Source of the DNA: Halobacterium noricense
GTDB taxonomy: Archaea; Halobacteriota; Halobacteria; Halobacteriales; Halobacteriaceae
Length of the DNA: 64,000 nucleotides
Assembly (NCBI RefSeq): GCF_021233435.1
Contig: NZ_CP089468.1
Span: 744,001 to 808,000 of the forward strand
Reading direction: 5' to 3'
Positions 1-64,000 of this stretch are shown here, piece by piece. The notes below the pieces were generated by a model. That model was not told the DNA's origin and did not search any database. It worked only from the letters and a program-made list of their open reading frames with translations. Position 1 is the stretch's first letter. Each line of letters opens with the position of its first letter. The translations under genes and the position numbers were made by a program.

Positions 1-1
1 A

Positions 2-157
2 GAGTCAGAGGAGCGCGAGAAGTCATACTACAAAGAGGAAGAGATTCATATTGAGGAGTTAGGTGGACTTATCGATGGGTCTGTTGGCCTAGTCAAAGAT
101 GATTTCACAGAAATTCACGAGTATGTGAAGGACAAAGAATCAGACGGGGATGACTAA
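2..157 (+). CDS. C-terminal end of an unrecognised protein (partial)
   Basis: An open frame enters from the left edge and ends in TAA at 155-157, giving 51 residues of a C-terminus. It is rich in Glu, Lys and Asp (ends KDKESDGDD) with no domain I recognise. Codon use is AT-rich, like the two genes that follow and unlike the rest of the window. The stop directly abuts the next ATG at 158, so the three genes probably form one operon. Function unknown. Confidence 0.6.
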   Translation, partial: ESEEREKSYYKEEEIHIEELGGLIDGSVGLVKDDFTEIHEYVKDKESDGDD

Positions 158-1045
158 ATGGAAGGGGTTTGGGACAAAGCTCGTCGGCTAGCTACAGATC
201 AGATTCGCAGTGGAGATGTTGATTTGTCAACTATCGAGGAGCTGCGAATTGTGGAACGAGGAAGTGATAGACAACTTATTGACGTTAACCCATCTGAGAA
301 TCTATTAAGCATAAATCTTGATGCTCTCGGGGAAGAGGATCGTCAGGGGATGCTTGATGGAATTGTTGCGGCCTTCGAGAGCCAGCAGCGCTTATTTGCT
401 GGGGAACCAAACAAAGTCCGGTCTGCGACTAAGAAAGCACTCACAAGTAGCGACGTGCGAGAGGCTATTAACCAGTTCAGTCAGTTTCTTGACAGCGGCT
501 ATCTGATGCTGGTCGAGGAAAGCTTAGTGCTCAACCAAGGCCAACTTGTGGAGCGGCTCCCTAATGACAAAGGTGATGACCTAAAGGAGGATATTGCAAG
601 TACATTTGAGGATGATGTCACTGGTGGAAGTTTTGACCAAGCAATCACAGCTATCCACTTAGCAAGTTCAGGTCACCTTACTTCAGATGGTACTGTGGTT
701 TCTATATTTGAACAACTGAATGATGAAACCGTAGACTATCATCGGATATTTTCTACTATCCTCAAGGAAAATCCATTTCTGCTTATGGTTGGACGCAGGA
801 ACCGACGAGACCAAGACGAGCTCGTTGAGGCCTTCAAAAACAAAATGCGGCAAGCAGACCAATATCAGTTCAAGGTTCCGTTTATAGAGGGTCGCGCTGC
901 CGGTGGTCGGAACAGGCAGGCTTTGGAAGAAGTGATTTTGACTGTTCAACGAGATGCATTAACACTGAACTATGACTGCGCTGTCAGAACCGGTGAGACG
1001 GTGTATCAGTTGTTCCCTGGGAGCTGGCAGGGAGATCGGAACTGA
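158..1045 (+). CDS. hypothetical protein, AT-rich accessory operon
   Basis: A 295-residue soluble, mostly helical protein that I do not recognise. It has no signal peptide, membrane segment or clear catalytic motif. The start follows the upstream stop without a gap, and its TGA overlaps the next ATG by one base (TGATG at 1043-1047), so translation is probably coupled to the membrane protein downstream. Codons end in A/T far more often than in the core genes to the right, which suggests horizontal acquisition. Pairing of a soluble protein with a four-helix membrane protein is a layout seen in defence or contact-dependent systems, but that is only context. Confidence 0.75.
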   Translation: MEGVWDKARRLATDQIRSGDVDLSTIEELRIVERGSDRQLIDVNPSENLLSINLDALGEEDRQGMLDGIVAAFESQQRLFAGEPNKVRSATKKALTSSDVREAINQFSQFLDSGYLMLVEESLVLNQGQLVERLPNDKGDDLKEDIASTFEDDVTGGSFDQAITAIHLASSGHLTSDGTVVSIFEQLNDETVDYHRIFSTILKENPFLLMVGRRNRRDQDELVEAFKNKMRQADQYQFKVPFIEGRAAGGRNRQALEEVILTVQRDALTLNYDCAVRTGETVYQLFPGSWQGDRN

Positions 1046-1458
1046 TGGCCACCCGGAAACTGAACACCCTTCTTCGTGATGCGAATTATTTGCTAATCTT
1101 TCTTCCTCTAGCGAACCTCCTCTACGTCTTCTCACAAACTGGTGCGGAGTTGGAGTTATTCTTGACTTGTATTGCGGGTCTTGTTTGTGCATATTGGTTA
1201 AACTATACTGTCGGTATTCCGGACCCAGCTAAAACGACCTCAGATAACTCGGATCCAGGAGTGTTTGGGGTAATCTATCTCTTCTCGCTCCTTCTTTTGG
1301 CAGTTGCTTGGATATACAGTACATACCGTATTTACGAATATACTGGGGCGTCACGAATCTATGCCAATATATTCCTAATCTTCTCAATAGGGTGGCCGAT
1401 GCTTGTGAGTATTCATTATCTTTTGGACAGCTATATTGGTAGTGTTCAGATAAGCTGA
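1045..1458 (+). pseudogene. four-helix membrane protein, 3' end displaced by an IS6-type insertion
   Basis: As it stands the frame encodes 137 residues with four hydrophobic segments (about 15-30, 36-58, 70-95 and 103-131). The last six residues (GSVQIS) are read from the terminal inverted repeat of the insertion sequence that starts at 1438. Removing the element and one copy of its 8-base duplication joins codon 1435-1437 in frame to 2143, restoring a 148-residue protein that ends at TAA 2194-2196. Loss of 17 acidic C-terminal residues may or may not abolish function, because all membrane segments remain. Family not recognised. Confidence 0.8.
1430..1437. repeat. target site duplication, left copy (GCTATATT)
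   Basis: GCTATATT immediately precedes the left inverted repeat of the insertion sequence. The same eight bases follow the right inverted repeat at 2135-2142. Eight-base duplications are typical of IS6-family insertions. Confidence 0.93.
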
Positions 1459-2134
1459 TTCCATGCGAAGCTGAAGGATCTGAGCCAATCGTCGGCGGTG
1501 GCTGCGTCGGCGTTGCTGAAACAGTTTGAGAACGATGAGGTTCGTCGTTTTATCTCTCGAAAGACACGTTCGACAGCATTCCGATTCCCATGTTTTTCAT
1601 ACTGGAATCGGAGGCCGTGTCGGTTGCAGGCGTCTTTCAGCGGGGGTGCGCCATCAACGAGAAACACGGCATCATCGACGTCGTGTTTCTCCCGGAGCTG
1701 TGCGAAAAACGAGCGAGCAATCACGTTCGTACGCGTCGGTTCAAGCTTTGTATGGAGTAATTTGTTTGTGTCGGGATCGACAGCAGCGTACAGCCAGTAT
1801 TGCTCGTTATTGAGTCGGATCACGGTTTCGTCAACCGCGACGTGATCCGGATTCCGTCCAGACTCGGGCTGTAGGTCGGCCTTGTGCACCCAATTATGAA
1901 CGGTGGATCGAGCTCGATTGACACCAAATATCTCAAGAATTGAGACAGTATTCGAAAGCGAGAGTCCAGCAAGATGGAGCTGAATACTGAGCTTCATCAG
2001 CAACTGCGGTGTCGCTTCTCGTTCAACAAACTCTAAGTCGATCTGGTTGATATTCCCGTTGAGGCGGGTGTTTTCGGGCATAGACACTCAGAAAACGCTC
2101 CGCCTCACCTTTCAATCCTTATCTGAACACTGCC
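1438..2134 (-). mobile_element. IS6-type insertion sequence (697 bp, intact)
   Basis: The element is bounded by 17-base terminal inverted repeats with one mismatch: GGTAGTGTTCAGATAAG at 1438-1454 and the complement of GGCAGTGTTCAGATAAG at 2118-2134. It is flanked by the perfect duplication GCTATATT. It carries one full-length transposase on the minus strand. Size, single gene, repeat length and duplication length all fit the short haloarchaeal IS6 elements. It sits inside the 3' end of a membrane-protein gene. Confidence 0.95.
1446..2087 (-). CDS. IS6 family transposase
   Basis: This 213-residue DDE transposase catalyses replicative transposition of its own element. A short N-terminal region holds a helix-turn-helix-like stretch (about residues 40-68). 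The catalytic core shows D86 (VDETVI), D145 (LVDGAPP) and the ERVFREIK box at 173-180, which supplies the Glu. Length is normal for haloarchaeal members, which lack the longer bacterial N-terminus. The stop codon lies just inside the left inverted repeat. No frameshift or internal stop is present, so it may be active. Confidence 0.95.
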   Translation of the reverse strand: MSMPENTRLNGNINQIDLEFVEREATPQLLMKLSIQLHLAGLSLSNTVSILEIFGVNRARSTVHNWVHKADLQPESGRNPDHVAVDETVIRLNNEQYWLYAAVDPDTNKLLHTKLEPTRTNVIARSFFAQLREKHDVDDAVFLVDGAPPLKDACNRHGLRFQYEKHGNRNAVERVFREIKRRTSSFSNCFSNADAATADDWLRSFSFAWNQLI

Positions 2135-2142
2135 GCTATATT
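2135..2142. repeat. target site duplication, right copy (GCTATATT)
   Basis: This is an exact copy of 1430-1437, directly after the right terminal inverted repeat of the insertion sequence. Confidence 0.93.
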
Positions 2143-2196
2143 GATGAGTACCAGAATTCCCTTTTTTCGGCTGATGAGGGCGACAAAAACGGGTAA
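2143..2196 (+). pseudogene. displaced 3' end of the membrane-protein gene
   Basis: Seventeen codons (DEY...KNG) followed by TAA continue the frame of the gene at 1045 once the insertion sequence and one duplication copy are removed. The fragment has no start codon or promoter of its own, and its existence shows that the insertion is recent enough to leave the frame undisturbed. Confidence 0.8.
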
Positions 2197-2466
2197 TGGC
2201 GTCTTCGCTCTGACCGAGCTTAGACTCTAGGTGGCTATTCAGCAATAAGAGGTCGGTAGATATGCATCCTACTTCGTGCTTGTCTCAAACTCCTACGGAA
2301 TTTATGCAACTATGTGGGCGGTGTTTTGCATTAGTGGCCCTGGCCACATCACTAATGAAGAACCTGATACCCCCGTGAGGTTCTCTCTGTGGTGCAGTCG
2401 GCCCAACTGTGCTGACGACACTCTACCGAATCAATACACCCGTAGCCCCGTGCCACAAACACGTGT
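2197..2466. other. non-coding junction between island genes and tRNA
   Basis: About 270 bases of intermediate base composition without a convincing gene. An open frame at 2276-2599 runs through the hairpin and into the tRNA and is not credible. Nothing else recognised. Confidence 0.5.
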
Positions 2467-2520
2467 GTGGACTCGTCGGGAGTCTCGTGAGCGGAGCGAA
2501 CGAGACATCGACGAGTCCAC
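2467..2520. repeat. long hairpin containing a copy of the tRNA-Ala 3' end
   Basis: GTGGACTCGTCG at 2467-2478 pairs perfectly with CGACGAGTCCAC at 2509-2520. After a small asymmetric bulge, GTCTCGT (2482-2488) pairs with ACGAGAC (2500-2506), leaving an 11-base loop. The 14 bases TGGACTCGTCGGGA at 2468-2481 also occur at 2550-2563, which is the 3' end of the tRNA gene. The hairpin is downstream of the tRNA in its direction of transcription and could act in termination, or be a relic of integration at the tRNA. Confidence 0.7.
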
Positions 2521-2549
2521 GACTGAGGGAGCGAAGCGACCGAAGGAAG

Positions 2550-2621
2550 TGGACTCGTCGGGATTTGAACCCGAGGCCTTCCCCGTGCCAGGGGGATGAT
2601 CTACCACTGATCTACGAGCCC
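2550..2621 (-). tRNA. tRNA-Ala (anticodon GGC)
   Basis: The minus strand reads as a complete 72-nucleotide cloverleaf. The acceptor arm GGGCTCG pairs with CGAGTCC and contains the G3:U70 wobble pair that identifies alanine tRNAs. A D-arm is present, the anticodon loop CTGGCAC shows anticodon GGC, and the T-loop is GTTCAAATC. The discriminator is A and CCA is not encoded. No intron. AT-rich foreign-looking genes lie downstream of its 3' end, the usual target of integrases. Confidence 0.95.
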
Positions 2622-2653
2622 TCGAACGCATCCAAACGTTTCCCGTGGTCGTT

Positions 2654-2659
2654 GATAAA
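2654..2659 (-). promoter_or_regulatory. TATA box of tRNA-Ala
   Basis: TTTATC on the minus strand (context GGGGTTTATCAAC) lies about 35 bases upstream of the mature 5' end. This is a suitable distance for an archaeal TATA box if a few bases of 5' leader are trimmed by RNase P. Confidence 0.5.
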
Positions 2660-2701
2660 CCCCGCGAATTCATTCGGCGACTCCACGGGGAGATGGAAAC
2701 C

Positions 2702-2872
2702 CTTTATGTGCCCGAGGGCATTCTCGGCTGTAGGGAACCACACGGCCGTAGATCCGACGGCGCCGCGCGGGTTCGGACGCAAATTGCGTTCGCTGGCGCG
2801 GCTTGGGACTGCGGTAGTGTTCCGGCACCAGTCGGTGCCGCCAGCGTTTCGTGTAGTTCCAATCCGAAAATC
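2702..2872 (+). promoter_or_regulatory. S15 promoter and structured leader
   Basis: A TATA-like CTTTATGTG at 2702-2709 is the best promoter before S15 and predicts a leader of roughly 140 bases, long for a haloarchaeon. The leader contains the palindrome ACGCAA-A-TTGCGT at 2777-2789 and the hairpin GGCACC-AGTC-GGTGCC at 2824-2839. Ribosomal protein operons are often autoregulated through such leaders; here that is inference. Confidence 0.4.
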
Positions 2873-3337
2873 ATGGCACGAATGCACACGCGCCGCCGTG
2901 GGTCGTCCGGTTCGGACCGCCCGGCGGCAGACGAACCACCGGAGTGGAGCGACGTAGACGAAGACGCAATCGAGGACCGCGTGGTGGAGCTCGCCGAGCA
3001 GGGGCACGACCCCTCGCAGATTGGCATGAAGCTCCGCGACGAGGGCGTGCAGGGCACGCCGATTCCGGACGTCAAGCTGGCGACCGGGAAGAAGGTCACC
3101 GAGATTCTCGAAGAGAACGACGCCAAGTCCGACCTGCCCGAGGACTTCCGCAACCTCCTCGAGCAGGCGATTCGGCTGCGCGAGCACGTTCAGGAGAACG
3201 GACAGGACCACCAGAACAAGCGCGCGCTCCAGAACACGGAGTCCAAAATCCGTCGGCTCGCCAACTACTACCGCGGCGACGAGCTCGACGAGGACTTCAA
3301 GTACTCCTACGAGAACGCGGTCGAACTGCTCGAATAG
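2873..3337 (+). CDS. rps15: 30S ribosomal protein S15 (uS15)
   Basis: A 154-residue archaeal-type S15, which binds the three-way junction of the 16S rRNA central domain. The basic N-terminal start MARMHTRRRG matches the archaeal/eukaryotic extension, followed by the four-helix S15 fold with the RNA-contacting region near LRDEGVQG and the C-terminal helices ending with an RRLANYYRG stretch. ATG 2873 is preferred over the upstream in-frame ATG at 2645, because the extra residues do not resemble S15 and overlap the leader. It heads a tight four-gene block ending with S3ae. Confidence 0.97.
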   Translation: MARMHTRRRGSSGSDRPAADEPPEWSDVDEDAIEDRVVELAEQGHDPSQIGMKLRDEGVQGTPIPDVKLATGKKVTEILEENDAKSDLPEDFRNLLEQAIRLREHVQENGQDHQNKRALQNTESKIRRLANYYRGDELDEDFKYSYENAVELLE

Positions 3338-4396
3338 ATGGCGACGACGGGACGCACCACAGCTGCGACCGAGCCCGACGCCGAGTCGGTGCTGGTCGAC
3401 GCGGAGTTCGTCCGCGTGATGGCGGCACCGACCGGCGGGAGCATCGCGGCCGCCGCGATGCTCGCAGGGGCGTGCGACGAGCACGACGTACCGTACCAGG
3501 TGCGCGTGACTCGCGGCGCGCCGTCGGCTCCGGACGCGGCCGAGACGTCCCTCGTGGCCGTCGGCGTCGAATCGCCGGCTGCCGACGCGTCGTTCGTCGA
3601 GGACGCACCGAACGCGGCCTTCGACGCGGCGCTGGAAGCCGGTGCAGCCCCCGACCCAGTAGTGGCGTTCGCGGGCGCACTCGCTGACGGCGTCGAGCCG
3701 GCAAGCGACGTCCGGGAGGCTGCCGGGTTGACGCGGCATTCGGGCGTCGGGATTCCGACCGCGGACCTCGCGGCGGGCCTGGCGCACTCGACGCGCGTCC
3801 ACGCGTCGTTCTCGGGGGACGAGCAGGCGGCGGGCGCGACGCTCGCCGAGCTCGGCCTCCCGCCGGAACTCGACGACGCGGCACAGCGCCGCCTCGCGTC
3901 CGTGGTCGCACTCGACGCGACCGGCACGACGGCGCGCGCCGCAGACCGCGTCGCGGACGTCCTTCGCCCGCACGAGACTCCCGCCGGCCCCTTCGAGACT
4001 GTCGAGGGGTTCGCGGACGTGCTCGGCGCGCTGGCGTGGGCCGCGCCCGGGCTCGGCGTCGCGCTGGCGCTCGGTGCGGTCGACGCACCGACGGCGCTGG
4101 ACGCGTGGCGCGACCACGCGACCGACGCGCACGCGGCAGTCCGACGCGCGGACCCGTCGCGGTACAGCGCCGTCGAGGTCGTCGAGGCCGACGCTGCGCA
4201 GCCGACAGTCGCGCGACTCGTCCGAGACTACCGGGCTCGCGAACCCGCAGTGCTCGTCGTCGGCGACGACACTGCCGCGCTCGCGACGTCCGACTCGAAC
4301 GCCCGCGACGTCCTCCCTAACAGCGTGGGGACGTCGACGCTGGCGGTCACAGACGCCGAACCCAACCTCGTAGAGACTGTACGGGGCGAACTATGA
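3338..4396 (+). CDS. RecJ-like protein with degenerate DHH motifs
   Basis: A 352-residue protein that starts on the base after the S15 stop. Position between S15 and Pcc1/S3ae is where haloarchaeal genomes carry a gene annotated as a RecJ-like exonuclease. However, the place where DHH enzymes carry DxDG reads AAPTGGS, and no DHH triplet follows, so the metal-binding residues appear lost. A non-catalytic RecJ homologue could act as a Cdc45-like partner of the GINS/MCM replication complex; this is inference. Small Ala-rich core, no membrane segment. Confidence 0.65.
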   Translation: MATTGRTTAATEPDAESVLVDAEFVRVMAAPTGGSIAAAAMLAGACDEHDVPYQVRVTRGAPSAPDAAETSLVAVGVESPAADASFVEDAPNAAFDAALEAGAAPDPVVAFAGALADGVEPASDVREAAGLTRHSGVGIPTADLAAGLAHSTRVHASFSGDEQAAGATLAELGLPPELDDAAQRRLASVVALDATGTTARAADRVADVLRPHETPAGPFETVEGFADVLGALAWAAPGLGVALALGAVDAPTALDAWRDHATDAHAAVRRADPSRYSAVEVVEADAAQPTVARLVRDYRAREPAVLVVGDDTAALATSDSNARDVLPNSVGTSTLAVTDAEPNLVETVRGEL

Positions 4397-4632
4397 CGCG
4401 GCACGCGACGATGACGACCGCGGTACCGGACCCGGAACTGGTCGCAGCCGCCGTCCGCCCCGACAACACCGCCGAGATGGACACGCGAGTCACGGAGGAC
4501 GCCGTCGTCACGCGCATCGAGCGAGACGACACCGGCGGCCTCCAGTCGACCGTCGACGACTACGTCGTGAACGTCACGGTGGCGACCGAAGTCGCACAGC
4601 ACGCAAACCGACACACGACAAACGAATCATGA
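4393..4632 (+). CDS. pcc1: KEOPS complex subunit Pcc1
   Basis: A 79-residue protein of the size and compact alpha/beta pattern of archaeal Pcc1, the dimerisation subunit of the KEOPS complex that makes the t6A37 modification of ANN-decoding tRNAs. It overlaps the preceding RecJ-like gene by four bases (ATGA) and the following S3ae gene by four bases, so translation is coupled. Recognition rests on size, overall pattern and the conserved neighbourhood of haloarchaeal pcc1 next to rps3ae. Confidence 0.75.
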   Translation: MTRHATMTTAVPDPELVAAAVRPDNTAEMDTRVTEDAVVTRIERDDTGGLQSTVDDYVVNVTVATEVAQHANRHTTNES

Positions 4633-5252
4633 GCGAACGTTCCGTATCAAAGCAGAGTCAGGAGAAACGGTGGTACACCGTGCTCGCGCCGGAGGAGTTC
4701 GACCGGCAGGAGCTCGGCGAGACGCCCGCCGAAGAGCCAGAACAGGTCTACGACCGAACCATCGAGACGACACTCGACGAACTCGTCAACGGCGGCGAGA
4801 ACAACGTCAAGCTCACCTTTCAGGTGACCGACGTCGGGAGCGACACCGCGTCCACGGAGTTCGTGAAGCACGAACTCACGCGGGACTACAAGCGTAGTCT
4901 CGTGCGCCGCGGGTCGTCGAAGATTGGCGTGACCATCACGGTCCTCACGACGGACGACTACCGCGTGAAGATTCAGCCGGTCGCGTACACGACGAAGCAG
5001 GCCGACCAGAGCCAGCAGAAGGCCATCCGCCGCACGATGATCGACCTCGTCGAGGAAGCCGGCGAGGAGCGCACGTTCGAAGCGCTCCTCGACTCCATCA
5101 CGGAGGGTCGGCTCTCCTCGGCCATCTACGACGAAGCGAACACGATCTACCCGCTTCGCCGTGTGGAAGTCCAGAAGGCGACGCTCGAAGCGCCGCCCGA
5201 GGAAGTCCACGAGGAAGAGGAGACGGCCGTCGGCGTCGAAGACGAAGCCTAA
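4629..5252 (+). CDS. rps3ae: 30S ribosomal protein S3ae (eS1)
   Basis: A 207-residue eS1 protein, a component of the small-subunit platform near the mRNA exit. The N-terminal KQSQEKRWYTVLAP stretch and the EFVKHELTRDYKRSLVRR region are characteristic. The C-terminus carries the usual haloarchaeal acidic tail (EEVHEEEETAVG). It starts four bases before the Pcc1 stop. No separate promoter is visible. Confidence 0.95.
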   Translation: MSERSVSKQSQEKRWYTVLAPEEFDRQELGETPAEEPEQVYDRTIETTLDELVNGGENNVKLTFQVTDVGSDTASTEFVKHELTRDYKRSLVRRGSSKIGVTITVLTTDDYRVKIQPVAYTTKQADQSQQKAIRRTMIDLVEEAGEERTFEALLDSITEGRLSSAIYDEANTIYPLRRVEVQKATLEAPPEEVHEEEETAVGVEDEA

Positions 5253-5321
5253 CCGCTTCCGAACCGTCCGAATTCACAATTTTCGCGCACTACTTCGACA
5301 GCGACGCGGCCGGCGGTCGCG

Positions 5322-5771
5322 TCACTCGGTGACGACGACCTTCCCGAGCATCCCCGCGCCCTCGTGGGGAATACAGAAGTAGTAGTAGTCGCCGGCGACC
5401 TCGAACGTGTGCTCGTAGGTCTCGCTCGGTTGAACGATGCCGCCGCCGTCGATGCTGTTCTCCCACGCCTCGCGGGCGGCGTCCTCGCTCTCGAAGCCGC
5501 CAGAGGCCCAGTAGTCGGCCCCTTCGGGGACGCCGTCCTCGTAGGCGGTGACGGTGTGGTTCCGGGAGCCGGTGTTCGCCCAGACGACGGTGTCGCCGAC
5601 GCTCGCCTCGAACGTCGGCACGTCGTTCCCCTCGACGGCGGGCTCGGGGACGAACGCGTTCGACTGCATGCCGACGTCGTACTCCGAGTTGGACAGCGAC
5701 GGCCCGATACAGCCGGCCAGCGCCGCGGTGACGCCAGCCCCTGCTGCGGCGAGGAACGCCCGGCGTTGCAT
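5322..5771 (-). CDS. halocyanin-type blue copper lipoprotein
   Basis: A 149-residue small blue copper electron carrier anchored on the outer face of the membrane. Residues 1-21 form a Tat lipoprotein signal (RRAF, then lipobox LAGC with Cys21). The plastocyanin-like domain supplies the type 1 copper ligands H72, C133, H136 and M141 (YYYFCIPHEGAGM). ATG 5771 is chosen because it places the Tat motif at the extreme N-terminus and lies about 27 bases from a TATA box. The gene is monocistronic and convergent with rps3ae. Confidence 0.93.
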   Translation of the reverse strand: MQRRAFLAAAGAGVTAALAGCIGPSLSNSEYDVGMQSNAFVPEPAVEGNDVPTFEASVGDTVVWANTGSRNHTVTAYEDGVPEGADYWASGGFESEDAAREAWENSIDGGGIVQPSETYEHTFEVAGDYYYFCIPHEGAGMLGKVVVTE

Positions 5772-5795
5772 GGTCGACAGTCGGGTCGTCGGGCA

Positions 5796-5801
5796 TTTAT
5801 A
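5796..5801 (-). promoter_or_regulatory. TATA box of the halocyanin gene
   Basis: The minus strand reads TATAAATG, centred about 27 bases before ATG 5771, which implies a leaderless or nearly leaderless transcript. Confidence 0.6.
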
Positions 5802-5904
5802 CGGCGCGGTCCCGCCGACGCGAGCCTCGAACCGGTGACAACGCGGGGACACGACGGGAGCACGGATGTAAACACGTAAGGACGCCTGCCGAGATGCGTG
5901 GAAC

Positions 5905-6594
5905 ATGCAACCCCGCTTCGTCGGCCGGTTGGGCGTCGCGGACGCCGTGACCGCGGCGAACGCGGCACTCGGCTTCGTGGCGGTCGTGGCGGCCACCGTC
6001 GACGTGGCGCTCGCCGCGCGGCTGGTGTTGCTCGCCGCCATCGCGGACGGGCTCGACGGCGTGCTCGCGCGCAGGTACGGCGGGACGCCGGCCGGCGAAC
6101 ACCTCGACTCGTTGGCGGACGTGGCGTCGTTCAGCGTCGCGCCCGCATTCCTCGTCGCCGTCGTCGCGCGGAACGCGTGGAGCTTCGAGAGCGCGTGGGG
6201 GCTCGTCGCGCTCGCCGCGTGCGCGGTGTTCGTCGCCGCGGGCGTCGTCCGTCTCGGCCTCTACACGGCCTACGACACGGGCAACGACCACACGGAGGGC
6301 GTGCCGACGACGCTCGCCGCGACCCTGCTGGCTGCGGGCGTGCTCGCTGGCGTCGGCGACCCGCGAATCGCCGTCGCCGCAATCAGTATTCTCACCGTGC
6401 TGATGGTGTCGTCGATTACGTACCCCGACCTCTACTCGCGGGACGCGCTCGCGATGGGCGCGGTGCAGGCTGCCGCCGTGCTCGCGCCGACGCTCGGCCC
6501 GCGGCTGTTCCCCCGCGTCCTGCTGGCGTGGGCGTGTGCGTACCTCCTACTCGCGCCGCGGTTCTACTGGCGGGGCGAAGGGAAACGCTCATAG
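5905..6594 (+). CDS. CDP-alcohol phosphatidyltransferase (archaetidylserine synthase-like)
   Basis: A 229-residue polytopic membrane enzyme that transfers a CDP-activated archaeal lipid to an alcohol head group, most likely serine. The active-site signature is complete: D48, D51-G52, A55-R56, G64, D68 and D72, at the cytoplasmic end of the second helix. Hydrophobic helices fill the rest of the chain. Haloarchaeal relatives are annotated as archaetidylserine synthase (pssA) linked to the archaeosortase protein-sorting system; the exact alcohol cannot be told from sequence. ATG 5905 fits the family start. Confidence 0.85.
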   Translation: MQPRFVGRLGVADAVTAANAALGFVAVVAATVDVALAARLVLLAAIADGLDGVLARRYGGTPAGEHLDSLADVASFSVAPAFLVAVVARNAWSFESAWGLVALAACAVFVAAGVVRLGLYTAYDTGNDHTEGVPTTLAATLLAAGVLAGVGDPRIAVAAISILTVLMVSSITYPDLYSRDALAMGAVQAAAVLAPTLGPRLFPRVLLAWACAYLLLAPRFYWRGEGKRS

Positions 6595-6617
6595 GCGCGC
6601 TGGCGGAATCAATTGGT

Positions 6618-7907
6618 ATGAGCGACGGGGACGAGGAACCCGAGGAGTCGGCCGACGCGCCGGCCCCGGACGTGGACGTAGAAACGCTTCAGGAGCGTCT
6701 CGACGACGCCGTCGACGCCCTCGAAAGCGCCGAGACGGAGGCCGGACTCGACGACGTCGAAGCGATTCTCGACGCCGTCGAGTCCGACCTCGAAGCGGCG
6801 GACCTCCCGGAACCCGAGGAGGAAGACGAGGAGGCCCCCGCCGAGGCACTCGAGTCCTGGCTGTCCGAGCTCCGCGAGGACCTCGAAGCCCAGCGCGGGC
6901 CGTACGCCGAGGATGTCGTCGCCGCAGTCGAGGACGCCCAGTCCACGCTGGAGTCGACGCGCTGGACGGAACAGGGCGAACAAGCACTGCAGACGGCCGT
7001 GAGCACGTACCTCGACGACGCCGGCGAGGCGCTGGACGAGACGTTCGTCGGCGGCGAAGTCGCCGACCCGGAGGCGCTCGCCGAGGAACTCGACGAGGTC
7101 GTCGACGCCGTCGACGCCGCGGCCCTCGACCCCGACGAGAACGCCGAGACAATCGAGGCGCTCACGGAGGCGACCGACGCGCTCACCGCGGGCGTCGAGG
7201 ACGCCCAGGAGTGGGACGACCTCTCGGTCCGCCAGAAGCTCCGCGCGGAAGGCTACTACGAGGTCATGGGGCAGAAGCGCAAGGACTTCCCGCCGGAGTG
7301 GACGGCACTCAAGCAGTGGGAGCAGCGCGAGAACGTCGAGATGATTCTGCTCTGCCTCGAACACATGGGAGACACCGAGTTCATGGAGCGCCACTGCCTG
7401 GAGGCGCTCAAGCGCGTCGCCAGCCCGGAAGCACTCGACGAGATCGGCCAGCGCGCCGCGCGCCGGAACACGCTCGCGGTCGAAATCGTCGGCCGCATCG
7501 GCAGCGAGGACGGCATCGAACACGTCGTCGACTTCGTGGACGCCGAGGGCAACCCCGACCTCCGCACGACCGCGCTGAAGTCGCTCGGCGAAATCGGCAG
7601 CGAAGACACCACCCAGGACGTCGCCAACCAGTTGGTCGCCGACAACGAGAGCGTGCGCAGCCGCGCGGCGCGCTCGCTGGGCCTCATCGGTGACACGCGC
7701 GCCATCGAGCCGCTGACGGACGTGCTCGCCGACGACGACAGCGACACGGTGCGCGCGTCCGCGGCGTGGGCGCTCGTCCAAATCGGCACCGAGCGCGCAC
7801 TCGAAGCCGCCGCCGAGTACGCCGACGACCGCGCGTACATCGTCGAACAGGAAGCCGAGAAGGCCGCCGACGCGCTCGACGCGGACGCCGCCGAAGCCGC
7901 CGCGTAA
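6618..7907 (+). CDS. HEAT-repeat protein with acidic helical N-terminus
   Basis: A 429-residue soluble protein. Residues 1-200 are extremely acidic and helical (coiled-coil-like), and residues about 255-425 form HEAT or PBS-lyase-type repeats (recurring patterns such as ALKSLGEIG, AARSLGLIGD and ASAAWALVQIG). Such repeats are protein-binding scaffolds. ATG 6618 is preferred: the longer frame upstream overlaps the phosphatidyltransferase and is Arg-rich shadow sequence. The start follows the previous stop by 23 bases, so co-transcription is likely. Partner unknown. Confidence 0.85.
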   Translation: MSDGDEEPEESADAPAPDVDVETLQERLDDAVDALESAETEAGLDDVEAILDAVESDLEAADLPEPEEEDEEAPAEALESWLSELREDLEAQRGPYAEDVVAAVEDAQSTLESTRWTEQGEQALQTAVSTYLDDAGEALDETFVGGEVADPEALAEELDEVVDAVDAAALDPDENAETIEALTEATDALTAGVEDAQEWDDLSVRQKLRAEGYYEVMGQKRKDFPPEWTALKQWEQRENVEMILLCLEHMGDTEFMERHCLEALKRVASPEALDEIGQRAARRNTLAVEIVGRIGSEDGIEHVVDFVDAEGNPDLRTTALKSLGEIGSEDTTQDVANQLVADNESVRSRAARSLGLIGDTRAIEPLTDVLADDDSDTVRASAAWALVQIGTERALEAAAEYADDRAYIVEQEAEKAADALDADAAEAAA

Positions 7908-7959
7908 CCCTTCTCGCGTTCCCCGACCTTTACGTACGAAGCCGGGACCAACCCGGGGC

Positions 7960-9543
7960 GTGCTCGCTCGCCTCGCGGTCGCCGCGCTGCTCGCGTCGGC
8001 GACGATTACGGCCGTCGCACCCAACCCCGCCAGCGACGGCGACGCCGGCGAGTTCGTCTCCGTCACGTTTGCCGAGCCGACGAATACCAGTGGTTGGACG
8101 CTCGCCGACGGCAACGACGCCGTGCGACTCCCGAACCGCACGCTCTCCGGGACGGTCGCGCTCTCGACGCAGCCCACAGACGCCCGCAACCGAACCGACC
8201 TCCGGGTCGTCGGTCTGAACGGTTCGCTCGCGCTCGCGAACGGCGGCGAAACGGTCGAACTCCGCGCGGGGAACCGGACCATCGACGACCTCACGTACCC
8301 GCGCGCTCCCACCGCCGAGGAGTGGAATGGAAGCGAGTGGACGCCACTGGGCGCCTCCTCGTTCGCGCCGTTCGCTGCAACGAACGTCTCCGTGTCCGCG
8401 TTCGCGCTTCCCGACGCCGCCGGCCCGCCCATCGAGACCCTCGAATCCGCCGAGCGCCGACTCTACCTCGCGGGCTACACGTTCACGTCCGCACGCGCCA
8501 CTCGCGCGCTCACCGCGGCCGCCGAGCGCGGCGTGGACGTACGCGTACTCGTGGAGGGCAGCGTCGCTGGTGGCGCGCCCAGCCTCGAAGACGAGCGCCT
8601 CGACGTGCTCCGTGCTGCGGGCGTCGACGTGCGCGTCCTCGACGGCGAGCGTGCCCGGTACAGCTTCCACCACGCGAAGTACGCTGTCGCCGACGACCGC
8701 GCAGTCGTGCTCTCGGAGAACTGGAAGCCCTCGGGAACTGGTGGGCACGGCAACCGCGGCTGGGGCGTCACCGTCACGGATTCACGAGTCGCCGACCACC
8801 TCGCGGGCGTATTCCGCGCAGACACCGGCTGGGCGGACGCCAAGCCCTGGCGCGCCGTCCGCGAGAACTTCACCATCGTCGGCGGCGACCCGGCGACCGA
8901 GTCGTACCCGACTCGGTTTCCGCCAGTCGACGCGCGAGCCGACAGCGTTCGCGTGCTGGTCGCGCCCGACAACGCGCGCTCCGGGGTTCGGGAGCTCGTC
9001 GCGTCCGCCGACGAGTCGCTGGTCGTCGAGCAGGCGAGCCTCGACCGAAACAGCGCCTTCACGAACTGGACAATCGACGCCGCGCGGCGGGGCGTTCAGG
9101 TGCGCGTGCTGCTCTCCGGGAAGTGGTACGCTCACGCGGACAACCGGAACACGACGGAGCGCCTGAACCGCATCGCCGCCGATGAGAACCTGAATCTCGA
9201 TGCGAAGCTCGTCGAGCCGCGGTCGCGCTTCGAGAAAGTGCACGTCAAGGGCGCGGTCGTGGACGGCGAGCGCGCGCTCGTGGGCAGTCTCAATTGGAAC
9301 GAGCACGCCGCCACCGAGAACCGCGAAGTCGTAGTCGTCGTCGAAGACGACGCGGTCGCGGACTACTTCGGGCGCGCGTTCCGCGCGGACTGGCGCGGCG
9401 GCGCGTGGCGGCTCCCGGTCGCACTCGCCGTGGTCGTCGCCGCCGGTGCAGTCGCCGCTGCGGGCTGTGTCAGACGCGTCGAGTTCGGCGGCGACAGCGA
9501 CGTCGGCCGCGACGGCTTCTGGCAGGAGAACGGGGAGCGGTGA
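7960..9543 (+). CDS. exported lamin-tail / phospholipase D-like protein
   Basis: A 527-residue protein on a GTG start. An N-terminal signal-like helix (about 1-18) leads to a lamin-tail-type beta domain (about 20-125). Two phospholipase D domains follow, with HxKxxxxD motifs HAKYAVAD and HVKGAVVD, the second with the usual GSLNWN follow-up. A transmembrane helix (about 488-507) precedes a short charged C-terminus. The layout suggests an enzyme held on the outer membrane face, acting on phosphodiesters in lipid, DNA or another polymer. Substrate unknown. Confidence 0.85.
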   Translation: MLARLAVAALLASATITAVAPNPASDGDAGEFVSVTFAEPTNTSGWTLADGNDAVRLPNRTLSGTVALSTQPTDARNRTDLRVVGLNGSLALANGGETVELRAGNRTIDDLTYPRAPTAEEWNGSEWTPLGASSFAPFAATNVSVSAFALPDAAGPPIETLESAERRLYLAGYTFTSARATRALTAAAERGVDVRVLVEGSVAGGAPSLEDERLDVLRAAGVDVRVLDGERARYSFHHAKYAVADDRAVVLSENWKPSGTGGHGNRGWGVTVTDSRVADHLAGVFRADTGWADAKPWRAVRENFTIVGGDPATESYPTRFPPVDARADSVRVLVAPDNARSGVRELVASADESLVVEQASLDRNSAFTNWTIDAARRGVQVRVLLSGKWYAHADNRNTTERLNRIAADENLNLDAKLVEPRSRFEKVHVKGAVVDGERALVGSLNWNEHAATENREVVVVVEDDAVADYFGRAFRADWRGGAWRLPVALAVVVAAGAVAAAGCVRRVEFGGDSDVGRDGFWQENGER

Positions 9544-11436
9544 CTACCGCTTCGGGGCGGTGTGGAGTTCCTCGTCGAGTTCGGCTTCCGCCATCTTCTC
9601 GATGAGGGCGTCCAGAACTTCCTCGCGCATCCCGGGGACGAAGCGGATAGAGCCGACGACGAGGTGGCCGCCGCCGGAGACGCCCGCGCCCGGCAGTTCC
9701 TCGTTGAGTTCCTCGACCATCGTCGGGATGTCGAGGCGCACGCCGTCGCTGCGAAGCACGGAGAAGTCCGGCCCGTAGCCGATGGTGATGACGGGCTCGC
9801 CGGTCTCCTCAACCTTCTCGTCGTGGATTTCGCCCGTGGTCTTCCCCGGCGCGGGGTACGTGAACCGGTGGGCGTGGTTCTCGACGTCGATGCGGTAGAG
9901 GTTCGCGCCGTTCGCGACGCGCTCGTGTTCGACGTGCGGGGACGCCGCGTCGAGCTGTTCGGCGACGTCCTCGTCGGCGCGGTTCGCGAGGAACGGTACG
10001 AGTTCGCGGTGCCGGTCGTCGTCGCCGTTCACGTTGAGGATGTCGTTGATGAGCTGCGTGCCGGGGTCGTAGCGCAGCATGTACGCCTCGTAGTCCAGCG
10101 CCTCGCTGATGTTCTGGAGGAACTGGTCGTCGTAGCCGGCCTCGCGGGCGAGTTCGAGGTAGTCGGTCATCTCGTCGGCCTTCGAGCGGTCCGAGAGCCC
10201 CGCGACCGCGGGGACGTGTTCGAGTTCCTCGGTGAGCCCGGGGTAGATCATGCGCGCGAGTTCGACGCAGAGCATCCCCGTGGTGATGCGGTAGTCCTCG
10301 CCGTGGAGGTAGGGGTTGACGTGCTCCTCGACGAGCGGATTCACGGCGTCGGGGTCGGGGTGGTGGTGGTCGACGACGACGATGGGGATGTCGTAGTTGT
10401 CCAGGGCCTTGTACGCGGGCGTGTCCTCCTCGGTGCTGCCGTTGTCCAGCATGAGGAGCAGCGGGAGCTTCTGGCCGTGGCGCGCGCGGTCTTCGAGCGC
10501 GAAGTTGAGGTCGCGGGTGGCGTCCTCCATCTCGTAGTACGGGGCCTTGCTCGGCAGGCGCTTGAGGAGGTGGCGCGCGGCGTCGGTGTTCTGGTGGGCG
10601 TCCTCGATGAACTGCGTGAGCGCGTACTGGACGGGGACGCTGGCGGCCATGCCGTCGCCGTCGGCGTGGTGGCGCATCCGAATCGGGCGGCCTTCGAGGA
10701 CCGCGCGGCGGAGCGTGCGCGCGACCGAGCGCAGTTCCGGCAACATTCCTTCGAGGGCCGGCCAGTCGACGAGCGGGTCGACGTCGACGGGTTCGGCGCG
10801 TTCGGTGAGCGCGGCGTCGAGGCGGCCCGCGACGTCGGCGGCCCCCTCGGCTTCGAGCACGTCGATTTCCGTGACCTCGACCTGGTAGGTTCCCTCGCGC
10901 TCCTCGACGTCGCCTTTCACGTGCACGAGGTCGCCGACTTCCACGACCGGGTGCGCGCGGACGCCCGCAGCCTCGAAGGCCGTACACGGGACGGCGCTGG
11001 TCTCGTCGCGCACGCGGAAGATGGTCGGGCCGCCGGTTTGCTTGATTTGGACGACCTCGCCCTCGACGTGGACGGTTTCGCCGACGTGGTCGCCGACGGT
11101 TTCGGCATCGATGCGGTCGTAGCTGTGCTCGCGCTCGACGGTCTCGTAGTCGTCGAGAGACGCGAGTTCGAAGCTCAGGTCGCCGTTCTCGCGGACTTCC
11201 GTGAGATTCACGACGACCTCGCCGCCGACATCGAGGTCCTGTTCGCCGTCGAACGTGGATTCGTGGACGAGCCCGGAGACGTGCTCGGAGAGGTCGACGA
11301 AGACGCCGTAGTCGACGACGCCGTTGACGGTCGCGTGGTAGTACTCGCCGGGTTCGACCTCCTGCACGGTACACGAGGAGTGGAGGTCGACGACGACCGG
11401 GCGGTCGGCCCCGTCGTCGGAGGAAGCGTCAGTCAT
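9544..11436 (-). CDS. S1/OB-fold DHH-family phosphoesterase (RecJ-like nuclease)
   Basis: A 630-residue nucleic-acid enzyme. An S1-like domain (about 20-95; VNGVVDYGVFVDL) and an OB-fold domain (about 105-210) precede a DHH core with HADGDG, LDNGST and VDHHHPD. A DHHA1-type C-terminus carries GGGHLVVGSIRF. All catalytic motifs are intact, unlike the RecJ-like gene at 3338. It probably degrades single-stranded DNA or RNA in repair or RNA turnover. ATG 11436 is chosen because the upstream extension in frame overlaps the divergent promoter region. Confidence 0.9.
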   Translation of the reverse strand: MTDASSDDGADRPVVVDLHSSCTVQEVEPGEYYHATVNGVVDYGVFVDLSEHVSGLVHESTFDGEQDLDVGGEVVVNLTEVRENGDLSFELASLDDYETVEREHSYDRIDAETVGDHVGETVHVEGEVVQIKQTGGPTIFRVRDETSAVPCTAFEAAGVRAHPVVEVGDLVHVKGDVEEREGTYQVEVTEIDVLEAEGAADVAGRLDAALTERAEPVDVDPLVDWPALEGMLPELRSVARTLRRAVLEGRPIRMRHHADGDGMAASVPVQYALTQFIEDAHQNTDAARHLLKRLPSKAPYYEMEDATRDLNFALEDRARHGQKLPLLLMLDNGSTEEDTPAYKALDNYDIPIVVVDHHHPDPDAVNPLVEEHVNPYLHGEDYRITTGMLCVELARMIYPGLTEELEHVPAVAGLSDRSKADEMTDYLELAREAGYDDQFLQNISEALDYEAYMLRYDPGTQLINDILNVNGDDDRHRELVPFLANRADEDVAEQLDAASPHVEHERVANGANLYRIDVENHAHRFTYPAPGKTTGEIHDEKVEETGEPVITIGYGPDFSVLRSDGVRLDIPTMVEELNEELPGAGVSGGGHLVVGSIRFVPGMREEVLDALIEKMAEAELDEELHTAPKR

Positions 11437-11568
11437 CTTGGGCCTAGATTCGGTGTCGGCGTTTTTAACCCTTTTCAAGGCTGTTTCGCGTGCGAACGTG
11501 CGGAACGGATGGTTCGCGTCCAGCGGTGTTCCGGAAGCCTCAACAGTCACCGCCGCCGACTAGCAGGT

Positions 11569-12051
11569 ATGCTGTTCGGTGGGCGTCCCGACGTCGTCGG
11601 CATCGCACGGGAAGCCCTGGAGTTCGCGATGGAAGCCGCCGAGGACAGCCACCCCAACGAGTACCTCGGCCTGCTGCGCGGGACGCCCGCCACGGAGTTC
11701 GACGTCGGCCCCGACGACGGCTACGTCGTCACGGACGTGTTGATGGTGCCGGGCACGGAGACGAACCCCGTGAGCGCGACGTTCAACTCCAGCCAAGTCC
11801 CCAACGACATGCGCAACGTCGGGAGCGTTCACTCCCACCCCAACGGCGTGCTCGCGCCCTCCGACGCCGACCGCGCGACGTTCGGCCGCGGCGACGTCCA
11901 CATCATCCTCGGCGCGCCCTACGACCCGAACTCGTGGCGCGCGTTCGACAACGAAGGCGAACCGCGCACCCTCGACGTCTACGACGTCCCGCTCCCCGAA
12001 CCCGAATCGTTTTTCGACTTCACGCAGGAAGACATCGACGAGGAACTGTGA
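11569..12051 (+). CDS. JAMM/MPN+ zinc metalloprotease
   Basis: A 160-residue protein with a complete JAMM motif: E31, then H88-S-H90, S98 and D101 ([14 protein letters not shown]). In haloarchaea such enzymes (HvJAMM type) remove ubiquitin-like SAMP proteins from targets or process them for sulfur transfer. A desampylase role is therefore likely but not proved here. The stop overlaps the GTG start of the FAD synthase gene by four bases (GTGA), so the two are translationally coupled. Confidence 0.88.
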
Positions 12052-12476
12052 GACGAGTCGTCGCGCAGGGGACCTTCGACCTGATTCACCCCGGCCACAT
12101 TCACTACTTGGAGAACGCTGCCGCGATGGGTGACGAACTGCACGTCATCGTCGCACGCCGCGAGAACGTCACCCACAAGGAACCGCCGGTGCTCCCGAAC
12201 CGCCAGCGCCGCGACGTCGTCGCCGCCCTCGACGCCGTCGACCACGCCCGCGTCGGCCACGAATCCGACATCTTCGCCCCCATCGAGGACATCGACCCGG
12301 ACGTCATCGCGCTCGGCTACGACCAACACCACGACGCCGACGCCATCGAAGCCGAACTCGCCGACCGCGGCGTCGACTGCGAAGTCCGCCGCGCGTCGGG
12401 TCGCGAGAAGCGCTACGACGACGAACTCCTCTCGACCGGTAACATCATCGACCGGATTCTGCAACAGCGCTGCTAG
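12048..12476 (+). CDS. ribL: FAD synthase (archaeal RibL)
   Basis: A 142-residue nucleotidyltransferase that adenylates FMN to FAD. The cytidylyltransferase-fold signatures [10 protein letters not shown] near the N-terminus and GYDQHH in the middle match archaeal RibL, as does the length. The start is GTG 12048, overlapping the JAMM stop; it is needed to include the GTFD motif with a proper first strand ([10 protein letters not shown]). FAD supply fits the flavoenzyme-rich neighbourhood. Confidence 0.9.
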
Positions 12477-12813
12477 GTTCGCTTTTGGTAGTCGTCTTTG
12501 GTCTCGAACTTTCCGTCAACATCTCCTCGAAAGCCCCCGCTCGCTCGCGGTCGCTCGCCAGCATATCGCCTCCCTCCGGTCGGCGATAGCGGCTGGCGAG
12601 ACGACCACGTGAACGCGAGCGAGCGGCCCCTTTCAGTCCGCCCGTTACCGGCTGACCAGCCGGCCTTTCGCCCGTTGAATTTCTGGTAGGGCGGGACTGA
12701 GCGAACGCTACGCGTTCGCGAGGTTCGGAAGACGAACGTAGTGAGTCTTCCGGGACTTCGAAAGGGGCTTTCGGAGAAGTATCGTCTATTCTCGGAATAC
12801 GCAGAAACCGTGC
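12477..12813. repeat. non-coding hairpin cluster between ribL and the acyl-CoA dehydrogenase
   Basis: No credible gene. The stretch is packed with hairpins: CTCGCCAGC/GCTGGCGAG (12554-12562 and 12592-12600) enclosing TATCGCC/GGCGATA, GCGAACGC-TAC-GCGTTCGC (12701-12719), GGAAGAC/GTCTTCC (12727-12751) and CGAAAG-GGG-CTTTCG (12759-12773). It lies between convergent genes, so termination or a repetitive palindromic element is plausible. Confidence 0.6.
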
Positions 12814-13956
12814 CTACAGTCCCAGTTCGCGGCCGATGACGAGGTGCTGAATCTCGCTCGTTCCTTCGCCAATCTCCATGAGTTTGGCGTCGCGGAAGAA
12901 CCGCTGCGGGGCGAAGTCCGTGGTGTAGCCGTAGCCGCCGAGCGTCTGGACGGCGTCCTCGGCGACCTCGCGGGCGGCCTCGCTGGCGTCGAGTTTCGCG
13001 AGCGCCGATTCTTGGGTCACGGATTCACCGTTGTCGTAGCGCGTCGCGGCCTTGTGCGTGAGGAGGCGCGCGCGCTCGGTCTTCCGGTGCATGGAGACGA
13101 GCTTGTTCCGGATGGCGTCGAACTCCGAGATGGGCTGGCCGAACTGCTCGCGTTCGACGGCGTACTCCTTCGCGGCTTCGTAGGCCCCCTGTGCGAGGCC
13201 CGTGGAGAGCGCGGCGATGGAGATGCGGCCGCCGTCGAGGGTCTTCTTCGTCTGCTCCCAGCCCTCGCCCTCCTCGCCGAGCAGGCGGTCTGCGGGAATC
13301 CGGCAGTCGTCGAAGTTGATCTCGCAGGTCGGCGAGGCGTTCAACCCCATCTTGTCCCACTCGGTCGTGACCTCGAAGCCGTCGTCCTCCTCGGGGTCGA
13401 CGATGAACGTGGAGATGCCGCCGTAGCCTGCGTCCGGGTCCGTGACGGCCTTCACGAGCACGCTGCCCGCAACGGAGGCGTTCGTGATGAACTGCTTCGT
13501 GCCGTCGAGGACGTACTCGTCGCCCTCGCGCTCGGCGGTCGTGTCCATGTCGCTGGCGTCGCTGCCGCTGTCGGGCTCCGTGAGCGCCCACGACCCGAGG
13601 TACTCGCCTTCCGCGAGCGGGCGCAGCCACCGCACCTTCTGCTCCTCTGTGCCGAACAGTTCGATAGGCTTCGACGCCAGCGAGACGTGCGCGGCGTACG
13701 ACAGCCCGATGGAGCCCGAGACCCGGCCGAGTTCCTCCGCGACGAGCGCGTACATCAGTTGGTCGCCGCCGAGGCCGCCGTACTCCTCGCTGACGGGTAC
13801 GCCCATCATGTCGAGATCCGCGAGCTCCTCGAACACCTCCGCCGGGAAGCGGTGTTCCTCCTCGATGTCCCACGCAATTGGCTCGATTTCCGCCTCCGCG
13901 AACTCCCTGACGGTATCCCGAATCATCCGGTGTTCGTCGGGAAGGTCGAAGTCCAT
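12814..13956 (-). CDS. acyl-CoA dehydrogenase
   Basis: A 380-residue FAD enzyme that introduces the alpha-beta double bond into acyl-CoA. The three family regions are present: helical N-terminus, the beta domain with the WALTEPDSGSD and QFITNA flavin signatures, and the helical C-terminus ending in EIGEGTSEIQ, whose Glu364 is the expected catalytic base. ATG 13956 gives the standard MDFDLPDEHRMIRD start; the longer frame upstream is non-homologous. It belongs to fatty-acid or branched-chain degradation and has no ETF gene beside it. Confidence 0.95.
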   Translation of the reverse strand: MDFDLPDEHRMIRDTVREFAEAEIEPIAWDIEEEHRFPAEVFEELADLDMMGVPVSEEYGGLGGDQLMYALVAEELGRVSGSIGLSYAAHVSLASKPIELFGTEEQKVRWLRPLAEGEYLGSWALTEPDSGSDASDMDTTAEREGDEYVLDGTKQFITNASVAGSVLVKAVTDPDAGYGGISTFIVDPEEDDGFEVTTEWDKMGLNASPTCEINFDDCRIPADRLLGEEGEGWEQTKKTLDGGRISIAALSTGLAQGAYEAAKEYAVEREQFGQPISEFDAIRNKLVSMHRKTERARLLTHKAATRYDNGESVTQESALAKLDASEAAREVAEDAVQTLGGYGYTTDFAPQRFFRDAKLMEIGEGTSEIQHLVIGRELGL

Positions 13957-14212
13957 ACTGCAAGCTTTGCCACCGCCAGCATAAACACACCGGAACGACC
14001 GTGAACGATTCCCGTCTCGTCGGTGCTCGGGCGCTCTCCGGGAGCGAGGGCGGCTTGTGGGTCGTGCTGGTCGGGCACGCGGCTCGCGGCTCACTCTGCT
14101 CACGGTTCACTGCGTTCACCGTTCGTCGTTCCGTGCTCTCCCATCCGGTCGAGCACGCGTTCGCCGCTCGCTACAACGTGGGCTCCCTACGGTCGCCCAC
14201 GCTGCCGCCGGA

Positions 14213-14220
14213 AATTTATT
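14213..14220 (+). promoter_or_regulatory. TATA box of the RIO-like kinase gene
   Basis: AATTTATT centred about 25 bases before GTG 14242, the spacing of a leaderless haloarchaeal transcript. It supports the GTG start. Confidence 0.55.
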
Positions 14221-14241
14221 CGCGCGGCCCCTCCCGTCGGT

Positions 14242-15093
14242 GTGAGCATCCGCCAGTTCGTCCGCGGGACCGTCCCGTGGGACTCCTTGGAAGCCGTCGC
14301 CCGCGAGGTCGCCGACCGCTACGACCAGGAGACGGTCCAGGTGACGTTCCTGGAGACGGACAACTGGCTGTCGACGCCCTGCGTCGTCAACGACCGCTGG
14401 TTCGTGAAGGTGGTCTCCGGGCAGAACGCGCTCGTGCACGCGCTGTTCACGGGCGCGCGGAACCTCGGCGCGTTCTCCAGCGGCCGCGAGGGCTTTTTCG
14501 AGCCGTTCGACGGCCCCGTCGAGATGGCCGAACACGAACTCGAAGCCACGCGGAAACTCCGCGACCTCGGCGTGAACGCGCCCGAACCCGTGGAGGCGGT
14601 CGAGGTGGACGGGCTCGGCGTGCTCGTCCTCGAATATCTCCCGGAGTTCCGCCCGCTCGACGAACTCCCCGCCGAAGCCGTCGAACGCCACGCCCCCGAG
14701 CTGTTCGGCGCGCTCGCGACGATGCACGAGAACGGCGTCGCGCACGGCGACCTGCGCGGCGAGAACGTCCTCGTCTACGAGGACGACCTCTACTTCATCG
14801 ACGCGACGAACGTCGCCGGCGACGGGCTGGAGGGCGCTCGCGCGTACGACCTCGCGTGTGCGCTGGCCGCGCTCGAACCGCTCGTCGGCGCCCAGACCGT
14901 CGTCGAAGTGGCGCTGGACGCCTACGACACCGGCGACGGGTCGCGAACGCGCGCGGACAACGCCGCGGCGCTGCTGGACGCCCAGGACTTCCTGAGTTTC
15001 GTCCAGATTCGACCCGACCACGCCTTCGACGCGGCGGCGCTGGCCGGCGAAATCGAGAAGGCCGCGAGTTCGCGCGGCGACGCGACGCGGTGA
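14242..15093 (+). CDS. RIO/Kdo-type protein kinase-like protein
   Basis: A 283-residue small kinase fold. Visible elements are a beta-strand lysine (RWFVKVV), the catalytic loop HGDLRGENV (Asp as base, Asn for metal) and the metal-binding Asp in YFIDATN. This is the pattern of RIO and lipopolysaccharide-kinase-like enzymes, which phosphorylate proteins or small molecules. GTG 14242 is supported by a TATA box 25 bases upstream; the in-frame extension to 14023 lies in non-coding sequence. Substrate unknown. Confidence 0.85.
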   Translation: MSIRQFVRGTVPWDSLEAVAREVADRYDQETVQVTFLETDNWLSTPCVVNDRWFVKVVSGQNALVHALFTGARNLGAFSSGREGFFEPFDGPVEMAEHELEATRKLRDLGVNAPEPVEAVEVDGLGVLVLEYLPEFRPLDELPAEAVERHAPELFGALATMHENGVAHGDLRGENVLVYEDDLYFIDATNVAGDGLEGARAYDLACALAALEPLVGAQTVVEVALDAYDTGDGSRTRADNAAALLDAQDFLSFVQIRPDHAFDAAALAGEIEKAASSRGDATR

Positions 15094-15156
15094 CGCGTTC
15101 CCGGAATCGTTGCACAAGGTGTACCTTTTTCACCGCGCCGGTCGCAGTTTTTGCCG

Positions 15157-16719
15157 ATGACGCACCAGCAGTACATCGACGGCGAGTGGGTCGACGGCCA
15201 CGGGACCGAGACCTTCGAGAGCGAGAACCCCGCGACCGGCGAGTCGCTCGGCGAGTTCCACCGCGGCACCGAGGCCGACGTCCGCGAGGCCACCGCGGCC
15301 GCCGACGAGGCCTTCGAGGAGTGGCGCGAGCTCTCCCACATCGACCGCGCGGAGTACCTCTGGGACATCTACCACGAGCTCAAAGACCGCCACCAGGAGC
15401 TCGGCGAGGTCGTCACCAAGGAGTGCGGCAAGGAGATTAGCGAGGGGAAAGCCGACGTCACCGAGGCGTGGCACATGGTCGAGTGGGCGGCCGGCGATGC
15501 CCGCCACCCGAAGGGCGACGTGGTGCCCTCCGAGATTCCGAGCAAGGACGCCTACATGCGCCGGAAACCACGCGGCGTCGTGGGCTGCATCACGCCGTGG
15601 AACTTCCCGGTCGCGATTCCGTTCTGGCACATGGCCGTCTCGCTCGTCGAAGGCAACACGGTCGTCTGGAAGCCCGCCGAGCAGACGCCGTGGTGCGGCC
15701 AGATTATCGCGGAGATGTTCGAGGAGTCCGGCATCCCGGACGGCGTCTTCAACATGGTCCAGGGCTACGGCGACGCGGGTGCAGCCGTCGTCGACGACGA
15801 CCGAGTGGACACCGTGCTGTTCACTGGCTCCGCGGAAGTCGGCCACGAAATCGCGAGCGAGGTCGCCAGCGACCCCGGGAAGCTCGCGGCCTGCGAGATG
15901 GGCGGGAAGAACGGCATCGTCGTCACTGAAGAAGCGGACCTCGACATCGCGGTTCATTCCGCGGTGATGTCCTCGTTCAAGACGACCGGGCAGCGCTGTG
16001 TCTCCAGCGAGCGCCTTGTCGTCCACGAGGACGTCTACGACGAGTTCAAGCAGCGTTTCGTCGAGGCCGCCGAGAAGGTCGCTGTCGGCGACCCGCTGGA
16101 CGACTCGACGTTCATGGGCCCAGCCATCGAGGCCGAGCACGTCGAGAAGATTCAGCAGTACAACGACCTCGCCCGCGAGGAAGCGACGAACGTGCTCGTC
16201 GACCGCACGGAACTCGGCGACGAGGAGATTCCGGAGGGACACGAGGACGGGGCGGCTACCGCCGCCAATCCGGAGCGTAGCGGCAGCTACGCGGACGGCC
16301 ACTGGGTCGGCCCGTTCGTCTACGAGGTCGACTACGACCCGAGCCTCCGCTGCCTCAAGGAGGAGGTGTTCGGCCCGCACGTCGCGCTCGTGGAATACTC
16401 CGGCGACATCGAGCGTGCGGTCGAGATTCACAACGATACGCCCTACGGGCTCGCCGGCGCGGTCATCAGCGAGGATTACCGGCAAATCAACTACTACCGC
16501 GACCACGCCGAAGTCGGACTGGCGTACGGGAACCTCCCGTGCATCGGCGCGGAAGTCCAACTGCCGTTCGGCGGCGTCAAGAAGTCCGGCAACGGCTACC
16601 CGAGCGCCCGCGAGGTCATCGAAGCCGTCACCGAACGCACCGCGTGGACGCTCAACAACAGCAAAGAAATCGAGATGGCCCAAGGGCTGAGCGCGGACAT
16701 CAAGACGGAAGACGACTGA
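15157..16719 (+). CDS. aldehyde dehydrogenase
   Basis: A 520-residue NAD(P)-dependent enzyme oxidising aldehydes to acids. Catalytic C281 (GQRCVSSER), general base E247 (ACEMGGKN) and N149 (TPWNFP) are present. The length and the loop near residues 340-390, rich in acidic and glycine-containing sequence (EGHEDGAATAANPERSG), suggest a haloarchaeal insertion in an otherwise standard fold. ATG 15157 is preferred over TTG 15151. Substrate cannot be assigned; no pathway partner is adjacent. Confidence 0.95.
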   Translation: MTHQQYIDGEWVDGHGTETFESENPATGESLGEFHRGTEADVREATAAADEAFEEWRELSHIDRAEYLWDIYHELKDRHQELGEVVTKECGKEISEGKADVTEAWHMVEWAAGDARHPKGDVVPSEIPSKDAYMRRKPRGVVGCITPWNFPVAIPFWHMAVSLVEGNTVVWKPAEQTPWCGQIIAEMFEESGIPDGVFNMVQGYGDAGAAVVDDDRVDTVLFTGSAEVGHEIASEVASDPGKLAACEMGGKNGIVVTEEADLDIAVHSAVMSSFKTTGQRCVSSERLVVHEDVYDEFKQRFVEAAEKVAVGDPLDDSTFMGPAIEAEHVEKIQQYNDLAREEATNVLVDRTELGDEEIPEGHEDGAATAANPERSGSYADGHWVGPFVYEVDYDPSLRCLKEEVFGPHVALVEYSGDIERAVEIHNDTPYGLAGAVISEDYRQINYYRDHAEVGLAYGNLPCIGAEVQLPFGGVKKSGNGYPSAREVIEAVTERTAWTLNNSKEIEMAQGLSADIKTEDD

Positions 16720-16734
16720 GCAGCCCGTCGCGGC

Positions 16735-16921
16735 TTTTATTTACGCAACCCCGACAGTCACGGCTCGCGGGTGCGTGAGAGAGGAAGGCGGAAGGGGTGG
16801 CGGTTGACTTCCCGCGGACTGCGGCCGTGGGCCGGGACACGGCCGCGTCGGCGGACGCGGAGCGGACGTGGACGCGAGGTTCTTGCCGGTTCGACGAGAA
16901 AAGCGTCGACTACCGGCAACA
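16735..16921 (+). ncRNA. candidate structured RNA with its own TATA box
   Basis: Between two convergent genes lies TTTTATTTA (16735-16743), a good TATA box with no open frame behind it. Downstream are two strong hairpins. GCGGCCGTG/CACGGCCGC at 16821-16846 has a 9-bp perfect stem. TTGCCGGT+TCGACG pairs with CGTCGA+ACCGGCAA at 16883-16919, giving 14 bp with a 2-base bulge and a 7-base loop. ACA occurs right after the second stem (16919-16921), as in H/ACA guide RNAs, but a kink-turn is not clear. Alternative: a bidirectional terminator. Confidence 0.4.
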
Positions 16922-16948
16922 CGGAGTAGCGCGCGACGACACTTAAAT

Positions 16949-17770
16949 TCACGTATCGCGGGTGTTCGCGAGTTGGTGCCGGCGGTCGTCGAGTGCGGGG
17001 AACTCCTCGCGGACGGTGGCGACGCGCTCGGGGTCGAGGTCGGCGTAGACGATGTTGGGCTGGTCGCCCGTGCTCGCGACCGGGGTGCCCCAGGGGTCGT
17101 ACACCGCCGAGCGGCCGAGCAGTTCCGCGTCGTCGAATTTACCGCTGCCGTTGACGGCGGCGACGTACGCGAGGTTCTCGACGGCGCGCGCCTGCGGCAG
17201 CAGCTTCCAGTGCTCGACGCGCGGGTACGGCCACGCCGACGGCACGAGCAGGAGGTCGACGCCGTCGGCGACCAGTTCGCGGTAGAGCTCCGGGAACCGG
17301 AGGTCGTAGCACGTCGTGACGGCGGCGGTGAACCCGCCGAGTTCGGCGGTCGGCACGCGCTCGCCGGGGGTCAACAGTTGGGCTTCCGCGGACTCGTAGC
17401 CGAACAGGTGGTGTTTCCGGTACGCGAGCAGGCGCTCGCCGTCGCTGTCGAAGAGCACGCTCGTGTTCGCGAGGCCGTCCTCGTCGGGGCCGCCCTCGGT
17501 TTCGGCCAAGTCCTCGACGATGCTGCCCGCGAGCACGGCGATGTCCGCCTCGACGGCCGCCTCGCGGACCGCGGAGAGGGAGGGGCCGTCCAGCGGTTCG
17601 GCCTCGCGCTGGTAGGCGTCGAACGCGAAGAAGCCGACGTTGAACAGCTCCGGCAGACAGACGAGGTCCGCGCCCCCGCTGGCGGCCTCCCGGATGGCTG
17701 TGACAGCGCGCTCGACGTTTGCGTCCACGGCGGCACCCTCGACGGCAATCTGGGCGAGTGCGACGCGCAT
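16949..17770 (-). CDS. nitrilase-superfamily carbon-nitrogen hydrolase
   Basis: A 273-residue amidase with the complete Glu-Lys-Cys triad: E41 (CLPELFN), K119 (YRKHHLF) and C154 (TTCYDLRFPE). It hydrolyses a non-peptide C-N bond, possibly an omega-amide such as alpha-ketoglutaramate or deaminated glutathione, judging from the YRKxHLF/TCYDLRFPE pattern; this assignment is inference. It follows the SRPBCC gene by a single base on the same strand, so the two are co-transcribed. Confidence 0.92.
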   Translation of the reverse strand: MRVALAQIAVEGAAVDANVERAVTAIREAASGGADLVCLPELFNVGFFAFDAYQREAEPLDGPSLSAVREAAVEADIAVLAGSIVEDLAETEGGPDEDGLANTSVLFDSDGERLLAYRKHHLFGYESAEAQLLTPGERVPTAELGGFTAAVTTCYDLRFPELYRELVADGVDLLLVPSAWPYPRVEHWKLLPQARAVENLAYVAAVNGSGKFDDAELLGRSAVYDPWGTPVASTGDQPNIVYADLDPERVATVREEFPALDDRRHQLANTRDT

Positions 17771-17771
17771 C

Positions 17772-18185
17772 TCAGGCCTCCGCCTCCAGCGCGGCCTGGA
17801 GGCCGTCGAGTTCGTCGTCCAGGTTGCGCTCGAAGAACGTCTCCACGCCCAGTACCTTGCCGTCGACGACGAACCGGTTGGTCACGCGGGAGCCGCCGTT
17901 CGCCGCTTCGACCTCGTGCTCGCCGGTGACGTCGAAGATGCGGGACTTCCCCACGAACTTCACGTACCGCGGGGGCTCCGTCTCGACATCCCGCGTCTCG
18001 ACGGGAATCGTGCTCCGGACGACCGGAATCGGGAGGCGGACGTGCCACGTCGTCGTGTCGCCCTCGTGCTCGTAGCTGTCCACGACGCTGATGGCGCCCG
18101 CGCGCTTCTCGGGGTCGGCGATGAACGCCCACACGTCTTCGGGCGATACCGACACCTCGAACGTGCGCTCGACCCGAACTGTCAT
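17772..18185 (-). CDS. SRPBCC (polyketide cyclase / CoxG-like) protein
   Basis: A 137-residue START-like fold: beta-strand with VERTFEVSVSPEDVWAFIADPE, then a long antiparallel sheet and a C-terminal helix rich in acidic residues. Members bind lipids or hydrophobic cofactors, or assist assembly of molybdenum enzymes. ATG 18185 gives the normal family start. It is transcribed just ahead of the nitrilase-family hydrolase. No catalytic residue can be named. Confidence 0.8.
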   Translation of the reverse strand: MTVRVERTFEVSVSPEDVWAFIADPEKRAGAISVVDSYEHEGDTTTWHVRLPIPVVRSTIPVETRDVETEPPRYVKFVGKSRIFDVTGEHEVEAANGGSRVTNRFVVDGKVLGVETFFERNLDDELDGLQAALEAEA

Positions 18186-18222
18186 ACGCGGCGTTGTCCG
18201 CCCGCCAGCAAAAAGCCGCCGA

Positions 18223-18450
18223 TTACGCGGGTTCGACGCGCCACGTCGTCGACTTCGAGCGACTCCACTTCTCGATGTCGACATCCTCGGTCTTCTCCGC
18301 GAGTTCGGGGAGCCGCACACCGACCTGCTTCGAGGAGAGGCCGAGGTGGTTCGCGATGTTCTTCGAGCGGAAGTACCGCTCGCCCTTCTCGACGCTCTCG
18401 TGGAGGAACTCCAGAATCCGGCGTTCCTCGTCGGTGTATTCGTCGGTCAT
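18223..18450 (-). CDS. small winged-helix-like haloarchaeal protein
   Basis: A 75-residue protein with the pattern of a winged helix: DEERRILEFLHESV, recognition-helix region NIANHLGLSSKQVG and a short wing (STTWRVEP). It probably binds DNA, or is a partner of a larger regulator. No effector domain. It lies 37 bases upstream of the SRPBCC gene on the same strand and may be part of the same transcript. Exact family not named with confidence. Confidence 0.7.
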   Translation of the reverse strand: MTDEYTDEERRILEFLHESVEKGERYFRSKNIANHLGLSSKQVGVRLPELAEKTEDVDIEKWSRSKSTTWRVEPA

Positions 18451-18489
18451 TACTATGGAACTACGGCCGAAGGCGGTTTATCGCTTTTG

Positions 18490-18675
18490 CTACCCCCACA
18501 CGTGGAGGGCGGCGACGCACAGCGCCGACAGCGTGACAGCGCCGGCGAAGCCGAGTGCGGTTTGGAACTGTCCGGGCGCGACGAACGTGTACGCGGCCGC
18601 GGCGACGGCGAGCAGGCCGAACGCGAGGCCGACGCCGACGCCCATGTCCGTTTCCTGCGTGGACCCAGTCGTCAT
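18490..18675 (-). CDS. small two-helix membrane protein
   Basis: Sixty-one residues with two hydrophobic segments (about 10-30 and 37-58) separated by a short loop (APGQFQ). ATG 18675 is chosen because upstream residues of the longer frame are basic and unlike a haloarchaeal N-terminus. Function unknown. Confidence 0.6.
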   Translation of the reverse strand: MTTGSTQETDMGVGVGLAFGLLAVAAAAYTFVAPGQFQTALGFAGAVTLSALCVAALHVWG

Positions 18676-18770
18676 GGCAGGGCGTTGCGTGTGGTATCCC
18701 TTAACTGGTTCTACTCGGTGCGACCGGGGAGGCCGACAGACTTTCACTGTGCAAGCACCCCGAATCGAGC

Positions 18771-19970
18771 ATGGACGTCCGCGCGCTGCTGTTCGGGAGC
18801 ACGATACGGGTCGCCATTACTGTCGTCGCCGGCCTCGGACTGGTCGCCGGCGGCGCGTTCGTCGGCGGCTTACTCGGCGTGCCGAGCGTCGAACAGGTCG
18901 ACAACGAGTTCGGTGAGGTCAACGACACCTACACCGAAGTCGAGACCGACCTCGTGATACACAACCCGAATCCGGTCGGCGTCCGGCTCGGGGACACCAG
19001 CGTGAACTACACGGTGGCGATGAACGACATCCGGATGGCCAGCGGGGACAAACACGGCGTCGGCATCGGCACCGGGAACTCGACGGTGAACCTGACGACG
19101 TACCTCCACAACGAGCGCATCCCCGCGTGGTGGGTGAGCCACATCCGGGGCGGCGAACACACGAGCCTCACCGTGTCCGCGACCGTCCAGCCCGGGTTCG
19201 TCGGCCAGTCGGCGTCGTTCCAGCCGGCCGCCGAGACCATCGAGACGGACCTCCTCGGCCAGTTCAACTCCACGGAGGATCGCCCGGTGAACGCCGAGAT
19301 GGCGCTCGTCGAGGACCCCGTACTCATCATCGAGCGGACGAACGCCTCCTGGGGCAACGTCACCGACGAACAGACCCCTATCGACCTGGAATTCGGCGTC
19401 TACAACCCGAAGACGTCGCCAGTCGTCGTCTCGAACGTCGGCTACAACATCACGATGAACGGCGTGCCCGTCGGCGCGGGCGAAACCGAAAACGGGCAGA
19501 CCATCCCCGGGAAGAGCTCCCGCGTGGTGGAGACGCCGACGGCCATCGACAACGAGAACCTCGACGAGTGGTGGGTGACCCACGTCGAGAACAACCAGAC
19601 GACCGAACTCCGCATCGACTTCTACGCGGAAATCGAGCCGCCGGGCTCCTCGGAGACGATTCGCGTGCCGCTGGACGAACTGACGTACACCCAGACCATC
19701 GAGACCGACATGTTCGGGAACAAGGGCGACTCGGGCGGTGACGCCGGCGGCGACACGAGCGGCAACGAGACGACAACCAACGACGGAACGACGAGTGACG
19801 ACGGCACGACCACCGGGACCACGACCAGCGACAGCACGACAACAACTAGCGGCGGAACGACCGGCAGCACGACGACGGACGGGACGACCACGGACGACGG
19901 CACGACCACCAGCGGTGACGGGACGACGACCGACGACGGCTTGCTCGCGCGCGGTTCGCAGCCAGCCTGA
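18771..19970 (+). CDS. membrane-anchored protein with two LEA14-like domains and Thr-rich tail
   Basis: A 399-residue protein exported and anchored by an N-terminal helix (about 10-37). Two repeats of a LEA14/WHy-type beta-sandwich follow (about 45-160 and 170-310), each with the IHNPNPV / VYNPKTSPV pattern. The last 75 residues are a low-complexity Thr/Gly/Asp/Ser tail, likely extracellular and possibly glycosylated. LEA14-like domains are tied to desiccation or stress; the role here is unknown. Confidence 0.8.
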   Translation: MDVRALLFGSTIRVAITVVAGLGLVAGGAFVGGLLGVPSVEQVDNEFGEVNDTYTEVETDLVIHNPNPVGVRLGDTSVNYTVAMNDIRMASGDKHGVGIGTGNSTVNLTTYLHNERIPAWWVSHIRGGEHTSLTVSATVQPGFVGQSASFQPAAETIETDLLGQFNSTEDRPVNAEMALVEDPVLIIERTNASWGNVTDEQTPIDLEFGVYNPKTSPVVVSNVGYNITMNGVPVGAGETENGQTIPGKSSRVVETPTAIDNENLDEWWVTHVENNQTTELRIDFYAEIEPPGSSETIRVPLDELTYTQTIETDMFGNKGDSGGDAGGDTSGNETTTNDGTTSDDGTTTGTTTSDSTTTTSGGTTGSTTTDGTTTDDGTTTSGDGTTTDDGLLARGSQPA

Positions 19971-20004
19971 CTGGAGTTCGTGAAACTGCCGCGCGCCGGG
20001 GATA

Positions 20005-20013
20005 GATTTTTAC
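20005..20013 (+). promoter_or_regulatory. TATA box pointing to ATG 20037
   Basis: GATTTTTAC lies about 26 bases upstream of ATG 20037, the spacing of a leaderless gene. That ATG opens a frame of only 14 codons, shifted by one base from the conserved downstream frame. Confidence 0.45.
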
Positions 20014-20127
20014 GCGCCGCGTCGCTTCGAGCATACATGAACCGGAGTACTCAGGCTCCTGGTCGCGTTCTCCGACTGTGAACAGTCCATCGCCGTCGAG
20101 CCAGACGGCGGCGATATCCGCGTCACC

Positions 20128-20496
20128 GTGGACGGCGAAACCATCGAACTCTCCCGCGAGCACGCCGCCGAACTCCGGGACGCCGTCGGTGACGCGCTGA
20201 CGAGCCGCGAGGAATTCTTCCGCACTGCCGCCGAGCACCGCGAGGACGGCAGCTACGTCGTCGAACGCCGCGGCGCGGAGTCGACGGGCAACTCCGCAGT
20301 GTTCGACAGTTTCGCGGCGGTCCGCCGGCTGTTCGACCGGCTCCCCGAGACGTTCGGCGCCCAGAACCTCTCCGCGGCCGGCTTCACGGGGTCGCGCCGC
20401 CACATGCTCGTGCGGCACTTCGCCGAACACCCGGCGTTCCCGTGCACGCTGGCGTCACGCAACCCCCTGCGGGGTGAGAAAACAGAGACTAGCTGA
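20128..20496 (+). CDS. conserved haloarchaeal protein with uncertain or frameshifted start
   Basis: From GTG 20128 the frame gives 122 residues with the pattern ELSREHAAELRDAVGDAL, a YVVERRGAES stretch and a C-terminal GSRRHMLVRHFAEHPAFPC block typical of a small uncharacterised haloarchaeal family. In-frame sequence upstream still looks coding back to a TGA at 20038 (DCEQSIAVEPDGGDIRV), but has no ATG or GTG. The well-placed promoter instead leads to ATG 20037 in another frame. A one-base indel near the start, or a non-standard start, is likely. The 3' end overlaps the PhoU gene by 8 bases. Confidence 0.6.
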   Translation: MDGETIELSREHAAELRDAVGDALTSREEFFRTAAEHREDGSYVVERRGAESTGNSAVFDSFAAVRRLFDRLPETFGAQNLSAAGFTGSRRHMLVRHFAEHPAFPCTLASRNPLRGEKTETS

Positions 20497-21577
20497 TGGT
20501 GGTGTGGCTGGACTGCTCGTTGAGCGCGAGGTTCGCCGCGATTTCGGCGTTGCGCATCGCGTACTCGGCGGTGTGCCGGAGGCTCACGAGTACTTCCCGG
20601 ACTTCGAGGATGTCCTCGTTGTCCATCTCCGGGAGGTCGTCGAGGATGTCGCCCTCGCGGTCGCCGAGTTCCGCGAACAGCTCGCGGACCTCGATGGTGG
20701 CGTCGTAATCCCGGGTGACGACGGCTTCGACGGCCGCGGCCGTGATTTCGTCGACCTGGTCGGTGAACTCCCGGATGCGCCGCATCGTGGACTGCTCGAC
20801 GTCGAGGGTGTGGCCCTCGGTTTCGAGCACGATTTCCGCGATGTCCTCGGCGTTGTCCGCGGTGAGTTCGAGGTTCTTCACGACCGACCGGTAGCCGATG
20901 AGCGGGAAGCCGTCGTCGAGGCCGACGGCGCGCGCGAGGTTCGGGTTCTGGTAGGCGGTGAAGATGAGCCGCAGCAGCAGGACGAAAATCTTGTTCGCCT
21001 GGCGCTCGCGGTTGAGCGCGCGCTGGGCCATGTCCGGGCTGCCGTGCGCGAGCGCCTTCACGGCCTCCTCGCGCATCGTCGAGCCCGTGCTCTCCAGCCG
21101 TTCGAGGAGGTTGTCGAGGTCGAAGTCCTCGGGGTCGACCGAACACCGGATGGTGATGCGTTCGGGCGTCTCCTCGACGACGCCCAGTCCCATGAGCTGG
21201 GTTTCGGCCTTGTAGACGGCGTTGATGTGTTCGGAGTCGAGGGCGTCCTCGCTCTCGACGTGGATGATGCGGCGGCCGAGGACGTACTGGCCGACGATGG
21301 CGCGCTCGACGGCGTCCGCACCCACAGAAGGCGTCGCGTTCTGATCGGCTGCGGAAGACGACTCCGTCGTCTTCTGAACGTCGAAGTTCTCGGCGTGAAT
21401 CGTCGCCTCGGTCTCCTCGCCGTGCGCGGACTCGGGCGTGACCGTCAGCGAGCCCTTCCCGCTCTCGCGGACGGTGACCTCGTCGCCCTTCTCGACGTCC
21501 TGCTTGCGCGCCCACTCCGCCGGGAGCGTCATCGCCAGCGTAGACGGTCCCAGGCGTTGGACTTTCCGGGTATCCAT
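20489..21577 (-). CDS. AbrB-PhoU domain regulator
   Basis: A 362-residue protein. The first 50 residues form a SpoVT/AbrB DNA-binding swapped hairpin (RKVQRLGPSTLAMTLPAEW). Residues about 90-350 hold two PhoU-type three-helix bundles. Haloarchaeal proteins of this design are thought to control phosphate uptake and are often found with phosphate transporters, but none is adjacent here. ATG 21577 is at a normal distance from an AT-rich promoter segment (21590-21620). Confidence 0.88.
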   Translation of the reverse strand: MDTRKVQRLGPSTLAMTLPAEWARKQDVEKGDEVTVRESGKGSLTVTPESAHGEETEATIHAENFDVQKTTESSSAADQNATPSVGADAVERAIVGQYVLGRRIIHVESEDALDSEHINAVYKAETQLMGLGVVEETPERITIRCSVDPEDFDLDNLLERLESTGSTMREEAVKALAHGSPDMAQRALNRERQANKIFVLLLRLIFTAYQNPNLARAVGLDDGFPLIGYRSVVKNLELTADNAEDIAEIVLETEGHTLDVEQSTMRRIREFTDQVDEITAAAVEAVVTRDYDATIEVRELFAELGDREGDILDDLPEMDNEDILEVREVLVSLRHTAEYAMRNAEIAANLALNEQSSHTTIS

Positions 21578-21711
21578 ACGCCTGGAATGCGCTGGAACGT
21601 CCTTAATCTTATCCCTCTAACCTTATACTTGCCTTAAGGTGTGGGCAGACGCGCGGAATTCTGCCCCCGAATTCCGGGACCCTTTTGGCTGTCCCGCCCC
21701 TGGGAGTAGTC

Positions 21712-21885
21712 ATGGGTTTTGGTAGCTACGACGAGTCCGAGCAGGAGAACCAGAATACGGACATCGACGAAGACGGCGCGGTCAACGTCCACGAGAACGA
21801 CCACGACGGCAGCGTCAACTTCGACACCGACGCCGACAGCGACGAACTCATCGACCAGCTCCAGTCGATGAAAGACGACGACTAA
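21712..21885 (+). CDS. small acidic haloarchaeal protein (DUF5786 type)
   Basis: Fifty-seven residues, strongly acidic (MGFGSYDESEQENQ start, many Asp), matching a short family conserved across haloarchaea and sometimes labelled death-domain-associated. ATG 21712 is chosen over 21685 because MGFGSYDESE is the family start. Probably monocistronic. No known biochemical role. Confidence 0.75.
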   Translation: MGFGSYDESEQENQNTDIDEDGAVNVHENDHDGSVNFDTDADSDELIDQLQSMKDDD

Positions 21886-21925
21886 CGCGGCTCTCTCTCA
21901 GTCTTTTCCTGCTTCCACCGCGCGG

Positions 21926-22993
21926 CTACACCACTTTCATCATGCGTCGTTCGAAGCGACCAGTCCGGATTTTCGTCCAGCCGCGTAGCGACTCGTCGGC
22001 CGCCTCGTCGCCGGTGTCCACGCGGAGCACGCCCGTCTCGTCGAGCTTGCGTGGCGACGCGAGCACGCGGACCTCGCTCTGTTCGACGACCGCGGGCGAA
22101 ATCTGGTGGTTGCCCCGCCCGAACACGAACCCCTGGCCGCCGATAGGCGAGACGAAAATCACGTTCTCGTCGCCGAGCGCGGCCAGAATCTCGGCCTCGC
22201 TGCCGTCCCGCACGACGAGTTCGCCGTCCCGGTAGACGTCGACGCCCAGCGGCGAGCCGTCGACGCCGAGCGCGTCCGCCACGTCGCCGAGCGTCCCGCC
22301 GGGTCCGAGTACGTACGTCACGCCGGGTTCGACTTCCTCGGCGACCGCTTCCGCGAGCGCGTCCGTGCTCCCCGCGTGCACCTGCTTGGCGGACTGGAGG
22401 TCCTCCGCGACGGGCACCTCGACGACACCCCGGAGACGCGTGCGCACCTCGCCGCCGCGGTACGCCTCCTCGTCGATGTCGTTGACCTCGCGTGCCTCGG
22501 TGTCCTCGAACGTCGCGGCGACGCGGCCAGCCGCCTCCGGGCGCACCGCAAACACCGACGAGTACACCTTCACGCCCGCTGGTACGCCCAACACGGGCAC
22601 GTCCGCCTCAACCTCGTCGAGCGCGGTCGCAACGTCGGTCGCGGTGCCGTCGCCGCCGACGAACAGAATCAGGTCCACACCGCGGGCGACGAACGCACGC
22701 ACGGCGTCCTTCGTGTCTGCTGCTGTCGTCTCGTCGTAGTTGGGTTCGCCGACGACTTCGGAGTCGAAGCCCGCCGCGCGCGCCTCGTCTGCACCCATCT
22801 CGCCGCCGTACGCCAAAATCGCGGTGTCGGGTGCGCGCTCGCGGAGCGCTGCGAGGGCGTCGCGTGCGCGGTCCGGCGCGCGCTGCTCGGCACCGCGCTC
22901 GCGGGCCGCCTCGACGTTCCCGTCTGTCCCCTTCAAGCCGACGCGACCCCCCATCCCGGCGATGGGGTTCACGACGACGCCGACAGTTCGCAT
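21926..22993 (-). CDS. ATP-NAD kinase family protein (AcoX-like)
   Basis: A 355-residue protein with the NAD kinase/diacylglycerol kinase fold: VVNPIAGMGGRVGLKG at the N-terminus and the nucleotide-binding LFVGGDGTATDV. The C-terminal half carries the YVLGPGGTLGDVA segment found in AcoX-like members. It may phosphorylate NAD or another substrate, but it is distinct from the standard haloarchaeal NAD kinase. ATG 22993 gives MRTVGVVVNP. Confidence 0.85.
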   Translation of the reverse strand: MRTVGVVVNPIAGMGGRVGLKGTDGNVEAARERGAEQRAPDRARDALAALRERAPDTAILAYGGEMGADEARAAGFDSEVVGEPNYDETTAADTKDAVRAFVARGVDLILFVGGDGTATDVATALDEVEADVPVLGVPAGVKVYSSVFAVRPEAAGRVAATFEDTEAREVNDIDEEAYRGGEVRTRLRGVVEVPVAEDLQSAKQVHAGSTDALAEAVAEEVEPGVTYVLGPGGTLGDVADALGVDGSPLGVDVYRDGELVVRDGSEAEILAALGDENVIFVSPIGGQGFVFGRGNHQISPAVVEQSEVRVLASPRKLDETGVLRVDTGDEAADESLRGWTKIRTGRFERRMMKVV

Positions 22994-23115
22994 ACCCGAA
23001 CTACGGCGTTCGTGCCGAAAAGCCGACCGGTCGGGTGCTTCGAGAGTGTCGTGGTCGCAGTGCGACGCGACCGAGTGAACCAAGAATTAAGACCGGGCAG
23101 GCGGAACTACCGGCC

Positions 23116-23235
23116 ATGAGCTTCCTGCTGGCTGCGACCGATGGCACTGCACTCCCGATAAACTCCGTCGGCTGGGCCGTGACGATACTCGGGCTCGTCC
23201 TCGCGGTCGCGTGGACCGCCTACCTCTACCGCTAG
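23116..23235 (+). CDS. 39-residue single-helix membrane protein
   Basis: A short open frame MSFLLAATD...YLYR with one hydrophobic helix (about 17-36) preceded by a short polar N-terminus. Codon bias matches neighbouring genes. Its stop overlaps the stop of the convergent CinA-like gene by four bases. Small proteins of this kind are common in haloarchaea; the role is unknown. Confidence 0.6.
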   Translation: MSFLLAATDGTALPINSVGWAVTILGLVLAVAWTAYLYR

Positions 23236-23909
23236 ACGCGTTCGCGCAGCCACGCGGCTGCGTCGTGGACCGTCTCCTCGTTCTCGTGTTGAATCTTCAC
23301 GCGCACGCCGTCGCCGGGGTAGCTCCCGACGGTGACGCCGAACTCCGCCTGTAACTCTTCTAACGGTGTCACCAGCGAACTCTCGGGGGCGTCCACGTGG
23401 ACGAACTCGACGTGGTTGGTCGTCCCGGTGAACTCGCCGGCGACGGATTCGAACATCGCCTTCATCTCGGCGGGGACGCCCGGGAAGACGTACGCGTTCT
23501 CCACGACCGCGCCCGGCGCGACGCCCACCTCGTTCTCGAGGAGGCGCGCGCCCTCGGGGAGCGCCGCGGTGCCGTCCGTGAGGTCGGCGAACTGGTAGCT
23601 GTCGTGGGTCTGGAAGTACGAGACCGCGTCCGCGTGCTCGACCATGTCGCGGTCGAAAGCGGCCGCGACGCCGTCCATCGTCACGTCGTCGTGGGTCGGG
23701 CCGACGCCGCCCGTGACGACGACCGCGTCGTAGCGGTCTGAAAGCGGCCCGACCTCCCTGGCGATGGCGTCGCGCTCGTCGGGCACTACCACGATGCGCT
23801 CGACGGTCGCGCCCCGTTCGGTGAGGCGCGCGCCCAGCCACGACGCGTTCGTGTTCTCAGTGTCGCCGACGAGGAGTTCGTCACCGACTGTGACCACCGC
23901 AACCTGCAT
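23232..23909 (-). CDS. CinA N-terminal / MoaB-like protein
   Basis: A 225-residue protein of the molybdopterin-binding (MoCF) fold: VVTVGDELLVGDTENTN, VVVTGGVGPTHDD and the C-terminal half typical of the CinA N-terminal module. In other organisms CinA modules act as ADP-ribose pyrophosphatases or in pyridine nucleotide recycling; the separate nicotinamide-nucleotide amidase domain is absent. ATG 23909 is preferred over GTG 23915. Confidence 0.85.
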   Translation of the reverse strand: MQVAVVTVGDELLVGDTENTNASWLGARLTERGATVERIVVVPDERDAIAREVGPLSDRYDAVVVTGGVGPTHDDVTMDGVAAAFDRDMVEHADAVSYFQTHDSYQFADLTDGTAALPEGARLLENEVGVAPGAVVENAYVFPGVPAEMKAMFESVAGEFTGTTNHVEFVHVDAPESSLVTPLEELQAEFGVTVGSYPGDGVRVKIQHENEETVHDAAAWLRERV

Positions 23910-23954
23910 GGCCACTCGTAGACAGTGGAGGGTGAAAAGTCACGTCCCCGCAAA

Positions 23955-24677
23955 CTACTGCTCGTAGTCGAGACCGGACTGCTCGCGCTCGCGCTCCAGC
24001 CGGCGGATGCGCAGCCGGTAGTAGACGACGCCGCCGACCGCGACGACCGCCAGCACGCCGACGATGCCGCCGAAGACGTAGAGGTCGCGGTCGAGGTAGT
24101 ACTCGGCGCTGACGGTGGCGCTGTCCAGGGACTCCCAGCGCAGGTGGACGCGGTTGTCCTCGATGGATTTCTCGTAGCCGCCCGGCGAGACGTCGCCGAA
24201 GATGGGGAACGACACGCGCATTCCCGGCGGCAACACGACCTCGTGCGAGCCCTCGAAGTCGAGGGGCGCGTTCACCGAGCGCGTGCCGGCCGTCCCGGTG
24301 TACGCGAACGTGCCGTTCGCCGCGGGCAGGTCGACCACCGTGCGCTGGTCGCGCGTGGAGACGTCGATGGCGTCCGCGCCGACGACGGTGCCGTTCTCGT
24401 AACGGAACTGTACCGCCGAAATCAACACCGGGTTCCGGCCGCCGAACCCGCTCGTGGAGGCGAGCCGCACCTGTTCGGTGCCGTTCACGTCGGCGACGGT
24501 CTTGTACTGTTCGCCGGTGACGTTGAGCGTGACGTCGGCGTCGCGGTCCCAGTCGTAGGTCGCGTTCTCCGCGAGTTGCTCGTCGCTGGGCGCGGGCGCG
24601 CCGCCGAGACCGGTACCGGCGCAGCCGGCGAGTGCGACGAGCGCGAGCAGCCCGAGCGCCACCCTGGCCCTGCTCAT
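23955..24677 (-). CDS. membrane lipoprotein (DUF5803 type)
   Basis: A 240-residue surface lipoprotein: signal with lipobox VALAGC (Cys19), an extracellular beta-rich domain with several NxT/NxS sites, and a C-terminal transmembrane helix (about 200-221) followed by a basic then acidic tail. It is the last gene of the tfe-DUF2110-lipoprotein operon and its start overlaps the DUF2110 stop by four bases. Function unknown. Confidence 0.8.
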   Translation of the reverse strand: MSRARVALGLLALVALAGCAGTGLGGAPAPSDEQLAENATYDWDRDADVTLNVTGEQYKTVADVNGTEQVRLASTSGFGGRNPVLISAVQFRYENGTVVGADAIDVSTRDQRTVVDLPAANGTFAYTGTAGTRSVNAPLDFEGSHEVVLPPGMRVSFPIFGDVSPGGYEKSIEDNRVHLRWESLDSATVSAEYYLDRDLYVFGGIVGVLAVVAVGGVVYYRLRIRRLEREREQSGLDYEQ

Positions 24678-25339
24678 GGAACGACCGCGAGCAGCTCCGA
24701 GGGGAGGTACTCCCCGATGGCCGCGAGCAGGCCGGGCGGGTCCGTGCCCTCGCGGCAGACGATGCTCTGTTCGAGCAGACCGAGGCGTTCGACGGTGACG
24801 ATGTCTTGGGCGTGGCCGGCGCGGTTGACCGTCGCGCGGACCTCGCCGCGGGTCGCGCTGTTGACGTTCAGCCGGCCGGTGCCGCGCGTCCACTCGTAGA
24901 GGCGGTCGCGCTCGACCTCCGCGAGTTCGGACGGCTCGCCGTACGTGAACCGCAGCGGGACGTGCTGCACGAGCCCGAAGCGTTCGCGAATCTGGGCGGC
25001 CGTCCCCGGCCCGAGGCCGAGTGCGTCGGTGGGCACGCGGACGTCCTCGCCCGCGTCGAGCACGAATCCCTCGTCGTCCCAGGATTCGAGCGTGCCGACG
25101 TACGTCTCGCCGGCCTCGAAGCCCTCGGTGATTTCGCCCCACGTCTCCGCGAGGACGTTCCGCGCGGCCACCTCGTCGGGACCCTCGAGGGTCACCGTCG
25201 GGAAGTCGTCGTGGCGCACGCCGACGTCGTACTCGACGTCGAGTTCGCCGACGTCGTTCTCCACTTGCGACCGGAGGCTGTCCAGCGAGCGCTCGCGGGC
25301 GTCCCCCTTCACGTACAGTTTGGTTGCGAGAACGACCAT
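24674..25339 (-). CDS. DUF2110 family protein
   Basis: A 221-residue soluble archaeal protein of the DUF2110 type, placed directly after tfe as in other haloarchaea. It appears to have an N-terminal alpha/beta domain and an OB- or KOW-like middle (GTLESWDDEGFVLDAGEDVRVPT), hinting at RNA or ribosome binding. ATG 25339 overlaps the tfe stop by one base (TGATG), so coupling is likely. Role unproven. Confidence 0.8.
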   Translation of the reverse strand: MVVLATKLYVKGDARERSLDSLRSQVENDVGELDVEYDVGVRHDDFPTVTLEGPDEVAARNVLAETWGEITEGFEAGETYVGTLESWDDEGFVLDAGEDVRVPTDALGLGPGTAAQIRERFGLVQHVPLRFTYGEPSELAEVERDRLYEWTRGTGRLNVNSATRGEVRATVNRAGHAQDIVTVERLGLLEQSIVCREGTDPPGLLAAIGEYLPSELLAVVP

Positions 25340-25857
25340 CAGGCCCTCACTCCGAGTTCCGCGCGGAGATTCTCGATGCGCTCGTCCATCGCTTCCACGA
25401 GGTCGGTGTTCTCCATCGCTTCGACGGGCGACCCGCACTCGGGGCACTCGAAGCCGAGGTCCATCGCCTCCCCGAACTCGAAGCGAATCGAACACACTTC
25501 ACAGAGGTAGAACTCGTTGTCCAGCTCGTACTCGCGGCGGTCGACGAGCGCCTCCAGCAGGCGGTCCATCTCCTCGCGGAGGTTCTCCGGGACGTTGTCG
25601 TACTCGAACGTCCAGAGGTACGTGAGCCACCCCGAGTCCTCGTCGCGGACGCGGCGGTACGTCGCGAGGTCGTTCTCGTAGAGGATGAACAGCGCTCGGC
25701 GCACGTCGTTCAGTTCGAGCCCGAGCCGCTCGGCGAGCTCCTCGTCGGTCACCTCGCCGTCCGGCGGGGACACCGCCACCGGCATCCCCTTCGGCCCGAC
25801 CAACTCGTGGAGGTACTTCTGAACCACGGGGTCGTCGAGTAGCTCCTCAAAAGCCAT
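25339..25857 (-). CDS. tfe: transcription factor E (TFE alpha)
   Basis: A 172-residue general transcription factor that assists promoter opening by RNA polymerase. An extended winged-helix domain (about 1-95) is followed by a zinc ribbon with C119, C122, C138 and C141 (CEVC and CPEC). Length is normal for archaeal TFE. It heads a three-gene operon with translational overlaps throughout. Confidence 0.95.
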   Translation of the reverse strand: MAFEELLDDPVVQKYLHELVGPKGMPVAVSPPDGEVTDEELAERLGLELNDVRRALFILYENDLATYRRVRDEDSGWLTYLWTFEYDNVPENLREEMDRLLEALVDRREYELDNEFYLCEVCSIRFEFGEAMDLGFECPECGSPVEAMENTDLVEAMDERIENLRAELGVRA

Positions 25858-25923
25858 TACGTCAAAAAGGGGTCCGCGCCGGCATTAAGTCTTGTCACTC
25901 CCCCGTCTGACGGGCGCGGACCG

Positions 25924-26904
25924 TCAGTCCGCGGTCGCGGCGGCGGCGTCTGCGGTCTGGTCGTCGCGCCACGTGAAGTAGCTCGCGAGCGCGGGGCCGC
26001 TGACGTTGTGCCAGACGCTGAACAGCGCGGGGATGAGCGCGGCCGCCGGGTCGAACAGCGACGCCGCGAGCGCGACTGCGAGCCCGCTGTTCTGGAGGCC
26101 GACCTCGAAGGTCGTCGTCCGCACGCGGTCCTCGGACATGCCGAACAGCCGGCCGACGCCGTAGCCCGCGCCGAGCCCGACGCCGTTGTGGAGGACGACA
26201 GCAGCCAGCACGAGCACGCCCGCGGTGAGGATGTTGTCGACGTTCGCACCGACGACGCCGGCGACGATGGCGACGATGGCGACGACGCTAATCACGGGGA
26301 AGACGTCGACGCCGACCTCGGCCGCCTTCGGCGAGTAGCGGTCGAGGACGTACCGAATCCCGAAGCCGAGCACGACCGGAATGATGACGATCTGGACGAT
26401 GCTCGTGAACATCTCCATGAACGTCACGTCGATGGCCTCCCCGAGGATGAACAGCGTCCACGCGGGCATCACGATGGGCGCGGCGAGCGTCGTCACCGTC
26501 GTGATGGCGACCGACAGCGCGACGTCGCCGCGGCCGAGGTACGACATCACGTTCGACGCAGTACCACCGGGGGCCGCGCCGACGAGGATGAGGCCGACGC
26601 CGATGGCGTCCGGCAGGTCGAAGAGGAGGTAGAGCGCGTACGCCGCCAGCGGCATCACGAGCCACTGCGTCACCGCGCCGATGCCGACGTCGACGGGGCG
26701 CTCGACGAGGCGCTTGAAGTCCGCGGGCTGGAGCGTCAGCCCCATCCCGAGCATGATGATGCCCAAGAGGGGGTTGACGTAGTCCAGCACGGGGACGAAC
26801 GCGTCCGGATAGGTGAGCGCGAGGCCCGCCGCCGCAATCACCCAGACGACGAAGTACTTGCTCGCGACCTGTGCCACCCGCGAAATCCCGCCGCTGACGC
26901 TCAT
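25924..26904 (-). CDS. BASS-family sodium-dependent transporter
   Basis: A 326-residue protein with about ten hydrophobic helices and the bile acid:sodium symporter signatures GLTLQPADF, GAAPGGTASNV and the late EVGLQNSGLAVALA helix. It imports an organic anion, with Na+ as co-substrate, across the cytoplasmic membrane. The natural substrate (keto acid, pantoate or other) cannot be told. Monocistronic. Confidence 0.9.
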   Translation of the reverse strand: MSVSGGISRVAQVASKYFVVWVIAAAGLALTYPDAFVPVLDYVNPLLGIIMLGMGLTLQPADFKRLVERPVDVGIGAVTQWLVMPLAAYALYLLFDLPDAIGVGLILVGAAPGGTASNVMSYLGRGDVALSVAITTVTTLAAPIVMPAWTLFILGEAIDVTFMEMFTSIVQIVIIPVVLGFGIRYVLDRYSPKAAEVGVDVFPVISVVAIVAIVAGVVGANVDNILTAGVLVLAAVVLHNGVGLGAGYGVGRLFGMSEDRVRTTTFEVGLQNSGLAVALAASLFDPAAALIPALFSVWHNVSGPALASYFTWRDDQTADAAAATAD

Positions 26905-26961
26905 GATTGGACGGTGACGGCCCGCGAGAAGAAACCTTCGCCTACTGGCAGTATTGTGGAT

Positions 26962-27510
26962 TCACTCCTCGTCGACTTCCTCGACGCGCTTCCCGAGGGC
27001 CTGTGGAATCACGCGCTGCTCGGCGTTCTCGTACTCCTGGTCGAGTTCCGCGCCGTCGAAGAGGTGATCGAGGAACACCGCCAGCCCCGCCACCTCCGAG
27101 TGGGGCTGGTTCGTGACGCCGACGTTGAAGTCGGCTTCCTCGTACACCTCGAAGGAGACCTTCTCGCCGCCGACGACCACCAGGAGGGGTTGTCGCTGGT
27201 CGTCGTGGACGCGTCGAATCTCGCTCTCGACGTCCTGCAGGCGCTCGCCGTACATCGTGAGGTGGACGATACAGCCCTCCCAGTCGCGGATGAACGCGTC
27301 CAGTCCGTCCGTGAGTTCGACGTCGAAGGGGCCGCCGAACCGCTCGGTGATGTCCGCGACCGTCTGCTCGGACTGCCCGGCGTTCCCGGGGAAGACGACG
27401 CGGTCCGCGCCGAGCGCGCGCGCCGTCAGGCCGACGTGCGTGGTCATCCGGTCGTCCCGGCCCGGCCGGTGGCCGTACCGGAGCACCGTGACCTCGGGGT
27501 ATCCCTGCAT
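26962..27510 (-). CDS. tRNA (cytidine(56)-2'-O)-methyltransferase (aTrm56)
   Basis: A 182-residue SPOUT enzyme that 2'-O-methylates C56 in the T-loop of archaeal tRNAs. The N-terminal VTVLRYGHRPGRDDRMTTHV and the C-terminal knot region VVVGGEKVSFEVYEEADFNVGVTNQPHSEVA are the aTrm56 signatures. ATG 27510 is the only reasonable start. It lies 47 bases downstream of the J-domain/ferredoxin gene on the same strand. Confidence 0.92.
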   Translation of the reverse strand: MQGYPEVTVLRYGHRPGRDDRMTTHVGLTARALGADRVVFPGNAGQSEQTVADITERFGGPFDVELTDGLDAFIRDWEGCIVHLTMYGERLQDVESEIRRVHDDQRQPLLVVVGGEKVSFEVYEEADFNVGVTNQPHSEVAGLAVFLDHLFDGAELDQEYENAEQRVIPQALGKRVEEVDEE

Positions 27511-27557
27511 ACGTCCGCAGAATCGTCCCGCCGGGGTACGCGTTTCGACTCGCGGGG

Positions 27558-28244
27558 TCAGTCGTCGGCGTGCGCGAGTTCGAAGGGGTACGGCGGCAGC
27601 CGGAGGTCCTCCAGCTCCGCGAGGTGTTTGACGTTGTAGACGACGCGGAGGTCCTCGGTGGTGGGAACGCCGTTGCAGGACAGCCGGATGTCCCGGTCGA
27701 CGAGCTCCGGGGAGAGAATGTGGTCGGTGGGCTGGGAGAGGTCGCCGTCGACGACCACGACCGCGCAGTTCGCGCACGCGCCGCCACGGCAGGCGTACGG
27801 CCACGCGAACCCGCGGTCCTCGGCGGCCTCCAGCAGCGACTCGCCGGGCGCGACGTCGAACTCGCCGTGGTTGACGGGGTCGAGGCCAGCGTCGGCGGCG
27901 CGCGCGAAGAGGTCGTCGTCGCCCAGCGCCCAGCCGTAGTCGTCCAGCACGGCGTAGTTCAGGTACTCGACGTGGGTCTCCTCCCACGGCCGGAAGTCGC
28001 GTTCGGGGTCGACGCCGTAGTCCGTCGGCGACTCGGTGCCGAAGCCGGCTTCCGTCGCGATGTCCGTGCCGTCGTCGGCGTCCTCGCTGGTGACTTTCTC
28101 GTAGGCTGCGCGCACTAACTGGAACTCCGCCGCCGACCCGCCCTGGTCGGGGTGGGCCTCCTTGACGCGCTCGCGGTACGCGTGCTCGATCTCCCCTTCG
28201 CTGGCGTCCTCGTCGACCCCCAGCACGTCGAAGGGAGAATCCAT
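27558..28244 (-). CDS. J-domain / 2Fe-2S ferredoxin fusion
   Basis: A 228-residue protein. Residues 1-52 match a DnaJ J-domain (FDVLGVDEDASEGEIEHAYRERVKEAHPDQGG, with HPD intact at 31-33). Residues about 85-228 form a halophilic plant-type ferredoxin with an acidic N-terminal insertion and cluster ligands C152, C157, C160 and C190 (CRGGACANC). The J-domain suggests docking with Hsp70 (DnaK), perhaps coupling electron delivery to Fe-S biogenesis or folding. ATG 28244 is required for the J-domain. Confidence 0.9.
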   Translation of the reverse strand: MDSPFDVLGVDEDASEGEIEHAYRERVKEAHPDQGGSAAEFQLVRAAYEKVTSEDADDGTDIATEAGFGTESPTDYGVDPERDFRPWEETHVEYLNYAVLDDYGWALGDDDLFARAADAGLDPVNHGEFDVAPGESLLEAAEDRGFAWPYACRGGACANCAVVVVDGDLSQPTDHILSPELVDRDIRLSCNGVPTTEDLRVVYNVKHLAELEDLRLPPYPFELAHADD

Positions 28245-28346
28245 GTTCGACTCGAAGGGCCACACGTTCAAAAGTCTCTCCGCGGGCGCGCTCGTTGCCG
28301 GGGCTCGGCAACCACGCTTAGGAGGGAGCCGGGCGCAGCCACGGGC

Positions 28347-29153
28347 ATGCCCGCGTCGAAGCTCTACGCGTTCGATACGGCCGACTGGGACTACGAGTAC
28401 AGCTCGATGGTGCGCGGCGAGCAGCCCGGCGAGACGTACGCCTCGCCGTGCCCGTGTTACCTCGTCGACCACCCCGAGGGGACAGTGCTCGTGGACACCG
28501 GCGTCGACCCGGCGATGGTCGCCGACCCCGAGCACTACGGCAACTACGGCGCGCCGCAGGCCGCCGACCACACCGCGGACATCGAGACGAACGCCGGGCG
28601 GCGCGCGTCCGCGCTGCTCACGGACGTCGGCTACAGTCCCGAGGACGTCGACGTGGTGGTGCTCACGCACCTCCACCTCGACCACGCGGGCGACGTGAAG
28701 TCGTTCGCGGACGCCGAAATCGTCGTCCAGCAGGCCGAGTTGGAGTACGCGTGGTGGCCCGCGGACCCGTTCCAGCGCGACCTCTACCTGGAGGGGGACT
28801 TCGGCGTGCTGCGCTCCCCGGAGTTCGACGTGACGCCAGTCGAGGGACGCTACGACGTGTTCGGCGACGGTGCCATCGAGTGCGTCCCGACGCCCGGCCA
28901 CACCGCCGGCCACCAGTCGGTGAAGGTCGACCTCGAGAACGAGGGGACCGTCGTGCTCGGCGGCGACGTGGCGTTCCTCGAAACCGCCTACGAGGCCGAC
29001 CGCCAGCCGTCGTTCGCGTGGGACACCGAGACCGCCATCGCAACCGCGCGCCGCCTCCGGAACGACGCGCAGCGCTGGGACGCCGACGTCTACCTCGCCC
29101 ACGACCGCGACCACCTCGACGCGCTCCCGGAGCCGCCCGCACACCTCGACTGA
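28347..29153 (+). CDS. metallo-beta-lactamase-fold hydrolase
   Basis: A 268-residue zinc hydrolase with the THLHLDHAGD motif, the downstream TPGHTAGHQSV histidine and GGDVAF aspartate, and a final His (LAHDRDH). The order resembles N-acyl-homoserine lactonase-like members, but the true substrate is unknown. ATG 28347 is leaderless-compatible. It is followed 62 bases later by the epimerase on the same strand. Confidence 0.88.
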   Translation: MPASKLYAFDTADWDYEYSSMVRGEQPGETYASPCPCYLVDHPEGTVLVDTGVDPAMVADPEHYGNYGAPQAADHTADIETNAGRRASALLTDVGYSPEDVDVVVLTHLHLDHAGDVKSFADAEIVVQQAELEYAWWPADPFQRDLYLEGDFGVLRSPEFDVTPVEGRYDVFGDGAIECVPTPGHTAGHQSVKVDLENEGTVVLGGDVAFLETAYEADRQPSFAWDTETAIATARRLRNDAQRWDADVYLAHDRDHLDALPEPPAHLD

Positions 29154-29215
29154 ACGACGCACGCTGCGTGTCACCCATCGGAACGCTCTTGGCCGACGGT
29201 CCGGTGTCGTCGGGT

Positions 29216-30202
29216 ATGGACCTCACAGGCAAGCGCGTCGTCGTGACGGGTGCCGCCGGACTCGTCGGCTCCCACCTCGCCGCGGACCTCGCGGCCGACA
29301 ACGACGTGCTCGCGGTGGACAACCTCTCGAAGGGCACGCGGGACCGCGTCCCGGACGGCGTGGAGTTCGCGGAGGCCGACGTGCGCGACCCCGACGACGT
29401 GGCCGACGTCATCACCGCGGACGTGGACGTCGTCTTCCACTTCGCAGCGTACACGGACACCAACTACGGCGAACCCCGCCAGCTGTTCGAGGAGAACACG
29501 GAGATGACGTACAACGTCCTCGAACGCATGCACGAGGTCGGCGTCGACAAGCTCGCGTTCACGTCCTCGTCGACAGTGTACGGCGAAGCGCCGATGCCGA
29601 CGCCCGAGGACTACGCGCCCCTCGAACCCATCTCGGTGTACGGCGCGAGCAAGCTCGCCGACGAAGGCCTGATTTCGACGTACGCCAACTCCTACGGCAT
29701 CCAGTCGTGGGTGTACCGGTTCGCGAACATCGTCGGGCCGCGCCAGCGCGGCAACGTCGTCCCGGACTTCATCGAAAAGCTGCTGGACGACCCGGAGACG
29801 CTGGAGATTCTGGGGGACGGCCGCCAGGAGAAGTCCTACCTGCACGTCGAGGAGTGCGTCGACGCCATGACCCACGTCGTCGAGCACGCCGGCGAGCACA
29901 GTTCGCCGAGCAATCGGACGGAGTCCGATGACGCCGCCGACGACTACTACGTCTACAACCTCGGCACGCGCACCACCACCTCCGTCAACCGCATCGCGGA
30001 CATCGTCGCCGACGAACTGGGCGTCGACCCCGACTACGAGTACACCGGCGGCGACCGCGGCTGGACGGGCGACGTCCCGAAGATGCGCCTTTCCATCGAG
30101 AAGCTCTCCGCGCTCGGCTGGGAGCCCAGCCAGTCCAGCGACGAAGCCGTCCGGGAGGCCGCCCGCGTGCTCGTCGAGGAACTGCGCGCGGAACGCGAGT
30201 GA
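29216..30202 (+). CDS. NAD-dependent epimerase/dehydratase (extended SDR)
   Basis: A 328-residue nucleotide-sugar epimerase. The Rossmann motif TGAAGLVGSHLA, the FHFAAYTDT segment and the YGASKLADE active site (Tyr and Lys) are all present, with upstream Ser in TSSSTVYGEA. It is likely to make a UDP- or TDP-sugar for S-layer or glycolipid glycosylation. Residues about 228-242 (EHSSPSNRTESDDAADD) look like a short insertion; at DNA level it contains the perfect palindrome ATCGGAC-GGA-GTCCGAT (29913-29929). Confidence 0.92.
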   Translation: MDLTGKRVVVTGAAGLVGSHLAADLAADNDVLAVDNLSKGTRDRVPDGVEFAEADVRDPDDVADVITADVDVVFHFAAYTDTNYGEPRQLFEENTEMTYNVLERMHEVGVDKLAFTSSSTVYGEAPMPTPEDYAPLEPISVYGASKLADEGLISTYANSYGIQSWVYRFANIVGPRQRGNVVPDFIEKLLDDPETLEILGDGRQEKSYLHVEECVDAMTHVVEHAGEHSSPSNRTESDDAADDYYVYNLGTRTTTSVNRIADIVADELGVDPDYEYTGGDRGWTGDVPKMRLSIEKLSALGWEPSQSSDEAVREAARVLVEELRAERE

Positions 30203-30416
30203 CCGGCCCAACGGGAATCAGCCCCGTGGCCAAACGGCGAACAGTACGACGTCGCTACGCTTCTCCCCATCGAGGAACTACCCGAGGGATCGAACCTCCT
30301 CGTCGGCGGCCCGCCGCTGACGGGAAACGCGAGCTCTCTGCGCGAGCTCGCGAGCGATTCGGCTCCACGGGTGGGTAATCTGCCGTCGCCCGAGAGACGG
30401 AAAATCGCCCGCACAG

Positions 30417-30447
30417 CCGAAGGTTCAAGCTGCCGTCGCACCTTCGG
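30417..30447 (+). promoter_or_regulatory. hairpin directly before the gene at 30454
   Basis: CCGAAGGT (30417-30424) pairs perfectly with ACCTTCGG (30440-30447), with a 15-base loop, ending six bases before the ATG. It could be an operator or an mRNA structure covering the start. Confidence 0.4.
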
Positions 30448-30453
30448 TCGTCC

Positions 30454-30855
30454 ATGCGTATCGAACTGCGGGTGTGCAAACACTGCTACGAGGGCGAACA
30501 CGGCAACCCAGAGAAGACGGCCGTCACGAAGGACATGGTGGAGATCGCGCGCCGCGTCCGCGAGTACAAGGACCTCATCGGTCTGGACGCGCTGTACGTG
30601 ACGATGGTCGAAGAGGGCGACCCCGGCGGTGCCGAGGAACTCCCCGCCATCGTCGCGAACCTCGACCACGACCAGGTGAACCTCGCGGACACCCAGCTCG
30701 TGATGGAGGACGACGACGGCAACATGCTCGTCTACCCCGAACCCGAGGACATTCTGGACGTGCTCACGCGGAACATCGACCAGATTAGCCAGCAGACCCG
30801 CCAGGACGTCACCGTCGAGCTCTCCGAGGAGTCCGCGGAACTTCTGACGGCGTAA
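30454..30855 (+). CDS. conserved haloarchaeal protein with N-terminal CxxC
   Basis: A 133-residue soluble acidic protein that I do not recognise. It opens with MRIELRVCKHCYEGEHG, a possible half zinc-binding site, and continues with an alpha/beta pattern and a helical C-terminus (DVLTRNIDQISQQTRQDV). No partner gene is close. A hairpin sits immediately upstream of the start. Function unknown. Confidence 0.75.
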   Translation: MRIELRVCKHCYEGEHGNPEKTAVTKDMVEIARRVREYKDLIGLDALYVTMVEEGDPGGAEELPAIVANLDHDQVNLADTQLVMEDDDGNMLVYPEPEDILDVLTRNIDQISQQTRQDVTVELSEESAELLTA

Positions 30856-30887
30856 CGACCGCGAGAAACGGGTTTTGGCGCGGCGAT

Positions 30888-31070
30888 TCAGCTCAGGAAC
30901 GGCCACGCGAGCAGCACGAGGAACGCCGACACCGCGACCGCGCGCAGCAGGTCCGAGGTCGGGTCGATGCCGTCGTCGAGGTCGCGGCCGATCCACCAGA
31001 CGGTGAACACGCCGCCGACGGCGACGAGCAGTGCCAGCGCGACGTACACGAGGTCGAGTACACCAGCCAT
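30888..31070 (-). CDS. small two-helix membrane protein
   Basis: Sixty residues with two hydrophobic segments (about 4-26 and 40-58) separated by the acidic loop GRDLDDGIDPTSD. ATG 31070 is preferred over 31085. It lies downstream of the cytochrome b subunit on the same strand with a gap of about 70 bases; whether it belongs to that operon is unclear. Confidence 0.65.
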   Translation of the reverse strand: MAGVLDLVYVALALLVAVGGVFTVWWIGRDLDDGIDPTSDLLRAVAVSAFLVLLAWPFLS

Positions 31071-31139
31071 GATAGCGGATAGCACGACGAGTGCCTTAAA
31101 CGAACCGGCTGACGGCGAAAAAACGGAGCCGTGGTGTGG

Positions 31140-32153
31140 TTACTCGTCGCCGCGGGGCTGGCCGCCGTCTGCGGCAGCCTCGGGCTCGGAGTCGTGTTCG
31201 TCGCCGGCGACCTGCTGCTCGTAGCGAGCGCGCAGGACGTTGCCGTACGTCGAGAGCACGACGCCCAGCAGCAACACGAACATCCCGATGTTGACGCCGA
31301 TGGTGAGCAGGATGCTCGTCGGCCCGCCGCCGGGGGTCAGCCCGGCGGGTATCGGGTAGCCGGAGTCGAAGATGCTCGCGACGAGCATGCTGACGATGCC
31401 GATGACGACGGCAGCGCCGGCGAGGTTCACGGCCCACTTCCACGTGGGGCGCAGCGAGAGCAGCTCGATGCCGGTGCCCTCGTGGTCCTCGTGTTCCTCG
31501 TGGGGCATCATCGACTTCGGCACGAACGCCTTCATCTCCACGGGGTAGAACGCGGGGTGGAACCCGTGCTCGAAGATGTGGAACATGATACCCATCACCA
31601 TCACGACCCCGAGCAGGCCGTGGAAGGTGACGAACGCGGTCGCGGCAGCCTTCGTCTGGAAGAACTGCGCGAGCCCGACCTTGCTCCAGATGAGCAGCCC
31701 GGAAATCATCAGGAGGACGAGCTCGACCGTGAAGATCCAGACGACACCCTTCCCGACGTACGACAGCAGCGGGACCTCGTCGGAGGAGTAGCCCGCAAAC
31801 TGACGCGCGTTCGGGTGGCGTTCGTCGGCACGCCCGAGGACGAACTGCACGTCCTGGACGAACGCCTTCGCGTCCGTCGGCGTCGGGAGCACCGCCCTGA
31901 AGTTCTTGCGCCGTCCCGGCCCGATGAGCATCAGCGTCACCCAGAAGACGGTGAGCACGATGAGGCCGAAGCCGGCGATGCGGTGGAGCGCGAGCACGCC
32001 CGCGTTGCCGCCCATGAACTCCACCATCCACCAGAGTTCGTCGTTGAACATCACGGAGTAGCCCGTGAAGAACAACAGGAAGACGTCCAGCGCGAGCAGC
32101 GAGTGGAAGTACGTCGTGACGCGCGTGAACTTCCCGTGGTCCATGTTCGTCAC
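31140..32153 (-). CDS. cytochrome b / gamma subunit of a formate dehydrogenase-type complex
   Basis: A 337-residue membrane protein with about five helices. It opens with HGKFTRVTTYFHSLLALDVFLLFFTGY, the haem-ligating pattern of FdoI/FdnI-type gamma subunits, and has further helices with His near 175-215 (TFHGLLGVV, FHIFEHGFHP). An acidic cytoplasmic C-terminal tail follows. It would pass electrons from the Fe-S subunit to the quinone pool. Its start overlaps the preceding small membrane gene by four bases. Confidence 0.88.
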   Translation of the reverse strand: MTNMDHGKFTRVTTYFHSLLALDVFLLFFTGYSVMFNDELWWMVEFMGGNAGVLALHRIAGFGLIVLTVFWVTLMLIGPGRRKNFRAVLPTPTDAKAFVQDVQFVLGRADERHPNARQFAGYSSDEVPLLSYVGKGVVWIFTVELVLLMISGLLIWSKVGLAQFFQTKAAATAFVTFHGLLGVVMVMGIMFHIFEHGFHPAFYPVEMKAFVPKSMMPHEEHEDHEGTGIELLSLRPTWKWAVNLAGAAVVIGIVSMLVASIFDSGYPIPAGLTPGGGPTSILLTIGVNIGMFVLLLGVVLSTYGNVLRARYEQQVAGDEHDSEPEAAADGGQPRGDE

Positions 32154-32542
32154 GCGCTCTCACCTCCGCTATCCGCGTCGCGGCCGCCGTCCGTGGCGAC
32201 CTCTGCGGGTTCGTCGGCGTCGCGCATCCGCGCGCCGAGGCGACGGAACGCCCCCCAGTGCACGAACACCAGCGCGAGGATGAACACGCCCAACAGGACG
32301 TCGACCGCGTGAACCACGACGATGAGCGCATCCAGCAGCGGGTCGGTGTTGCCGGCGACGTAGTCGGTGCCGACGCCACCGCCTTCGACGGTCGGGTTGA
32401 CGCGGTACAGCGTCTCGAAGCTCGCGTCGAAGGGGCCGTTGACGTACCAGACGGAGGCGACTGCGACGACGATACCGACGACGGCGCTGACCGCGATGGC
32501 GAGCGCCTCCGACATGCCGCGTGCGTCGTCGCGGCGAGCCAT
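32150..32542 (-). CDS. small membrane subunit of the formate dehydrogenase-type complex
   Basis: A 130-residue protein with two helices (about 14-33 and 70-96) around an extracellular loop and a long acidic C-terminal tail. It overlaps the Fe-S subunit stop by one base (TGATG) and the cytochrome b start by four bases, so it is an integral operon member. I know no standard bacterial Fdh subunit like it; it is probably a haloarchaeal accessory subunit. Confidence 0.75.
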   Translation of the reverse strand: MARRDDARGMSEALAIAVSAVVGIVVAVASVWYVNGPFDASFETLYRVNPTVEGGGVGTDYVAGNTDPLLDALIVVVHAVDVLLGVFILALVFVHWGAFRRLGARMRDADEPAEVATDGGRDADSGGESA

Positions 32543-33216
32543 CAGTTGAACACCTCCGCGTCCTCGCCGAAGATGACTCCCATCGCTTCGTCGTTGAAGA
32601 ACGGGTCGCGGTCGCGCTTGTCGAGTTCGTCGGCGATTTGGCCGGGCTGGCCGACGAGGATGGCGTCTGTCGCGCACTCTTCGGCGCACGCCGGGCCCTT
32701 CCCGACGTTCTGGCGCTCCTCGCACATCGTACACTTGTCCATGATGCCGCCGGTACCGACGACCGCGTTCCCGCCGTCGTCTTCGTCGGGGAACTGCGGG
32801 GCGCCGAACGGACACGCCGACAGGCAGTACTGACAGCCGACGCAGAGGTCCTCGCTGACCTGCACAAAGTCGTCGTCGTTCTTCTGGAGCGCGTCGGTCG
32901 GACAGACCGACACACAGGGCGCGTTCTCGCAGTGGTAACACTGCATCGGGATGGCGGTCTCGCCGGGGAACGCGCCGTCGTCGAGGGCCTGGTCGCTGCT
33001 GGCGTTGTAGCCGTCGTCGGCTTGCTCGCCCTCGAACATCGTGGAGATGCTGATGCGCTGTTCCTCCGGGCCGATGTCCCACGTGCGATTGCACGCGACG
33101 ACACAGCCACCGCAGTCGATACAGGCCTCGACGTCGGGGAAGATGCGGGCACCTTCGCCGGTGCTCATGACCCCCTGGCTCAAGACCTCACGTTGTGATT
33201 GTTGGTTCGATGACAT
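32542..33216 (-). CDS. four-cluster 4Fe-4S subunit (FdhB/HybA/DmsB type)
   Basis: A 224-residue electron-transfer subunit with sixteen cysteines arranged as four 4Fe-4S sites: C32/35/38/42, C93/96/101/105, C125/128/131/135 and C162/165/177/181. This is the DmsB/FdhB pattern that wires the molybdenum site to a membrane cytochrome. It lies three bases downstream of the catalytic subunit and overlaps the next gene. No Tat signal of its own, so it probably travels with the catalytic subunit. Confidence 0.93.
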   Translation of the reverse strand: MSSNQQSQREVLSQGVMSTGEGARIFPDVEACIDCGGCVVACNRTWDIGPEEQRISISTMFEGEQADDGYNASSDQALDDGAFPGETAIPMQCYHCENAPCVSVCPTDALQKNDDDFVQVSEDLCVGCQYCLSACPFGAPQFPDEDDGGNAVVGTGGIMDKCTMCEERQNVGKGPACAEECATDAILVGQPGQIADELDKRDRDPFFNDEAMGVIFGEDAEVFN

Positions 33217-33219
33217 GGG

Positions 33220-36200
33220 TTACTGAACGGGTTTGTTCTCCCGGACGTCGAAGTCTTTCTGTCGGCCGATACCGTTCTCGTCCTGGGGGAACGAGAACGA
33301 CGACAGGTCGACGTCCATGTTGAGTTCGTCGACCACGGCCTGGGTCGCCTTCCGGATGCGAACCATCGCGGCCTTCGTCTCCTGCATCTGGGTTTCGACG
33401 TCGTACCCCGGCGACGTGATGGAGTTCACGCTGTCACCGATGGCGTACGGTGCCATCCCGTCCGGGTACTCGTCCAGGAGGCTCTCCCCTTGGAAGATGC
33501 CGCCCCAGTGGTACGGGAGGAACGTCTCCTCGGCGTTCGGGCGATTCGTCACGCGCGCTTTCACCAGCACGGAGCCGCGGTTCGTCGTCTCGACGACCAC
33601 GAGTTCCCCGCCGTCCACGCCGAGCTCCTCGGCCATGTCCGGGTGAATCTCGGCGTACATGTGCGGCTGGAGGTCCGCGGTGAAGATGTTCGACCGCGTC
33701 TCCGACCCACCACCCTGATGTTCGACCTGTCGACCGGTCGTCATGATGGTGTCGATGCCGCCGTCCGAGTCGGCGATGCGGCTCATCGCCTGCGTCTGGA
33801 CTTCCGAGTTGTTCTGGTCCAGCCGGTAGACGTTGCGCTGCTGGCCGTTCGCCGGCCACTGCTCGGTCAGTTCCGGCTCGGGGCTCTCGATGGGCTCCCG
33901 GTGGACGGGCGTCGTGTCGAGGAAGTTCCACGCGACCGCGCGAGCCCGACCGCGCCCCGTCGGCGGGTCCGGCTGCGGGTTGTCGAACTGCGCCCAGAAC
34001 TCGAGGTCGAAGTCGAACTCGTCGCGCTCGTTGAGCGCCACCGCCGCGTCGTACGCCGAGTGGTCCTCGCTGAGCGCGTACTCGAACGGGAGTGACGGTG
34101 CCGAGGGGTTGTTGAGGTCCTCGGGCAGCGCCGTCGCGAAGCCCGGGTACTCCGGGACGCCCTCGAGTTCGCCGTCGTACCAGTCCGGCGAGAACGACGC
34201 CCGAAGCATGTTCAGGCCTTCCTCGCCCCCCTGGTCGTAGGTCTCCTGGAGCGGGTACTCCTTGTCGACGTCCATCGACGCCCACTCCTCGGGCGTCGGT
34301 GCCTGCGTTCCCCAGCGGGAACGGAAGTCCTGCCCGCCCTCGCGGGGGTCGACTTCGTCGGTCCAGAGAATCGGCGTGCCCGGGTGTCCGTCACCCCAGC
34401 ACGGCCACGGGAGACTCCAGTACTCGCCGCTGACTGGGACCTCCGAGTCGTGACACTTCGTGTCCTCCTCGGAGAACGCGTAGTCGTACTCCCGGTGTTG
34501 CTGGAGCCGCTCGGGGCTCTGCTGGTAGCCGATGGTCCGCACACCGAGGTTGATTTCTCGCAGCGCCTCCTCGTACGTTGACTTCCCGTTGAACAGCTCG
34601 GGGCCCGAACCCCAGTCGAAGTGCTCGCCGAAGCCGAGGCGGTCGGCCAGCTCCTGCATGATCTGCAGGTCCGGCTTCGCCTCGTGGCTCGGCGGCCGCA
34701 CGGGCTCGCTCCACTGCACCGCGCGGTGGGAGTTCGTGACCGAGCGCCAGTGCTCGTACTGGCTGGCCGCCGGCAGCAGGATGACGCCGTCGTCGCGGTC
34801 CGGCAGCACGGACGCCAGCGACGGGAACAGGTCGACGACGACCAGCAGGTCCAGCGCCTCCATCGCCTGGCGCATCCGTGGCATCTCCGAGATGGAGTTC
34901 GAGGAGTGCCCCCAGAAGAACGCCGCCTTCACGGGGTTCTCCTGGTAGATGGGCGACTCCAGTAGCCGGTCATCTTGGGGGAGTGCCGCTTCGAACCAGC
35001 GGGCGACCGTCAGCCCGTTCTGGAACATCAGCGAGCGGTCCTCCGCGGAGGCACCTGGGTCGCCGCCCTGCTGCTCGTAGAGGTCCGAGGGCATCGTCTC
35101 GAACTTCTGGGAGAGGTCCTGGTAGCTGATGTCCCCGGACGTCACCGGCGTCTGGTCCCAGACGTCGGCCCAGTACTCCCAGGAGCCACGGCTGGAGACG
35201 CCGTAGTAGCCGGGGAGGATGTGGCTGGCGACGCCGAGGTCCGTCGCACCCTGTACGTTCGCGTGGCCACGCATCACCTGCAGGCCACCGCCCGAGTGGG
35301 CGGCGCTCCCGGAGGCGAGGCTGGTCAGCGCGTACGAACGGATGTTCTGCGTGCCGTTGTTGTGCTGGGTGCCACCCATCGCCCACTCGATCTGGACGTT
35401 GGGCTTGTTCTCGATGATGAGGTCGCCGAGCTCCCGGACGCGGTCGGCGCTAATCCAGGTGATTTCCTCGACGGTCTCGGGGTCGTAGTCGTCGAGTTCG
35501 CCGTCGACGTCGGGCCACCCCTGCACGCGGTCTTCGAGCATCTCGTCGTCGAGCTCGCCCTGCTCTCGGAGGTACCGAATCAGTCCCATCATCAGCGCGA
35601 CGTCCGTCCCCGGACGCAGCCGGTAGAAGTCGTCGGCGTGGGCCGACGTCTTCGTGTATCGGGGGTCCACGGAGACGACCGTGCCGCCGCGGGCCTGCCC
35701 TTCGAGGATGTGCTGCATCGCGATGGGGTGGGCTTCCGCGGGGTTCTGCCCGATGATGATGTTGAGGTCGAAGTTCCGGTAGTCGTTGACCGTGTTCGTC
35801 ATCGCTCCGTAGCCCCACGTGTTCGCGAGGCCGGAGACGGTCGTGGAGTGGCAGATTCGGGCCTGGTGGTCGATGTTGTTCGTGCCCATGAAGGAAGCGA
35901 ACTTGCGCGACGCGTACGCCTCCTCGTTGCAGTGGTGGGCACTCCCGAGGAACATCAGGCTGTCTCGGCCGTACTCCTCCCAGATTCGTTCGAGCTCCTC
36001 GGTGATGTGGGAGTACGCTTCGTCCCACGTGATCTTCTTCCACTCGCCGCCTTCCTTCCGCATCGGATGTTTCAGACGTCGCTCGGAGTGTTCGCTGCCG
36101 TAGATGGCAGCCCCCTTCGAGCAGAGCGACCCGTTGTTAATCGGGTTCTCCGTCCAGGACTCCTGCCCGACGAAAGCGTCACCTTCACGTTCCCCGCGGA

Positions 36201-36402
36201 AACCACATCCGACCGCGCAGAAGTTACAGATGGTCTTGGTGAGCGTCGAATCGTCGCCGGAGATGTCGGCGCCACCGCTTTCGCCGTCCTGAGCGAGCGT
36301 TTGGCCGGTTATCCCGCCGCCGAGGGCGATGCCGCCCGCGAGGGCGCTCGCCTTCATGAACGAACGGCGGTCTAGGTCCAGAGAGACCGGTTGTGTACTC
36401 AT
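33220..36402 (-). CDS. Tat-exported molybdopterin oxidoreductase, formate dehydrogenase type
   Basis: A 1060-residue catalytic subunit of the DMSO-reductase superfamily. Tat signal DRRSFMKASALAGG at 11-24; proximal 4Fe-4S ligands C59, C62, C66 and C94; predicted Mo/W ligand C184 in ARICHSTTVSG, the position held by selenocysteine or cysteine in formate dehydrogenases. The C-terminal molybdopterin domain is complete. Formate is the likely substrate by motif, but long haloarchaeal relatives are poorly tested. The gene leads the four-gene operon and is divergent from an HdrA/MvhD-like gene. Confidence 0.92.
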   Translation of the reverse strand: MSTQPVSLDLDRRSFMKASALAGGIALGGGITGQTLAQDGESGGADISGDDSTLTKTICNFCAVGCGFRGEREGDAFVGQESWTENPINNGSLCSKGAAIYGSEHSERRLKHPMRKEGGEWKKITWDEAYSHITEELERIWEEYGRDSLMFLGSAHHCNEEAYASRKFASFMGTNNIDHQARICHSTTVSGLANTWGYGAMTNTVNDYRNFDLNIIIGQNPAEAHPIAMQHILEGQARGGTVVSVDPRYTKTSAHADDFYRLRPGTDVALMMGLIRYLREQGELDDEMLEDRVQGWPDVDGELDDYDPETVEEITWISADRVRELGDLIIENKPNVQIEWAMGGTQHNNGTQNIRSYALTSLASGSAAHSGGGLQVMRGHANVQGATDLGVASHILPGYYGVSSRGSWEYWADVWDQTPVTSGDISYQDLSQKFETMPSDLYEQQGGDPGASAEDRSLMFQNGLTVARWFEAALPQDDRLLESPIYQENPVKAAFFWGHSSNSISEMPRMRQAMEALDLLVVVDLFPSLASVLPDRDDGVILLPAASQYEHWRSVTNSHRAVQWSEPVRPPSHEAKPDLQIMQELADRLGFGEHFDWGSGPELFNGKSTYEEALREINLGVRTIGYQQSPERLQQHREYDYAFSEEDTKCHDSEVPVSGEYWSLPWPCWGDGHPGTPILWTDEVDPREGGQDFRSRWGTQAPTPEEWASMDVDKEYPLQETYDQGGEEGLNMLRASFSPDWYDGELEGVPEYPGFATALPEDLNNPSAPSLPFEYALSEDHSAYDAAVALNERDEFDFDLEFWAQFDNPQPDPPTGRGRARAVAWNFLDTTPVHREPIESPEPELTEQWPANGQQRNVYRLDQNNSEVQTQAMSRIADSDGGIDTIMTTGRQVEHQGGGSETRSNIFTADLQPHMYAEIHPDMAEELGVDGGELVVVETTNRGSVLVKARVTNRPNAEETFLPYHWGGIFQGESLLDEYPDGMAPYAIGDSVNSITSPGYDVETQMQETKAAMVRIRKATQAVVDELNMDVDLSSFSFPQDENGIGRQKDFDVRENKPVQ

Positions 36403-36573
36403 GGTTTAGAGCCTGTCACCGTGTACCACGATTAATGAGGGGGGAGCCACTTTAGTGTTCCTGCCTCGTTCCGCCATTCTGACCTCCAAACTCCCGGAAG
36501 GAAGTGGGTCCTGCCGGTTCTTCGTGGGAGCCAGCCGCAACCTCTTTCGGTGGGCGCACGTAACGGCGAGTGA

Positions 36574-38667
36574 ATGAACGTCGGGGCGTTCGTCTGTGGC
36601 TGCGGTGGTGCGGTCGACCTCGACCTCGAAGGCGTCCGGGAAGGCGTCCGGGACGTCGACGTCGTCGCGAGCGGGTCGCTCCTCTGTACGGAAGGGCTCC
36701 CGAAAGTCCGACACGTCGTCGAGGAGTACGACCTCGACCACCTGATAGTCACGGCCGAAAGCGACAACTGCAAGCAACGATACCGGACGGTGCTCGACGA
36801 CGCCGGGCTCCACCCGGAGGCAATCTCGTTCGTCAACCACCGCGAGCGCGGCGCGTGGGTCCACGACGAGGCCGACGCGACCGACCTCGTCGCGCGGAAA
36901 ATCAACGCCGCGTACGCCGGCCTCCGCGAGGAGGCACCGCCGCGAACCGTCTCCCGGGAAGCCGGCGACGGCGTCGTGGTCGTCGGCGACCCCGAGGCCG
37001 CCGAGGCGCTCTCGGATTCGGCCGATGTCACGCTGCTGGCCGACGGGAAGGACTTCGCGGACGCCGACTACGACCTCCGCGACGTCACCATCGCTCGCGG
37101 CCGCGCCACGGACGTCGACGGCGTCTACGGCGAGTTCGAGCTGCAGGTGCAGGCCGGCGTCACCGAGGACTGCATCGACTGCATGGAGTGCGTCAAGCAG
37201 GGGCCCGACGAGTACGTCACGAGCAAGCCCGTCGACGTGCTGCCGGGCGCGCCGAACGGCGACTGGGTGGACTGCTGTCCCACGGACGCCATCCACCCCG
37301 AGGAGCGCACCGTCGAGGCCGACCAGGTCGTCTACCCGGACGCGTCCCGGGAGACCCGCGGCGGCCGCATGGGCTTCTACACGGGCCCCGTCGACGCCGC
37401 GACCGTCGCGGCCGTCCAGGACTTGATCGGCGGCATCGAGAAGCCGCAGTTCCTCGACGTGGAGATGGACGTCTGCGCCGCGGGCGGGTCCAGCCAGCAG
37501 GGCTGTACGGTCTGTTCGGACGCCTGCCCGCACGGCGCGGTCTCCCGCCCCACCATCGACAGCGTGGAGTTCGACGAAGTGGCGTGTGAGGGCTGTGGCG
37601 CGTGTACGAGTGCGTGCCCGACCGGTGCAGTGCGCGCCCGCGAACCCTCGAACGAGCGCATCGCCCGCGAGGTCGAGTCGATGCTCGTCGAGACCGACGA
37701 CTCCGGGCTGCTCTCCTCGTCGGACGGCATCGAGACCGGCGTCGTGGCGTTCGTCTGCGACGAGCGCGCGAGCCGCACGCTCGACGAGTACGGCCGCCGC
37801 GCGCGCCAGCAGGACGGCATCGAGTACCCGCCGCTGCTCCCCGTCGAGGTGCCGTGCGCGGACACCGTCGGCGAGGCGCACGTCTTGCACGCGCTCGCCG
37901 TGGGCGCGGACGGCGTCGCCATCGTCGGCTGTGGTGGCGACTGCCTGCACTCCGGCCCGGACCCGAAGGCCGAACTCGTGACGCGCGTGAACCAGGCGAC
38001 CGAGGACCTCGGGCTCGGCAAGCGCACCGCGTTCTTTGCGCCCGAACCCGGCGAGCCGGAGGCGTTCGTCGAGGACATCAGCCGGTTCGTCGAACTCGGC
38101 CTCGACCCGTCGCCGGTGCCGACCGGCCACGAGGCCACCGGCATCGCCGACGCGACCACCGCGAACCCCGAGTTCAACACTCACGAGTGGGGGCTGGAGA
38201 GCGTGCGCGCCATCGTCCCCCACACCGACCCCCGGGACGTCATCCGCGGGCTGGAGTCGTTCGGCCGCGTCGAAGTCAACGAGGACTGCACGTTCACGCC
38301 GACGTGTTCGAACCTCTGCCCGACCGACGCGCTCCGCCGCGAGGACGCCGGCCTGGAGTTCGACCACGAGCGCTGCGTGAACTGCGGGCTCTGCGAGGAG
38401 GGCTGCATGGAGGACGCCATCCGCGTGGACGGCGGCCTCGAACTCGGCCTGCTCCCCGAGCACAACGACGGGGACGCGTGGACGACCGTCGCGGACGGCG
38501 AGATGCGGGAGTGTCGCCGCTGCGGCAAACCGTTCACCAGCGAGGCGTCCGCACAGAAGATTAGCGAGGAAGTCGGGGACGTCGTCGCGGGCATCGCGCC
38601 CGACGCCGACGGCGACGTCTTCGAGTACTGCAGCGACTGTCGCGCGAAACTCGTCTACGACACGTAA
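36574..38667 (+). CDS. HdrA/MvhD-like multi-cluster iron-sulfur protein
   Basis: A 697-residue cytoplasmic electron-transfer protein. Residues 1-120 resemble the HdrA N-terminus (FVCGCGG, LLCTEG, DNCKQRY, FVNHRERGAWVH). The region where HdrA binds FAD (about 130-190) is short and lacks a GxGxxG motif. Ferredoxin-type sites follow near C200-C206/C234, C311-C318 and C338-C348. An MvhD-like domain (about 389-500: C395, C428, C453, C457) comes next, then another ferredoxin pair (C572-C582, C601-C611) and a zinc ribbon (C647/C650, C686/C689). It may link formate oxidation to a soluble carrier. Confidence 0.85.
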   Translation: MNVGAFVCGCGGAVDLDLEGVREGVRDVDVVASGSLLCTEGLPKVRHVVEEYDLDHLIVTAESDNCKQRYRTVLDDAGLHPEAISFVNHRERGAWVHDEADATDLVARKINAAYAGLREEAPPRTVSREAGDGVVVVGDPEAAEALSDSADVTLLADGKDFADADYDLRDVTIARGRATDVDGVYGEFELQVQAGVTEDCIDCMECVKQGPDEYVTSKPVDVLPGAPNGDWVDCCPTDAIHPEERTVEADQVVYPDASRETRGGRMGFYTGPVDAATVAAVQDLIGGIEKPQFLDVEMDVCAAGGSSQQGCTVCSDACPHGAVSRPTIDSVEFDEVACEGCGACTSACPTGAVRAREPSNERIAREVESMLVETDDSGLLSSSDGIETGVVAFVCDERASRTLDEYGRRARQQDGIEYPPLLPVEVPCADTVGEAHVLHALAVGADGVAIVGCGGDCLHSGPDPKAELVTRVNQATEDLGLGKRTAFFAPEPGEPEAFVEDISRFVELGLDPSPVPTGHEATGIADATTANPEFNTHEWGLESVRAIVPHTDPRDVIRGLESFGRVEVNEDCTFTPTCSNLCPTDALRREDAGLEFDHERCVNCGLCEEGCMEDAIRVDGGLELGLLPEHNDGDAWTTVADGEMRECRRCGKPFTSEASAQKISEEVGDVVAGIAPDADGDVFEYCSDCRAKLVYDT

Positions 38668-38669
38668 CC

Positions 38670-39293
38670 ATGAGCTTGGACCAGCAGGCACTCTACGACG
38701 CACGACTCGAACTCGTCGACTACCTCGTCGACGCACTCTACGACACCCCCGAGGCGGCGTTCGTCGAACGACTCCTCGACGGCGGCCTCGACACGCCCGC
38801 CGACTCCATCAACGACGACCTCGATGCGGGCTTCGAGTACCTCCACGAGTTCGTCGAGGAGAACGAGGGCCGCGACGTCGAGGCGGTCGTCGACGACCTC
38901 GCCAAGGAGTTCACGCGGGTGTTCGTCGGGCCGCGGCCGCCCGTCCAACCCCACGAGACGTACTACCGCGAGGACACCGACTTCCTCTCGTCGGGGCTGG
39001 CGGAAGTCGACGCCAGCTACGGTGCCGCCGGCTGGAAGGTGCCGGAGTCGATTAGCGAGGAAGCCGACTACGTCGGCGTCGAACTGTTGTTCCTCCGGAA
39101 CCTGCTGCGCCGCCAGCAGGCCGGCGAGGAGGAAGCCGTCGGCTTCGAGCGCGTGTTTCTCGACGAACACCTCTCGACGTGGCTGGACGCCTACCTCGAC
39201 GACGTCGTCGAAGCCACCGACGAGCCGTTCTACCTCGCCGCGGTCCACGTGCTCCGCGGGTTCGTGGCGTTCGAACGCGACCTCGTCGCGTAG
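38670..39293 (+). CDS. TorD/DmsD-type molybdoenzyme chaperone
   Basis: A 207-residue all-helical protein with the family pattern: EFTRVFVGPRPPVQPHETYY in the middle and a C-terminal FYLAAVHVLRGFVAFE helix. Such chaperones bind the Tat signal of a molybdoenzyme and hold it until cofactor insertion. It starts 2 bases after the HdrA/MvhD-like gene, and the divergent Tat-exported catalytic subunit is its obvious client. Confidence 0.88.
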   Translation: MSLDQQALYDARLELVDYLVDALYDTPEAAFVERLLDGGLDTPADSINDDLDAGFEYLHEFVEENEGRDVEAVVDDLAKEFTRVFVGPRPPVQPHETYYREDTDFLSSGLAEVDASYGAAGWKVPESISEEADYVGVELLFLRNLLRRQQAGEEEAVGFERVFLDEHLSTWLDAYLDDVVEATDEPFYLAAVHVLRGFVAFERDLVA

Positions 39294-39300
39294 AAAGAAA

Positions 39301-39441
39301 TTACTCGTCGTCGTCGTTGTCGCCGGACTCCTGCTCGGCGTCGTTGATTTCGCCTGGGGCGACGGCGTGGTCCGTGACGTCCTCGCCTTTGTACTGCATC
39401 GCGCGGCCCTTCGGTTTCCAGCCGGACTCTTTGTGTGCCAT
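39301..39441 (-). CDS. 46-residue conserved-looking acidic protein
   Basis: A short minus-strand frame MAHKESGWKPKGRAMQYKG followed by an acidic tail (DNDDDE). Good codon bias and a balanced basic-then-acidic composition argue that it is real. Its stop lies 8 bases from the stop of the convergent TorD-like gene. No known domain. Confidence 0.6.
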   Translation of the reverse strand: MAHKESGWKPKGRAMQYKGEDVTDHAVAPGEINDAEQESGDNDDDE

Positions 39442-39483
39442 GTGATGCCGTAGTGCGGGGGGCGTAGAAAACGTTGCGGTCGC

Positions 39484-39825
39484 CTACTCCGTCGGCGGCG
39501 CGTTCGGCGGGCGCTCCTCCTGGTCGTAGTTGTCGAGAAACACCGTCGCGAACAGGTCGGCGTGCATCGCCAGCACGTCCGCGGGGTCGACGCCCACTGA
39601 CTCGGCCTGCTGGTCGAGGAACGCCGCGAGCGCGTCGGTCGGCTCGTAGGTGACCGTCCGCTCGTCGACGTCGAACTCGACGTCCTGCTCGCCGGAGACG
39701 AGGTGTTCGACCTCCAACAGCGCCTGCTCGACTTTCGTTTCGAGCGCGTCCTCGCGGTCGCTCATGCGCTTGTCCGCCCACTCGTCGGCGGCCGCGACGA
39801 GGCGGTCGCTTGCTTCGAACTGCAT
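39484..39825 (-). CDS. conserved haloarchaeal protein, unrecognised
   Basis: A 113-residue acidic soluble protein, predicted helix-rich, with an FDVDERTVTYEPTDALAAFLDQQA segment reminiscent of small nucleic-acid-associated haloarchaeal proteins. Its ATG overlaps the stop of the zinc-ribbon gene by one base (TGATG), so it is the last gene of the five-gene run that begins with the AOR homologue. Function unknown. Confidence 0.7.
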   Translation of the reverse strand: MQFEASDRLVAAADEWADKRMSDREDALETKVEQALLEVEHLVSGEQDVEFDVDERTVTYEPTDALAAFLDQQAESVGVDPADVLAMHADLFATVFLDNYDQEERPPNAPPTE

Positions 39826-39965
39826 CAGAAGCTCAGCCCCTCGCCCTCGAAGGCGACCTGCCACGTCGTCACTTCCTCACAGACGGGACACTGGCGCGTC
39901 GTCGCGTTCGTCTCGCAGGCCGGCATGCGGGTCATGTTCTCGCATTGCGAGCATTCGTACATCAT
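39825..39965 (-). CDS. rubredoxin-like / zinc-ribbon miniprotein (46 aa)
   Basis: It carries two CxxC pairs, YECSQC near the N-terminus and RQCPVC about 20 residues later, the spacing of a rubrerythrin-like or zinc-ribbon knuckle. Two adjacent ATGs (39965, 39962) could start it; 39965 overlaps the upstream stop (TAATG). It is short but well framed between two overlapping genes. It could bind iron and carry electrons, or bind zinc; the sequence cannot decide. Confidence 0.75.
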   Translation of the reverse strand: MMYECSQCENMTRMPACETNATTRQCPVCEEVTTWQVAFEGEGLSF

Positions 39966-40225
39966 TACGGCGGGAACGACTCGGGGGCGGGCTCGTTCTC
40001 GCCGGCCTCGCCGTAGACGTAGACGACGCCCGCGCCGAACCCGAGCAGCACCAGCAGCCCGAGTGCGCCGCCGACGAACGTCTGCCCGACGTAGGGGCCG
40101 ACGACGCCCGAGTACGCCTGCGTGAGGTTCACTACGTTGAGCGCAGTGACGACAGTCCACAGCAGGACCAGCAGTACCGCGACGGGGAGCCACCCGGTTT
40201 GGTCGATTGCCTCTCTGAGACTCAT
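39965..40225 (-). CDS. small two-helix membrane protein
   Basis: Eighty-six residues with two hydrophobic segments (about 12-33 and 48-72) and an acidic C-terminal tail. The stop overlaps the start of the zinc-ribbon miniprotein, which suggests joint expression. It follows the 232-residue acidic protein by 67 bases. Function unknown. Confidence 0.7.
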   Translation of the reverse strand: MSLREAIDQTGWLPVAVLLVLLWTVVTALNVVNLTQAYSGVVGPYVGQTFVGGALGLLVLLGFGAGVVYVYGEAGENEPAPESFPP

Positions 40226-40292
40226 GTCCGTGCGGACGGGCTCTCGCGTAAAAAATCATTCCCCCACGGAACGTCGCCGCGAGATGGCGCCG

Positions 40293-40991
40293 TCAGTCGT
40301 CGAGTTCCCAGCCAGCGCTCTCCGCGGCGTCGGCGAGGTCGACGAACTCCCAGCCGGCGTCCTCGGCGATCCACTCCTCGCCCTCGGTGCCGACGACGAC
40401 CATCCGCTCGGAGTAGAACATCGAGTGCTCGCCGATGGCCGCGAGCCGCTCGGCGGGGCCGTCCCCGGAACCGTTGAAGAAGTCGATGTCGAGCTGGTGC
40501 TCGCGCAGGAACGAGTTGATGGCGTGCGCCGGCACGTCGCCGACCAGCCCCACCCAGTCGGACCACTCGTTCGTCTCGGCGAGCGCGATGCGCGGGTCGA
40601 CGAGACGCTGGACGGCCTCGTACGTGTACGCAGTCGCCATCTCGTCGACGCCGCCGCCGTGCGGGCCGCTGGCCTCGGGCGCTTCCGCGCGGTCCTCTGC
40701 CGGACCCGCACCGCCACCCGAACCACCGTGCTCTTTCGGGATGCCCGCGGGGCTGTTCGAGGACTCGTAGGGAACGTGCGGGATGCGGTCGCCCTGCGAG
40801 TCGCCGGACGGCTCCTCGGGTTCGTCGGCGGACGCGGCCGCCCCGCCGTCGCTGCTACTGTCGGCGGGCGTGCCACCGACGTTGCCGTCGATGTCGTCGG
40901 ACGCGTCGTCGCGCCACAGCCAGTCGCCGTCGTTACCCTCGTCTTCGTCGGTCTCCACCTCGACGTCGTCTAGGTCGATTCGGTCTGTCAC
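40293..40991 (-). CDS. acidic haloarchaeal protein coupled to the AOR homologue
   Basis: A 232-residue protein on a GTG start that overlaps the AOR stop by four bases (GTGA). Residues 1-120 are disordered and highly acidic, rich in Asp, Glu, Ser and Gly. Residues about 120-230 form an ordered alpha/beta domain (YTYEAVQRLVDPRIALAE, MFYSERMVVVGTEGEEW). I do not recognise the domain. Tight coupling suggests it serves the AOR homologue. Confidence 0.75.
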   Translation of the reverse strand: MTDRIDLDDVEVETDEDEGNDGDWLWRDDASDDIDGNVGGTPADSSSDGGAAASADEPEEPSGDSQGDRIPHVPYESSNSPAGIPKEHGGSGGGAGPAEDRAEAPEASGPHGGGVDEMATAYTYEAVQRLVDPRIALAETNEWSDWVGLVGDVPAHAINSFLREHQLDIDFFNGSGDGPAERLAAIGEHSMFYSERMVVVGTEGEEWIAEDAGWEFVDLADAAESAGWELDD

Positions 40992-42718
40992 TGTGTAATC
41001 TCCGTCAAGTCGAGTCGGTCGAGCGTCGCCTCGGTCGGGACGCCCTCGCTGTCCCAGCCGCGGGCGTCGTAGTACGCGTCCAGCATCGCGTCGAATTGCT
41101 CCCGGTCGACGGCCGCGCCCTCCGCAGGGCCGTCCGGCAGCGGGACGGTCATCGCTTCGGGGAGCGCGTCGTCCTGTCGGTCGTGGCCCTCGCGGACGTT
41201 GAACAGCCGCGTGAGGTTCCAGGCGCGCTCGCCGAGGTCGGCCAGCGACTCCGTGGTGGCGTCCACGCCGATCGCGCGCAGCCAGCGCGCGCCCTGTTCG
41301 GGTGCGGCTTCGCCCGCGAAGTCGTCGGCGACCAGACACCAGCGCGCGCTGCGGGCGTTCTGCTCGCTGACGACCGCACGCACGCGGTCCGCGTCGCTCC
41401 ACGACTCGGCGGCGACCGCGGCCTCCTCGATGGGGCGGGCGCGCCGGTGGCACGCGCCGCGGTCGCTGGTCGCGTACGCGAGCGCCATCGCGGGGGCCGC
41501 TCGCGGGTCGTACGTCGGGAGTTCCATCGCCTTCACCGCGGGAATCAGTTGGTCGAAGCCGAGCCGGTCGGCGGCCGCGACGACGCCGTCAGCGAGCCCA
41601 TCCCCGAGGGCCGTCTCCCGCGTGGCGACCTCGCGGATGAGCCGCCGCGCGCCCTCGGGGTCGCCGAAGTCGACGTCCCTGTCGAGGGCACCGCGCTCGC
41701 TCGCTCGGGCGGCGAACGCGACCGCGCTCCCGGCGCTGATGACGTCCACGCCGAGGCGGTCGCAGAGCCCGCCGAGTTCCGCGATCGCGTCGAAGTCGCT
41801 GATGCCGAGGCCGGCACCCAGCGTGATGGATGCCGCGCCCCGCGGCACCGTCTCGCCGTCGCCGTCGGGCACGCGGAACCCGCCCGGCACGGCCTCGCCG
41901 GGTCGCTCTCGCCCGACGCTGGCTTCGCGGACGGCCTCGATGCCGATGTCCTCGGCACCGTCGAACGTCCCCGACTGCCAGCCCCGCGTTGGAAGCGCGC
42001 CGACTTCGTCCGCGAAGTCGACGGATTCGAGGGTCTCGCTGGCGGCTTGCCAGCGCCCGACCTCCGCGTCCGCGAACTCCTCGTCTGCGGCTTCGAGTTC
42101 TGACGGCGTCTCGGGCGCGTCGCCGCGTGCGACGACGGCCTTCAGCCCTTTCGCGCCCATCACGGTGCCCGCGCCGCCGCGGCCCGCGTGGTGGTCGCCG
42201 CCGTCCGTCGCGACCGTCGCGAACCGAACGCCGTGCTCGCCCGCGGGGCCGACGCACGCGACCGCCGCGTCCGGATACTGGGCGTCCGTCTCGGCGGCGT
42301 CCATGCCCGCGAGCTCGGGCGCGTCCTCGATGCGCGCGGTGCCGTCTTCGACGACGAGCACGCCCGGCTCGTCGCGCTCGCCCTCGACGAGCACGAGCAG
42401 ACAATCAGCGAGACTGCCCGCGAGCCGCGCGGCGAAGTCGCCGCCGGCGTAGGAATCCAGAAAGGCGTCCGTGAGCGGGGACTTCGTCACGACCGCGAAC
42501 CGGGGTTCGCCGGGCGCACGCCCGGTCAGCGGGCCGACCGCGAACGCGAGCAGATTCTCGGGGCCGAGCGGGTCGACGCCCGCGTCGGTGTCCGCGAGCA
42601 AGTAGCGCGCGGCGAGGCCCTTCCCGCCGACGTAGCGCCGTCGCCACTCGGGCGGAATCGCCTCGCGCGACACGGTCCCCGAACCGAGCCGCACGCGCAA
42701 CACGTGGTCCCCGACCAT
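40988..42718 (-). CDS. aldehyde ferredoxin oxidoreductase homologue lacking the CxxCxxxC motif
   Basis: A 576-residue member of the AOR family of tungsten enzymes. The N-terminal pterin domain is recognisable (YVGGKGLAARYLL, GPLTGRAPG). The helical domains carry AELGGLCDRLGVDVISAG and NLTRLFNVREGHDRQDD. The three cysteines that hold the 4Fe-4S cluster (CxxCxxxC after the GWQSGTF region) are absent: the corresponding stretch reads ERPGEAVPGGF. The fourth Cys (RWCLVAD) remains. The enzyme may work without the cluster or have changed function. ATG 42718. Confidence 0.85.
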   Translation of the reverse strand: MVGDHVLRVRLGSGTVSREAIPPEWRRRYVGGKGLAARYLLADTDAGVDPLGPENLLAFAVGPLTGRAPGEPRFAVVTKSPLTDAFLDSYAGGDFAARLAGSLADCLLVLVEGERDEPGVLVVEDGTARIEDAPELAGMDAAETDAQYPDAAVACVGPAGEHGVRFATVATDGGDHHAGRGGAGTVMGAKGLKAVVARGDAPETPSELEAADEEFADAEVGRWQAASETLESVDFADEVGALPTRGWQSGTFDGAEDIGIEAVREASVGRERPGEAVPGGFRVPDGDGETVPRGAASITLGAGLGISDFDAIAELGGLCDRLGVDVISAGSAVAFAARASERGALDRDVDFGDPEGARRLIREVATRETALGDGLADGVVAAADRLGFDQLIPAVKAMELPTYDPRAAPAMALAYATSDRGACHRRARPIEEAAVAAESWSDADRVRAVVSEQNARSARWCLVADDFAGEAAPEQGARWLRAIGVDATTESLADLGERAWNLTRLFNVREGHDRQDDALPEAMTVPLPDGPAEGAAVDREQFDAMLDAYYDARGWDSEGVPTEATLDRLDLTEITQ

Positions 42719-42796
42719 GCCCGAAGGCAACGGTTGCGCGGGGTTAAGCGTTGCCGCTCCGGAGCGTTCAAGCGACTGGCGCGCCGACGTTCCCCC

Positions 42797-43414
42797 GTGC
42801 GCTCAGCAGTCGTGCTTGCGGGCGGCCGCTCGACACGCTACGGCGACGGCGACAAGGCGCTGGCCGACCTCGCCGGGATGCCGATGCTGCGCCGGGTCGC
42901 CGACCGCCTCGCCAACGTCACCGACGAACTAGTCGTGAATTGCCGCGACGACCAGCGAAGTGCTCACCGCGACGCCCTCGACGGCTACCCGAACCCCGTG
43001 CGCGTCGCGGAGGACCCGGAACCCGACGAGGGCCCGATGGCGGGCATCGCCGCGGGCCTCCGCGAAGCAAGCGGCGAGTACGCGCTCGTCGTCGCTTGCG
43101 ACATGCCGTTCGTCGACCCGGCCGTCGTCGACCTCCTCTTCGACCGCGCCGCCGGCCACGACGCCGCCGTCCCCGAGATGGACGACGGCTGGTACCAGAC
43201 GACGCAAGCAGTCTACCGCGCTGACGCGATGGCCGCGGCCTGCGCGGACGCCCTCGACCGCGGCGACCGCAAGATTCTCGCGCCCCTCGAATCGCTGGAC
43301 TGGGTCGCCGTCCCCGAGAGCGACGTGGCTGCCGCTGGCGACCTCGAATCCTTCGAGAACCTCAACACGCGCGAAGCCGTCGAAGACGCGGCCGGGCGGT
43401 TCGCCCCGCAGTAG
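42797..43414 (+). CDS. mobA: molybdenum cofactor guanylyltransferase MobA
   Basis: A 205-residue enzyme that adds GMP to molybdopterin to make the MGD cofactor used by DMSO-reductase-family enzymes such as the formate dehydrogenase-type complex nearby. Motifs: VLAGGRSTRYGDGDKAL for nucleotide binding, VACDMPFVDP and the C-terminal NLNTREAVE. The GTG start 42797 places the glycine loop normally. It is divergent from the AOR homologue with a 78-base spacer. Confidence 0.9.
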   Translation: MRSAVVLAGGRSTRYGDGDKALADLAGMPMLRRVADRLANVTDELVVNCRDDQRSAHRDALDGYPNPVRVAEDPEPDEGPMAGIAAGLREASGEYALVVACDMPFVDPAVVDLLFDRAAGHDAAVPEMDDGWYQTTQAVYRADAMAAACADALDRGDRKILAPLESLDWVAVPESDVAAAGDLESFENLNTREAVEDAAGRFAPQ

Positions 43415-43462
43415 CGTTGCGTGGTTTCCTGCGAGAATTGTCTCGACTGAATCGGTACGTAG

Positions 43463-43526
43463 GGATGCCTACCTAACGGCTGTTTCAGCGGGGAGTTGTC
43501 GAGACAATAGGAGTTCAACAAAGCTA
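43463..43526. repeat. left arm of a ~60-base inverted repeat
   Basis: The core CCTACCTAACGGCTGTTTCAG at 43468-43488, plus GGGG after one mismatch, is repeated in reverse orientation at 45577-45602. Similarity continues inwards with gaps to about 43526 (GGAGTTCAACAAAGC here against GGATTTCAATAGAGC on the other arm). The arm also contains ATTGTCTCGAC-like palindromic sequence shared with 43438-43448. It has the look of an insertion-sequence end. Confidence 0.85.
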
Positions 43527-43910
43527 TCCCAGACACTATCGTATCCGGTCTCGTTACGTCCCTCCTCCTGGCCGTTGGTCGGCGACACCAGATACTGTCT
43601 TGCTTGTTCACCATGTGCTGGCAACCGGCGTAACGGTTACCCTTCTCGTCTTGCTCCCCCAGGCATGAGCCTTCTTAACTGAAAATCAGTCAGACGGACA
43701 ACAGACAGTAGCTGGAGAGTAGTAGTTTGACTTTGTATTCAGTACGTGACGACAGCAGTAGTCCCGACCTCGAATCAGCAGGGTCGTTGCGCCGGTAGTA
43801 GAGAGTCCCCACTCCTCTAGCTAGAACCGGTGTTAAAGAGACATCTCAGTTCGTTCACTTTTATCGCCAGGATTTCACCAATTTCTCAATAGGCTAAAAT
43901 GGTAGAAAAG

Positions 43911-43916
43911 TATATA
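43911..43916 (+). promoter_or_regulatory. TATA box of the Tat-exported island protein
   Basis: TATATA in the context AAAAGTATATACTAAAC is centred about 25 bases before ATG 43939, an ideal leaderless archaeal promoter. Confidence 0.65.
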
Positions 43917-43938
43917 CTAAACTGGTTTAATACTGCTA

Positions 43939-45045
43939 ATGCGTATGAAAGACCAAACAGATGGAGCTAGTTCAGAATTAGATAGCTCACGACGACGGAA
44001 TATTATGAAATCCGTCCTCTCAGGTACGGCTATCTCACTTGGTGGTGGATCGATAATCTCAGGAGATGCCCTCGCTGCTCAAGCATCAGACGAATACGAA
44101 GAGAAAGATTTCGCTGCCGAAAATAGGGATTCACATTCCTACTCGGCCCCTGATAACATCTATGCAACTCAATATAAGACCCAGATTGGAGGGGCGTTCG
44201 GGTACAGACAATCCAGTAAAAATAATGTCGGGAACTGGGTTCACCGATTCGGTGCCGCACTTGACGCCAAGCACTTTGTTCGAGATGATGGCCAATCAGA
44301 ATGGGAGCAGTTTGAAGGCATTAAAGAGATGGAAATTGAACTGATGGAAACGGGGGATAGCGGAAACAATCCCTCGATGAATACTCCGGCAGGAGGGTTT
44401 AAAGTTGGTGCAAGTCCAAACCCCGAACATAATACTAGCGCAGATTATACTGACGCGGTATACACACTAGCTAAATCTGCAATTGCAGCGGCAAACCCCG
44501 GGGCAAATGCCGCCATAATAGCTTCTGACGTTCTTAACTCGGCATTATCAGCGAGCTCTGGTACATACGATAATACTCAAGTATATACATGGACGTTCAA
44601 CTCAAATAACACTAAACAGAAGGCAAATGCCCACTGCCTTTGGAATATTGAAGATCCAGACAGTGATACAGCCAAGTGCAACGTCTCCTTGCGGGCGTAT
44701 GACGGAACGAACTATAATACCTGGGCTCAACTAACGACAGATATCACAGTACATAGCGGTGATAGTGATTCTGGAGAGATTCCAGATCCGTCACCATGGC
44801 CGACCCAACAGACGATAAACTCAGAGCAAGAACCAAAGGACCCACCTGTTCCAGATGACCACGTTATCGAAAAACGCCATACGGAAATCTCCCGAAGCGA
44901 AGGGATGGAAAGCCCAGTAACGGTTCCAGCAGCGGACCTCTCTGAACAGAATACCCCTGCACACATAGAATCGGATGAAGAGGTTACTATCATGGAGTTC
45001 CCCATAGAGACACGTATTAGCGCATATGCTGGCTATGTTGAGTAA
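43939..45045 (+). CDS. Tat-exported AT-rich protein, candidate halocin-like toxin
   Basis: A 368-residue precursor. A Tat-type signal (SSRRRNIMKSVLSGTAISLGGGS, about 16-40) ends near DALAAQ. The mature part is polar, with a hydrophobic helical segment (about 170-200: YTLAKSAIAAANPGANAAIIASDVL) and two cysteines (NAHC and TAKC). From memory, halocin H4 precursors share this layout: Tat signal, a DYT-x-LA/ALNPA hydrophobic middle and a Cys pair. I could not align them. Base composition is far more AT-rich than the chromosome. Function otherwise unknown. Confidence 0.75.
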   Translation: MRMKDQTDGASSELDSSRRRNIMKSVLSGTAISLGGGSIISGDALAAQASDEYEEKDFAAENRDSHSYSAPDNIYATQYKTQIGGAFGYRQSSKNNVGNWVHRFGAALDAKHFVRDDGQSEWEQFEGIKEMEIELMETGDSGNNPSMNTPAGGFKVGASPNPEHNTSADYTDAVYTLAKSAIAAANPGANAAIIASDVLNSALSASSGTYDNTQVYTWTFNSNNTKQKANAHCLWNIEDPDSDTAKCNVSLRAYDGTNYNTWAQLTTDITVHSGDSDSGEIPDPSPWPTQQTINSEQEPKDPPVPDDHVIEKRHTEISRSEGMESPVTVPAADLSEQNTPAHIESDEEVTIMEFPIETRISAYAGYVE

Positions 45046-45075
45046 GCAAAATATCGTAACGGTATTAAAAACCAC

Positions 45076-45540
45076 ATGAATAAATCCCGCCGCGAGCTGC
45101 TGTCGATGGTCGCTGCAGGGACACTCTCATTCAGCGGCTGCACAGCGCTCGAATCCGCCCCCCCAGGTGTCGCCATCGAGGCGATCTCATTCTCGAACTT
45201 TTCCGCCAACAACCACACAATCGAGTATCAACTCGCACGCGACGACCAAGTGGTGGTCGACGCGAGCGTGACACTGAACGCAGAACGGACAGACAGTAAC
45301 GGCGACGACGAGTACTACGCCAACAAAATCGTCGAGCACGAAGAACTCCACCAGCAAGCGGTCTACACGATGCGCTGCCGGCTAGCCGACGACGAGGAGT
45401 GGCGCCACGAATTCACCTTCAACGGCGAGTCGTACACCTGCCTGAAACTCTCTATTGACGTCAACGACCACGAGAGTATGGCCGTCCTGACCGGCGAAGT
45501 GCCCGCAGAGAGGTGTTCCGCGCTAACCACTACTGATTAG
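45076..45540 (+). CDS. small Tat lipoprotein, candidate immunity partner
   Basis: A 154-residue surface lipoprotein: SRRELLSMVAAGTLSFSGC is a Tat signal with lipobox Cys at about 23. The mature domain is a compact beta-sandwich-like sequence (NHTIEYQLARDDQVVVDASVTL, then EWRHEFTFNGESYTC). It starts 30 bases after the stop of the exported AT-rich protein and ends right at the right inverted repeat. A membrane-anchored partner beside a secreted toxin would suit immunity, but this is inference only. Confidence 0.75.
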   Translation: MNKSRRELLSMVAAGTLSFSGCTALESAPPGVAIEAISFSNFSANNHTIEYQLARDDQVVVDASVTLNAERTDSNGDDEYYANKIVEHEELHQQAVYTMRCRLADDEEWRHEFTFNGESYTCLKLSIDVNDHESMAVLTGEVPAERCSALTTTD

Positions 45541-45606
45541 CTGGCTCTATTGAAATCCTATTTTCTTGGCAATTTCCCCCACTGAAACAGCCGTTAGGTA
45601 GGTGAG
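45541..45606. repeat. right arm of the ~60-base inverted repeat
   Basis: The reverse complement matches the left arm at 43463-43526: 26 bases with one mismatch at 45577-45602, and weaker similarity back to 45543 (GGCTCTATTGAAATCC). It begins directly after the lipoprotein stop. Together the arms delimit a 2.1-kb insert. No target duplication is visible outside them. Confidence 0.85.
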
Positions 45607-45705
45607 CCAATTTATCTCTGTAGATTCTACCAGATTTCGTTGACGTTCACACGCTTCTGCTGAATACGGGGCGCTTGCCGAACGAAGAAATTGGACTCGC
45701 GACGA

Positions 45706-46425
45706 CTAGACGACGGTCTTCACCGGGTCGTCGGCTTTCAGCGACGTGACGACGACGCGGGGCACGTCCACGCGGTCGTGGACGCCCTCGGCGATTTCCG
45801 TGGCGGTTTGGACGAGCGCGGCGTCGTCGGCCATGTTCACGAGCGGAATCGCGGTCGCGTCCTCGGGAACGTCTCTCATCCCGCCTTCGGGGTGGGCGAG
45901 CACGCGTGCGACGTCTTCGGGGCGAATCTCGTCGCCGACCGCGAGGTCCGTGAGGTCGGCGACGCGCTCGGGTCGGTGGGCGACGGCCTCCGAGAGCGGT
46001 TCGCCGACCGCACGCACGCTCGCAATCGGCACCACGACGTCCGCACAGGCCGGAATCTGGGGTTCGTGCTCGCCCGGCGCTTTCAGCCGACGGGTGCGCG
46101 CGCCGTCGGCTTTCACGAGGACGGCGTTCGCGCCGGCATCCGAGATGCTCGCGATTCGCTCGCGCTCGTAGCCGCGGTAGCGGTCCTCGCGCTCGCGCTC
46201 GGGCACCACGCCGAGCGGCCACTCGGTCGCTTCGTGGACGACGGCGGCCGGGTCGTCCGTGACGACGACCCGGGAGACGTGTTCGTCGAAAATCGGGATG
46301 CGGACGGTCGCGGTGACGACCGCGCGGTCGACCCGTTCGGCGAGCGCGTACAAGAGCGACTTCTTCCCGCCCGCCCCGACCGCGCAGACGACTCCCTCGG
46401 CGTCGACGGCGTCAGCGAGCGCCAT
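45706..46425 (-). CDS. yqeC: YqeC-type molybdenum hydroxylase accessory protein
   Basis: A 239-residue P-loop-like protein with CAVGAGGKKSLLYALA near the N-terminus, VLVKADGARTRRLKAPGEHEP in the middle and a C-terminal domain with HPEGGMRDVPEDA. This is the pattern of YqeC, linked by context in bacteria to selenium- or molybdenum-dependent hydroxylases. Its biochemical role is not settled. The start is directly adjacent to the PadR gene stop on the same strand. Confidence 0.85.
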   Translation of the reverse strand: MALADAVDAEGVVCAVGAGGKKSLLYALAERVDRAVVTATVRIPIFDEHVSRVVVTDDPAAVVHEATEWPLGVVPEREREDRYRGYERERIASISDAGANAVLVKADGARTRRLKAPGEHEPQIPACADVVVPIASVRAVGEPLSEAVAHRPERVADLTDLAVGDEIRPEDVARVLAHPEGGMRDVPEDATAIPLVNMADDAALVQTATEIAEGVHDRVDVPRVVVTSLKADDPVKTVV

Positions 46426-46743
46426 TCAGTTGGCGAGCAGCAGGTGGTCGTCGTCGAGCTCCTTGACGGCGTCCCGGACGTAGCGGTTCTCCCACTTGCG
46501 GCGCGCGCGGAGTTCGCGGTCGCCACGCGTCGTGACCTCGTACTCGTTGGTGCGCTCGTCGCGCTGCCCCTTCTCGATGAGCCCCTTCTCGACGAGCGTG
46601 TCGAGGTTGGGGTAGAGGCGGCCGTGGTTGATGTCCGACTCGTAGTACTGTTCGAGTTCGTCCTTGATGTCGAGCCCGTTGGGGTCTTCGAGGCCCGCCG
46701 TCACGACGAGGAGGTCGCGCTGGAAGCCAGTGAGGTCGTCCAT
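46426..46743 (-). CDS. PadR family transcriptional regulator
   Basis: A 105-residue winged-helix protein: FQRDLLVVTAGLEDPNGLDIKDELE, then HGRLYPNLDTLVEKGLIEKG, the classical PadR pattern, and a basic helical C-terminus for dimerisation. ATG 46743 is the family start. It lies directly upstream of yqeC with no gap, so it probably shares a transcript and may control it. Confidence 0.9.
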   Translation of the reverse strand: MDDLTGFQRDLLVVTAGLEDPNGLDIKDELEQYYESDINHGRLYPNLDTLVEKGLIEKGQRDERTNEYEVTTRGDRELRARRKWENRYVRDAVKELDDDHLLLAN

Positions 46744-46824
46744 GGTTCTGGTTGCAGCGAGGTCCGGTATCGTATTAAGTTCGGTGGCCACTCCGTCTCG
46801 GGAAAACACGCGCGAGCGGCCGGC

Positions 46825-47541
46825 TCAGGCCTCGACGCGCGGCGGCGTCAGGAGGTCCGAGTCGGCGAGCGCAGCGCACGCGCCGGCGATGGCGAGCACG
46901 CGGTCGGGCGTGAAGACGTCCGGCTCGTGGGCTTCCGCATCGATGATGCCGACGACGTCGCCGTCCGCGAGGATGGGACAGCAGAACTCGCTCTGGACGC
47001 TGTCGTCGCACTCGTAATACGGGCCGTCGTAGTCGCCGACGTCCTCGACGAGCACGGCTTCGCCCGTGAGCCCGACGGTGGCGTTGTTCGAGCGTTCGGC
47101 GAACGACTCGGTGAGCGGGAACTCCGCGCGGGAGTGCTCGCCGACGTACGCCTCCTTGACGAGCACTTCCTCGCCGTCGGGGTTGGTGGCGCGGCGGTAG
47201 ACGCCGAGCCAGTCGGGGTTGGTCTCCTCGGCGAGCCGGCGCACCGTCTCGTCGAGCGCGACCAGGCGCGCGGTGTTGGGGTGGTCGCGGAGGCGTTCGG
47301 GCTCGTACTCCAGCCCGCAGATGGGCGCGAGGTTGTACAGTTCGTCCGCGAGGCCCACACCACAGGTACCATCCGGCCCGAGTTCGGGGACGGGGTAGAC
47401 GTAGCAGTCCTCGACGGTGTCGGCGTCGACGGTCGCGTGTGGCGGGCGGGCGACGAGCGCCGCGCCGCGTTCGGCGGCGTTCGTCGCGTGGTCGGTGTAC
47501 TCCGGGAGGTCCACGGCCCGGAGGTAGGACTCGTGGTTCAT
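46825..47541 (-). CDS. GAF domain protein
   Basis: A 238-residue soluble protein. Residues about 85-232 form a GAF-like fold (WLGVYRRATN, LVKEAYVGEHSRAEFPLTE, FCCPILADGDVVGIIDAEA). Cysteines at C46, C60, C75, C178 and the pair C187/C188 could bind a metal or sense redox state. ATG 47541. Probably a small-molecule or redox sensor; no output domain. Confidence 0.8.
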   Translation of the reverse strand: MNHESYLRAVDLPEYTDHATNAAERGAALVARPPHATVDADTVEDCYVYPVPELGPDGTCGVGLADELYNLAPICGLEYEPERLRDHPNTARLVALDETVRRLAEETNPDWLGVYRRATNPDGEEVLVKEAYVGEHSRAEFPLTESFAERSNNATVGLTGEAVLVEDVGDYDGPYYECDDSVQSEFCCPILADGDVVGIIDAEAHEPDVFTPDRVLAIAGACAALADSDLLTPPRVEA

Positions 47542-47576
47542 ACTGTGACGTTCGTCGCGGGGACGTATATGGCCGT

Positions 47577-47831
47577 TCACTCTGGCAAGACGCCGGCGTC
47601 GAGCGCGCGCTCCCCGGGCTCGGTGATGCGGTAGACGACCTCCCCGGTGACGGGTTCGACGAGATCGCGTTCGGCGAGCGCCGCGAAGCGGGTCTCGACG
47701 TACGGCGTGTGCATCCCGATGCGGTTCGCGACGATGGCGGGGTACTCGGCGCTGCGGCCCGCGAGGAACGTCAGAATGGCGACGTCTGCGGGACGGCTCC
47801 ACGCTGGTCGGCCCGGCGTTGCCTCGTGCAT
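47577..47831 (-). CDS. small winged-helix regulator (phage PhiH1 repressor-like)
   Basis: An 84-residue protein with DVAILTFLAGRSAEYPAIVANRIGMHTPYVETRFAALAERDLVEPV, the pattern of haloarchaeal PhiH1-repressor-type winged helices, and a wing VVYRITEPGERALDAG. A 35-base gap separates it from the GAF gene on the same strand. Target unknown. Confidence 0.85.
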   Translation of the reverse strand: MHEATPGRPAWSRPADVAILTFLAGRSAEYPAIVANRIGMHTPYVETRFAALAERDLVEPVTGEVVYRITEPGERALDAGVLPE

Positions 47832-47889
47832 ACTAAATCATGAGCCATGCTACCACATAACACTGTCGTCGAACGGGACCCAGCTCCGC

Positions 47890-48117
47890 TCACGTCGTGA
47901 CGACGGTGACAGCGCCGTCGAGTGCGTCGTCGACGGTGTAGTTGACGTCGAGGCTCGGGACGCTCATCATCGACTCGCGGCGCTCGGCGTACTCGTCGTC
48001 GGTCGTCACGTGGACCAACACGAGTTCCGCGTCGACGCCCGCGGCGAGTTCGCCGGCTTCTTCGACGAGGGATTTCGCGGAGTCGGAGGCTTCCACGACG
48101 GCGATGGCGCGTTCCAT
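47890..48117 (-). CDS. short universal stress protein-like (half-length)
   Basis: A 75-residue frame beginning MERAIAVVEASDSAKSLVEEAGELAAGVDAELVLVHV, the first beta-alpha-beta of a UspA fold. Normal Usp proteins have about 140 residues and end with a GxxG-x9-GS ATP site, which is missing. The frame stops after VTVVTT. It is either a natural half-size variant that dimerises or a truncated gene. Confidence 0.65.
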   Translation of the reverse strand: MERAIAVVEASDSAKSLVEEAGELAAGVDAELVLVHVTTDDEYAERRESMMSVPSLDVNYTVDDALDGAVTVVTT

Positions 48118-48217
48118 GTTCCACCGCCGTCGTCGTCCCACCATAAATCTCGCGGGCCCTCGCGGGTTGGCACACACCAGCCGAACGCATTTGTACCAGG
48201 GGTGGAACGGTCGGAGT

Positions 48218-48922
48218 ATGAGCCTCCGCGAGGTGGTTGCGACGGTCCGGGGGCGCGAGAAGACGCTCACGGTGTACACGGAACCCGGGACGGACGTCGT
48301 GCCCGAACTCCGGGAGTACTTCGTGTCCCAGAACGTCGCCATCGAGGAAGCCGACGCCGGCAGCGACCCCGAGCACGCGGTGCTGTCCGACGACGGCGAG
48401 TTCCTCACCGCAGTCGGCATCGACGCGCTCCGCTCCCTGACCCACGGGAGTCCGCGGTCGGTCGGCGAGGACGCCGCGTACGGCCGCCTGCTCTCGCACC
48501 TCGACCGCACCACGTTCACGTCGTACAACCACCGCCAGATGCTGGAAGCCTCCCGCGAAATCGAGGACCGCGCGTGGCGCACGGGCGACGGGCGGCTGTT
48601 CGCGGGCTTCCAGCGGCTGTCGAACTTCGCGGGCGAACGCGGCACCTACGAGCGCCTCGCCAGCACCGACCTCGACGTCCACGTCTACGGCGTCCCCGAC
48701 GACACCGTGGACGTGCCAGAGGACGTGACCTTCCACGGCAGCGCAATTCCGGACGTCGCGTCGCTGTGGTTCGTGGTCTTCGACGGCAGCGACGACCCAC
48801 AGCAGGCGTGCGCACTGCTCGCCGAGGAACACAGCGACGGGTTCTACGGCTTCTGGACGTACGACACGAGCCTCGTCGACGACGCGTTGGACGCGCTCGG
48901 CGCTGCGCGGCGGTCGGCCTGA
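48218..48922 (+). CDS. DICT sensory domain protein
   Basis: A 234-residue soluble protein. The C-terminal half (about 100-230) matches the DICT domain often tied to light or two-component sensing (TFTSYNHRQMLEASREIEDRAWR, RLFAGFQRLSNF, DGFYGFWTYDTSLV). The N-terminal 100 residues are an alpha/beta region (LTVYTEPGTDVVPELREYF). ATG 48218. It is 43 bases upstream of the amidohydrolase but has its own spacing and may be independent. Confidence 0.85.
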   Translation: MSLREVVATVRGREKTLTVYTEPGTDVVPELREYFVSQNVAIEEADAGSDPEHAVLSDDGEFLTAVGIDALRSLTHGSPRSVGEDAAYGRLLSHLDRTTFTSYNHRQMLEASREIEDRAWRTGDGRLFAGFQRLSNFAGERGTYERLASTDLDVHVYGVPDDTVDVPEDVTFHGSAIPDVASLWFVVFDGSDDPQQACALLAEEHSDGFYGFWTYDTSLVDDALDALGAARRSA

Positions 48923-48964
48923 ACGGAGGGTAACGCTTTCCCGGTGGCGCGCGAACCCCCAGTC

Positions 48965-50185
48965 ATGCGAGTGTTCGACGTCGCACGACTCGTCGACGGC
49001 CAACGCGACGACGCCGTCGACGACGCGCGCCTCGTCGTCGAGGACGACGGCACCGTCGCCGCGGCCGGTCCCCGCGAGTCCGTCGACGCACCGCCAGACA
49101 CCGAGCACGTCGAGTTCCCGGACCGCACCATCGTCCCCGGGTTCATCGACGCGCACGTCCACCTTCAGGGTGCGCGCTCGATGGACGTCGCCGACTGGAC
49201 GACCACGCCGGACTCGCTGGCGGCCGCCCGCGCCACCGCGGACCTGCGGAAGTTGGCCGACGCGGGGTTCACGAGCGTCCGCGACCTCGGGAGCACGGTC
49301 GGCCTCGGGCTCCGTGAGGCGGTCGCGGACGGCGAGGTTTCGGGGCCGCGGGTGTTCACGAGCGGCCGCGCAATCTCCCAGACCGGCGGCCACGGCGACA
49401 TCCACGGGCTCCCCCACGAGTGGGTCGCCGACGGCACGCCGCTGTCCACGCTCGCGGACGGGACCGCCGAGTGCCGGCGGGAAGCCCGCAAGCGAGTCCG
49501 GGACGGCGTCGACTGCCTGAAAATCATGACCACGGGCGGCGTGCTGAGCGAGCGCGACGCGCCCGACCGCCGCCAGTTCACGGACGACGAAATCACGGCG
49601 ATGACGCGGGAGGCCGACCGCGCCGGCGTCGACGTCGCCGCTCACGCGCAGGGCAGCGCTGGCATCAAGGCCGCGCTCCGGAACGGCGCGACGACCATCG
49701 AGCACGGCTTCTACCTGGACGACGATTGCATCAGCCTCCTGAAGGAGTGTGGCGGGACGTTCGTCCCGACGCTCTCGATTATGTACCGCATCACCGAGCG
49801 CGGCGGCGACCACGGCGTCCCCGAGTGGGCGTTGGAGAAAGCCCGCGAAGCGCGTGAGGCCCACGTCGAGGCCGTCGAGCGCGCATACGAGGCGAACGCC
49901 GCCATCGCCGCCGGCACGGACTTCATGGGGCCCGAGCTGGTCCCACACGGCGAGAACGCCCTGGAGATGGAGCTGCTCGTGGACGAAATCGGGTTCTCGG
50001 AGATGGACGCCATTCAGGCGGGAACGCGGGTCGCCGCGCGCACGCTCCCGCGGAACGACGTCGGGACGCTGACGGAGGGCGCTCGCGCGGACTTCGCGGT
50101 CCTCGCAGACGACCCGCTGGCGGACATCTCGGCGGTGCGGCGCGTCGAGGCGACGTACGTGGACGGCCGGCGGGTGGACGTCTGA
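48965..50185 (+). CDS. amidohydrolase (imidazolonepropionase-related)
   Basis: A 406-residue metal-dependent hydrolase. The metal site is complete: DAHVHLQG, carbamylated-Lys candidate CLKIMTTGG, VAAHAQG, IEHGFYL and AGTDFMGPE. These enzymes hydrolyse cyclic amides or dipeptides; Xaa-Pro dipeptidase-like activity is common in this subgroup. ATG 48965 is preferred over GTG 48944. Exact substrate unknown. Confidence 0.9.
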   Translation: MRVFDVARLVDGQRDDAVDDARLVVEDDGTVAAAGPRESVDAPPDTEHVEFPDRTIVPGFIDAHVHLQGARSMDVADWTTTPDSLAAARATADLRKLADAGFTSVRDLGSTVGLGLREAVADGEVSGPRVFTSGRAISQTGGHGDIHGLPHEWVADGTPLSTLADGTAECRREARKRVRDGVDCLKIMTTGGVLSERDAPDRRQFTDDEITAMTREADRAGVDVAAHAQGSAGIKAALRNGATTIEHGFYLDDDCISLLKECGGTFVPTLSIMYRITERGGDHGVPEWALEKAREAREAHVEAVERAYEANAAIAAGTDFMGPELVPHGENALEMELLVDEIGFSEMDAIQAGTRVAARTLPRNDVGTLTEGARADFAVLADDPLADISAVRRVEATYVDGRRVDV

Positions 50186-50186
50186 G

Positions 50187-50489
50187 TCACTCGTAGCGCC
50201 GCGAGCGCACGGCGGTCACGAGCGCGACGAACAGCACGACGAGCGCGTAGCCACCGACGACGACGCCGGTCGTGCGGTCGAACGTCTCCGCGACGCCGAA
50301 CGCGAGCGTGACGAGGCCGAAAATCGAAAGCGATAGCCCGAGCAGGCGCGCGAGTGCGGCGGGGTCCTCGGCGGCCTCGCGGTCGTACAGCGGGACGTCG
50401 TCCATCGACTCTTGACGGCGGAGCACCAATCCTGTGCCGACGAGCACGACCCCGAGAGCGCCGTAGAGCGCGCCGGCGACCAGTCCCAT
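50187..50489 (-). CDS. small membrane protein, three helices
   Basis: A 100-residue protein with hydrophobic segments at about 3-22, 48-65 and 72-93 and a charged cytoplasmic loop (RRQESMDDVPLYDREAAED). Convergent with the amidohydrolase gene (one-base gap). Family not recognised. Confidence 0.7.
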   Translation of the reverse strand: MGLVAGALYGALGVVLVGTGLVLRRQESMDDVPLYDREAAEDPAALARLLGLSLSIFGLVTLAFGVAETFDRTTGVVVGGYALVVLFVALVTAVRSRRYE

Positions 50490-50582
50490 ACGTCGTACTG
50501 CCCGAGGGCGGGCTTAATGTTTACTGATTTTACACGAACCGGCACCGCGAACGTTTACCCGGAGGCGGTGGTAGCCGGTGTC

Positions 50583-51209
50583 ATGTGGGACCTCACGCAC
50601 GAACTCGGCTCCGGGCTGCCGTACCCCGGCGACCCGCAGGCGGCCGTGACGCCGCACGCGACGTTCGAGGCGGACGGATACCGGGTCGCCGAAGTCGCGT
50701 GCTCGACGCACTCGGGGACGCACGTCGACGCGCCCGCACACCTGCTCGCGGATGGCGCGACGCTCGGCGCGTACGACGTCGAGACGTTCGCGTTCGACGC
50801 GCGAATCGTGGACTGCACGGCGTTCGACGCGCGCGAGCCGATTCCCGTCGCCCGCGTCCCCGACACTGACGCCGACCTCCTCGTCTTCCACACTAGCTGG
50901 AGCGAGCACTGGGGCGACCAGCGGTACTTCGACCACCCCTACCTGACCGCTGCTGCGGCAGCGCGTTGTGCGGACCTCGGCTGTCACGTCGGCCTCGACG
51001 CGCCGAGCGTCGACCCGTCACCCTCCGAGCACGCGACGGACGACGAACCGACGGGCTATCCGGCACACCACGCGCTGCTCGGCGGCGAGCGACTGATTCT
51101 GGAGAATCTACGGAACCTCGGCGCGCTCCCACAGCGTTGTGCGATTCGAGCGTACCCGCTGCCCGTGGATGCAGACGGCGCACCCGTGCGAGCGGTCGCC
51201 GACGACTAG
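50583..51209 (+). CDS. cyclase-family hydrolase (kynurenine formamidase-like)
   Basis: A 208-residue metal hydrolase: DLTHELGSGLPYPGDP at the start, the zinc motif HSGTHVDAPAHL and the later WSEHWG and GLDAPSVDP segments. Members hydrolyse arylformamides or lactones. ATG 50583 gives MWDLTHELG, the family start, and lies 60-70 bases from a TTTAATG-type promoter segment. Kynurenine pathway partners are not adjacent, so the substrate is open. Confidence 0.88.
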   Translation: MWDLTHELGSGLPYPGDPQAAVTPHATFEADGYRVAEVACSTHSGTHVDAPAHLLADGATLGAYDVETFAFDARIVDCTAFDAREPIPVARVPDTDADLLVFHTSWSEHWGDQRYFDHPYLTAAAAARCADLGCHVGLDAPSVDPSPSEHATDDEPTGYPAHHALLGGERLILENLRNLGALPQRCAIRAYPLPVDADGAPVRAVADD

Positions 51210-51445
51210 GCCTGGTCGGCGGTGCCGCGGTCCTCGACGAACCCGGACTTGAACGCGATCCAGCCGAGCACGCTGATGAACAGAATCGGCGGGAGGATGA
51301 CGAACCCCCACAGCGGATTCAGCCCCCAGACGAGCAGCAGAACGACGTCCGCGATGCCGAGCAGGAGGAACGGGAGGATGGCGAGGAACGCGTACCGCCG
51401 GCTTCCGCCGGCGTCGTCGGTCGGCGTCGGTATCGGCGCGTCCAT
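51206..51445 (-). CDS. small two-helix membrane protein
   Basis: Seventy-nine residues with two hydrophobic helices (about 19-41 and 44-62) and charged termini. ATG 51445 is preferred over GTG 51472. The stop overlaps the end of the convergent cyclase-family gene by four bases. Function unknown. Confidence 0.65.
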   Translation of the reverse strand: MDAPIPTPTDDAGGSRRYAFLAILPFLLLGIADVVLLLVWGLNPLWGFVILPPILFISVLGWIAFKSGFVEDRGTADQA

Positions 51446-51534
51446 AGTCGGTGGTTCGCGACCGGTGACCAAAAGCCCACGCTTTGCGCGCGGGACCCGT
51501 CTGGCTTTTACGCGCGAGCGCCGTCCGTTCGTGT

Positions 51535-51966
51535 ATGACCGACTACGTCTCCGAGGAGACCGTCGAGACGGTGACCGGGACGGTCGCCCGCGCCGGGGGG
51601 ACGCGCCGTCACGAACTCCGCCTGCCCGCGGACGCGGCAGCCGACTTCCCGGCCGGCGAGGTTGTCCGCGTCGTCCTCGACGGCGACGAGTACCACGCGC
51701 AACTCCGCCACCACGACGACGGCACGCCCGTGATTCGCGGCGCGTACGACACGCCGTCGCTCGCCCGCGACCCCGGGAGCGCCACCAACCACCTCGCCGA
51801 GTGGCTCGACGACGGTCCGCTGGAGGCCGGGCGCTCCGTGCACGTCGATGTCGTCGAACCCGGGCTCAAGTACGGCGTCCGCGTCCCGGGCGAGTCCGCG
51901 ACGTACGCCGCGACCCAGCCGCCGGATTCGAGCCTCTCGGCCATCGCCGACTCTCTCGACGAGTAG
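51535..51966 (+). CDS. conserved haloarchaeal protein, beta-rich
   Basis: A 143-residue soluble protein with an AbrB- or double-psi-barrel-like beginning (TVARAGGTRRHELRLPADAAADFPAGEVVRVVLDG) and a second beta segment (GRSVHVDVVEPGLKYGVRVPG). It is probably a small DNA-, RNA- or carbohydrate-binding protein; nothing firmer can be said. ATG 51535 lies about 27 bases from a GGCTTTTACG TATA-like box (51504-51513). Confidence 0.7.
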   Translation: MTDYVSEETVETVTGTVARAGGTRRHELRLPADAAADFPAGEVVRVVLDGDEYHAQLRHHDDGTPVIRGAYDTPSLARDPGSATNHLAEWLDDGPLEAGRSVHVDVVEPGLKYGVRVPGESATYAATQPPDSSLSAIADSLDE

Positions 51967-52494
51967 TCACTCCAGGTCGCGGAAGACGATGCGGTAGTCC
52001 CGCGCGTCGAAGCCGTCCGCGATGTCGTCGGCCCGCTCGCGCAGGTCGCGCACGCGCTCGGCGTCGTCGTGTTCGCCGGCCGCGCGGCGCTCGCTGGCCT
52101 CGTGGAACGCTTCGATGGCCTCGACGTACGCCGCCAGCGAGCGCAAGCGCTCGACGACGTCGGTCAGGTCGTCCTCCGAGACGGGTTTTCTGAGGTAGGC
52201 GTCGTACCCGAGGCCGACAATATCCTCGTCGGGTTCGTTTGCCGTCACCATCACCACCCGGCAGTCGTAGCCCGCGTCCCGAATCGCCGCCAGCACCTCG
52301 TCGCCCGAGACGTCGGGCATGTCCCTATCGAGAAGCACGACGTCCACATCCGGCGAGAGTGTGTCGAGCGCGGCCTCGCCGCCGTTGGCCGTCCGCACGT
52401 CGTACCGGTCGCCGAGTCGGTGCTCGTAGACGTCGAGGTAGTCCTGCAGGTCGTCGACGGCGAGCACAGTCGCGTCGTCACGCCCCCGGCTCAT
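51967..52494 (-). CDS. response regulator with HalX domain
   Basis: A 175-residue receiver protein: acidic pocket D14-D15, phospho-acceptor D56 (LLDRDMPD) and conserved Lys in LRKPVSED. The last 60 residues are the haloarchaeal HalX helical domain. No DNA-binding domain is visible, so HalX is the output or docking module. It is the third gene of an RR-histidine kinase-RR operon. Confidence 0.93.
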   Translation of the reverse strand: MSRGRDDATVLAVDDLQDYLDVYEHRLGDRYDVRTANGGEAALDTLSPDVDVVLLDRDMPDVSGDEVLAAIRDAGYDCRVVMVTANEPDEDIVGLGYDAYLRKPVSEDDLTDVVERLRSLAAYVEAIEAFHEASERRAAGEHDDAERVRDLRERADDIADGFDARDYRIVFRDLE

Positions 52495-52539
52495 AGCTAG
52501 TCGTACTGACAGCCAACGTCAGGTGCTGTAAGTGTTGTC

Positions 52540-54642
52540 CTACTCACCACGACAGCCGGTGATTTCGAATCGAGCACCGCGGTCCGGGTCGCCCTCGTCC
52601 GGCGGAACGGCGTCGACGGTCCAGCCGTGGGCGTCGGCGATACGCTCCACGATGGCGAGCCCGAACCCGGTGCCGCCGTCCACGGACGTGAACCCGCGCT
52701 CGAACACCTCGTCGTGGCTACCCTCGGGCAGACCCGGGCCGTCGTCGATGACGGCGAAACCGTCCGCGCACGACGTGACTGTGACTGAGACACCGCCGGC
52801 GTCCCCAGCGTGCTCTACGGCGTCCTCGTGAGCGTGCGAACGAGGGTTCGTGGAGCCATGCCCCACGGCATCCTCAGAACGCTTCGCGTTCTGGGGGTCT
52901 GTGGAACCATGTTCCACAGCATTTCGGAAGAGGTTCTCGAACAACTCCTGGAGCCGCGTCGGGTCCGCTTCCACGCTGTCGTCGGTTTCGACCGCGAGCG
53001 TCGCGTCAGCCGCGTCGATACAGTCCCACGCGTCTGTCGCGACCTCGGCCAGCGCGGCGGACTCGGTTTCGTCAGCGAGCCCGCCCTGTCGGGCGAGTTT
53101 GAGCACGTCCTCGACGAGCGCTTCCATGCGGTCGAGGGCGCTGCTGGCGCGGTCGAGGTGGTCGTGGTCGCCGGTGTCCGTCGCGAGGTCGAGGCCCCCG
53201 CGAGCGACGTTGATGGGGCTGCGGAGGTCGTGGCTCACGACGCTGGCGAACTCGTCCAGGCGCTCGTTCTGCCGTTCGAGTTCGCGCTCGCGGGCCTTGC
53301 GCTCGGTGATGTCCCGAATCGAGGCGAGCACCACCACGTCGCCCTCGTAATCGATGCTCGTGGCGCTGAACTCGCAGAAGCGCACGTCGCCGTCGGGTTG
53401 CCGGATGCGGCTCTCGAACGTCTGCCGGCGGCCGGCCGCGGCCGTCAGTTCGCCGGCGACGCGTTCGAGTTTCACGCGGTCCTCGGGGTGGAACAGCTCG
53501 CAGGCGTCCGCGGCCAGGAGTGCCGCCCGGGAGCGCCCGAACAGCGCCGACGCGCGCTCGTTGGCGAACGATAGCTCGCCGTCGGCGTACGTGACGACGG
53601 CGTCGTGGCTCTGCTCGACGAGCGTCCGGTACTTCTGCTCGCTCTCCCGGAGCGCGTCCGCCGAGCGCAGCCGCCGGAGCGTCGCGGAGACGTGCGCCAT
53701 CAACAGTTCGACGAGCTCGGCGTCCGTCTGCGAGAACGCGCCGTGCTCCCGGGAGCCGGCCTGGAACACGCCGACGTCGTCGATGGGCACGCTCAACACG
53801 GCCGTGTACTCGGGACTGGCGGGCTCGGCGTTTTCGTGGTCGCCGACGTCGTCGACGACCATCGAGGTGTTCTCCTGGTAGGTCCGCCCGGCGATGCCGG
53901 TGTCGGCGGGGAGACGCTGGGAGTCCTCGGGCTCCAACTCGGTGGACGTGGCCTTCGGGACGAGGTAGCCGTCTTCGACGACGTCGATGCCGCAGACGTC
54001 GAATTCGAGGATGTTTTCGGCGGCGTCGATGGCGAGGTGGTAGATGCTGGTGGCGTCCTCGCAGCCGACCATTCTGGCGGCGACGCTGTGGAGCTTCTCG
54101 AACTGCCGGCGCTCGGTCCGGAGGGAGTCGCGCAGTCGGTCGCGCTCCCGGGCGGCGTCCAGCCGCGTGAACCCCTGGCCGACGACTCTGCCGACGGCAG
54201 CGAGGCGCTCGCGCTCGGCGTCGGTGTCGGCCCGCGTGTCCGGCCCGAACGCGAGCGTCCCGTAGTAGTCGTCGGCGTCCACGACGGGGACTGCGGCGGC
54301 GTGCGCGTCGTCGTACGCGACCCACGTCACGGTGCGTTCGTCCGCTGCTGGTGCATGTGCATCGTCACCCAACGGTTCGGGCTCGCCGCCTATCTCGTCG
54401 GACCCGGACGGGGTTGGGCCGTTCGCTGCGCCCCGGAACGTCGGCGCGACGGTCTTCGGGTCGGGAGGTTCGACTGCGCCCTGGCTCGCCGTCGCGGGTT
54501 CGTCGTCGGTGCCACAGAAGCAGGCGAACTCGTGGCCGGCGTCGACGACGGCGTCACAGACGCTCGCTCGGAGGTCGGGGACACTGTCGGCTCGCTGGAC
54601 GGTTCGCGTCACCGTGCTGACGAGGGGGCGGTCCGGCGACAT
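52540..54642 (-). CDS. GAF-PAS sensor histidine kinase
   Basis: A 700-residue cytoplasmic kinase. Sensor-like regions at about 1-165, a GAF domain (about 185-325), PAS (about 333-447), HisKA with H471 (VVSHDLRSPIN) and HATPase with N574, DDGPGLPEG and GTGFGLAIVE. Between the N-box and the rest of the ATPase, about residues 578-612 form an insertion (HGSTDPQNAKRSED, then GHGSTNPRSHAHED) encoded by four successive DNA palindromes. Start ATG 54642 lies four bases after the first response regulator's stop. Confidence 0.92.
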   Translation of the reverse strand: MSPDRPLVSTVTRTVQRADSVPDLRASVCDAVVDAGHEFACFCGTDDEPATASQGAVEPPDPKTVAPTFRGAANGPTPSGSDEIGGEPEPLGDDAHAPAADERTVTWVAYDDAHAAAVPVVDADDYYGTLAFGPDTRADTDAERERLAAVGRVVGQGFTRLDAARERDRLRDSLRTERRQFEKLHSVAARMVGCEDATSIYHLAIDAAENILEFDVCGIDVVEDGYLVPKATSTELEPEDSQRLPADTGIAGRTYQENTSMVVDDVGDHENAEPASPEYTAVLSVPIDDVGVFQAGSREHGAFSQTDAELVELLMAHVSATLRRLRSADALRESEQKYRTLVEQSHDAVVTYADGELSFANERASALFGRSRAALLAADACELFHPEDRVKLERVAGELTAAAGRRQTFESRIRQPDGDVRFCEFSATSIDYEGDVVVLASIRDITERKARERELERQNERLDEFASVVSHDLRSPINVARGGLDLATDTGDHDHLDRASSALDRMEALVEDVLKLARQGGLADETESAALAEVATDAWDCIDAADATLAVETDDSVEADPTRLQELFENLFRNAVEHGSTDPQNAKRSEDAVGHGSTNPRSHAHEDAVEHAGDAGGVSVTVTSCADGFAVIDDGPGLPEGSHDEVFERGFTSVDGGTGFGLAIVERIADAHGWTVDAVPPDEGDPDRGARFEITGCRGE
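52837..52919. repeat. four tandem palindromes inside the histidine kinase gene
   Basis: CGAAC-GAGG-GTTCG (52837-52850), CGTGGAGC-CAT-GCCCCACG (52849-52867, one mismatch), CAGAACGC-TTC-GCGTTCTG (52875-52893, perfect) and CTGTGGAAC-CAT-GTTCCACAG (52899-52919, perfect). The first and second share their inner bases. They keep the reading frame open and fall in a surface loop of the ATPase domain. Confidence 0.85.
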
Positions 54643-54646
54643 CTGG

Positions 54647-55231
54647 TCAGTCGCTGCCCGTGTTCTGGTCGGGGACGTCGCGGAACGCGACGCGGAAGTC
54701 GTCGAACCCGAAGCCGTCCATCGTGTCGTCGATGCGGTCCCGGAGCTCCTGGATGCGGGCGACGAGCTCCTGGTAGGACTCGTCGAGTTCGAGGTCGCCG
54801 TCGTCGGCCTCGGATTCGAGCAGCGCGCGCTTCGAGGAGAGGGCGTACAACTCCTGGAGGCGGTCGTCGTACGCGGAGCGGTCGAGGAGGGTGTCGACGA
54901 CGTCGTGGAGGTCGTCGCGGTCGACGGGCTTGAGGAGGTACTCGTCGAAGCCGAGGTCGACGACGTCGGTGTTCGGGCGCACGCCCGTGACCATCGCGAC
55001 GCGGCAGTCGTACTCCGCGTGGCGGATGCGGTCGAGGACGTCCTCGCCGGAGAGCCCCGGCATCCGCCGGTCGAGGAGCACGACGTCGACGGCGTCGTCG
55101 AGTTCGTGCAGGGCGGCTTCGCCGGTGGTCGCGGTCTGGACGGCGTACCGCTCGGAGAGCCACTCGGCGTACACGTCGGTGAGCGCTTCGTCGTCGTCGA
55201 CCACGAGTACGCGTGCCTCTTCGTCAGTCAT
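54647..55231 (-). CDS. response regulator with HalX domain
   Basis: A 194-residue receiver protein with acidic pocket D12-D13-D14, phospho-acceptor D54 (LLDRRMPG), a conserved Lys in LLKPVDRDD and a C-terminal HalX helical region ending in a FRVAFRDVPD block. It is the first gene of the operon and is closely related to the third gene, so the kinase is sandwiched by two similar receivers. ATG 55231 is the family start. Confidence 0.93.
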   Translation of the reverse strand: MTDEEARVLVVDDDEALTDVYAEWLSERYAVQTATTGEAALHELDDAVDVVLLDRRMPGLSGEDVLDRIRHAEYDCRVAMVTGVRPNTDVVDLGFDEYLLKPVDRDDLHDVVDTLLDRSAYDDRLQELYALSSKRALLESEADDGDLELDESYQELVARIQELRDRIDDTMDGFGFDDFRVAFRDVPDQNTGSD

Positions 55232-55564
55232 GCGTGGGAATCGGCCTGTGTTGTATCGATAGTCACCCGAGTTAAAGGTTTCTCCAGCCGGAACTCTCCC
55301 CTCAAAATACCCCGACGGCACCGGTCGTGGTACTGACTACCACCGAAACACCTTTCAGTTACCACCCTACCCTTCGGTTATCGTGGCCGAATCGTTAGGC
55401 ACCCCCAAAAGTCGGCTATTCTCGCTTCTTTTCGTCTCTGTGGCCGAAAGAGAGTGTGTCAACGATGCGCAAAACTGCAAAAGGTTTAAGTACTTATCGC
55501 TCCTACTACTGAGTACGACGAGTCGGGCAGCCTCGTGCGCCCTCCACCCGACGTTTCCACCACC
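55232..55564. promoter_or_regulatory. divergent regulatory region between the RR operon and the TFB gene
   Basis: The 333 bases hold no gene. They contain the palindrome GTGGTA-CTGAC-TACCAC (55327-55343) and a further TACCAC half-site near 55361-55366. A repeated GTGGCCGAA occurs near 55384 and 55441. The TFB promoter has a purine-rich BRE-like AAAAGG followed by TTTAAGTA (55479-55492). The operator-like elements could serve either direction. Confidence 0.55.
55479..55492 (+). promoter_or_regulatory. BRE/TATA of the TFB gene
   Basis: AAAAGG directly followed by TTTAAGTA, a textbook archaeal BRE-TATA pair. It predicts a start near 55515 and an untranslated leader of about 50 bases before ATG 55565. 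Confidence 0.65.
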
Positions 55565-56545
55565 ATGAGTGACACCACAATCCGTACGTACTCCAGTGAC
55601 CGACAGCACAACGAGAACGAATCCGAATCCGAGGTAGAGTCCGCGGACGAGACCGTCACCTGCCCCGAGTGTGGCGGCCGCGTCGTCAACGACGAGGAAC
55701 ACGGCGAGTCCATCTGTGCGGACTGTGGCCTCGTCGTCGAGGAGGACAGCATCGACCGCGGCCCCGAGTGGCGCGCGTTCAACTCCACCGAGAAGGACAA
55801 CAAGAGCCGCGTCGGCGCGCCCACCACGAACATGATGCACGACAAGGGGCTGTCGACGAACATCGGCTGGCAGGACAAAGACGCCTACGGCAACAGCCTC
55901 TCGTCCAGTCAGCGCCAGAAGATGCAGCGCCTCCGCAAGTGGAACGAGCGCTTCCGCACCCGCAACAGCAAGGAGCGCAACCTCAAGCAGGCGCTCGGCG
56001 AAATCGAGCGGATGGCCTCCGCACTCGGCCTCCCGAAGGAGGTCCGCGAGACGGCCTCGGTCATCTATCGCCGCGCCCTCAGCGAGGACCTGCTCCCCGG
56101 CCGCTCCATCGAAGGCGTCGCGACGAGCGCGCTGTACGCCGCGGCCCGGCAGATGCAGACGCCGCGCTCCATCGACGAAGTAGCCAACGTCAGCCGCATC
56201 GACGCGATGGAGTTCAAGCGGACGTACCGCTACATCGTCCGCGAGCTCGGCCTCGAAGTCGCGCCCGCCGACCCCGCCAGCTACGTCCCGCGGTTCGCCT
56301 CCGAACTCGACCTCCCGGACGAGGTCGAGCGCCGCGCCCGCGAACTGCTCGACAACGCCAAAGAGGACGGCGTCACCAGCGGGAAGTCGCCGGTCGGCCT
56401 CGCGGCCGCCGCGATCTACGCCTCGAGCCTGCTCACCAACCACAAGGTGACCCAGAGCGAGGTCAGCGAGGTCACGGACGTCAGCGAGGTCACCATCCGG
56501 AACCGCTACCAGGAGCTCCTGGAAGCGACGGAAGTCGCGGCCTAA
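55565..56545 (+). CDS. tfb: transcription initiation factor TFB
   Basis: A 326-residue TFIIB homologue that recruits RNA polymerase to TBP-bound promoters. Zinc ribbon C33, C36, C51 and C54; B-finger/linker region (GPEWRAFNSTEKDN...SRVGAP); two cyclin-like core repeats (about 115-215 and 225-320) with a recognition helix near VSEVTIRNRYQEL. Haloarchaea carry several TFBs; a Ser/Glu-rich N-terminal extension is typical. ATG 55565 is chosen over the frame opening at 55535. Confidence 0.95.
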   Translation: MSDTTIRTYSSDRQHNENESESEVESADETVTCPECGGRVVNDEEHGESICADCGLVVEEDSIDRGPEWRAFNSTEKDNKSRVGAPTTNMMHDKGLSTNIGWQDKDAYGNSLSSSQRQKMQRLRKWNERFRTRNSKERNLKQALGEIERMASALGLPKEVRETASVIYRRALSEDLLPGRSIEGVATSALYAAARQMQTPRSIDEVANVSRIDAMEFKRTYRYIVRELGLEVAPADPASYVPRFASELDLPDEVERRARELLDNAKEDGVTSGKSPVGLAAAAIYASSLLTNHKVTQSEVSEVTDVSEVTIRNRYQELLEATEVAA

Positions 56546-56625
56546 CGCGGCCGACTGCGGTCACTGGTGGCGTCACTGCTGACGGTTTTTCTGTTCTTCA
56601 CACCGCGTAGCCGGCGGCTCGCCGC

Positions 56626-57183
56626 TCAGGCGTCGTAGGCCTTTTCGCCCGCCCGAATCGCCACGTCGAGGCGGTTGTCCGCGGACGGGAGCGCACACGA
56701 GAACTGGTCGGCGTACGCACAGAAGGGGTTGTACGCGAGGTTGAAGTCAACGACGACGTCCTCGCCCTGTTCGGCGTCCGCGGCGTCGACGTCGAGGTAG
56801 CGGCCGCGGTGGTACGTCTCGCCGCCGTTCGTCTCGTCGGCGAACGGGACGAACAACGAGTCCTCGCCCTCGACGCGGAACGCTTCGAGGGTGCGGTGCT
56901 CGCCGTCGAGCGTGAACCCGAGCACGCCGACGCGGTCGTACTCCGCGGGCGGCCCCTGCGTGGTCTCCAGCGAGACCGGCTCGGGGTTCTGCGCGCGCCC
57001 GAAGCGTGCGACGACGCGGTAGTCGGGGTCGGGCTCGAAGTACGACAGCCCGTCGAAGTCCTCGCGGTCCTCGGGGGGAATCGGGGACTGCGGGTGCTCC
57101 GCGAAGAACTCGTCTTTCTCGGCGCGGTGCTCGCGGACGCGCTCGCGCCACGCCGCTTCGTCGAACGCGGGCTCGTCGGTCAT
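56626..57183 (-). CDS. DUF1684 family protein
   Basis: A 185-residue soluble protein of the DUF1684 type: [23 protein letters not shown] at the N-terminus, then [19 protein letters not shown], and the hallmark [25 protein letters not shown] near the C-terminus. The family is widespread and uncharacterised. ATG 57183. Divergent from rtcA with an 87-base spacer. Confidence 0.88.
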
Positions 57184-57270
57184 GGCTGGTGGTGTGGCCG
57201 GGAGCGTGGTAACTGTGGCGACTCCGCGAGGTGACGAATCCCTTTTCACCTCCGAACGTCTCGTACCGGT

Positions 57271-58290
57271 ATGAACATTCTCGACGGGGGCGAGGGCGGC
57301 GGCCAGCTGGTCCGCACCGCGCTCGCGCTGTCCGCGGTCACAGGCGAACCGTTCCGGATGCGACACGTCCGGCGCGCTCGCGCGAACCCGGGCTTGCAGG
57401 CCCAGCACTGCGCGGCAATCGAAGCAGTCGCGGCCGTCTGCAACGCCGAGACGGGGGGCGTCGAAGTGGGCTCGGAGTCGTTCACGTTCGAGCCGAACGA
57501 GGACATCGACGAGGACGCCGACCCGGCGGACCAGGGGGTCGTCGGCGGCAGCGTCTCCGTGGAAGTCGGCACCGCGGGCAGCGTCCCGCTGGTGTTCGAC
57601 GCGCTGCTCCCGGTCGCGGTCGCGCTCGACGAATCCTTCACCGCGCGACTGGAGGGCGGCACCGACGCGAAGTGGGCGCCGCCGTTCGACTACTTCCAGC
57701 ACGTCAAGCTCCCCGTGCTGCAGGAGCACGGCCTCGACGCGGACGTTACCCTGAATCGCCGCGGGTTCTACCCACGCGGCGGCGGGAAGGCGACGCTGAC
57801 CATCGAGCCGTCGACGCTCGACGCGCTCGACGTCACCGAACGCGGCGAGCGCGAGTCGCTGACCGCGTACTCCGTCGCCGAGGAGTCCGAGGCCGAGGAC
57901 GACGTCGCGGAGCGCCAGGCCGAGCCCGCGCCCGACGCGGCCGACGTCGAGACCGAGTACGCCGAAGCCGACTGCTCGGGGTCGGCGTTCGTGCTCGCAG
58001 CCGAGTACGAGCACTCCCGTGCTGGCTTCGCGGAGCTCGGCGAGATGGGCGTCGAGCCCGAGACGGTCGGCGAGAAGGCCGTCGAGCGCTTCGAAGAGTT
58101 CGAGGCCGGCGACGCCGCGGTCGACGAGTCCCTCGCCGACCAATTGCTCCCGTTCGTCGCGCTCGCTGGCGGCGAGATTCGCGCGCCCGAAGTGACGACG
58201 CACGTCGAGACCTGCATCGACCTCCTCGCCGAGTTCGGCTACGAGGTCGACGTCGAGGACGACGGCGACACGGTCCTGCTGTCCGCGTAA
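57271..58290 (+). CDS. rtcA: RNA 3'-terminal phosphate cyclase
   Basis: A 339-residue enzyme that converts an RNA 3'-phosphate to a 2',3'-cyclic phosphate using ATP. The start [20 protein letters not shown], the [10 protein letters not shown] motif and the C-terminal TTHVET with the adenylated His (H311) are present. Residues about 195-230 are a haloarchaeal acidic insertion. It acts in RNA repair or processing. No rtcB is adjacent. Confidence 0.95.
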
Positions 58291-58305
58291 CAGCGATTCG
58301 CTTTT

Positions 58306-58776
58306 CTACAGAACGAGTGTGGCGAGGCCGGCAGTCACGGCGCTGATGGCGAGCCAGCCGGCGAAGTTCCACCACGGCACCCCGCGGAAGCGCGGCCCGG
58401 GGAGGTCGTCGGTGTACGTCCAGCGGCCGTCCGCGACGCCGCGGTGGTCGACGAGCGCGTCGTAGCCGGTCGCGAGCGCGGCTGCGAGGACGACCGGCGC
58501 CCAGCCGTCCGTGACGAGGAGCGCTACCCGGAACGCGACGTAGATCGCGCCCGTCCACCCGAACAGCACGTAGACGGGAACGCCGAGGACTTTCGGGCCG
58601 ACGTGGTGTTCGAGCCAGCCCAGATTGATGACGACTGCTTCCGCGACGAACGCGACGACAGCGCCGCCGCCGAAGAACGCGAGCACGGCGGCCGACGGCC
58701 ACGTCAGCGCGGCGTGCGCGAGTGCGAGGAGGCCGACGGCAGCGACGCTCGCGGCGAACGCGCGATTGCTCGGCAT
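58306..58776 (-). CDS. carotenoid-hydratase-like membrane protein (short CruF relative)
   Basis: A 156-residue membrane protein with about four helices. EAVVINLGWLEHHVGPKVLGVPVYVLFGW and PGPRFRGVPWWNFAGW match the carotenoid-synthesis (CruF/DUF422) family, whose haloarchaeal members hydrate C50 carotenoids. Full-length enzymes are nearly twice as long, so this is a short version. It carries the conserved Glu and HH residues but may have another role. Confidence 0.75.
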   Translation of the reverse strand: MPSNRAFAASVAAVGLLALAHAALTWPSAAVLAFFGGGAVVAFVAEAVVINLGWLEHHVGPKVLGVPVYVLFGWTGAIYVAFRVALLVTDGWAPVVLAAALATGYDALVDHRGVADGRWTYTDDLPGPRFRGVPWWNFAGWLAISAVTAGLATLVL

Positions 58777-58806
58777 GCAGGAAGGGAGAGCGGCGGCCGG
58801 AAAAAG

Positions 58807-59574
58807 CTAGTCGGTGAGGCCGTAGCCGCGCTGGAACAGCCAGACGTCGATAGCGAGCACGACCACCGTGAGCGCCGACAGCACGACGAGCGCGGTGTCG
58901 GGTTCGATGTCGGAGACGCCGATGATGCCGTAGCGCACGCCGTTGACCATGTACACCATCGGGTTCAGGTAGCTCGCGGTGCGCGCGAGCCCGTCGAGGG
59001 CGTCGAGGCTGTAGAAGACGCCGCCGAAGAACACCAGCGGCCGGAGGATGAACTGGTTCAGGACCGTGAGGTGGTCGAAGTCCTCCGCGACGAGCCCGCC
59101 GATGACGCCGAACGCCGCGAACAGCGTGGTGATGACCCCGAGGAACGCCACCGCGTAGAACGGGTGGGCGAGCGTTCGGACGGGCGTGAACAGCGCGCCG
59201 ATGACGGCGATGAGGATGCCGATGAGCACGCCACGGAGCGCCGAGGAGACGACGTACGCGACGACCATCTCCCAGTACGCCATGGGGCTGGTGAGCGTCT
59301 CGTGGATGTACTCGTTCCAGCGCCCGTGGAAGATGGAAAAGGAGGCGTTCTCGAAGGCGTTCGAGACCGCACCCAGCACGGCCAGCCCGGGGAGGATGAA
59401 CTGGATGTAGGGGACGCCGCCGATGTCGCTGATGCGCGCGCCGAGGATGACGCCGAACACGCTGAAGTAGAGCACGTTCGTGATGAGCGGCGGCAGGAAC
59501 GTGTTGTACGGCCGCCGGACGAACCGCAGAATCTCGCGGCGCGTCAGCGACTTCAGTCCCGTCGAGAAGCTCAC
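58807..59574 (-). CDS. ABC-2 type exporter permease
   Basis: A 255-residue membrane protein with six helices, of the DrrB/NodJ kind, which forms the channel of a drug, lipid or polysaccharide exporter. Its start overlaps the ATPase stop by four bases, so the two subunits are made together. Substrate unknown. Confidence 0.9.
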   Translation of the reverse strand: MSFSTGLKSLTRREILRFVRRPYNTFLPPLITNVLYFSVFGVILGARISDIGGVPYIQFILPGLAVLGAVSNAFENASFSIFHGRWNEYIHETLTSPMAYWEMVVAYVVSSALRGVLIGILIAVIGALFTPVRTLAHPFYAVAFLGVITTLFAAFGVIGGLVAEDFDHLTVLNQFILRPLVFFGGVFYSLDALDGLARTASYLNPMVYMVNGVRYGIIGVSDIEPDTALVVLSALTVVVLAIDVWLFQRGYGLTD

Positions 59575-60551
59575 GGGGCCACCTTCTGTGTCTCGCTGTC
59601 CTCGTGGTCGCCGCTGCTGCCGTCGGTGGCGTCGCCACCGGTGCGGGTGATGTCAACGAAGACGTCTTCGAGGCTGGTTCGTGCGACGTCGACGTCGACG
59701 ACGCGGTGGCCCGCCGCCTCCAGTTGGCGGACGGCGACCGGGACGACTTCGCTGCCGCTGCTCGCGCGCAGCGTCACCGTGGTTCCGTCGACGGCGACCC
59801 TGTCGACGCGGTTGTCGTCGATGGTCGGGGTCGCTGCGGGCGCGGCGTCGAGCGTGAGCGTCACTTCGTCGGTGCCGCGCTCGGTGAGGTCGTCGGGCGT
59901 CGCGACGGTTACTTTCTGCCCGGAGTCGATGATGGCGACCTCGTCGCAGAGGCGCTCGGCCTCCTCGATGTAGTGCGTGGTGAGGAGGATGGTGGTGCCG
60001 TCGTCGTTGAGCCCGCGGATGACCTCCCAGAGGTCGTGGCGCAATTCGACGTCCACCCCGGCGGTGGGTTCGTCGAGGATGAGGAGGTCGGGGTCGGTGA
60101 CCATCGCTCGCGCGAGCATGAACCGGCGCTTCATCCCGCCGGAGAGCCAGTCGAAGCGCGTCTCGGCCTTCCCACCGAGCCCAACGGTTTCGAGGGCTTC
60201 GGCGGCCCGCTCGGCGGCCTCCTCGTCGGAGACGCCGTGGTAGCCGGCCTTGTGCATCAGCACTTCGCGAATCGGGAAGAAGCGGTCGACGTTGTACTCC
60301 TGGGGTGCGAGCCCGATGGCGTCCCGGGCTTCCCGGTAGTCGTCCTCGACGTCGTGGCCGAACACTTCGGCGGTGCCACTGGTCTTCCGGGCGAGCCCGA
60401 CGAGCGTGTTGATGAACGTCGTCTTCCCCGCGCCGTTCGGCCCGAGCAACCCGAAAAAGGAGCCCTCCGGAACGGACAACGAGAGCCCGTCGAGCGCGCG
60501 GACGTCCCCGTACTCCTTGACGAGGTCGTCGGTGCGTATCGCTGGCGGCAT
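59571..60551 (-). CDS. ABC exporter ATP-binding protein (DrrA type)
   Basis: A 326-residue ATPase. Walker A GPNGAGKTT, signature LSGGM, Walker B LLILDEPTAGVD and the H-loop (TTHYI) are complete. The C-terminal about 90 residues form a DrrA-type regulatory region. It energises the adjacent permease. Promoter region between 60552 and 60611 is short. Confidence 0.93.
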   Translation of the reverse strand: MPPAIRTDDLVKEYGDVRALDGLSLSVPEGSFFGLLGPNGAGKTTFINTLVGLARKTSGTAEVFGHDVEDDYREARDAIGLAPQEYNVDRFFPIREVLMHKAGYHGVSDEEAAERAAEALETVGLGGKAETRFDWLSGGMKRRFMLARAMVTDPDLLILDEPTAGVDVELRHDLWEVIRGLNDDGTTILLTTHYIEEAERLCDEVAIIDSGQKVTVATPDDLTERGTDEVTLTLDAAPAATPTIDDNRVDRVAVDGTTVTLRASSGSEVVPVAVRQLEAAGHRVVDVDVARTSLEDVFVDITRTGGDATDGSSGDHEDSETQKVAP

Positions 60552-60611
60552 TTAAAATACGGAAGGCACGTGACGCGGTTAAGGCCACGGAAGTCGGCGA
60601 TCGGTTCTGGC

Positions 60612-63293
60612 TCAGCCCGTGTTCTGCATGCCCGCGGCGACGCCCATCACGGAGAGCCGGAGCGCGCGCTCGGCGCTCGGACTCCGCTGCTCGCGGTCCA
60701 GTAACTCCACTTGCAGGAAGTTCAGCGGGTCGACGTAGGGGTTGCGGCGGTCGAGGCTCTCACGGAGCCACGCGCGGTCCACGAGGTCGTCGCGCCCCGT
60801 CGCCGCCAGCACTTCGCCGCGGGCTCGTTCGTACTCGTCGTCGATGCGCGGCTGGAAGCGCTCGCGGAGGTCGTCGGGCGCGAGCGCGGCGTACTCGTGG
60901 GTAATCTCGGGCTCGCTGCGCGCGAGCGCGAGCGCCGCGTTGTCGAGCGTCGTCCGGAAGAACGGCCACTCCTCGTACATCTCTTCGAGGAGGGCGTCGT
61001 CCTCGCAGGCGGCCAGCCCCGCGCCGAGGCCGTACCAGCCGGGGATGACACACCGCGTCTGCGTCCACGAGAACACCCACGGAATCGCGCGCAAGTCTTC
61101 CACGGCGCGCTCGCCCGTCCGGGAGGCGGGCCGAGACCCGAGGTTGAGGTCCTCGACGACGTCGATGGGCGTTATCGCCTCGAAGTACGAGACGAACCCC
61201 TCCGAGTCGAGGAGGTCGCGGTACGCTTCGCGGGCCGTCTCCGCCATCTCCGCCATCGCATCGACCCACTCGTCGGGGACGTCCGGGTCGTCCTCGGCGA
61301 TGGCGGCGTGGCGCGCTCTCACTTGGGCGTTCAGCATCTGTTCGAGCTCGCGCTCCGCGATGCGGGGGTTGCCGTACGTCTCCGCGATGGACTCGCCCTG
61401 CTGGGTGAACTTCACGTCGCCCGTCACCGTCTCCTTGGGGAGCGCGAGCAGCGCCTCGTTCATCGGGCCGCCGCCCCGCGAGATGGAGCCGCCCCGCCCG
61501 TGGAAGAAGCGCACGTCGACATTATGGTCCTCGCAGATGGCGGCGAGCCGGCGCTGCGCGCGGTCGAGCTGCCAGTTCGCCGCGAGGAAGCCGTTCTCCT
61601 TGTTGGAGTCGGAGTACCCCAGCATAATCTCCTGGGTACGGTCCCGGGCGTCAACGAGCGCGCCGTACGCCTCGTTCTCGAACAGCGTCCCGAGGATGTC
61701 GCGGGCGTTCGACAGCGCCGACCGCGTCTCCAGGAGGGGCACCACGTCGAGGCCGGCGTGGTCGGGCAGCGAGAGCACGCCCGCCTGGTCCGCGAGGAAG
61801 ACGACTTCCAGCACGTGACTCGGTTCCTCGGTCATGCTGATGCAGTACGCGTCGATGGCGTCCGGGCCGTACTCGCGGTGCCAGTCCGCGAGCGCGTCGA
61901 AGCGCCCGAGCACGCGCGCCGTCTCGTCGTCCACGCCCTCCGTGTCTTCGAGGTCCACCACGGGGTCGTCTTGGAGGACGGCTTCCGTGAGGAACGCCAC
62001 GCGTTCGTCCTCGCTCATCCCCGCGTAGTCGATGCCCTCACGGTCGAGCGCCTCGCCGACTGCGTGCGTGTGTTTCTCGCGGTGGTCGCGGAGGTCTAAG
62101 GCTGCGAGGTGGAAGCCGAACGTCTCCACGCGCCGCACGAACGGCGCGACGTGCTCGTCGGCGACCTTCCCGAGCCCGGCCTCGCGCAGGCCGGCTTCGA
62201 GCGCGCGAACGTCTTCGAGCAGGCTCTCGGTGTCCGCGTAGCCGCCCGGCTGGACGTCGGTCACGCGGTCGACGCGCTCCTGTACGACGGCGACGACCTG
62301 CCGGAACAGTTCGTCGGGGTAGCGCTCGGCGACCTGGTCGACGACCCGGGGCACGTCCTCGCTAGCCTCGTCGAGGAGGTCCGCGGCCGCTTCGCTGTCC
62401 ACGCGCGTGCCGTCCATCGAGAGCGCGCCGAGCAGGTCGTCGAGGTCGTCGAGGTAGCGCTCGGTGACGAGCCGGCGCTGCCGGTCGAGCACGCGCTCGG
62501 TGGTTTCGGTGGTGACGTAGGGGTTGCCGTCGCGGTCCGAGCCCGCCCACGACCGGAACGCCAGCACTTCCGGAACTTCGGGCGGGTCGTCGTAGCGTTC
62601 GGCGAGCGCGTCGTCGAGGTCCGCGTACACCTCCGGCACGACGTCGTAAACGGCGTTCGCGAGGTAGAACTGGACGTCGCGCGCCTCGTCGAACGGCGTC
62701 GGCTGGCGCTCGCGCACGCGGCGCGTCGTCCACAACGACTCGACGTTCGCCTCGATGCGGCGCCACGTCCGCTCACGTTCGCGGGGCGTGAGCCGTCGCT
62801 CGTCGAGTTCTTCGAGCAGTTCGCGGATGCGCTTGAGGTGGGCTTTGACGGTCTTCCGCCGGGCTTCGGTCGGGTGTGCGGTGAACGTCGGGACGACGTG
62901 GACGTCGTCGAGAATCCCGGCAACTTCGTCGGCGCTGGCGCCTGCGTCGGCGAGCACGTCAACTGCCCCGCGGACGCTGTCCGCGAGCGTGCCCTCGGCC
63001 TCGCTGCGGCGGAGTTCGCGGACGCGCTCGCGCTCCTCGGCGAGGTTCACGAGTTCGAAGTACCCTGCGAACGCTCGCGCGAGGTCCTCGTAGCCGTCGA
63101 TGTCGGCTTCGGCGACGACCTCTCGGAGGGCGTCGCGGTCGTCGCTGTCGCCGCGTCGGTAGTCGATGGCGGCCGTGCGCGCGGCCTCGACGGCGTCGTA
63201 GGCCGCCGGTGACTCGTGAGCGCGCATCGCGTCGCCGAGCGTGGCACCGAGTTCACGGACGTCCTCGCGGACGCTCCTGCTGTGCAAGTCCAT
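60612..63293 (-). CDS. ppc: phosphoenolpyruvate carboxylase
   Basis: An 893-residue bacterial-type PEP carboxylase making oxaloacetate from PEP and bicarbonate, an anaplerotic step. Catalytic FTAHPTEARR (H140), the GYSDSNKENG lysine motif, the glycine-rich FHGRGGSISRGGGP loop and the invariant C-terminal QNTG are all present. ATG 63293 gives the family start; ATG 63323 is possible. Acidic surface residues mark adaptation to high salt. It is the last complete gene in the window. Confidence 0.96.
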   Translation of the reverse strand: MDLHSRSVREDVRELGATLGDAMRAHESPAAYDAVEAARTAAIDYRRGDSDDRDALREVVAEADIDGYEDLARAFAGYFELVNLAEERERVRELRRSEAEGTLADSVRGAVDVLADAGASADEVAGILDDVHVVPTFTAHPTEARRKTVKAHLKRIRELLEELDERRLTPRERERTWRRIEANVESLWTTRRVRERQPTPFDEARDVQFYLANAVYDVVPEVYADLDDALAERYDDPPEVPEVLAFRSWAGSDRDGNPYVTTETTERVLDRQRRLVTERYLDDLDDLLGALSMDGTRVDSEAAADLLDEASEDVPRVVDQVAERYPDELFRQVVAVVQERVDRVTDVQPGGYADTESLLEDVRALEAGLREAGLGKVADEHVAPFVRRVETFGFHLAALDLRDHREKHTHAVGEALDREGIDYAGMSEDERVAFLTEAVLQDDPVVDLEDTEGVDDETARVLGRFDALADWHREYGPDAIDAYCISMTEEPSHVLEVVFLADQAGVLSLPDHAGLDVVPLLETRSALSNARDILGTLFENEAYGALVDARDRTQEIMLGYSDSNKENGFLAANWQLDRAQRRLAAICEDHNVDVRFFHGRGGSISRGGGPMNEALLALPKETVTGDVKFTQQGESIAETYGNPRIAERELEQMLNAQVRARHAAIAEDDPDVPDEWVDAMAEMAETAREAYRDLLDSEGFVSYFEAITPIDVVEDLNLGSRPASRTGERAVEDLRAIPWVFSWTQTRCVIPGWYGLGAGLAACEDDALLEEMYEEWPFFRTTLDNAALALARSEPEITHEYAALAPDDLRERFQPRIDDEYERARGEVLAATGRDDLVDRAWLRESLDRRNPYVDPLNFLQVELLDREQRSPSAERALRLSVMGVAAGMQNTG

Positions 63294-63374
63294 ACCACAC
63301 AGGTGGTCGTGCGGGGTTTTCAAAACACGGGTCGGCGCGACATATTGCCACTCGATTACGAGTGAAGAATTAGT

Positions 63375-64000
63375 CTACTCCGCCGGACTCTCCCACGGTG
63401 CCGCCGACGGCGACGACTCGGGTGCGACGGTGACGTTCGTCTCGTAGGTCACGCGGTCGTCCTGCACGGAGACAGCCACGGTCGCGCTGTAGAGCGCTGG
63501 GACTGCCGTCGGCGACCCGCTGCTGCGGTCCGCGTACGTACTGGCAGACACGTCGTCCTCGGCGTTCGGCACGTCCACGACGAACCCGTACTTGCCGTTC
63601 GCGTTCCCGCCGTTCTCGACGCTAACGTCGTAGGGCGCGCTGACGTTCTCCGCGAACGTCCAGTTCGCGATTCGCGTCCCGTTCACCGTGCCCTCGGTGA
63701 CGTCGAGGGCGACGGTGTCGGAGGACTGGGTCTCTGTCGCGACCCGTGATCCGTTCTGGAACGCGGTAACGTTCGTGTCCGAGCCCTCGTCGATGACCTC
63801 AACGCGCCACGACGCCGTTCCGTCCGAGAACGTGAACGTCACGGGGCTGCCGCTCGTCGGCGTGACGACCGCCTCGAAGCGCCGCGTCTCGCTCACGTCC
63901 ACGGCCGCCGTCCAGTCGTTCGTCCCGTTCGCGTCCGAGAAGTTCCGCTCGTCGGGCTGGGCGATGCGCGTCCCGTTCTCGACGCTCCCGACGGAGGCCG
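63375..64000 (-). CDS. secreted beta-rich protein, C-terminal part (5' end beyond the window)
   Basis: The minus-strand frame has no stop from 63998 to its end at 63375 (207 residues visible). It is Thr/Asn/Ser/Val-rich with several NxT/NxS sites (VENGTRIA, FSDANGTND, ANWTF), no Cys and a repeating short-strand pattern. This resembles extracellular haloarchaeal pilin-like or surface proteins. The N-terminal signal is outside the window, so class I or class III export cannot be decided. Confidence 0.7.
   Translation of the reverse strand, partial: ASVGSVENGTRIAQPDERNFSDANGTNDWTAAVDVSETRRFEAVVTPTSGSPVTFTFSDGTASWRVEVIDEGSDTNVTAFQNGSRVATETQSSDTVALDVTEGTVNGTRIANWTFAENVSAPYDVSVENGGNANGKYGFVVDVPNAEDDVSASTYADRSSGSPTAVPALYSATVAVSVQDDRVTYETNVTVAPESSPSAAPWESPAE

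Follow-up and report, generated by a model that had tools for sequence, protein, structure and literature searches.

The best-documented cases of palindromic DNA invading proteins come from Rickettsia and some REP-bearing bacteria; here, such invasion is described across haloarchaea. The Rickettsia palindromic elements (RPEs; Ogata et al. 2000, reviewed in PMC10969869), described from Rickettsia, are about 150 bp long and, like the haloarchaeal element, are multi-copy palindromic sequences that lie in frame in unrelated protein genes, are missing from orthologues, and have no known transposase. The CGTC-tagged REPs, with RPE-4 and RPE-6 among them (PMC3733652), are single 8-9-bp stems that start with A/T pairs, enclose 4-5-nt loops, and end in a CCA tail; the abstract of PMC3733652 lists bacterial groups, and its text does not contain "halo". 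The likeness to the present element lies in the small hairpins, often several together, in the lack of an associated transposase, in a partly intragenic location that includes DNA repair and tRNA synthetase genes, and perhaps in CGTC at one end (PMC3733652). The PATEs and SMRs of Haloquadratum walsbyi, as far as the available part of PMC3119063 describes them, are likewise haloarchaeal, transposase-free, and devoid of target duplication, and the PATEs, which have palindromes near their ends, go down to 52 bp in length. In the mitochondria of Nematomorpha, coding palindromes are also perfect inverted repeats in protein genes, but they reach 284 bp (available part of PMC6649704). No description of the element in haloarchaea was found among open-licence papers. 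As judged from sequence comparison, the insert reported here probably represents a tandem pair of copies of a mobile DNA element, very small and non-autonomous, that has spread through haloarchaea and is called the twin-hairpin element below.

The insert of the window kinase

The window, that is, the whole 64-kb stretch of Halobacterium noricense DNA that was analyzed, carries on its minus strand an element-bearing histidine kinase gene (52540..54642; GAF-PAS-HisKA-HATPase_c by domain search, 700 aa), flanked on the same strand by two receiver-domain-like genes (51967-52494 and 54647-55321). The N-box of this kinase is cut between NLFRNA and VEH by an in-frame insert of 99 bp, or 33 codons, formed by two tandem elements (52823..52921), and VEHGST is restored by the element's own hairpin, such that the protein reads NLFRNAVEHGSTDPQNAKRSEDAVGHGSTNPRSHAHEDAVEHAGD across the N-box. 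The boundaries were set by alignment with same-genus orthologues with one unit (L274) or none (L278-L282). Directly 5' of the insert, on the strand with the GA...GA loops, lies the target GGCG (52819..52822, plus strand), under a rule shared with GltX, IleRS, GATase, MutS, Kae1, and agmatinase.

Element 1 (48 bp, 52823..52870, plus strand), supported by covariation and by a match to the general covariance model R2, comprises T, hairpin A (CCTCGT-GAGCGTGCGA-ACGAGG), GTT, hairpin B (CGTGGAGC-CAT-GCCCCACG), and GCA, and encodes AVGHGSTNPRSHAHED on the minus strand. Element 2 (51 bp, 52871..52921, plus strand), supported by folding energy, a partial R2 match, and paralogues, comprises T, hairpin A (CCTCAGAACGC-TTC-GCGTTCTGGGG), GT, hairpin B (CTGTGGAAC-CAT-GTTCCACAG), and CA, and encodes AVEHGSTDPQNAKRSED on the minus strand; its unit is also present in the paralogues L002 and L006. 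The four hairpins have 6-bp arms and a 10-nt loop (52824-52845), 8-bp arms with one mismatch (52849-52867), 8 bp plus two outer pairs and a TTC loop (52872-52896), and 9 bp and a CAT loop (52899-52919). The original prediction had placed four hairpins in 83 bases at 52837-52919; the four adjacent hairpins are real, but 52837 falls inside the first loop and the insert is longer.

The insert is far beyond chance. Specifically, R2 scores 65.7 bits at 52819-52872 (E 1e-14) with a partial match over element 2 (52885-52923), and the 51-bp half folds as DNA with -18.8 kcal/mol, compared with -5.1 +/- 1.8 in shuffled sequences (z -7.5, 0/200). The 48-bp half is not exceptional by folding energy alone (z -1.3), so its evidence consists of covariation and recurrence. 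Elsewhere in the window, a probable second, weaker copy lies in frame in a predicted NAD-dependent epimerase (HSSPSNRTESDDAAD; 29885..29935, minus strand; R2 26.7 bits, E 9e-5, and a match to R1, the covariance model built from the kinase units), and a possible diverged copy lies at 2478..2565 (plus strand; R2 31.8 bits, E 4e-6). Counting twin hairpins across the window by arm length alone gave 7, versus 4-6 in shuffles, and is too blunt a test.

A genome scan with the insert stretch returned 80 loci, mainly kinases of haloarchaea that either hold units at this point or have none (NAVEHGG.DVTV); the original prediction had mentioned similar strings in other haloarchaeal kinases. Depending on the species, the site of the window kinase holds 0, 1, or 2 units: the same-genus orthologues of G003, G012, G018, G023, and G146 have no insert (they read NAVEHGG or NAVEHAG), that of G067 has the 51-bp unit only, that of G035 has a different unit, and those of G127 and G145 have degenerate ones. 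Another orthologue, L287 (G148:C33, ~167767-168530), has one NPRSHAHED-type unit with the frame shifted just before it, which is either real or an assembly error. Within the own genome, units occur in four intact kinases and an apparently truncated one, and other kinases, e.g., L317 and L318, lack them. The kinase fragment L095 (G000:C1:693687-693816) has both unit types in the order opposite to that of the window; its frame continues into non-kinase sequence, and it looks truncated.

These orthologues, together with the pairing of codons, bear on the reading of the insert as a surface loop that was ancestral in haloarchaeal kinases and became palindromic through codon choice, which the original prediction had named as its own refutation if the loop were conserved in all orthologues. 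The peptide theme does recur in many kinases, as such a loop would, but it is absent from the five insert-free orthologues, and the arms covary both synonymously and non-synonymously. In AVEHGST, the third codon positions are complementary well above expectation (Ala3-Thr3 in 62/77 vs 40 expected, Val3-Ser3 in 64/77 vs 31, Glu3-Gly3 in 62/77 vs 37), while in the second hairpin Arg, Asp, Ala, Pro, and Gly codons change along with their partners on the opposite arm; codons on both arms change together, so the protein alters and the stem is kept. In rows chosen by protein pattern alone, 94.5% of the cells are paired (78.4% when shuffled), with 89 both-sided changes versus 30 and a covariation score of 0.46 versus at most 0.10 for slid structures; R2, whose rows, unlike the A1 rows, were partly selected by pairing, gives 97.0% versus 74.6%. 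Since the hairpins also occur in unrelated proteins and in intergenic DNA, in both orientations with respect to genes, the ancestral loop is already contradicted and retains a vanishingly small probability. The EHGST theme noticed at the outset is genuine in its recurrence, but the peptide is one reading frame of a two-hairpin element (48/51/57 bp) and is not specific to kinases.

Architecture, hosts, and empty sites of the element

Outside the kinases, R1 recovered this twin hairpin both from unrelated genes and from intergenic DNA. The element begins with T, which is followed by hairpin A (stem of 6 bp; loop GA-XC-2 to 4 nt-GX'-GA), a spacer of 3 nt, hairpin B (stem of about 8 bp, 3-11-nt loop), and finally GCG, with a net length of 48, 51, 54, or 57 bp. 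On the strand with the GA...GA loop, every case follows the rule host-NSCG^[T-hairpinA-GCT-hairpinB-GCG]^host, where NSCG is applied loosely (MutS has GGGG and L235 has GACG). The element thus lies directly 3' of a GCG-type target: the left 4-mer, which belongs to the host, is usually GGCG and otherwise AGCG, CGCG, GACG, or GGGG. The right 4-mer belongs to the element (GGYR: GGCG, GGCA, or GGTG) and recreates the target, and therefore head-to-tail stacking is possible, as in the kinase N-box of L312 (G093:C1:286000-286400), where five near-identical 48-bp units in tandem represent a recent expansion. The AACGCC of kinase N-boxes is GGCGTT when reversed, which makes these boxes ready targets. 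Two other views of the junctions were discarded. A 5-bp target-site duplication (GGCGT on both sides) is ruled out because the left and right 4-mers differ at four loci, namely Kae1 (AGCG/GGCA), agmatinase (CGCG/GGCG), MutS (GGGG/GGCA), and L235 (GACG/GGTG), and a host-flank origin of hairpin B by copying would account for the kinase site but not for the other six genes.

With one genome per species in the comparisons, R2 detects the element in 139 of the 145 sampled genomes of the class and in 56 of 58 genera, with copy numbers per genome that are lower bounds and reach about 39; matches are confined to haloarchaea, as no match was found in about 124 genomes of other classes of the phylum. 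The own genome, whose copy number had been proposed as a check, holds at least 33 copies at E<=1e-3. As for carriage by viruses, a single exact-pattern scan of viral contigs, a narrow test, did not find the element. When 30 own-genome matches were read in context, 18 proved to lie inside genes: five kinase units, L247 (an open frame without a Pfam match), and 12 families identified with Pfam/NCBIfam that carry in-frame copies (class-I glutamine amidotransferase, GltX, IleRS, PheT, agmatinase, MutS, Kae1-Bud32, HMG-CoA reductase, DUF359 (dephospho-CoA kinase), LigA, YigZ-like, and HisB). LigA (LigA_Halo) exceeds its NCBIfam profile length by 17 aa, matching a 51-bp insert, and HMG-CoA reductase by 16 aa, matching a 48-bp insert.

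Other hairpins occur in G000:C1. One separate intergenic family (L153-L192; e.g., 37914, 112874, 184872, 2434103, 2578349) reads TTCA-CNGCGC-GACCGNAGGGA-GCGCNG-GCCGACGA and has the loop architecture of the twin-hairpin element, and a further family reads CGTGCCC-GACCGCAGGGA-GGGCACG. Moreover, the repeated perfect hairpin CCGCGAGCGCC-NNN-GGCGCTCGCGG stands beside a second hairpin at positions 37914, 93766, 101394, and 2754245.

Empty sites were sought in DNA alignments of 13 genomes of the genus, and clean gaps revealed exact ones for six non-kinase genes. The 48-bp insert of GltX is filled only in G000; the 57-bp insert of IleRS is filled in G000, G035, and G145 and empty in five aligned relatives; that of Kae1 (57 bp) is filled in G000 and G023 and empty in five; that of agmatinase (51 bp) is filled only in G000 and empty in six; that of GATase (57 bp) is filled in G000 and G035 and empty in three; and that of MutS is filled in G000 and G094 and empty in G148. 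At some loci deletion rather than insertion may have occurred. These sites in unrelated hosts support the proposal that a mobile palindrome invades proteins in frame, as far as sequence can tell.

The same sites weigh on an explanation without a dedicated mobile element, in which short-tract gene conversion among kinase paralogues and tandem duplication spread the repeats, with the complementarity of the arms kept up by template switching at quasi-palindromes during replication. Several kinase observations agree with it: the 51-bp unit and its flank are 98% identical over 59 nt between two paralogous kinases whose left flanks have diverged (63% and 54%), the L312 array is nearly homogeneous, and the unit order is permuted in L002 relative to the window. 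The both-sided arm changes at shared loci are also typical of template switching; between species, the arms of IleRS vary from CTCCGC/GCGGAG to CTTCGC/GCGAAG (a joint Ser-to-Phe and Gly-to-Glu change) and those of GATase from CCCCGG/CCGGGG to CTCCGG/CCGGAG, and such changes could stem from template switching or from selection. Nevertheless, recombination offers no route into GltX, IleRS, MutS, Kae1, agmatinase, and HMG-CoA reductase, none of which is homologous to kinases, and does not predict exact empty sites under one target rule, which makes it unlikely as a full account, while it may be the source of the spread within kinases and of the hairpin upkeep.

Reading frame, strand, and putative mode of movement

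The in-gene copies are multiples of three in 18 of 18 cases, versus 6 of 12 of the others; in a second sample, outside genes, the canonical length is also a multiple of three in 24 of 29, so frame preservation is partly intrinsic. The in-gene copies all use a single codon phase, GGC|GTC or GAC|GCC, and those hexamers are most abundant in that phase in general (923/1154 and 1123/1458). Orientation tracks the length of the hairpin-A loop: an 11-nt loop is in sense in 9/9 cases and in 7/7 credible cases of the second sample (in which L334 and L343 look like spurious frames), and a 10-nt loop is in antisense in 6/6, of which five are kinases and thus not independent. The orientations found are those that encode a hydrophilic peptide; an element open in all six frames is ruled out by stops in some of them.

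In DNA, tandem G-A pairs and GNA triloops have unusually high stability. Over 800 kb of genome, 75 hairpin loops of 10-11 nt are bounded by GA/GA or TC/TC, versus 8 in a shuffle; their inner positions 3 and 9 covary (GAGC..GCGA, GAAC..GTGA, GACC..GGGA), and among the 3-nt-loop hairpins C(GAA)G and its complement are favored. The GA-loop strand is in sense in some genes and in antisense in others, evidence against a shared function at the mRNA level. Functional mRNA hairpins selected in these genes for regulation, pausing, or processing are accordingly very improbable: the mRNA carries the asymmetric loop in only part of the genes, with the opposite strand bearing it in the rest, orthologues do without the element, and an Rfam search with it gave no match. 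In favor of such a role are the strength and maintenance of the hairpins and the ability of REPs to function as RNA (PMC3733652).

Because loops of the type stable in DNA (tandem G-A mismatches, GNA-like triloops) are found on the sense or the antisense strand depending on the gene, the element may move as single-stranded DNA recognized via its hairpins, and a putative enzyme acting in trans would cut and join it. Within genes, copies would persist only if their length keeps the frame and their orientation gives a hydrophilic peptide. In the kinase subfamily, hairpin B encodes VEHGST and would rebuild the interrupted N-box, which would explain why it is tolerated there; this subfamily may have spread among paralogues via transposition or short-tract gene conversion. 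A haloarchaeal single-strand, hairpin-directed insertion system, undescribed so far and neither IS200/IS605 nor RAYT, that inserts frame-preserving cassettes of 48-57 bp behind GCG, joins them into head-to-tail stacks, and includes a kinase-adapted subfamily rebuilding the catalytic N-box is a tentative proposal, possible rather than probable.

Alternatively, a REP/PATE-like element could be mobilized by a resident IS200/IS605-type HUH (Y1) transposase, consistent with the missing target-site duplication, the short 5' target, the hairpins near both ends, and the presence in Haloquadratum of PATEs that, in the available part of PMC3119063, include 52-bp terminal-only forms. We consider this quite unlikely, given that the element-rich genomes G086, G136, and G073 have no Y1 genes and that the ends of seven IS605-type copies compared in G000, G035, and G067 do not match the element. 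Transposase counts and copy numbers (as at-least counts) are uncorrelated (rho -0.05, p 0.57), and a Y1 transposase as the driver was rejected on this basis. In G035, two IS605-type copies (L304 and L305) contain a 60-bp in-frame twin hairpin (KPSMTVSAAHQKPKASEDVE) in TnpB, inserted at TTCGGCG^T around position 2330 with TnpA on the plus strand, and the third copy with a related TnpB gene (L303) does not.

A non-autonomous mobile element would account for puzzling insertions in haloarchaeal enzymes and for the HGST/PRS strings in kinases. Its hosts include essential single-copy enzymes, with many pairs of empty and filled sites and a clear insertion rule, and with tractable relatives such as Haloferax, the movement of such elements and their tolerance by proteins become testable.

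Comparison with known palindromic elements

The nearest known kinds are the RPEs, the CGTC-tagged REPs, and the Haloquadratum PATEs, and none fits fully. MITEs have terminal inverted repeats and target-site duplications, neither of which is found here. With PATEs and IS605 elements, the element shares near-terminal palindromes and the absence of target duplication and of terminal inverted repeats, as read from the unlike left and right junction 4-mers at Kae1, agmatinase, and MutS. However, PATE palindromes match IS605-type ends, a likeness not seen here among the seven copies from G000, G035, and G067, which cover some IS605 types only, while SMRs have terminal inverted repeats, and the available part of PMC3119063 describes neither PATEs nor SMRs as in-frame protein invaders. 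The GTAG REP/RAYT systems differ in that the element has no GTAG and no correlation with Y1 genes (counted without RAYT sub-typing). The CGTC REPs have an unpaired CGTC at one end; the element junctions read GGCGTC, of which the CG belongs to the target in the host and the last C takes part in pairing. The single stems of these REPs contrast with two hairpins of 6-bp and 8-bp stems that start with CC and CG, and with GCG ends.

The parallel with the RPEs, drawn in the original prediction, applies to the in-frame invasion of unrelated genes (12 identified non-kinase families, six of them with exact empty sites), while kinship is to be read as analogy only. Unlike the RPEs of about 150 bp, the haloarchaeal element measures 48-57 bp, combines two hairpins with a defined GCG target and a GGYR end of its own, and occurs across haloarchaea. 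It may be filed, on present sequence comparisons, among the protein-invading palindromic elements as a variant.
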